17,283 nt of DNA, from positions 1 through 17,283 of the forward strand of contig SVCR01000009.1 of the NCBI GenBank assembly GCA_015058265.1, in the 5' to 3' direction. Source of the DNA: Clostridiales bacterium. GTDB lineage: Bacteria > Bacillota_A > Clostridia > Peptostreptococcales > Anaerovoracaceae. Below, in pieces: positions 1-17,283 of this stretch. Each line of letters starts with the position of its first letter. The first letter of the stretch is position 1. The notes beneath the pieces are model-generated. The model ran no database searches, was not told the origin of the DNA, and saw only the letters and a list, made by a program, of their open reading frames with translations. Position numbers and translations under genes: made by a program.

Positions 1-56
1 CGAACCCACAACCTACCGGTTAACAGCCGGTTGCTCTGCCATTGAGCTACCTCGGA
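1..56 (-). tRNA. tRNA-Asn (anticodon GUU), 3' end cut off by the window
   Basis: Read on the minus strand, the sequence begins with acceptor arm TCCGAGG at 56-50. It continues with a D-arm GCTC/GAGC around an AATGGCA loop, then an anticodon stem ACCGG/CCGGT around the loop CTGTTAA. The loop's central triplet is GTT, which reads asparagine codons. The variable loop and the start of the T-arm (GTGGG TTCG) follow, and the window ends before the 3' half of the T-stem and the acceptor complement. The gene has its own strong promoter about 30 bases upstream. Isotype confidence is high because the anticodon loop and D-arm are intact; completeness and the presence of an encoded CCA cannot be judged. 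Confidence 0.95.
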
Positions 57-86
57 ACAATCTTTGCCATTATTTGCGACTCGTTT

Positions 87-115
87 AGTATAGCGGATTC
101 GGGCATCGTTGTCAA
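87..115 (-). promoter_or_regulatory. sigma-A promoter of tRNA-Asn
   Basis: On the minus strand there is a perfect -35 TTGACA (115-110), exactly 17 bases of spacer and a -10 TATACT (92-87), one mismatch from consensus. Transcription would start near position 80, about 24 bases before the mature tRNA 5' end at 56. That gives the short leader expected of a stable RNA gene. This is the best promoter in the window and suggests the tRNA is transcribed independently of the upstream TPR gene. Confidence 0.85.
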
Positions 116-126
116 CACCCGAATCC
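95..126. repeat. 9-bp perfect inverted repeat around the tRNA promoter -35
   Basis: GGATTCGGG (95-103) and CCCGAATCC (118-126) are perfect inverted arms 14 bases apart. One arm lies just upstream of the -35 hexamer and the other fills part of the -35/-10 spacer. The placement is what an operator could look like, but a repeat of this size is also expected about once by chance in 17 kb. There is no run of T after it, so it is not a terminator on the minus strand. Confidence 0.4.
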
Positions 127-168
127 TATTTATTTCAACTATTTTTTGTATCTTCCTAATGATAGCAA

Positions 169-185
169 ACCGGTATTTTTCCGGT
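169..185 (-). terminator. weak hairpin after the TPR gene, possible terminator
   Basis: ACCGG and CCGGT form a 5-bp GC-rich stem with a 7-base A/T loop, about 65 bases past the stop codon of the TPR gene. On the minus strand only two or three T residues follow the stem, so intrinsic termination would be weak. No better terminator was seen between the TPR stop (249) and the tRNA promoter. Confidence 0.3.
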
Positions 186-248
186 CTTTTCCTGCCACCG
201 ATATCATACTCTGCGGCCTCAGGCTGCTCTATTCGTCGACTCTATCGA

Positions 249-1298
249 TTAGGAGAGAGTATTCTCAAGCTCTGAATTCCGGTTGACTACCTCTATCTTC
301 TGCCTGTACTTTGCCGCGTTTACCTTATCCCCTATCGCTTCATACAAGCCGGCCAGCTCATCCATCACATCTGTATTACTCGGTGACAGAGTCAGCACCC
401 TCTTCAGATCACTGATCGCTTCTTCAGCATTGCCCAGAGACGCTTCCGCAACTCCGAGGTAATACCACAGAGGCCACCAGTTCTCATAGCGCCCTGTCGT
501 GAACTCCATCAGGACGTCTTTCCCGCCGACAAAGTCTCCGCCCATTATCTTGTTACAGCCGAGCTCTATCTTGACAGGTTCTTCCAGATCCAGCAGCATT
601 CCGGATATCTCATGTCTGAGATCCTCAAGCTGGTTCTCATCCATTCCGGCATCTCCCGCACCTGCGGATGAAGAGTACTTCAGAAAATCATCCCATGTGA
701 GTTTGGTCTTGAGATACAGCCCCATATTCAGGTAGGCATATCCGAGGAAGTAATATCCCATGGCAAAGTCCGGATGACTCATAGTGAGCTTCTCGAAGGC
801 ATCCATCGATTCAGCTTTGAATGAGCCGATGTAGTCCTCGCCGAGATCTGTACCGCCCTCTGCCGCGTTCTCAGCTGCAGTCTCATAACAAGCCTTGCAG
901 GCTCTGCCGTATAAGTACTGTGCCGCCTGAGACTCAGGATCGATCATCAGTGCTGTTCTGAGCAGCATGCATGCTTCCTCATACTTCCCTTCATCAGCGC
1001 ACCTGGCGCCTTCTGATACCAGTATAGGTTCCGCATCATCGCCTGCTGCTGCTTTGATATATGTAAGGTAATTATTCGCGTACACGAAAGAGGCATCTCC
1101 TCCTATGACCCTGGCCATATCAAGGACGATGCTCTTTACCGCTATCCTGCCGTTCTCCCCCTCGCTGATAGGGACCGGGATCCCTTTAAGGATCTCAAGG
1201 CCTCCCATCACGCGGAGAAAATCATCACTCAGCTCACCGAAGAGCATGTCGTGGTTGGCTTTGCTCAGATATTTGCTTATTCTGTCTTCGTTGCTCAA
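249..1298 (-). CDS. tetratricopeptide-repeat (TPR) protein
   Basis: This is a 349-residue soluble protein with no signal peptide or membrane segment. TPR-like helical pairs are visible at about residues 94-136 (an alanine-rich pair ending in ALMIDPES), 164-200 (AFEKLTMSHPDF, GYYFLGYAYLNMG) and, most clearly, 276-337 (WYYLGVAEASLGNAEEAI..., LKRVLTLSPSN, LAGLYEAIGDKVNAAKY). Such repeats bind partner proteins, and no catalytic motif is visible. The start is TTG at 1298: it overlaps the upstream stop codon as TTGA and has GGAG nine bases before it, which suggests translational coupling to the degenerate radical SAM gene. The first ATG inside the frame is only at codon 18. The partner is unknown, but the overlapping upstream protein is the obvious candidate. 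It is the last protein gene before the tRNA. Confidence 0.85.
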   Translation of the reverse strand: MSNEDRISKYLSKANHDMLFGELSDDFLRVMGGLEILKGIPVPISEGENGRIAVKSIVLDMARVIGGDASFVYANNYLTYIKAAAGDDAEPILVSEGARCADEGKYEEACMLLRTALMIDPESQAAQYLYGRACKACYETAAENAAEGGTDLGEDYIGSFKAESMDAFEKLTMSHPDFAMGYYFLGYAYLNMGLYLKTKLTWDDFLKYSSSAGAGDAGMDENQLEDLRHEISGMLLDLEEPVKIELGCNKIMGGDFVGGKDVLMEFTTGRYENWWPLWYYLGVAEASLGNAEEAISDLKRVLTLSPSNTDVMDELAGLYEAIGDKVNAAKYRQKIEVVNRNSELENTLS

Positions 1299-2818
1299 TC
1301 TTCTATACTCCAGCCTGCTCTTTCAAATTTGATCATGGCATCTTCCGGCAGTTCTTTCTCGAGATCTGCATGGACTGCATCCCTGAGGATGTCCAGCTTG
1401 AGAGTATCATCGAACTGATAATACAGATCCGTTGCCCAAGCGTAGAGCAGTCTTGCAAGCTGATCCTTTCTGTGGAGCCTGGTTCCGTAACCCTTGCTGT
1501 ATATGAACTCAGTCAGGCTGTGGAAGAGATCATACGGTTTGATACCGGTATCGTTCATGATCCTAGGCAACGATGCTTTGAATCCGCCATTGCCCAGATA
1601 TGCATCGACTACTCTTGCCATAGTTCTCAGATCGATCATCTCAACAGCTGAGAGATGATCTGTGCAGATGACATCATACGGAGCTTCATCTGTATAGACA
1701 TATCCGAACTTGTCTGCATTGTATCTGAGGACAGTGCCCTTAGCCACTCTTATGTCCTTGATCTTCAGCGGCGATCCTTCGCCCAGGCCGTAAACCTTGT
1801 TGAACGAGCGGCCGAACAGTGCCTCTGTTTCGAGCGGCAGACCTGCAGTTACCGACAGGTTTATTCTGACCTTGCCTGTCTGAAGCAGCTTGGTGACATT
1901 GTACATCAGCTGATAGATGTTAGCTTTGCGTCCGATCGCATCCAGAACTTCCGCGTTGGTGCTCGCGACATCGATATTGAATTCAAACAGACCTTCGCGC
2001 GCTTCGCCGAGAAGTCTTACTGTTTCCTCATCAAGATTGTCGCCGCAGATGTCGAACTCGAATGTAGTAACGCCGTTATCATTATTGATGAGATATTCAA
2101 ATATCCTGTAAGCTCTCTCGCTGTTGAAATTGAACCATCTGTCGAAGAATACGACGCGTTCGACCTCCTTGACCAGGAAGTACCTCAGCTCGCGGCATAC
2201 TCTGTTGAGGCTGAGTGTTCTTACAGTTGAGTCCGGAATGTACTGTGAGTAAACCGTCCTGTCAGCATTGCCTCTGGCGGTTTCATAATAGACCGTTCCT
2301 CCGATAGTGTCTGTCTTATCGTATACGAAAGGCAGATCATCCATCTCCACAGGCTCATCGTAATTGTTGACTACGACCGTATCTCCGTTCCTGAATGCCA
2401 GGCCGTTGATGCTCTCAAAGTCGAATTCGTAGTCCAGAAGCGACTTAAGGAAGTTGAAAAGGACAGTCTCGCCCTCGCCGCGGATAACATAGTCGACCCA
2501 CGGATTAGCCTTCATGTAGTTTCTGGTCTCAAATGATACCTGCATACCTCCTACCACAATAGCTGTGCTCGGAGCTGCCTTCTTGACCATCTCTGCTACC
2601 ATCGAGATATGACGGACATTGAGTTCGTCACAATGCAGGTACACGATACTGTACTTGCCCCTTATTATCTCTTCGTAAATGCTTCCGTCCAGCTCATACT
2701 TGTTGAAGATCCTCATGTCCACATCAAGCGGTGAATCTGCAACTACCGAGTACAGCGAGCTGAGTTCGTAGTCTGTGTATCTGCGGTCTGTCTTGATCGT
2801 ACAAAGCAGGAGTTTCAT
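1295..2818 (-). CDS. degenerate B12-binding-type radical SAM homologue (DUF4080-like) lacking the [4Fe-4S] cysteines
   Basis: This is a 507-residue protein. The N-terminal half resembles the B12-binding/Rossmann region of class B radical SAM proteins (VVGGMQVSFE at about 88-97, VIRGEGET at about 111-118). The rest follows the radical SAM barrel and DUF4080-type C-terminus: LSLNRVCREL, VVFFDRWFN (222-230), an AGLPLETE strand (about 325-332), and a tail resembling ...FGYVYTDEAPYDV. The family normally has RGCPxxCxYC here, but this protein reads RGNADRTVYS. The three cysteine positions are N184, T188 and S191, with CxxxCxxC spacing kept exactly, and no other CxxxCxxC exists in the protein. No DxHxxG cobalamin motif is seen either. 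The frame is intact and long, so this looks like a maintained non-canonical protein, not a decayed pseudogene. I chose ATG 2818 because AGGAAG precedes it and the protein then begins MKLLLCTIK like its relatives; an in-frame TTG at 2839 is the alternative. It overlaps the TPR gene by four bases. Confidence 0.8.
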   Translation of the reverse strand: MKLLLCTIKTDRRYTDYELSSLYSVVADSPLDVDMRIFNKYELDGSIYEEIIRGKYSIVYLHCDELNVRHISMVAEMVKKAAPSTAIVVGGMQVSFETRNYMKANPWVDYVIRGEGETVLFNFLKSLLDYEFDFESINGLAFRNGDTVVVNNYDEPVEMDDLPFVYDKTDTIGGTVYYETARGNADRTVYSQYIPDSTVRTLSLNRVCRELRYFLVKEVERVVFFDRWFNFNSERAYRIFEYLINNDNGVTTFEFDICGDNLDEETVRLLGEAREGLFEFNIDVASTNAEVLDAIGRKANIYQLMYNVTKLLQTGKVRINLSVTAGLPLETEALFGRSFNKVYGLGEGSPLKIKDIRVAKGTVLRYNADKFGYVYTDEAPYDVICTDHLSAVEMIDLRTMARVVDAYLGNGGFKASLPRIMNDTGIKPYDLFHSLTEFIYSKGYGTRLHRKDQLARLLYAWATDLYYQFDDTLKLDILRDAVHADLEKELPEDAMIKFERAGWSIED

Positions 2819-2894
2819 TTCTATTCTTCCTTTCGTCAATTATCAGAAGCAGCTGGCATCACGGTTCTGAATTGCAACCGGTATATGTCAGTAA

Positions 2895-4622
2895 TCACAT
2901 TCTTTCAGGCGCCTTGATCCCGAGAAGAGCCAGGCAATTTGCAATAACTGTTCTTGATGCAAGAACAAGCGCCAGCTTTGCAAGCCTCTCTTCGCTGTTC
3001 TCGACCAGGATGTGTTCGTCATGATAGAACTTGTTGAATGACTGTGCGATATCCACCAGATGGCGTGTAACTATTGACGGTTCATATTTATCCGCTGCCT
3101 CGAGGACGACCTCAGGGACTCTGTACAGCAGTTTGACCAGAGTATTGGCACTGTCGCTGCCGAGATATGACGGATCGTATTTGCCGTCTCTGATAGCTGC
3201 GAGCTCTGCGTCCGAAGCATTCCTCAGAACGCTGGATGCTCTCGCATGTGTATACTGAACGTAAGGACCTGTCTCGCCGTCAAAGTTGAGGACTTTGTCC
3301 CACGAGAATACATAGTCCTTGATCCTGTTGTTGGAGAGTTCCTGGAAGATAACTGCTCCGATACCTACCTCGGATGATACCTTATCGATATCTACGCCCT
3401 GAGTGTTCTTCTCCCTCATGAGCTCGGCAGTCTTCTGAACAGCGGTATTGAGTACGTCTTCGAGGAATACAACTCTTCCCTCACGTGTGGACATCATCTT
3501 GATATCGTCACCATCAGCCAGACTGACGAGGCCGAAAGGAACATGGATGCAGTCTTTCTGCCATTCATATCCCATCAGCTCGAGAATCTTCTTCCACTGC
3601 TTGAAGTGGAGGTTCTGCTGGGAAGCGACGACGTATATGCATTTATAGAAATCATAATGCTCTTTTCTGTAGACCGCAGCAGCTATGTCACGAGTGACGT
3701 AGAGGCTGGATCCGTCAGACTTGGTTATCATGGCAGGGCTCATACCGTATTCCTCAAGGTCAACGATCTGCGCTCCCTCCGACTTGATAAGAAGGCCTTT
3801 GTCCTTGAGTTCCTGTATGAATCTCGGCATCTTGTCAGAATAGAAGCTCTCGCCTGCGTAGGAGTCAAAGCTGATATCCAGCATGTCATATACTCTGTTG
3901 AACTCTGCCAGACTCAGTTCTCTGAACTTCTTCCACAGCTCGACCTCTGCCGGTTCTCCTGCCTCGAGTCTCGCGAATGTAGCTCTTGCTTCATCATCAA
4001 GTGAAGGGTCCTTCTCAGCTTCAACGTGGAACTTAGTGTAATAACCAAGCAAGCTCTTGATCGGATCACTTGCAAGCTCTTCTTCGCTTCCCCACTTGCG
4101 GTAAGCTACGATCATCTTTCCAATCTGTGTTCCGTAGTCACCGAGATGGTTGATCCTTACAACGTCAAAGCCGACAGCATCATACAGCTTGTAGATGGCG
4201 TTGCCGATCACTGTGCTGCGGATGTGCCCGATATGGAAAGGCTTTGCGATGTTAGGCGATGAATACTCGACGATGACTGTGCGGCCTTTGCCTGCATCAG
4301 ATCTGCCGTACGCAGCTCCCTCGCGGTTGATCTCATCGACGACCTGCCCTGCGAAATATGATCTGTTGATGAAGAAATTGACATACGCGTTGACATTCTC
4401 CACTTTGGCAAAAGCATCATTTCCTGCGACCCGTCCGGCGATATCCGCCGCGATCATCTGAGGAGCTTTCCTCAATGCCTTAGCCAGCCTGAAGCATGGG
4501 AAAGCATAGTCACCCATCTTCTCGTCAGCAGGTATCTCGATCATTCCTTTGATCTCTTCCTCTGTCAGGCCGAATGATTCATCAAATACTTCTTTAGCTA
4601 TTATTTCCTTGAAATCTACCAT
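2895..4622 (-). CDS. argS: arginyl-tRNA synthetase
   Basis: This class I synthetase charges tRNA-Arg with arginine in the cytoplasm. At 575 residues it has the usual family length. The N-terminal Arg-specific domain spans about 1-100. It is followed by EYSSPNIAKPFHIGH (119-133), which carries the HIGH signature at 130-133. The second catalytic signature is the MMSTREG version (376-382), common in ArgRS, in place of canonical KMSK. Q/NNRIKDYVF and GPYVQYTHAR (452-461) lead into the DALR anticodon-binding domain, and the protein ends LGIKAPERM, typical of the family. The start is ATG 4622; AAAGGA and GGAT lie upstream. It sits downstream of a DUF523 gene and a 30-codon ORF whose stop overlaps the argS ribosome binding site. 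No T-box is visible in the 114-base spacer. Confidence 0.97.
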   Translation of the reverse strand: MVDFKEIIAKEVFDESFGLTEEEIKGMIEIPADEKMGDYAFPCFRLAKALRKAPQMIAADIAGRVAGNDAFAKVENVNAYVNFFINRSYFAGQVVDEINREGAAYGRSDAGKGRTVIVEYSSPNIAKPFHIGHIRSTVIGNAIYKLYDAVGFDVVRINHLGDYGTQIGKMIVAYRKWGSEEELASDPIKSLLGYYTKFHVEAEKDPSLDDEARATFARLEAGEPAEVELWKKFRELSLAEFNRVYDMLDISFDSYAGESFYSDKMPRFIQELKDKGLLIKSEGAQIVDLEEYGMSPAMITKSDGSSLYVTRDIAAAVYRKEHYDFYKCIYVVASQQNLHFKQWKKILELMGYEWQKDCIHVPFGLVSLADGDDIKMMSTREGRVVFLEDVLNTAVQKTAELMREKNTQGVDIDKVSSEVGIGAVIFQELSNNRIKDYVFSWDKVLNFDGETGPYVQYTHARASSVLRNASDAELAAIRDGKYDPSYLGSDSANTLVKLLYRVPEVVLEAADKYEPSIVTRHLVDIAQSFNKFYHDEHILVENSEERLAKLALVLASRTVIANCLALLGIKAPERM

Positions 4623-4639
4623 AAGCGATCCGTTTTCCT

Positions 4640-4732
4640 TTAATCAGTTAGTTTATTCTGCTTTACGGCCATAAACGCCGGCCGCACGCGCGGGGCTCTG
4701 TTCTTGTACACGATCCCCGTCACAGAGCACAT
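4640..4732 (-). CDS. 30-codon small ORF before argS, possible arginine-rich leader peptide
   Basis: The frame starts at ATG 4732, four bases after the DUF523 stop, with GGAG twelve bases upstream. It ends in TAA at 4642-4640, and that stop merges into the argS Shine-Dalgarno (TAAAGGA). The peptide begins MCSVTGIVYK and ends VKQNKLTD. Its centre, NRAPRVRP (residues 11-18), places three arginine codons within six positions. The fit between the two neighbouring genes suggests either a real small protein or a leader peptide that senses charged tRNA-Arg. No homologue is recognised, and it could be an accidental frame in a GC-rich spacer. Confidence 0.35.
   Translation of the reverse strand: MCSVTGIVYKNRAPRVRPAFMAVKQNKLTD
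4691..4728 (-). promoter_or_regulatory. mutually exclusive stem arms within the argS upstream ORF
   Basis: The segment 4722-4728 can pair with 4695-4701 (7 bp, GCTCTGT-type arm), and 4715-4719 can pair with 4691-4695 (5 bp, CGGGG/CCCCG). The arms interleave and share base 4695. They would therefore compete, or form a pseudoknot, in the RNA that covers the arginine codons of the small ORF. This would suit ribosome-position-dependent regulation, but there is no T-run to make a transcription terminator. Confidence 0.25.
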
Positions 4733-4736
4733 GGCT

Positions 4737-5270
4737 CTATTTATCTCCGAAGACTCTGGCAAAGTTGTTCTCGTCACATATCCTGAAGTCATCAGCAAAT
4801 GCTCTGCGCTCTTCAGAGATGTCCGGGTTCTCTCTCTCCGCGATACAAGCATCGATCAGCTTGTCAGTGAACAAACCGTTCCCTCCGACAAGCTTACCGC
4901 TGAATGATCCGTCATAGACAGATCCGGCTCCGCAGGAAGGACTGTTTGCCTTGAGGATAGCGCCTTCTATCTTGCATGTGCCGTATTTCCTGCTGCCATG
5001 CTCTACGAGCACCGACTGAAGTGACAGCTCAGCTCCGTAGTCAAAGTCTCTTGTGAGATCCTTCCCGTCTTTATCATATACTTTGAAATATCCGTCCTCG
5101 ACCGGGACTATTTCCGCCGGCTGTCTCGGCGAAGGCAGGCATGCTGCGGTTTCCGGACAGACAGTGATATAGTCGTGAGTACGGCAGAACTCTATCAGTT
5201 CTTCGTTTCTGTTGTTCCCTCCATCGTATTTACAATTGTGTCCGAGGAGGCATCTGCTGATTATATACAT
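4737..5270 (-). CDS. DUF523 family protein
   Basis: This is a 177-residue soluble protein of the widespread DUF523 family (COG1683-type), whose molecular role is not established. Recognisable features are the N-terminal RCLLGHNCKYDGG with C7 and C13, VCPE at 37-40 followed by PSPRQPAEI, RDFDYGAE, and the SPSCG motif at 110-114 with YDGSFSGKL just after. The conserved cysteines suggest metal or redox-cofactor binding, which is inference. The start is ATG 5270 with AAAGGA nine bases upstream. It is the first gene behind an extended -10 promoter located just after mutS2, so it probably heads the transcript that includes argS. The stop lies four bases before the small ORF. Confidence 0.9.
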   Translation of the reverse strand: MYIISRCLLGHNCKYDGGNNRNEELIEFCRTHDYITVCPETAACLPSPRQPAEIVPVEDGYFKVYDKDGKDLTRDFDYGAELSLQSVLVEHGSRKYGTCKIEGAILKANSPSCGAGSVYDGSFSGKLVGGNGLFTDKLIDACIAERENPDISEERRAFADDFRICDENNFARVFGDK

Positions 5271-5305
5271 TCTTTATTTCCTTTTGGTAATAAATACGTG
5301 CGAAA

Positions 5306-5328
5306 ACTCTCACCTGACAGGTGAGGGT
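5306..5328 (-). terminator. stem-loop between mutS2 and the DUF523 gene (terminator or attenuator)
   Basis: CTCACCT and AGGTGAG form a perfect 7-bp stem on a three-base loop. Beyond a C-A mismatch, two further pairs extend it on the minus strand. The stem is followed by GTTTTCG, so it resembles a short-tailed intrinsic terminator. It lies about 60 bases past the mutS2 stop, but also downstream of the likely start of the next promoter (5355-5363). It could therefore end mutS2 transcripts or act as a partial barrier in the leader of the DUF523-argS unit. Confidence 0.55.
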
Positions 5329-5354
5329 CTCAATGTCTGTTATTCTGACTAATA

Positions 5355-5363
5355 ATTATAGCA
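5355..5363 (-). promoter_or_regulatory. extended -10 promoter for DUF523-argS unit
   Basis: On the minus strand TGCTATAAT gives a perfect TATAAT with the TGn extension, immediately downstream of the mutS2 stop. No good -35 hexamer is present at 16-18 bases, which is common for extended -10 promoters. A start near 5348 would leave a leader of roughly 78 bases carrying the stem-loop at 5306-5328. Confidence 0.55.
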
Positions 5364-5384
5364 GAAAAACGATCTTACACGCTA

Positions 5385-7796
5385 CTATTTCCGCTCTTTG
5401 AGTTCTACGACAGTGCATCCGTCCCCGCCGTCATTATACGGCGCGGATTTGAATGATTTCACGTGTTTGTTCTTTTTCAGTTCTGCTCTGAGTCCGCTAC
5501 GGAGTATACCCTCTCCTCTGCCGTGGATGACATGGACCGTCCCGAGTCCGGCCAGGAAAGCATCATCGATGTATTTGGACATGAGATCGACGGCTTCATC
5601 GAGATTCTTGCCTATCAGGTTGATCTCCGGCCTGATAGTCTTGGTCTTGCCGAAGGACATGCCGCTGTATTTTCGTTTGTTCTTCTCTTTATTGCCTTCT
5701 TTTTCAGACTCAGCGATGACGATGTCATTGATGTTGACAGCCGTCCTCATAGACCCGAGCATTATGAAGAGCTTGCCCTTGGAATTCGGCAGACTTACGA
5801 CTTCACCGGTCTGATCCAGCTTGGTATATTTCACCTTCATGCCTATCCTGATCATCTCAGGCTCAGGCACCTTGCCTGTCTGCAGAGTTTCCGGCTTCGG
5901 CGCTTCATGAGGCTGATACTTGCTCTCAGCCTGCCTCAGCTCTCTGCGGCCTTTCGCCGCACCTCCGGCGATATGACCTTCATCGAAAGCCGCGTTCTTC
6001 CTGCGGTCCTTGATGCTCCTCAGCTCAGCAGAGATCTCATCGATCGTACCCTGAGCATCTCTCAGCATCATCCTGGCTCTCGATCTCGCATCCTCGAGGA
6101 TCTTATCTGCTTCGGCCCTGGCTTTGATCAGCTCTTTCGAAGCTTCGTCCAGATCATGAGCAGCCTTGTCTCTCGCTATTCCCGCTTCACGGAGTGCTTC
6201 TTCGGCCTCAGCCTGATCGGCTTCGACTCTTGAAACAGCCTCCTCAAATTCAAGCTGTTCCTCACCCAGCAGCTCGGAAGCTCTGGTGATGATCGATTCA
6301 TCCAGTCCGAGTTTTCTTGATATCTCGAAAGCGTTTGATTTTCCCGGCAGCCCGACTCTGAGCTTGTATGTCGGTGAGAGCGTATCGACATTGAATTCCA
6401 TCGACGCATTCTCTACGCCCGGAGTGGAAAGAGCATATTTCTTAAGCTCCGTGTAGTGCGTGGTCGCAGCGACAAGAGCGCCTGCCTCTTTGAGCGTCTC
6501 CAGCTCTGCTATACCGAGAGCCGCGCCCTCGAGAGGATCTGTGCCGGCTCCGAGCTCATCGAGCAGGACCAGGCTGCCCGCGCCCGCCCCTTCAAATATG
6601 CTTATCATATTCTTCATATGAGAGGAGAACGTACTCAGGCTCTGTTCTATGCTCTGCTCATCGCCTATATCCGCATATATCTCACTGAGGACCGGCATGC
6701 TGCTCTTCTCGTCAGCAGGTATATGCAGTCCGCTCTGTGTCATCAGGCAAAGCAATCCTATAGTCTTGAGGGTAACAGTCTTACCTCCGGTATTCGGTCC
6801 TGTTATGAGGAGGGTCGTCCATCTGTGGCCGAGTTCAACATCGATAGGAACCACCTTGTCCGCCGGTATGAGCGGATGTCTGCCTGTCTTTATATCTATT
6901 ATTCCCTTATCATTCAGCAGAGGCTCTCTTCCGTCCATCATGCAGGATAGCTTACCCTTGGCGCTGATGAAATCGAGCTCTGTCAGAAGTCTCTGATTGT
7001 TCTCCAGAGCATTGTGGTGCTCTGCTGTTCTGCTGGTGAACAGTTCGAGTATCCTGTTGATCTCAGCCTGCTCATCCATCCCCAGCTGGCGAAGCTCATT
7101 GTTGAGGTTGACGACAGCCTGCGGTTCTACGAAGAGCGTTGCTCCTGTTGAGGACTGGTCGTGCACCATGCCCGGGAACAGACTGATGTATTCTCTCTTG
7201 ACCGGGATGACATATCTTCCGTTACGCATTGTAACGATCGCATCCTGGAGATGAGTTTTGGCTGATCCGCTCGTCACCATCTTCTGGAGTCTTGACTTGA
7301 TCAGGTCGTTCTTGTTCCTGATCTCTCTTCTGATCCTCCTCAGTTCAGGCGATGCGCTGTCAGCCATCTCGTCTTCACTGAGAACAGACATGCTTATATC
7401 CTGCTCGAGCTTTGGAACAGGCTCCAGCAGACTGCATATCTCCGGGATCACTTTAAGGCCGTCAGGGATATCCGAAGACAGGAAGGCTTTGACCTGCCTG
7501 GTTATCGCAAGACTTGTCCTCACCTGCAGCAGCTCTCTCATGCTGAGCGTCCTGCCCTTGCACGCAAGGCTTACAATGCCGGTGATATCTCCTGTCTCTC
7601 CGATCGGTATATTCCCCTTACATAGAATAACGGAAACCGCCTCAGTAGTTTCCGTTAATGCATCCTGCACCATATGCATATTACTCATCGGGACGAGTTC
7701 TGATATCTTCTCTTTCGCAAGTTCAGATCCCGCCTGATCGCGGAGCAGGCTTAATATTTTGTTGAATTCAAGAAGTCCGAGTATCTTAGAGTTCAT
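5385..7796 (-). CDS. mutS2: MutS2 / RqcU-type ATPase with C-terminal Smr domain
   Basis: At 803 residues this matches the MutS2 family. In Bacillus relatives it acts on collided ribosomes and in ribosome quality control; a role in suppressing recombination has also been reported. An N-terminal helical/clamp region spans about 1-320. The ABC-type ATPase follows, with Walker A GPNTGGKT (333-340), Walker B LVLLDELGAGTDP (409-421) and the LSTFSSHM signature at 387-394. A long charged coiled coil runs over about 515-600, then a KOW-like segment (about 650-695). The Smr domain (about 723-803) carries VHVIHGRGEG (754-763). The Smr start reads INLIG where many homologues have LDLRG. The gene overlaps zapA by 11 bases, starts at ATG 7796 with only a weak Shine-Dalgarno, and is probably translated by coupling. 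Confidence 0.96.
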   Translation of the reverse strand: MNSKILGLLEFNKILSLLRDQAGSELAKEKISELVPMSNMHMVQDALTETTEAVSVILCKGNIPIGETGDITGIVSLACKGRTLSMRELLQVRTSLAITRQVKAFLSSDIPDGLKVIPEICSLLEPVPKLEQDISMSVLSEDEMADSASPELRRIRREIRNKNDLIKSRLQKMVTSGSAKTHLQDAIVTMRNGRYVIPVKREYISLFPGMVHDQSSTGATLFVEPQAVVNLNNELRQLGMDEQAEINRILELFTSRTAEHHNALENNQRLLTELDFISAKGKLSCMMDGREPLLNDKGIIDIKTGRHPLIPADKVVPIDVELGHRWTTLLITGPNTGGKTVTLKTIGLLCLMTQSGLHIPADEKSSMPVLSEIYADIGDEQSIEQSLSTFSSHMKNMISIFEGAGAGSLVLLDELGAGTDPLEGAALGIAELETLKEAGALVAATTHYTELKKYALSTPGVENASMEFNVDTLSPTYKLRVGLPGKSNAFEISRKLGLDESIITRASELLGEEQLEFEEAVSRVEADQAEAEEALREAGIARDKAAHDLDEASKELIKARAEADKILEDARSRARMMLRDAQGTIDEISAELRSIKDRRKNAAFDEGHIAGGAAKGRRELRQAESKYQPHEAPKPETLQTGKVPEPEMIRIGMKVKYTKLDQTGEVVSLPNSKGKLFIMLGSMRTAVNINDIVIAESEKEGNKEKNKRKYSGMSFGKTKTIRPEINLIGKNLDEAVDLMSKYIDDAFLAGLGTVHVIHGRGEGILRSGLRAELKKNKHVKSFKSAPYNDGGDGCTVVELKERK

Positions 7797-8268
7797 CTTC
7801 GCTGTTCATTCTTTTGATAGACTTGAGCTCGTTCTTGAGATTGACATTTTCCATCTGAAGATCGAAGTATGCATTTTCCATCTCTACGAGCTTCTCCTGG
7901 AGTTTCTTGTAGTCCTCATTGTTCTGCGACTGTCTGTCGACCTCAGTGGACATCTTTTCCTTGAGATCGGTCACCTGTTTCTTGGTCTGCTCCCACATCG
8001 CGATGTAATGCTTTACATCGTTATCAAGCTGATAATTCTCTGTCTGGAGCTTGAGCACCATATCAGTGCTGTCCATGAGTTTTTCAGTGACATTAAGTGC
8101 AGTGAGAACTGCAGCTCTGAAGTTAGGATTCACGTTAAGGGCTTTGCTGGTACGTCTCAGTTCATCATCAACATACTTCGCTATGTCCTTGATACGCTCC
8201 TCACTCTTTTCACTGGAGAGTACATAATTAGATCCGCAGATCATCACATCAGCTCTGTTCTTTTCCAT
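7786..8268 (-). CDS. zapA: cell division protein ZapA
   Basis: This is a 160-residue protein. Its N-terminal globular ZapA domain covers about 1-68: VMICGSNYVLSSEKSEERIKDIAKYVDDEL-type start, then NPNFRAAVLTALNVTEKL. A long, highly charged coiled coil runs over about 70-150. ZapA tetramers bundle FtsZ filaments at midcell. It is longer than the Bacillus or E. coli protein because of the extended coil. The start is ATG 8268 behind AAGGGG. It lies 23 bases after the RNA methyltransferase and two genes after ftsZ, and it overlaps mutS2, an arrangement often seen in Firmicutes. Confidence 0.9.
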   Translation of the reverse strand: MEKNRADVMICGSNYVLSSEKSEERIKDIAKYVDDELRRTSKALNVNPNFRAAVLTALNVTEKLMDSTDMVLKLQTENYQLDNDVKHYIAMWEQTKKQVTDLKEKMSTEVDRQSQNNEDYKKLQEKLVEMENAYFDLQMENVNLKNELKSIKRMNSEDEL

Positions 8269-8291
8269 TTTGTCTTCCCCTTGTTAACTGT

Positions 8292-9092
8292 TTAATGATT
8301 CCTGACAGCTTCATACATCAGTATCGATGCTGATACAGCTGCATTCAGGGATTCGGTATTTCCCTTCATCGGAATGTTCACCCTTATATCTGCGAGTTCC
8401 ATAACCTCGTCGCTGATCCCGTTGCCTTCATTGCCAATGACCAAAGCTATATTTCTGCTCAGATCTGCCTCATAGTACGGCACGCCTTGTGCAGGATCAG
8501 TAACAGCGATCCTCCTGCCCGTTCTTCGAAGAAGTCTCTCCAGCTCATCTGCGCTGTCAACATACGCGAACGGTATCTCGAATATCATTCCTGCAGTAGA
8601 CCGCAGGACTTTGGGTGAATATATATCTGCAGTACCCTTGATCGCAATGATCATTCCGTAACCGGCAGCAACTGCAGTCCTGATCATCGTCCCTATATTC
8701 CCCGGATCCTGTATCCTGTCAAGCACCAGTATATTTGAATCTTCAGCGATGCGCTCAGCCATCCCGGGATCATTGGCAGGCATCCCGGCAACCGCCAGTA
8801 CGCCTACACCGTGTCCGGCATCAGTGATCTTATCGAAGATATGCTGAGGCACCACGCACACATCAGGCTTACCTGCAGATATACAGGAATCAATGAACTC
8901 CTGCAGTTCATCTCCTGCCGGGGTGTCCGGCACCAGGATGAAGCGGATATCACTACCTGCATAGGCCGCCTGTCTTATAAGGTTGATACCTTCGGCTGCG
9001 AACAGCCCTTCGTTGACTCTGCCCCTTCGAGTCTTCAGTTTGCTGACAAGCTTGAGCCTGCTGTTACTTTCTGATTCTATTCTGACCAGCAT
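8292..9092 (-). CDS. TrmH/SpoU-family RNA 2'-O-methyltransferase
   Basis: This 266-residue SPOUT enzyme transfers a methyl group from SAM to a ribose 2'-OH of rRNA or tRNA. An N-terminal substrate-binding region (about 1-105) begins with ESNSRLKLVSKLKTRRGR and has the FAAEGINLI segment. The knotted catalytic domain follows, with motif 1 DPGNIGTMIRTA (129-140), motif 2 LVIGNEGNGIS (217-227) and motif 3 IPMKGNTESLNAAVS (240-254). The layout resembles the YsgA-type group, often called 23S rRNA methyltransferase, but the target base cannot be told from sequence. The start is ATG 9092 with AGGAAAG upstream. It lies 23 bases after ftsZ and 23 before zapA, inside a cell-division block, which is an uncommon place for it. 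Confidence 0.92.
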   Translation of the reverse strand: MLVRIESESNSRLKLVSKLKTRRGRVNEGLFAAEGINLIRQAAYAGSDIRFILVPDTPAGDELQEFIDSCISAGKPDVCVVPQHIFDKITDAGHGVGVLAVAGMPANDPGMAERIAEDSNILVLDRIQDPGNIGTMIRTAVAAGYGMIIAIKGTADIYSPKVLRSTAGMIFEIPFAYVDSADELERLLRRTGRRIAVTDPAQGVPYYEADLSRNIALVIGNEGNGISDEVMELADIRVNIPMKGNTESLNAAVSASILMYEAVRNH

Positions 9093-9115
9093 CGCTGTCT
9101 TTCCTGCGTATTGAA

Positions 9116-10258
9116 TTATCTCAGGAATTCAGGAATATCGAATTCAGCGGATCCGGATGAAGGAACGCTGCTGTCTTCGAACAGAGCATTCAGGTCGACC
9201 TCTCTGCCTTTCATTCCGTCTACTTCTACCTCTTTACCGGTAAGAGTGTTCCTGCCGCCTTCAGGTGCATCGATGATCCCGTCCATGCCTGCTCTTGCAT
9301 TGTTGAAGTCAGTTGCGATGATAGTGACGGAGATCTTCTCCTGCATCTCTTCGCTGATAGCAGCTCCGAAGATGATATTAGCATCAGCATCAGCTTCGGT
9401 CTGTACCTTCTCAGCTATTGTATTGATATCAAGCATTCCCATGTCATATCCGCCGGATACATACAGAAGAATTGACTTGGCTCCTGCGATAGATGTCTCG
9501 AGGAGTGGGCTGTTGAGAGCATTCTGGATAGCTTCGTCGATCCTGTTCTCTCCTTCGCCTACGCCGACGCCCATGTGAGCAACGCCTCTGCCCTCCATGA
9601 TAGTCCTTACATCGGCAAAGTCTACGTTGACCAGACCATATTCACTGATAAGATCGGAGATGCCCTGAACACCTTTTCTGAGTACATCATCTGCCATTGC
9701 AAATGCCTCGAGCATCGAAGTGTTCTTCTGACTGGTATCGATCAGTCTGTCGTTAGGAATGATGACAAGAGAGTCAACAAAGTTGCTGAGGTACTGGATA
9801 CCCTTGGCAGCTCTGTTCCAACGCTTCTTGCCTTCGAATGTGAATGGCTTGGTAACTACAGCTACTGTAAGAGCGCCGCAGTCCATCGATGCCTTAGCGA
9901 TGACCGGAGCAGCTCCTGTTCCTGTACCGCCGCCCATTCCTGCAGTGATGAATACCATGTCTGCATCCTGGATGTGACCGATGATCTCATCGATCGTTTC
10001 CTCAGCTGCTTTCTGTCCGATCTCAGGATTAGCGCCTGCGCCTCTTCCTCCCGCTATCTTCTCTCCCAGCTGGATCTTTACTTCAGCCTTGCACTTAGAG
10101 AGTGCCTGTCTGTCTGTATTAACCGCTATGAAAGTAACACCCTGAAGTCCGGTGTCAACCATCCTGTTTATCGCATTGCAGCCGCCCCCGCCGACGCCAA
10201 TGACTTTGATGATCGCGGCATTGTCTGTTTCAGATACAAAGTCGGAAACAAATTCCAT
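9116..10258 (-). CDS. ftsZ: cell division GTPase FtsZ
   Basis: The bacterial tubulin homologue polymerises at midcell into the Z-ring that organises septal wall synthesis. At 380 residues it has the usual length. It shows the N-terminal [17 protein letters not shown] loop, the tubulin signature GGGTGTG (109-115), the NTDRQAL segment and the T7 synergy loop NVDFADVR (211-218) with catalytic D213 and D216. A short linker (about 325-370) leads to the C-terminal peptide FDIPEFLR (373-380), which binds partners such as FtsA, SepF or EzrA. The start is ATG 10258 behind a perfect AGGAGG (10271-10266) at seven bases. It heads a group with the RNA methyltransferase, zapA and mutS2. No ftsA is present immediately upstream. 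Confidence 0.98.
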
Positions 10259-10477
10259 AGTTAGCCCTCCTCGTAAAACTCATAAATAGATATAGTTATC
10301 TTAACATATAGTAAGGTTAAATGCATTAGGTTTGCACAAAAAAACACAACATTTAGCGTCAAATAGCTTGACACGACACAATTACTTGTAAACTGCAGCG
10401 CCGGTACACGCTTCCGCTCCATGCTGTGTCTGTTTTCTTCTCTTGCCGCCCGAACCCCTGCTGAAAGCAGCTCCGGA
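10259..10477 (-). promoter_or_regulatory. ftsZ leader region, no certain gene
   Basis: Of these 219 bases, the half nearest divIB (10400-10477) is GC-rich like coding DNA, while the half nearest ftsZ (10275-10395) is AT-rich. An open frame (GTG 10512 to TAA 10261) crosses it but has no clear start signal, and its second half looks non-coding, so I do not call it. A -35-like TTGACG occurs in the AT-rich part, and TAAGAT preceded by TGT could be a -10, but no pair has good spacing. Placing the ftsZ promoter here is inference from layout. The perfect ribosome binding site is at 10266-10271. Confidence 0.45.
10356..10374. repeat. inverted repeat in the ftsZ leader (operator or weak terminator)
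   Basis: GCGTCAA (10356-10362) and TTGACAC (10368-10374) form a 7-bp stem with one G-U pair over five bases. On the minus strand a run of seven T follows only about ten bases later. This makes it a poor intrinsic terminator for divIB and leaves a protein-binding site as the alternative. The plus-strand arm reads TTGACA, but no matching -10 at usual spacing follows. Confidence 0.35.
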
Positions 10478-11734
10478 TCATATTCCCGGTTCGAACGAAA
10501 CAGTCCCGTCACTTCCGAGAGTTATTGTTCCTCTCTTGATCCCCTCGTTGAACAGCCATTCTATCGACTTGTGAAGGCGGCCGTTCTTGATGAAGGTGAT
10601 GAGAGTATCGTAATCTGTTTTGATCATCAGCGAATCGTAGATGTAAGCGACTACCGCACCGTTCTTTTCCTCTTCGGTCAGATCGATCCGGACAAAGTAC
10701 AGGTCGCCTTTCTTCGCAGACTGCAGGAGTTTGAGGAGCTTCTCGAACTTCTTGTCATCCTTGGTCCCGATCTTCTCCCCGAGCTTGATCCTGGATACTA
10801 CCATGCCTTCCGCACGCGTCACCTTAGGTTCCGTTCTCGTCTTCCTGAGAAGTATGCCTTCCTCGTCCATTACCAGATAGTCATTATCGTATTTGAACGA
10901 ACAGGCTTCCTGTCTCTCCGTAACAGTGATCACCAGAGTCGAAGGCAGCTGTCTTGTCACTGTAGCGGTCTTGATATACGGATTCTGTTCGAGATATTCA
11001 ACGATCTCATTAGTTCCCGGATCATATATGAGATTCCTGCCCGGGACGGCATGTGAGATATTCAGTATCTCCTCCCAGGTATAATGTTCATTACCGCGAA
11101 CTTCTATCGATGTGATCGTAAAGAAACCGGATATGGTGAACAGGAAAGTTCCTGTCAGGACGAGCAAAGTGATAAGTGTTATCCTGATCCTTCTTCTGGT
11201 CCTGCGGGCTCTCTCAGCGTTAGCCCGCTTCCTCTCTTTGATCCTGTCTCTTATCGCCTGATCTTCAGGGCTGAGGCCTTCAGCGGCATTCGCGTCACTG
11301 CCGTCATCAAGATCGGCAGCGTCCATGTTGTACTGCGTTGTGAACCGGATATGTACATCCGCGTCTTCCTCGGATATCCCCGTCTTTCTGCTTGTATACA
11401 GATCATCTAGAGTCATCCAGGTATCATCCGGCATCCCGCGGTCATCATAGCCGAGTCCCGTCCTCTTCGATACCGCTCCGTCTCCCTGTTCCGGACCGGC
11501 ATCATCCCATTCAGGCTCCTCAAACAGATCTTCATCGGACGCCAAACCGTCAGGCGCCTGCCCGTCATCCGCTCCTCCGTCCGGCATCAGGTCTTCATCC
11601 ATCTGCCCACCGGATACCGCATCTTCGGATGTCAGTTCAGCGCCGCTCTCTTCCGGAATGTCTCCTCGCGAGATCTGTTCCTGCTGTTCAGATATATCTT
11701 CAATTGTGAACTCTTCTCTGTTATCTTCGTTCAC
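10478..11734 (-). CDS. divIB: cell division protein DivIB/FtsQ with long acidic cytoplasmic domain
   Basis: This bitopic membrane protein of the divisome links FtsW and the class B PBP through FtsL/DivIC. Residues 1-160 form a low-complexity cytoplasmic tail with 49 Asp/Glu against 8 Lys/Arg. A strongly basic patch (161-184) follows, then one membrane helix (about 184-206). Outside the membrane a POTRA domain begins ITSIEVRGNEHYTWEEI (207-223), and the FtsQ/DivIB beta domain continues to the end. The acidic tail is longer than in most relatives. The start is GTG 11734, sharing one base with the murG stop (TAGTG), with GGAG eleven bases upstream. The closing stretch after FIKNGRLHKS is family-like, so the 3' end is probably intact. 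Confidence 0.9.
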   Translation of the reverse strand: MNEDNREEFTIEDISEQQEQISRGDIPEESGAELTSEDAVSGGQMDEDLMPDGGADDGQAPDGLASDEDLFEEPEWDDAGPEQGDGAVSKRTGLGYDDRGMPDDTWMTLDDLYTSRKTGISEEDADVHIRFTTQYNMDAADLDDGSDANAAEGLSPEDQAIRDRIKERKRANAERARRTRRRIRITLITLLVLTGTFLFTISGFFTITSIEVRGNEHYTWEEILNISHAVPGRNLIYDPGTNEIVEYLEQNPYIKTATVTRQLPSTLVITVTERQEACSFKYDNDYLVMDEEGILLRKTRTEPKVTRAEGMVVSRIKLGEKIGTKDDKKFEKLLKLLQSAKKGDLYFVRIDLTEEEKNGAVVAYIYDSLMIKTDYDTLITFIKNGRLHKSIEWLFNEGIKRGTITLGSDGTVSFEPGI

Positions 11735-12840
11735 TATTTATATGTCTCCATTATATTGTTGTAAATAATATCAGCCGCATCAGTCGGAGCGACACCGATG
11801 CTGGCCGCCTCCAGCTCTCTGATCTGACCTCTGTCAGAGTCAAGAGAAGAGAGTATCCTCATAACATCACGTGTCGTATTCTCATTTTCTCTGACGATGA
11901 AGGCCCCTCCCGCGTCAGCGACGGCTTTGGCATTATAGTACTGATGATCCGCCGTTACGTTAGGAGAAGGGACGAATATCGCCGCTCTGCCCGCCATCGT
12001 GGTCTCTGCTGTAGACAGCGCACCGCTCCTGCTTACGGAAATATCAGACGCTGACAGCATAGCCGGCATGTCACTGATATAAGCAGATATCCTGACATTA
12101 TCTGGCGCAAAGCCCTCTGCCTTGAGCCTGGATGTTATCTCATCATAATACATGCGGCCCGTACCCCATATGATAGTATATCCCGGTTTCCCGGCATACT
12201 CGCGGGCTACTTCCTCACCGATCATATTGGTCATAGCAGAGCCGAGACTTCCGCCGAACACCATGATGACCAGATCATCTTGCGGGATACCGAGCGATGC
12301 TCTGTCCTCAGATCTGCTGCGGCCGGAGAAATCACTCCTCACAGGATTTCCGCTCAGGATGATCTTGTCCCTGTCCTTCTCATTGAAATACTCTCTTGCG
12401 CTTTCAAATCCAAGAAATATCCTGCGCGCAAATCTTCCCAGCATCCTGTTTGATACTCCCGGGAATCCGTTCTGTTCGTGCAGATAGATTGGGACATGAC
12501 ATCTGTGAGCCGCCAGAACGACCGGCACACTGATGAAGCTGCCTGTACTTACAACTGCGTCAGGCTTGAACTTTTTGATTATGCGTGTCGCCTGCGCAGT
12601 CCCCCTCAGAGTCTCTGCAACCGTCTTTACGTCTTTGAGCACGTTGCTCCTGTCAAGAGGGCTTGAGTGGACCTCATACAGTTTGTAGCCATGATCCGGG
12701 ATTATAGTTCTTTCGAGCGATTCCCCTCTCGCTATATATATGACCTCACAGTCCGGATCGGCAGCTCTGAATCTGTCGCCTATGGCAAGAGCCGGATAGA
12801 TATGACCACCGGTACTGCCTCCTGTAAGTACTATTTTCAC
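11734..12840 (-). CDS. murG: UDP-GlcNAc transferase MurG (lipid II synthesis)
   Basis: This peripheral membrane GT-B glycosyltransferase adds GlcNAc to lipid I to make lipid II. At 368 residues it has the normal family length. The acceptor-side G-loop is TGGSTGGHIYPALAI (6-20) with H13, followed by STGSFISVP (98-106) and the HEQNGFPG motif (121-128). The donor domain has FGGSLGS (195-201) and the UDP-GlcNAc-binding SRSGALSTAETT (270-281) with its conserved Glu, then PSPNVTADHQYYNA (291-304). The start is GTG 12840, overlapping the ftsW stop as GTGA, with AAGGATGGG upstream. divIB follows directly; murB and murC, which sit nearby in many relatives, are absent here. Confidence 0.97.
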   Translation of the reverse strand: MKIVLTGGSTGGHIYPALAIGDRFRAADPDCEVIYIARGESLERTIIPDHGYKLYEVHSSPLDRSNVLKDVKTVAETLRGTAQATRIIKKFKPDAVVSTGSFISVPVVLAAHRCHVPIYLHEQNGFPGVSNRMLGRFARRIFLGFESAREYFNEKDRDKIILSGNPVRSDFSGRSRSEDRASLGIPQDDLVIMVFGGSLGSAMTNMIGEEVAREYAGKPGYTIIWGTGRMYYDEITSRLKAEGFAPDNVRISAYISDMPAMLSASDISVSRSGALSTAETTMAGRAAIFVPSPNVTADHQYYNAKAVADAGGAFIVRENENTTRDVMRILSSLDSDRGQIRELEAASIGVAPTDAADIIYNNIMETYK

Positions 12841-14228
12841 CTGTAACCCATCCTTTCAGAATTAAGCGCGGAATAGACCGGCTGCGGCTGCGCTGCGGCA
12901 TTTTGTGCCGGGTTTTCCTGTGCCCGTTTTTTCTTCTTCGCTTTACTTCGCTTTTTCTTTGATACGTTCAGCGATATACCCATGGATATCATGAACGACC
13001 ACATCGATGTACCGCCGTAGCTTATGAACGGGAGTGTGATCCCCGTAGCCGGCATCGATGATGTTACTACCGCGACATTTATGATGACCTGCAGACCGAG
13101 CATTACAGCAACGCCCGTTGCAAGATAGAATCCGAGTTTGTCTTCAGCCCTGACCGCTATCAGCATGAGCTTATAGAGCAGGAACATGTAGCACAGCATG
13201 AGGATCAGGAATCCTATGAAACCCAGTTCCTCGCCTATAATAGCCAGAATAAAGTCGTTCTGCGGCTCAGGCAGATACATGTTCTTGGCAATACTCTTGC
13301 CGAAGCCGAGTCCCCTTACGCCTCCGTTGCCGAGCGCGATCAGTCCCTGTGTGACCTGATACCCGTCACCCTGTCTGTCAGCCAGAGGATCGATGAAGCT
13401 CGTCAGTCTCTGATACCAGTGATACGGGGTCCTGAATCTGATGATGTAGAAGTATCCTCCTATAGCCGCTGCAGCCGGGAATGCCAGCAGCAGCAGGTTC
13501 ATGCCGGCGACGATCATGATGGCGATCATGATAACGACGATAACGATAGCAGTGGAAAGGTTCGGCTGTTTGACGATGAGGCCGAAGTGTATCCCCATTA
13601 CCAGCAGCAAAATACCGAGGCCTTTCAGCGTTCTGATGTTATCAGGATTCTTGGCCAGGAAGGCCGAAGTGAATATGATGACCAGGAATTTTGACAGCTC
13701 ACTCGGAGTTATCCTTACTCCGAGTATAGTTATCCATCGCTGAGCGTTGTTGGTAGTAGATCCTATGAGGAGTACCAGCACGAGAAGTCCGATACTGATG
13801 AGTACCGCCGGGATCGCCAGTTTGGAATATCGATGGTAATCAAAATTGGCCACGCCGAACATCAGGATCCAGCCTGATACCGCAAACCCCAGCTGTTTGG
13901 TGAGGTAGTAGAGCGGATTCGGATCAGATGTGTTGATCGTCTGATAATAGCCTGCGCTGAAGACCATGGCAACTCCAAACAACGAAAAGATTATGACCAT
14001 GATCGCTACACTGTAGTCATAGCCTCCGTATCTCTCGCCGAGCTTTCTGAGTGTCGCCGTGCGCGAATTGCCGAGCGTTCCGTTAGCCGCTCTCATCCTG
14101 CGCTCTTCAACAGCAGTCGCTTTGTCAGCTGCCCTGCGGTTTTTCACTATTTCTTTTTTCCTTTTCCTGCGGGCTCTCCTGCTTTCCTTTTCAGCCATCT
14201 TCAGCCAGTTCTCCTGTTTATCCGTCAA
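12837..14228 (-). CDS. ftsW: SEDS peptidoglycan polymerase FtsW (or SpoVE)
   Basis: This polytopic membrane glycosyltransferase polymerises lipid II with its class B PBP. Ten hydrophobic segments lie between about residues 74 and 421. Family marks are NAQRWI (161-166), KQPNLSTA (220-227), the extracellular DPLADRQGDGYQ (280-291) with the expected catalytic Asp at 284, LPEPQNDFILAIIGEELG (319-336) and PFISYGGTSM (400-409). The cytoplasmic ends are unusually basic: residues 1-66 carry 22 Lys/Arg, and 424-436 are mostly Lys/Arg. The start is uncertain: TTG 14228 overlaps the murD stop as TTGA but has no clear Shine-Dalgarno, while ATG 14198 (codon 11) has AGGAG twelve bases upstream. Context cannot separate FtsW from a sporulation SpoVE paralogue. 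Confidence 0.94.
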   Translation of the reverse strand: MTDKQENWLKMAEKESRRARRKRKKEIVKNRRAADKATAVEERRMRAANGTLGNSRTATLRKLGERYGGYDYSVAIMVIIFSLFGVAMVFSAGYYQTINTSDPNPLYYLTKQLGFAVSGWILMFGVANFDYHRYSKLAIPAVLISIGLLVLVLLIGSTTNNAQRWITILGVRITPSELSKFLVIIFTSAFLAKNPDNIRTLKGLGILLLVMGIHFGLIVKQPNLSTAIVIVVIMIAIMIVAGMNLLLLAFPAAAAIGGYFYIIRFRTPYHWYQRLTSFIDPLADRQGDGYQVTQGLIALGNGGVRGLGFGKSIAKNMYLPEPQNDFILAIIGEELGFIGFLILMLCYMFLLYKLMLIAVRAEDKLGFYLATGVAVMLGLQVIINVAVVTSSMPATGITLPFISYGGTSMWSFMISMGISLNVSKKKRSKAKKKKRAQENPAQNAAAQPQPVYSALNSERMGYR

Positions 14229-15616
14229 GCAAGTTCACTGAGGTGCTTCACACACTGTTTGAAGTGTCTTCCCCTCTGCTCATAGTTGTCATACATATCC
14301 CAGCTCGCACATGCCGGTGACAGAAGCACCTTATCGCCCGGTCTTGCGAGCTCGGAAGCTCTGCGGACGCATTCTTCCATGTCTTTGCAGTTATATATTT
14401 CCGTGAATCCCTGTTTTCTGGCTGCTTCCTCGATGAAATGAGCATCTCTTCCGAGCAGCACCAGAGCAGAGACCGCTCCGTTGAGGTGTGCGGCAAGGTC
14501 TGTGAAATCCTGCGCTTTGCCGTCGCCGCCCGCGATGAGGATTATATTGTTCCTTAGTGCCTTGAGCGCTATCACGGCAGCATCGACATTAGTGCCCTTA
14601 GAGTCGTTATAATAGTCGACCTCATTTATGCGGCCCGAGAACTCGATCCTGTGCTCTACTCCCGGGAACTCTGCTATAGCCCGCCCGATGACTTCTGCAT
14701 CGATGCCTGCGTAAAATGCCACAGCAGCAGCCGCAAGTGCGTTCTCGATATTATGATCTCCGATTATCCTGAGATCATCAACACTGCATATATGATGAGG
14801 TTCGCCCTTGATGTCGTTTACGATGATCGAACCTCCGTCAAGATAAGCACCGCAGCCCTCGATCTTCTGCCTGCGGCTGAAAGGTACCACGGTCGCATGT
14901 GTTCCTGCAGCCAGCTCCACGACTGCGCTGTCGTCCAGGTTGATCACGAGGTACTCTTCCGGTCCCTGATTGGCAGCGACCTTAGCCTTGGCCGCTCCGT
15001 AAGCCTCCATTGTTTTATGTCTGTTGAGATGATCCGGAGTGAGATTGAGTATTGCCGAAACAACAGGCCTGAATTCTGATGTCGTCTCCAGCTGGAACGA
15101 CGAAGCCTCGGTGATGAGCCACTCATCGCTTCCCGCTTTGACAGCCTCTGTAACTACAGGCTCCCCGATATTTCCTACAACAGCGGTCTTCCTGCCCGAA
15201 GCCTTGAATATCTCACCTACGAGAGAGGTGGTCGTTGTCTTGCCGTTGGTGCCTGTGATGGCAACGAACAGAGCATCAGTGAGTCTGTACGCCAGCTCGA
15301 CCTCTCCGATGACCTCAGTGCCTTTTTCCTCAGCAGCCTTGATGAAATCAAGATCAACCGGGACGCCCGGGCTGAGCACGAGCATATCGAATACAGCATC
15401 TTCAGGCGGCTTGCATCCGAAGTATTCCGTTGCACCATGACTTCTTATCTTCTCGAGGAAAGCAGGATCTATCTTCTCCTCCGGTGATGAGTCCTGCACC
15501 GCAAGGCTGACGCCTCTGTCCAGAAGGACCTCCGATGCTGCTCTTCCGGATTTACCCATTCCTACTACCAGTACCTTCATACCGGCAAGCTTATCTGTAA
15601 ATTCTTTCCTGATCAT
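14225..15616 (-). CDS. murD: UDP-MurNAc-L-Ala:D-Glu ligase MurD
   Basis: This cytoplasmic ATP-dependent Mur ligase adds D-glutamate to UDP-MurNAc-L-alanine. It has 463 residues. A Rossmann N-domain carries VLVVGMGKSGRAA (15-27) and LSPGVP (81-86). The central domain has the P-loop TGTNGKTTTT (121-130), GNIGEP (148-153), the metal/ATP-binding ITEASSFQLE (168-177) and LNLTPDHLNRH (190-200). The C-domain shows EHRIEF (321-326), the DSKGTN segment (338-343), GGDGKAQDF (363-371) and LLSPACASWDMYDNYEQRG (431-449), which is typical of MurD. The start is ATG 15616 behind AAAGG at good spacing. A 160-base spacer separates it from mraY, while the ftsW start overlaps its stop. Confidence 0.97.
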   Translation of the reverse strand: MIRKEFTDKLAGMKVLVVGMGKSGRAASEVLLDRGVSLAVQDSSPEEKIDPAFLEKIRSHGATEYFGCKPPEDAVFDMLVLSPGVPVDLDFIKAAEEKGTEVIGEVELAYRLTDALFVAITGTNGKTTTTSLVGEIFKASGRKTAVVGNIGEPVVTEAVKAGSDEWLITEASSFQLETTSEFRPVVSAILNLTPDHLNRHKTMEAYGAAKAKVAANQGPEEYLVINLDDSAVVELAAGTHATVVPFSRRQKIEGCGAYLDGGSIIVNDIKGEPHHICSVDDLRIIGDHNIENALAAAAVAFYAGIDAEVIGRAIAEFPGVEHRIEFSGRINEVDYYNDSKGTNVDAAVIALKALRNNIILIAGGDGKAQDFTDLAAHLNGAVSALVLLGRDAHFIEEAARKQGFTEIYNCKDMEECVRRASELARPGDKVLLSPACASWDMYDNYEQRGRHFKQCVKHLSELA

Positions 15617-15776
15617 GATATGCCTTTCTCTGGTCGACTGCTGTTTACGATCATCCGCAGCGATTCTTCATCCTCCGCTGATCACCGCAGCCGCTCAAAC
15701 GTACAGTTTTAATCTTTCTTTGATTTCTATTTATTGAGCAGGTCACCTAAGCGACCCGCTGAGTCTATATTCTCCG
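15617..15776 (-). promoter_or_regulatory. mraY-murD spacer with a strong hairpin
   Basis: This is the only sizeable gap within the wall-synthesis cluster. On the minus strand 15760-15737 folds into a 10-bp stem (two G-U pairs) with a TTAG tetraloop, starting 17 bases past the mraY stop. No T-run follows, so it is more likely an RNA-processing or 3'-stabilising structure than a terminator. A 13-codon frame starts near 15655 and ends in a TGA overlapping the murD ATG, but it lacks other support. No convincing promoter was found. Confidence 0.45.
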
Positions 15777-16748
15777 TCAAGCCACGGAAATTATCGCTAT
15801 GATGCTGCATACCAAAGTGAATATGCAGAAGACCGTGACGACCTTCACTTCTGACCAGCCGCCAAGCTCGAAATGATGATGTATCGGAGCCATCCTGAAT
15901 ATCCTCTTTCCTCCGGTCTTCTTGAAATATGTGACCTGGATGATTACTGAAAGCGCTTCGCATACATACAGCAGACCTGCAATAGGCAGCAGCCATTCAA
16001 CATGTCCTACTATAGCGAGAGCCGACAGGAATCCGCCGAGTGCCATCGAACCTGTATCTCCCATGAAGATCCTGGCAGGATAATGATTGTATACGAGGAA
16101 TCCGAGTGTGGCTCCCAGTACAGCCTGGGCTGCGACTGACATCGGTTCATTCCCGTCAGGAAGCACTATTATCCCTACGACAGCAAATGCCGCAGCTACG
16201 ATCGCGGATGTGCTGGAAGCAAGGCCGTCGAGTCCGTCAGTGAGATTGACAGCATTGGCCATAGCTACCTCGACGAAAATCACGAACGGGATATAGAGAA
16301 TACCGAAGTCTACAGTAACTTTGGCGAACGGGATCAGCACCGCCGTTCCCTCTCTTACCATCATGAAAACTGCCAGAGCCGCTCCGAACAGGACCTGAAG
16401 CAGCAGCTTCTGCTTAGGTGTCAGCCCCTCATTCTGCTTCTTGGCTATCTTGTTGTAATCGTCAACGAAGCCGATAAAGCCGAAAGCATACATGCTGAGC
16501 ACTATAGCGAATTTCTCTGCTCCGAAGTGGCCCGTCAGGAATATGCTGCACAGCATCGCTACGGTGATTCCGATGACCATAGCGATCCCTCCCATTGTCG
16601 GCGTCCCGGCTTTGCTGAGATGAGCCTGCGGTCCTTCTTCCCTTATAAACTGCCCGAACTGTTTCTCTTTGAGAAAGGGTATCATCCTTGCAGTTACGAA
16701 CATACTGACTGCGAATGAGATCACAGCTACAAATGCATATCTTGCCAT
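15777..16748 (-). CDS. mraY: phospho-MurNAc-pentapeptide translocase MraY
   Basis: This integral membrane enzyme transfers phospho-MurNAc-pentapeptide from UDP to undecaprenyl phosphate, forming lipid I. It has 323 residues and about ten membrane segments. Signatures include AGTPTMGGIAM (47-57), the magnesium-binding FVDDYNK (94-100) with D96/D97, NAVNLTDGLDGLA (165-177), RIFMGDTGSMALGG (226-239) with the conserved Asp at 231, and the MAPIHHHFELGGWSE loop (286-300) with the triple His. The start is ATG 16748; AGGAG lies about 13 bases before it, a little far. The gene follows a PBP gene by 41 bases. murE and murF, which often stand just before mraY, are not between them. Confidence 0.97.
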   Translation of the reverse strand: MARYAFVAVISFAVSMFVTARMIPFLKEKQFGQFIREEGPQAHLSKAGTPTMGGIAMVIGITVAMLCSIFLTGHFGAEKFAIVLSMYAFGFIGFVDDYNKIAKKQNEGLTPKQKLLLQVLFGAALAVFMMVREGTAVLIPFAKVTVDFGILYIPFVIFVEVAMANAVNLTDGLDGLASSTSAIVAAAFAVVGIIVLPDGNEPMSVAAQAVLGATLGFLVYNHYPARIFMGDTGSMALGGFLSALAIVGHVEWLLPIAGLLYVCEALSVIIQVTYFKKTGGKRIFRMAPIHHHFELGGWSEVKVVTVFCIFTLVCSIIAIISVA

Positions 16749-16789
16749 ATATCCAGATTCTCTCCTGTAATTATTGTTTTGCAGATTAT

Positions 16790-17283
16790 TTATTCACTGT
16801 ATATGTATACTGTCGAGCCCTTAGCGACCTTGTCTCCCGCCTTAGGAAGCTGGTCTACCACGACGAAGGATTCGCCTTCGCTCTCATCAGGCTTGACCGA
16901 ATACTCGAGTTCACTGTCCTCAAGAACAGCTATAGCCGTCTTGCTGTCTTCACCGATGACATCAGGCACCTCAACGAGGCTTTCCTTGACTTCCTTGGCC
17001 TCGTTCTTGGAATACTTGCGTTCAACTCCCATGTACTGGAGGGATTTCTCCATTACCTCCTGGACGATAGGACCTGCGGTGTAGTTACCGTATTGAGCTT
17101 TGGTCGGCTTGTAGACGATACATATCATAGATATCTGCGGATCGTCCATCGGAGCCATCGCAACGAACGAAGTGTTTGTAGAGTCCTTAGCGTAGCTGCC
17201 GTTATCGACAAGGTTCGCAGTACCTGTTTTTCCTCCGACCCTGTAGCCCGGAACGTATGCCCCGGTACCGCCGGCATCCGATA
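16790..17283 (-). CDS. class B penicillin-binding protein with PASTA domain (FtsI/SpoVD-type), 5' part outside the window
   Basis: Only the last 164 codons are inside the window. They begin in the transpeptidase domain and include VGGKTGTAN (around 17240-17214), the KTG box of the active site. TSFVAMAPMDDPQI, typical of the end of that domain, follows. A helix with NYTAGPIVQEVMEKSLQYM comes next, and then a single PASTA domain from VEVPDVIGEDSKTAIAVL to the end (VYIYSE). Such proteins cross-link septal or spore-cortex peptidoglycan together with a SEDS partner, here probably the FtsW encoded three genes downstream. One C-terminal PASTA domain is typical of SpoVD, but vegetative FtsI homologues in Clostridia can have one too. 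The SxxK and SxN motifs lie beyond the window edge. Confidence 0.93.
   Translation of the reverse strand, partial: SDAGGTGAYVPGYRVGGKTGTANLVDNGSYAKDSTNTSFVAMAPMDDPQISMICIVYKPTKAQYGNYTAGPIVQEVMEKSLQYMGVERKYSKNEAKEVKESLVEVPDVIGEDSKTAIAVLEDSELEYSVKPDESEGESFVVVDQLPKAGDKVAKGSTVYIYSE

Follow-up and report, generated by a model that had tools for sequence, protein, structure and literature searches.

A DUF4080 radical SAM homologue without cluster cysteines in a Mogibacterium-centred clade

Described relatives and the DUF4080 protein of the window

Radical SAM enzymes are usually recognised by the motif CxxxCxxC, and their [4Fe-4S] cluster anchors the amino and carboxyl groups of SAM. We studied a DUF4080 protein in which all three cluster cysteines are replaced. 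The best matching solved structures, both by sequence and by fold, were those of TokK and CysS, two cobalamin-dependent radical SAM enzymes with which the protein shares 14-18% identity; the cluster cysteines and the equivalent of TokK Trp76 are missing from it. An excerpt of one article describes Trp76 of TokK as filling the space under the cobalt and gives Asn or Arg at that position in other cobalamin radical SAM enzymes (PMC13331322). The heme chaperone HemW offers, in the excerpted text of a second article, a precedent for a radical SAM body used as a carrier, with the difference that HemW of E. coli does carry a [4Fe-4S] cluster, which heme transfer requires, and cleaves SAM weakly (PMC10320005). 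Pseudoenzymes in general are a known kind of protein, as set out in an extract of a third source (PMC10754289). The nearest homologues are the canonical DUF4080 proteins (PF13311) of the same bacterial family and of other Clostridia, which have the same three Pfam regions, a similar predicted fold and, within the family, the same gene order ArgS-DUF4080-TPR, and which differ in keeping CxxxCxxC and a set of invariant residues (see below). A literature search, with most subscription journals outside its coverage, returned no paper on DUF4080, none on radical SAM in connection with Mogibacterium and, judged from titles and the starts of abstracts, no account of a cluster-less radical SAM lineage.

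The window (the whole stretch of 17,283 bp analysed here) encodes the protein on the negative strand at 1295..2818, with an ATG at 2818, a stop codon at 1295-1297 and 507 aa that comprise B12-binding-like, radical-SAM-like and DUF4080 regions. The N-terminal Rossmann (B12-binding-like) domain covers approximately aa 1-130 (2429..2818, negative strand) and matched PF02310 with 38.6 bits against a cut-off of 32.1. Pfam Radical_SAM also matched above its cut-off, which places the central region among the radical SAM barrels, and the DUF4080 match (aa 369-486; 1361..1714, negative strand) reached 69.4 bits against a gathering score of 22.9. The predicted fold was intact, with a pLDDT of 91.

An earlier sequence-only reading of this DNA had proposed that RGNADRTVYS (aa 182-191; 2246..2275, negative strand) stands where RGCPxxCxYC is expected, and both the sequence and our alignments bear this out: the ligand positions are occupied by N184 (codon AAT, 2267-2269), T188 (ACG, 2255-2257) and S191 (TCA, 2246-2248), all on the negative strand. 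It was also right that the protein has no second CxxxCxxC, since none occurs anywhere in the 507 aa, and that the gene has a ribosome binding site, a Shine-Dalgarno-like AAGGAAG lying directly 5' of the ATG. The five cysteines of the protein are scattered (6, 63, 208, 258 and 385) and there is no alternative conserved triad that could supply the three cysteine ligands of a radical SAM [4Fe-4S] cluster. The further statement that the family features persist on both flanks held in part: conserved columns are found on either side (Y178, E179, R182, G183, R200), but many family-invariant residues are gone, e.g., GGMQVS replaces the canonical GGPEVS.

Extent and order of the cysteine loss

A protein search that admitted homologues of 0.55-1.75 times the query length found 273 relatives, and CxxxCxxC was absent anywhere in all of the best 120, which were examined for the motif; it was likewise absent from the 227 aligned rows of the cysteine-losing type. 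A scan of genome contigs yielded 53 loci, of which 51 were close (44-69% identity) and all without the motif, and the two distant ones (29-33% identity) retained it; in reading the motif at these loci and at those of the family below, matches of 100 bits or less were dropped (L127). The close loci came from genomes labelled Mogibacterium, Mobilibacterium, Baileyella, Alterileibacterium, 'Candidatus Crickella' or, less specifically, Clostridiales, Eubacteriales, Clostridia or Bacillota. Close relatives with normal cysteines, which would have marked the window gene as a lone aberrant copy or a sequencing error, were thus missing among the 120 best-listed homologues, and this explanation is ruled out. 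So is a paralogue beside a normal DUF4080 protein: the gene was single in 43/43 clade genomes and in 9/9 of an overlapping set. Genome G097 carries two copies, both cysteine-losing and each with its own MutS2, DUF523, ArgS and TPR neighbours; an assembly with two MutS2-DUF523-ArgS-DUF4080-TPR blocks is probably a mixed bin.

In the family of M. pumilum, DUF4080 was present in 75 of 148 sampled genomes, 11 of them with the cysteine-losing type and 64 with others, and was absent altogether from the remaining 73. The other DUF4080 loci of the family kept CxxxCxxC wherever they could be read (61/61 readable loci of 64), and set against them the absence of the motif from the 120 homologues and the 227 rows exceeds what chance would give. 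Class-wide, 39 of 40 loci read had the motif; these were, G001 and G079 aside, the 38 matches with the lowest scores, together with two strong ones. The exception (L160, genome G192) has Phe at the first cysteine only, and protein P0194 has Gly at the same single position; both are isolated variants or errors. Another canonical gene (L096, genome G144) is split over two overlapping frames by a frameshift or an assembly error.

The alignment comprised 286 rows, loci and database proteins mixed and partly redundant, after rows shorter than 430 aa and duplicate loci had been dropped. All three cysteines were present in 59 rows; among the other 227, Cys3 was present in none, Cys1 was left in 16 and Cys2 in 47, and serine was the commonest residue at position 3 (144/227). 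The particular Asn/Thr/Ser triad of the window, which had been suggested as a possible shared trait of the orthologues, turned out to be nearly private (1/286 rows): what they share is the lack of the three cysteines. Intermediate states survive in M. kristiansenii (RGCPDRCGYS), Mobilibacterium (RGNPDRCAYS) and M. pumilum (RGVPDTCHYS), and the series RGCPDRCGYS, RGNPDRCAYS, RGTSDRTVYS in the same columns removes the worry that aa 180-195 might have a different homology. A quick, unrooted tree of 113 rows, with the motif columns excluded, placed one change at Cys3, five at Cys1 and five at Cys2. In a careful tree of 101 rows (motif columns out, L053 dropped) the 34 cysteine-losing rows were separated from all others by a branch supported at 100/100, i.e., the clade is monophyletic. 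As reconstructed from these sequences, Cys3 was lost once from CxxxCxxC members, and Cys1 and Cys2 later and repeatedly. The stem branches were long (0.62 and 0.80), yet two canonical pairs reached 0.59-0.60 and we make no claim of an evolutionary burst.

Other active-site residues and a second decayed lineage

In the residue comparison 65 columns were invariant (at least 95% in canonical members). In the clade 22 of the 65 were gone, against 0-2 of 61-84 invariant columns in five canonical control groups of 3-16 rows (four clades of the careful tree and one group joining two neighbouring clades). The losses comprise S62, Y64, W66 and P92 in the B12-like domain; C191, S193, K223, T228, H254, E256, E281, G283, Q285, H320, D322, I324, Q352, G354, F355 and K357 in the barrel region; and N9 and E401. 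Cys184 and Cys188 are outside this list because the early branches keep them. In the window protein, all on the negative strand, E254-x-D256 (2051..2059) replaces the canonical invariant H-x-E, N281-x-D283-x-A285 (1964..1978) replaces E-x-G-x-Q, N320-x-S322 (1853..1861) replaces H-x-D, and aa 354-357 (1748..1759) stand in place of GFLK. Judging from the modelled fold, the other lost positions would contact SAM or substrate. Leu66 (2621..2623, negative strand) occupies the column of a tryptophan found in 98% of the canonical DUF4080 proteins sampled (a set without L053 and L123) and in 0/59 clade rows sampled, which the canonical profile aligns with TokK Trp76 at the lower face of cobalamin; given the Asn or Arg of other enzymes of the class, its loss counts against TokK-like binding only.

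One could ask whether radical chemistry persists with the cluster held by a different cysteine set, or by Ser, Asp or His. Cys208, which no canonical row has but which occurs in 90% of the sampled cysteine-free rows, and the prevalence of serine at position 3 are what this idea can draw on, but the cysteine-free rows sampled contained no three conserved Cys columns and the other active-site residues were lost as well, so we give it hardly any credence. The window protein would be unable to hold a [4Fe-4S] cluster, to cleave SAM or to act as a B12 radical enzyme.

Several of the replaced positions are conserved in their turn. D283 was conserved in 55/59 and N281 in 47/59 clade rows, Asp or Asn stood at 256 in 56/59, aromatic residues were common at 228, and the rows that keep a cysteine had D256 and E285 in 29/29 each. 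Other positions were newly fixed, e.g., Y302, K341, Y466, P195 and R113; at 95%, newly fixed residues numbered 11 in the clade versus 18 in a canonical trio, so that they are partly an effect of clade age. These replacements would suit an active site refitted for another, non-radical reaction. Such an enzyme is nevertheless improbable: positions 184, 188, 191, 320, 322, 324, 352, 354, 355 and 357 are highly variable among clade members, E285 became Ala in most cysteine-free rows, and we recognised no known catalytic motif. The old site has been freed in part and newly constrained in part, which leaves room for a ligand site or a new reaction, and the conserved D283, N281 and D/N256 are as compatible with a refitted site as with a scaffold.

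Of the 65 invariant columns, 27 were kept at 80% or more in the clade, including GEGE, R182-G183, D226, F229-N230, G326-P328 (with L327), E330, F335, F339, G361 and P380-Y381; AGLPxE was also retained. Retention of GEGE, AGLPxE and D226/F229/N230 may allow residual binding of SAM or a nucleotide. These kept residues and the intact predicted fold are consistent with a sensor, in which the barrel, though cluster-less, would still bind SAM, one of its products or another nucleotide and pass on a signal, perhaps by way of the TPR protein. Against it, E281, G283, Q285, K223, T228 and I324 were lost in the clade together with the cluster that anchors SAM, and we regard a sensor as unlikely, if slightly less so than the non-radical enzyme. 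The earlier reading had left the choice between a pseudoenzyme, a binding or scaffold protein and a SAM sensor; our data support the first two, and we rank a plain SAM sensor below a scaffold or binding protein because ExGxQ, HxE, HxD, GFLK and the cobalamin-face Trp are lost.

A second DUF4080 lineage shows a related pattern. L123 (L123:2342-3853, genome G056) groups with P0175 and P0176 away from the clade, among canonical members and beside P0177 (support 99/93), and the group lost 21 of the 65 invariant residues. Of these, 14 are also gone from the Mogibacterium clade, an overlap with a hypergeometric p of 0.0002 when all columns count as equal. Like the clade, the group has lost the cobalamin-face Trp; unlike the clade, it keeps the three cysteines and ExGxQ. 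A first tree (support 84) had hinted at L123 as an ancestral intermediate, but the fuller tree nests it with P0177 and the event is therefore independent. This lineage shows that residues elsewhere in the active site can be lost while the cluster ligands are still in place.

Genomic neighbourhood, selection and proposed role

In the window the DUF4080 gene lies, with all three genes on the negative strand, between argS (named by recognition; 2895..4622), the upstream syntenic anchor from which a gap of 76 bp (2819..2894) separates it, and a gene for a TPR protein (249..1298), a candidate partner, whose start codon, if it is indeed the TTG, overlaps in TTGA with the stop codon of DUF4080. The names ArgS, MutS2, DUF523, ZapA, TrmH, FtsZ and FtsQ are those we take the neighbours to have, as assigned by eye. 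The order ArgS-DUF4080-TPR was found in 50/50 clade loci (those of 5 kb or more among L001-L051), and the locus is syntenic with the canonical DUF4080 loci. Where both ArgS and DUF4080 were present, 27 of 28 canonical loci had a further radical SAM gene of ~290 aa in a gap of 875-1142 bp between them, L123 being the sole exception; its product carried CX4CX2C (GC[SAT]HNxCxFC) in the 26 loci with a readable start, and the gene of L105 was found separately. No NCBIfam model reached its cut-off for the copy of this protein at L118:2733-3602. In the clade the ArgS-DUF4080 gap was below 400 bp, except in L047 (425 bp with Ns).

An orthologue of the CX4CX2C neighbour (a match better than E 1e-55, in family and clade) was found in none of 52 clade genomes (11 and 43 in two sets, 2 shared), some of which had distant copies of 31-37% identity, and in 61 of the 64 other DUF4080 genomes of the family. 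The three without it were G016 and G100, with DUF4080 at or near a contig end, and G056, the one genome examined of the second decayed lineage. The association between DUF4080 type and neighbour in the family was strong when kinship was ignored (Fisher p 7e-11). Class-wide, 104 of 157 genomes had DUF4080 and 12 had the orthologue (11 of them among the 104), at a cut of E<=1e-60 that may miss more distant orthologues. A dependence of canonical DUF4080 on this neighbour thus holds within the family and fails class-wide, and the link is a local correlation only, with two independent losses. Cobalamin riboswitches were found in 6/11 clade genomes (one each) versus 53/64 canonical ones (Mann-Whitney p 0.003, kinship ignored), a difference that is only suggestive of B12 shortage as the cause of the loss.

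Absence of the neighbour from the clade and of DUF4080 itself from 73 of the 148 family genomes would also be expected of a dispensable gene slowly on its way out after loss of a pathway. Selection on the gene contradicts such decay: dN/dS was 0.050-0.078 in the five pairs of close relatives that had dS<1 (more divergent clade pairs, at dS of 1 or above, were set aside, as was L047), no stop occurred in the matched stretch of 53/53 loci, the 120 best-listed homologues of the 273 kept a length of 497-547 aa, and the fold was predicted with high confidence. Decay is accordingly very improbable. For the window gene against L001-L003 (dN 0.21-0.25, dS 1.5-2.6) the ratio was well below 1, at a distance too great for a clean figure. 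Among close relatives, purifying selection on the DUF4080 gene is strong, and the view that the loss is fixed and not a sign of decay is upheld by the five pairs and by the lack of close relatives with normal cysteines. Loss of catalytic residues from a fold kept under selection is one mark of a pseudoenzyme, and is seen here.

We propose that the DUF4080 protein of the Mogibacterium-centred clade, at its ancestral locus, would have turned into a lineage-wide pseudoenzyme. Very probably the protein has kept a function but no radical SAM chemistry; with less assurance, it is probably a non-catalytic binding or scaffold protein. Its remaining task would most likely be binding or regulation, as a subunit of a complex with the TPR protein encoded beside it, a role that we put forward tentatively: of the 148 family genomes 137 have the TPR gene, and among the 73 that lack DUF4080 it is still present in 65, so that adjacency is no proof of partnership. 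The non-catalytic partner role may predate the loss, beside DUF4080 chemistry, which would explain how the body survived the loss of its active site. A more specific version is rather doubtful as a whole: a receptor or assembly subunit with the TPR protein, in which the emptied and refitted cofactor cavity (the N281-x-D283 strand) binds a new ligand, the order of cofactor abandonment being readable in living relatives and partly repeated in the second lineage.

As the sequences stand, a clade-wide family matches Pfam Radical_SAM and bears the name DUF4080, yet would be unable to hold the canonical cluster. The clade preserves graded stages of the passage from a multi-cofactor radical enzyme to a protein without radical chemistry, and the second lineage supplies a parallel to set beside it. 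A further implication is that the DUF4080 body is selected for something other than radical chemistry, which gives a handle on a family for which we found no literature.
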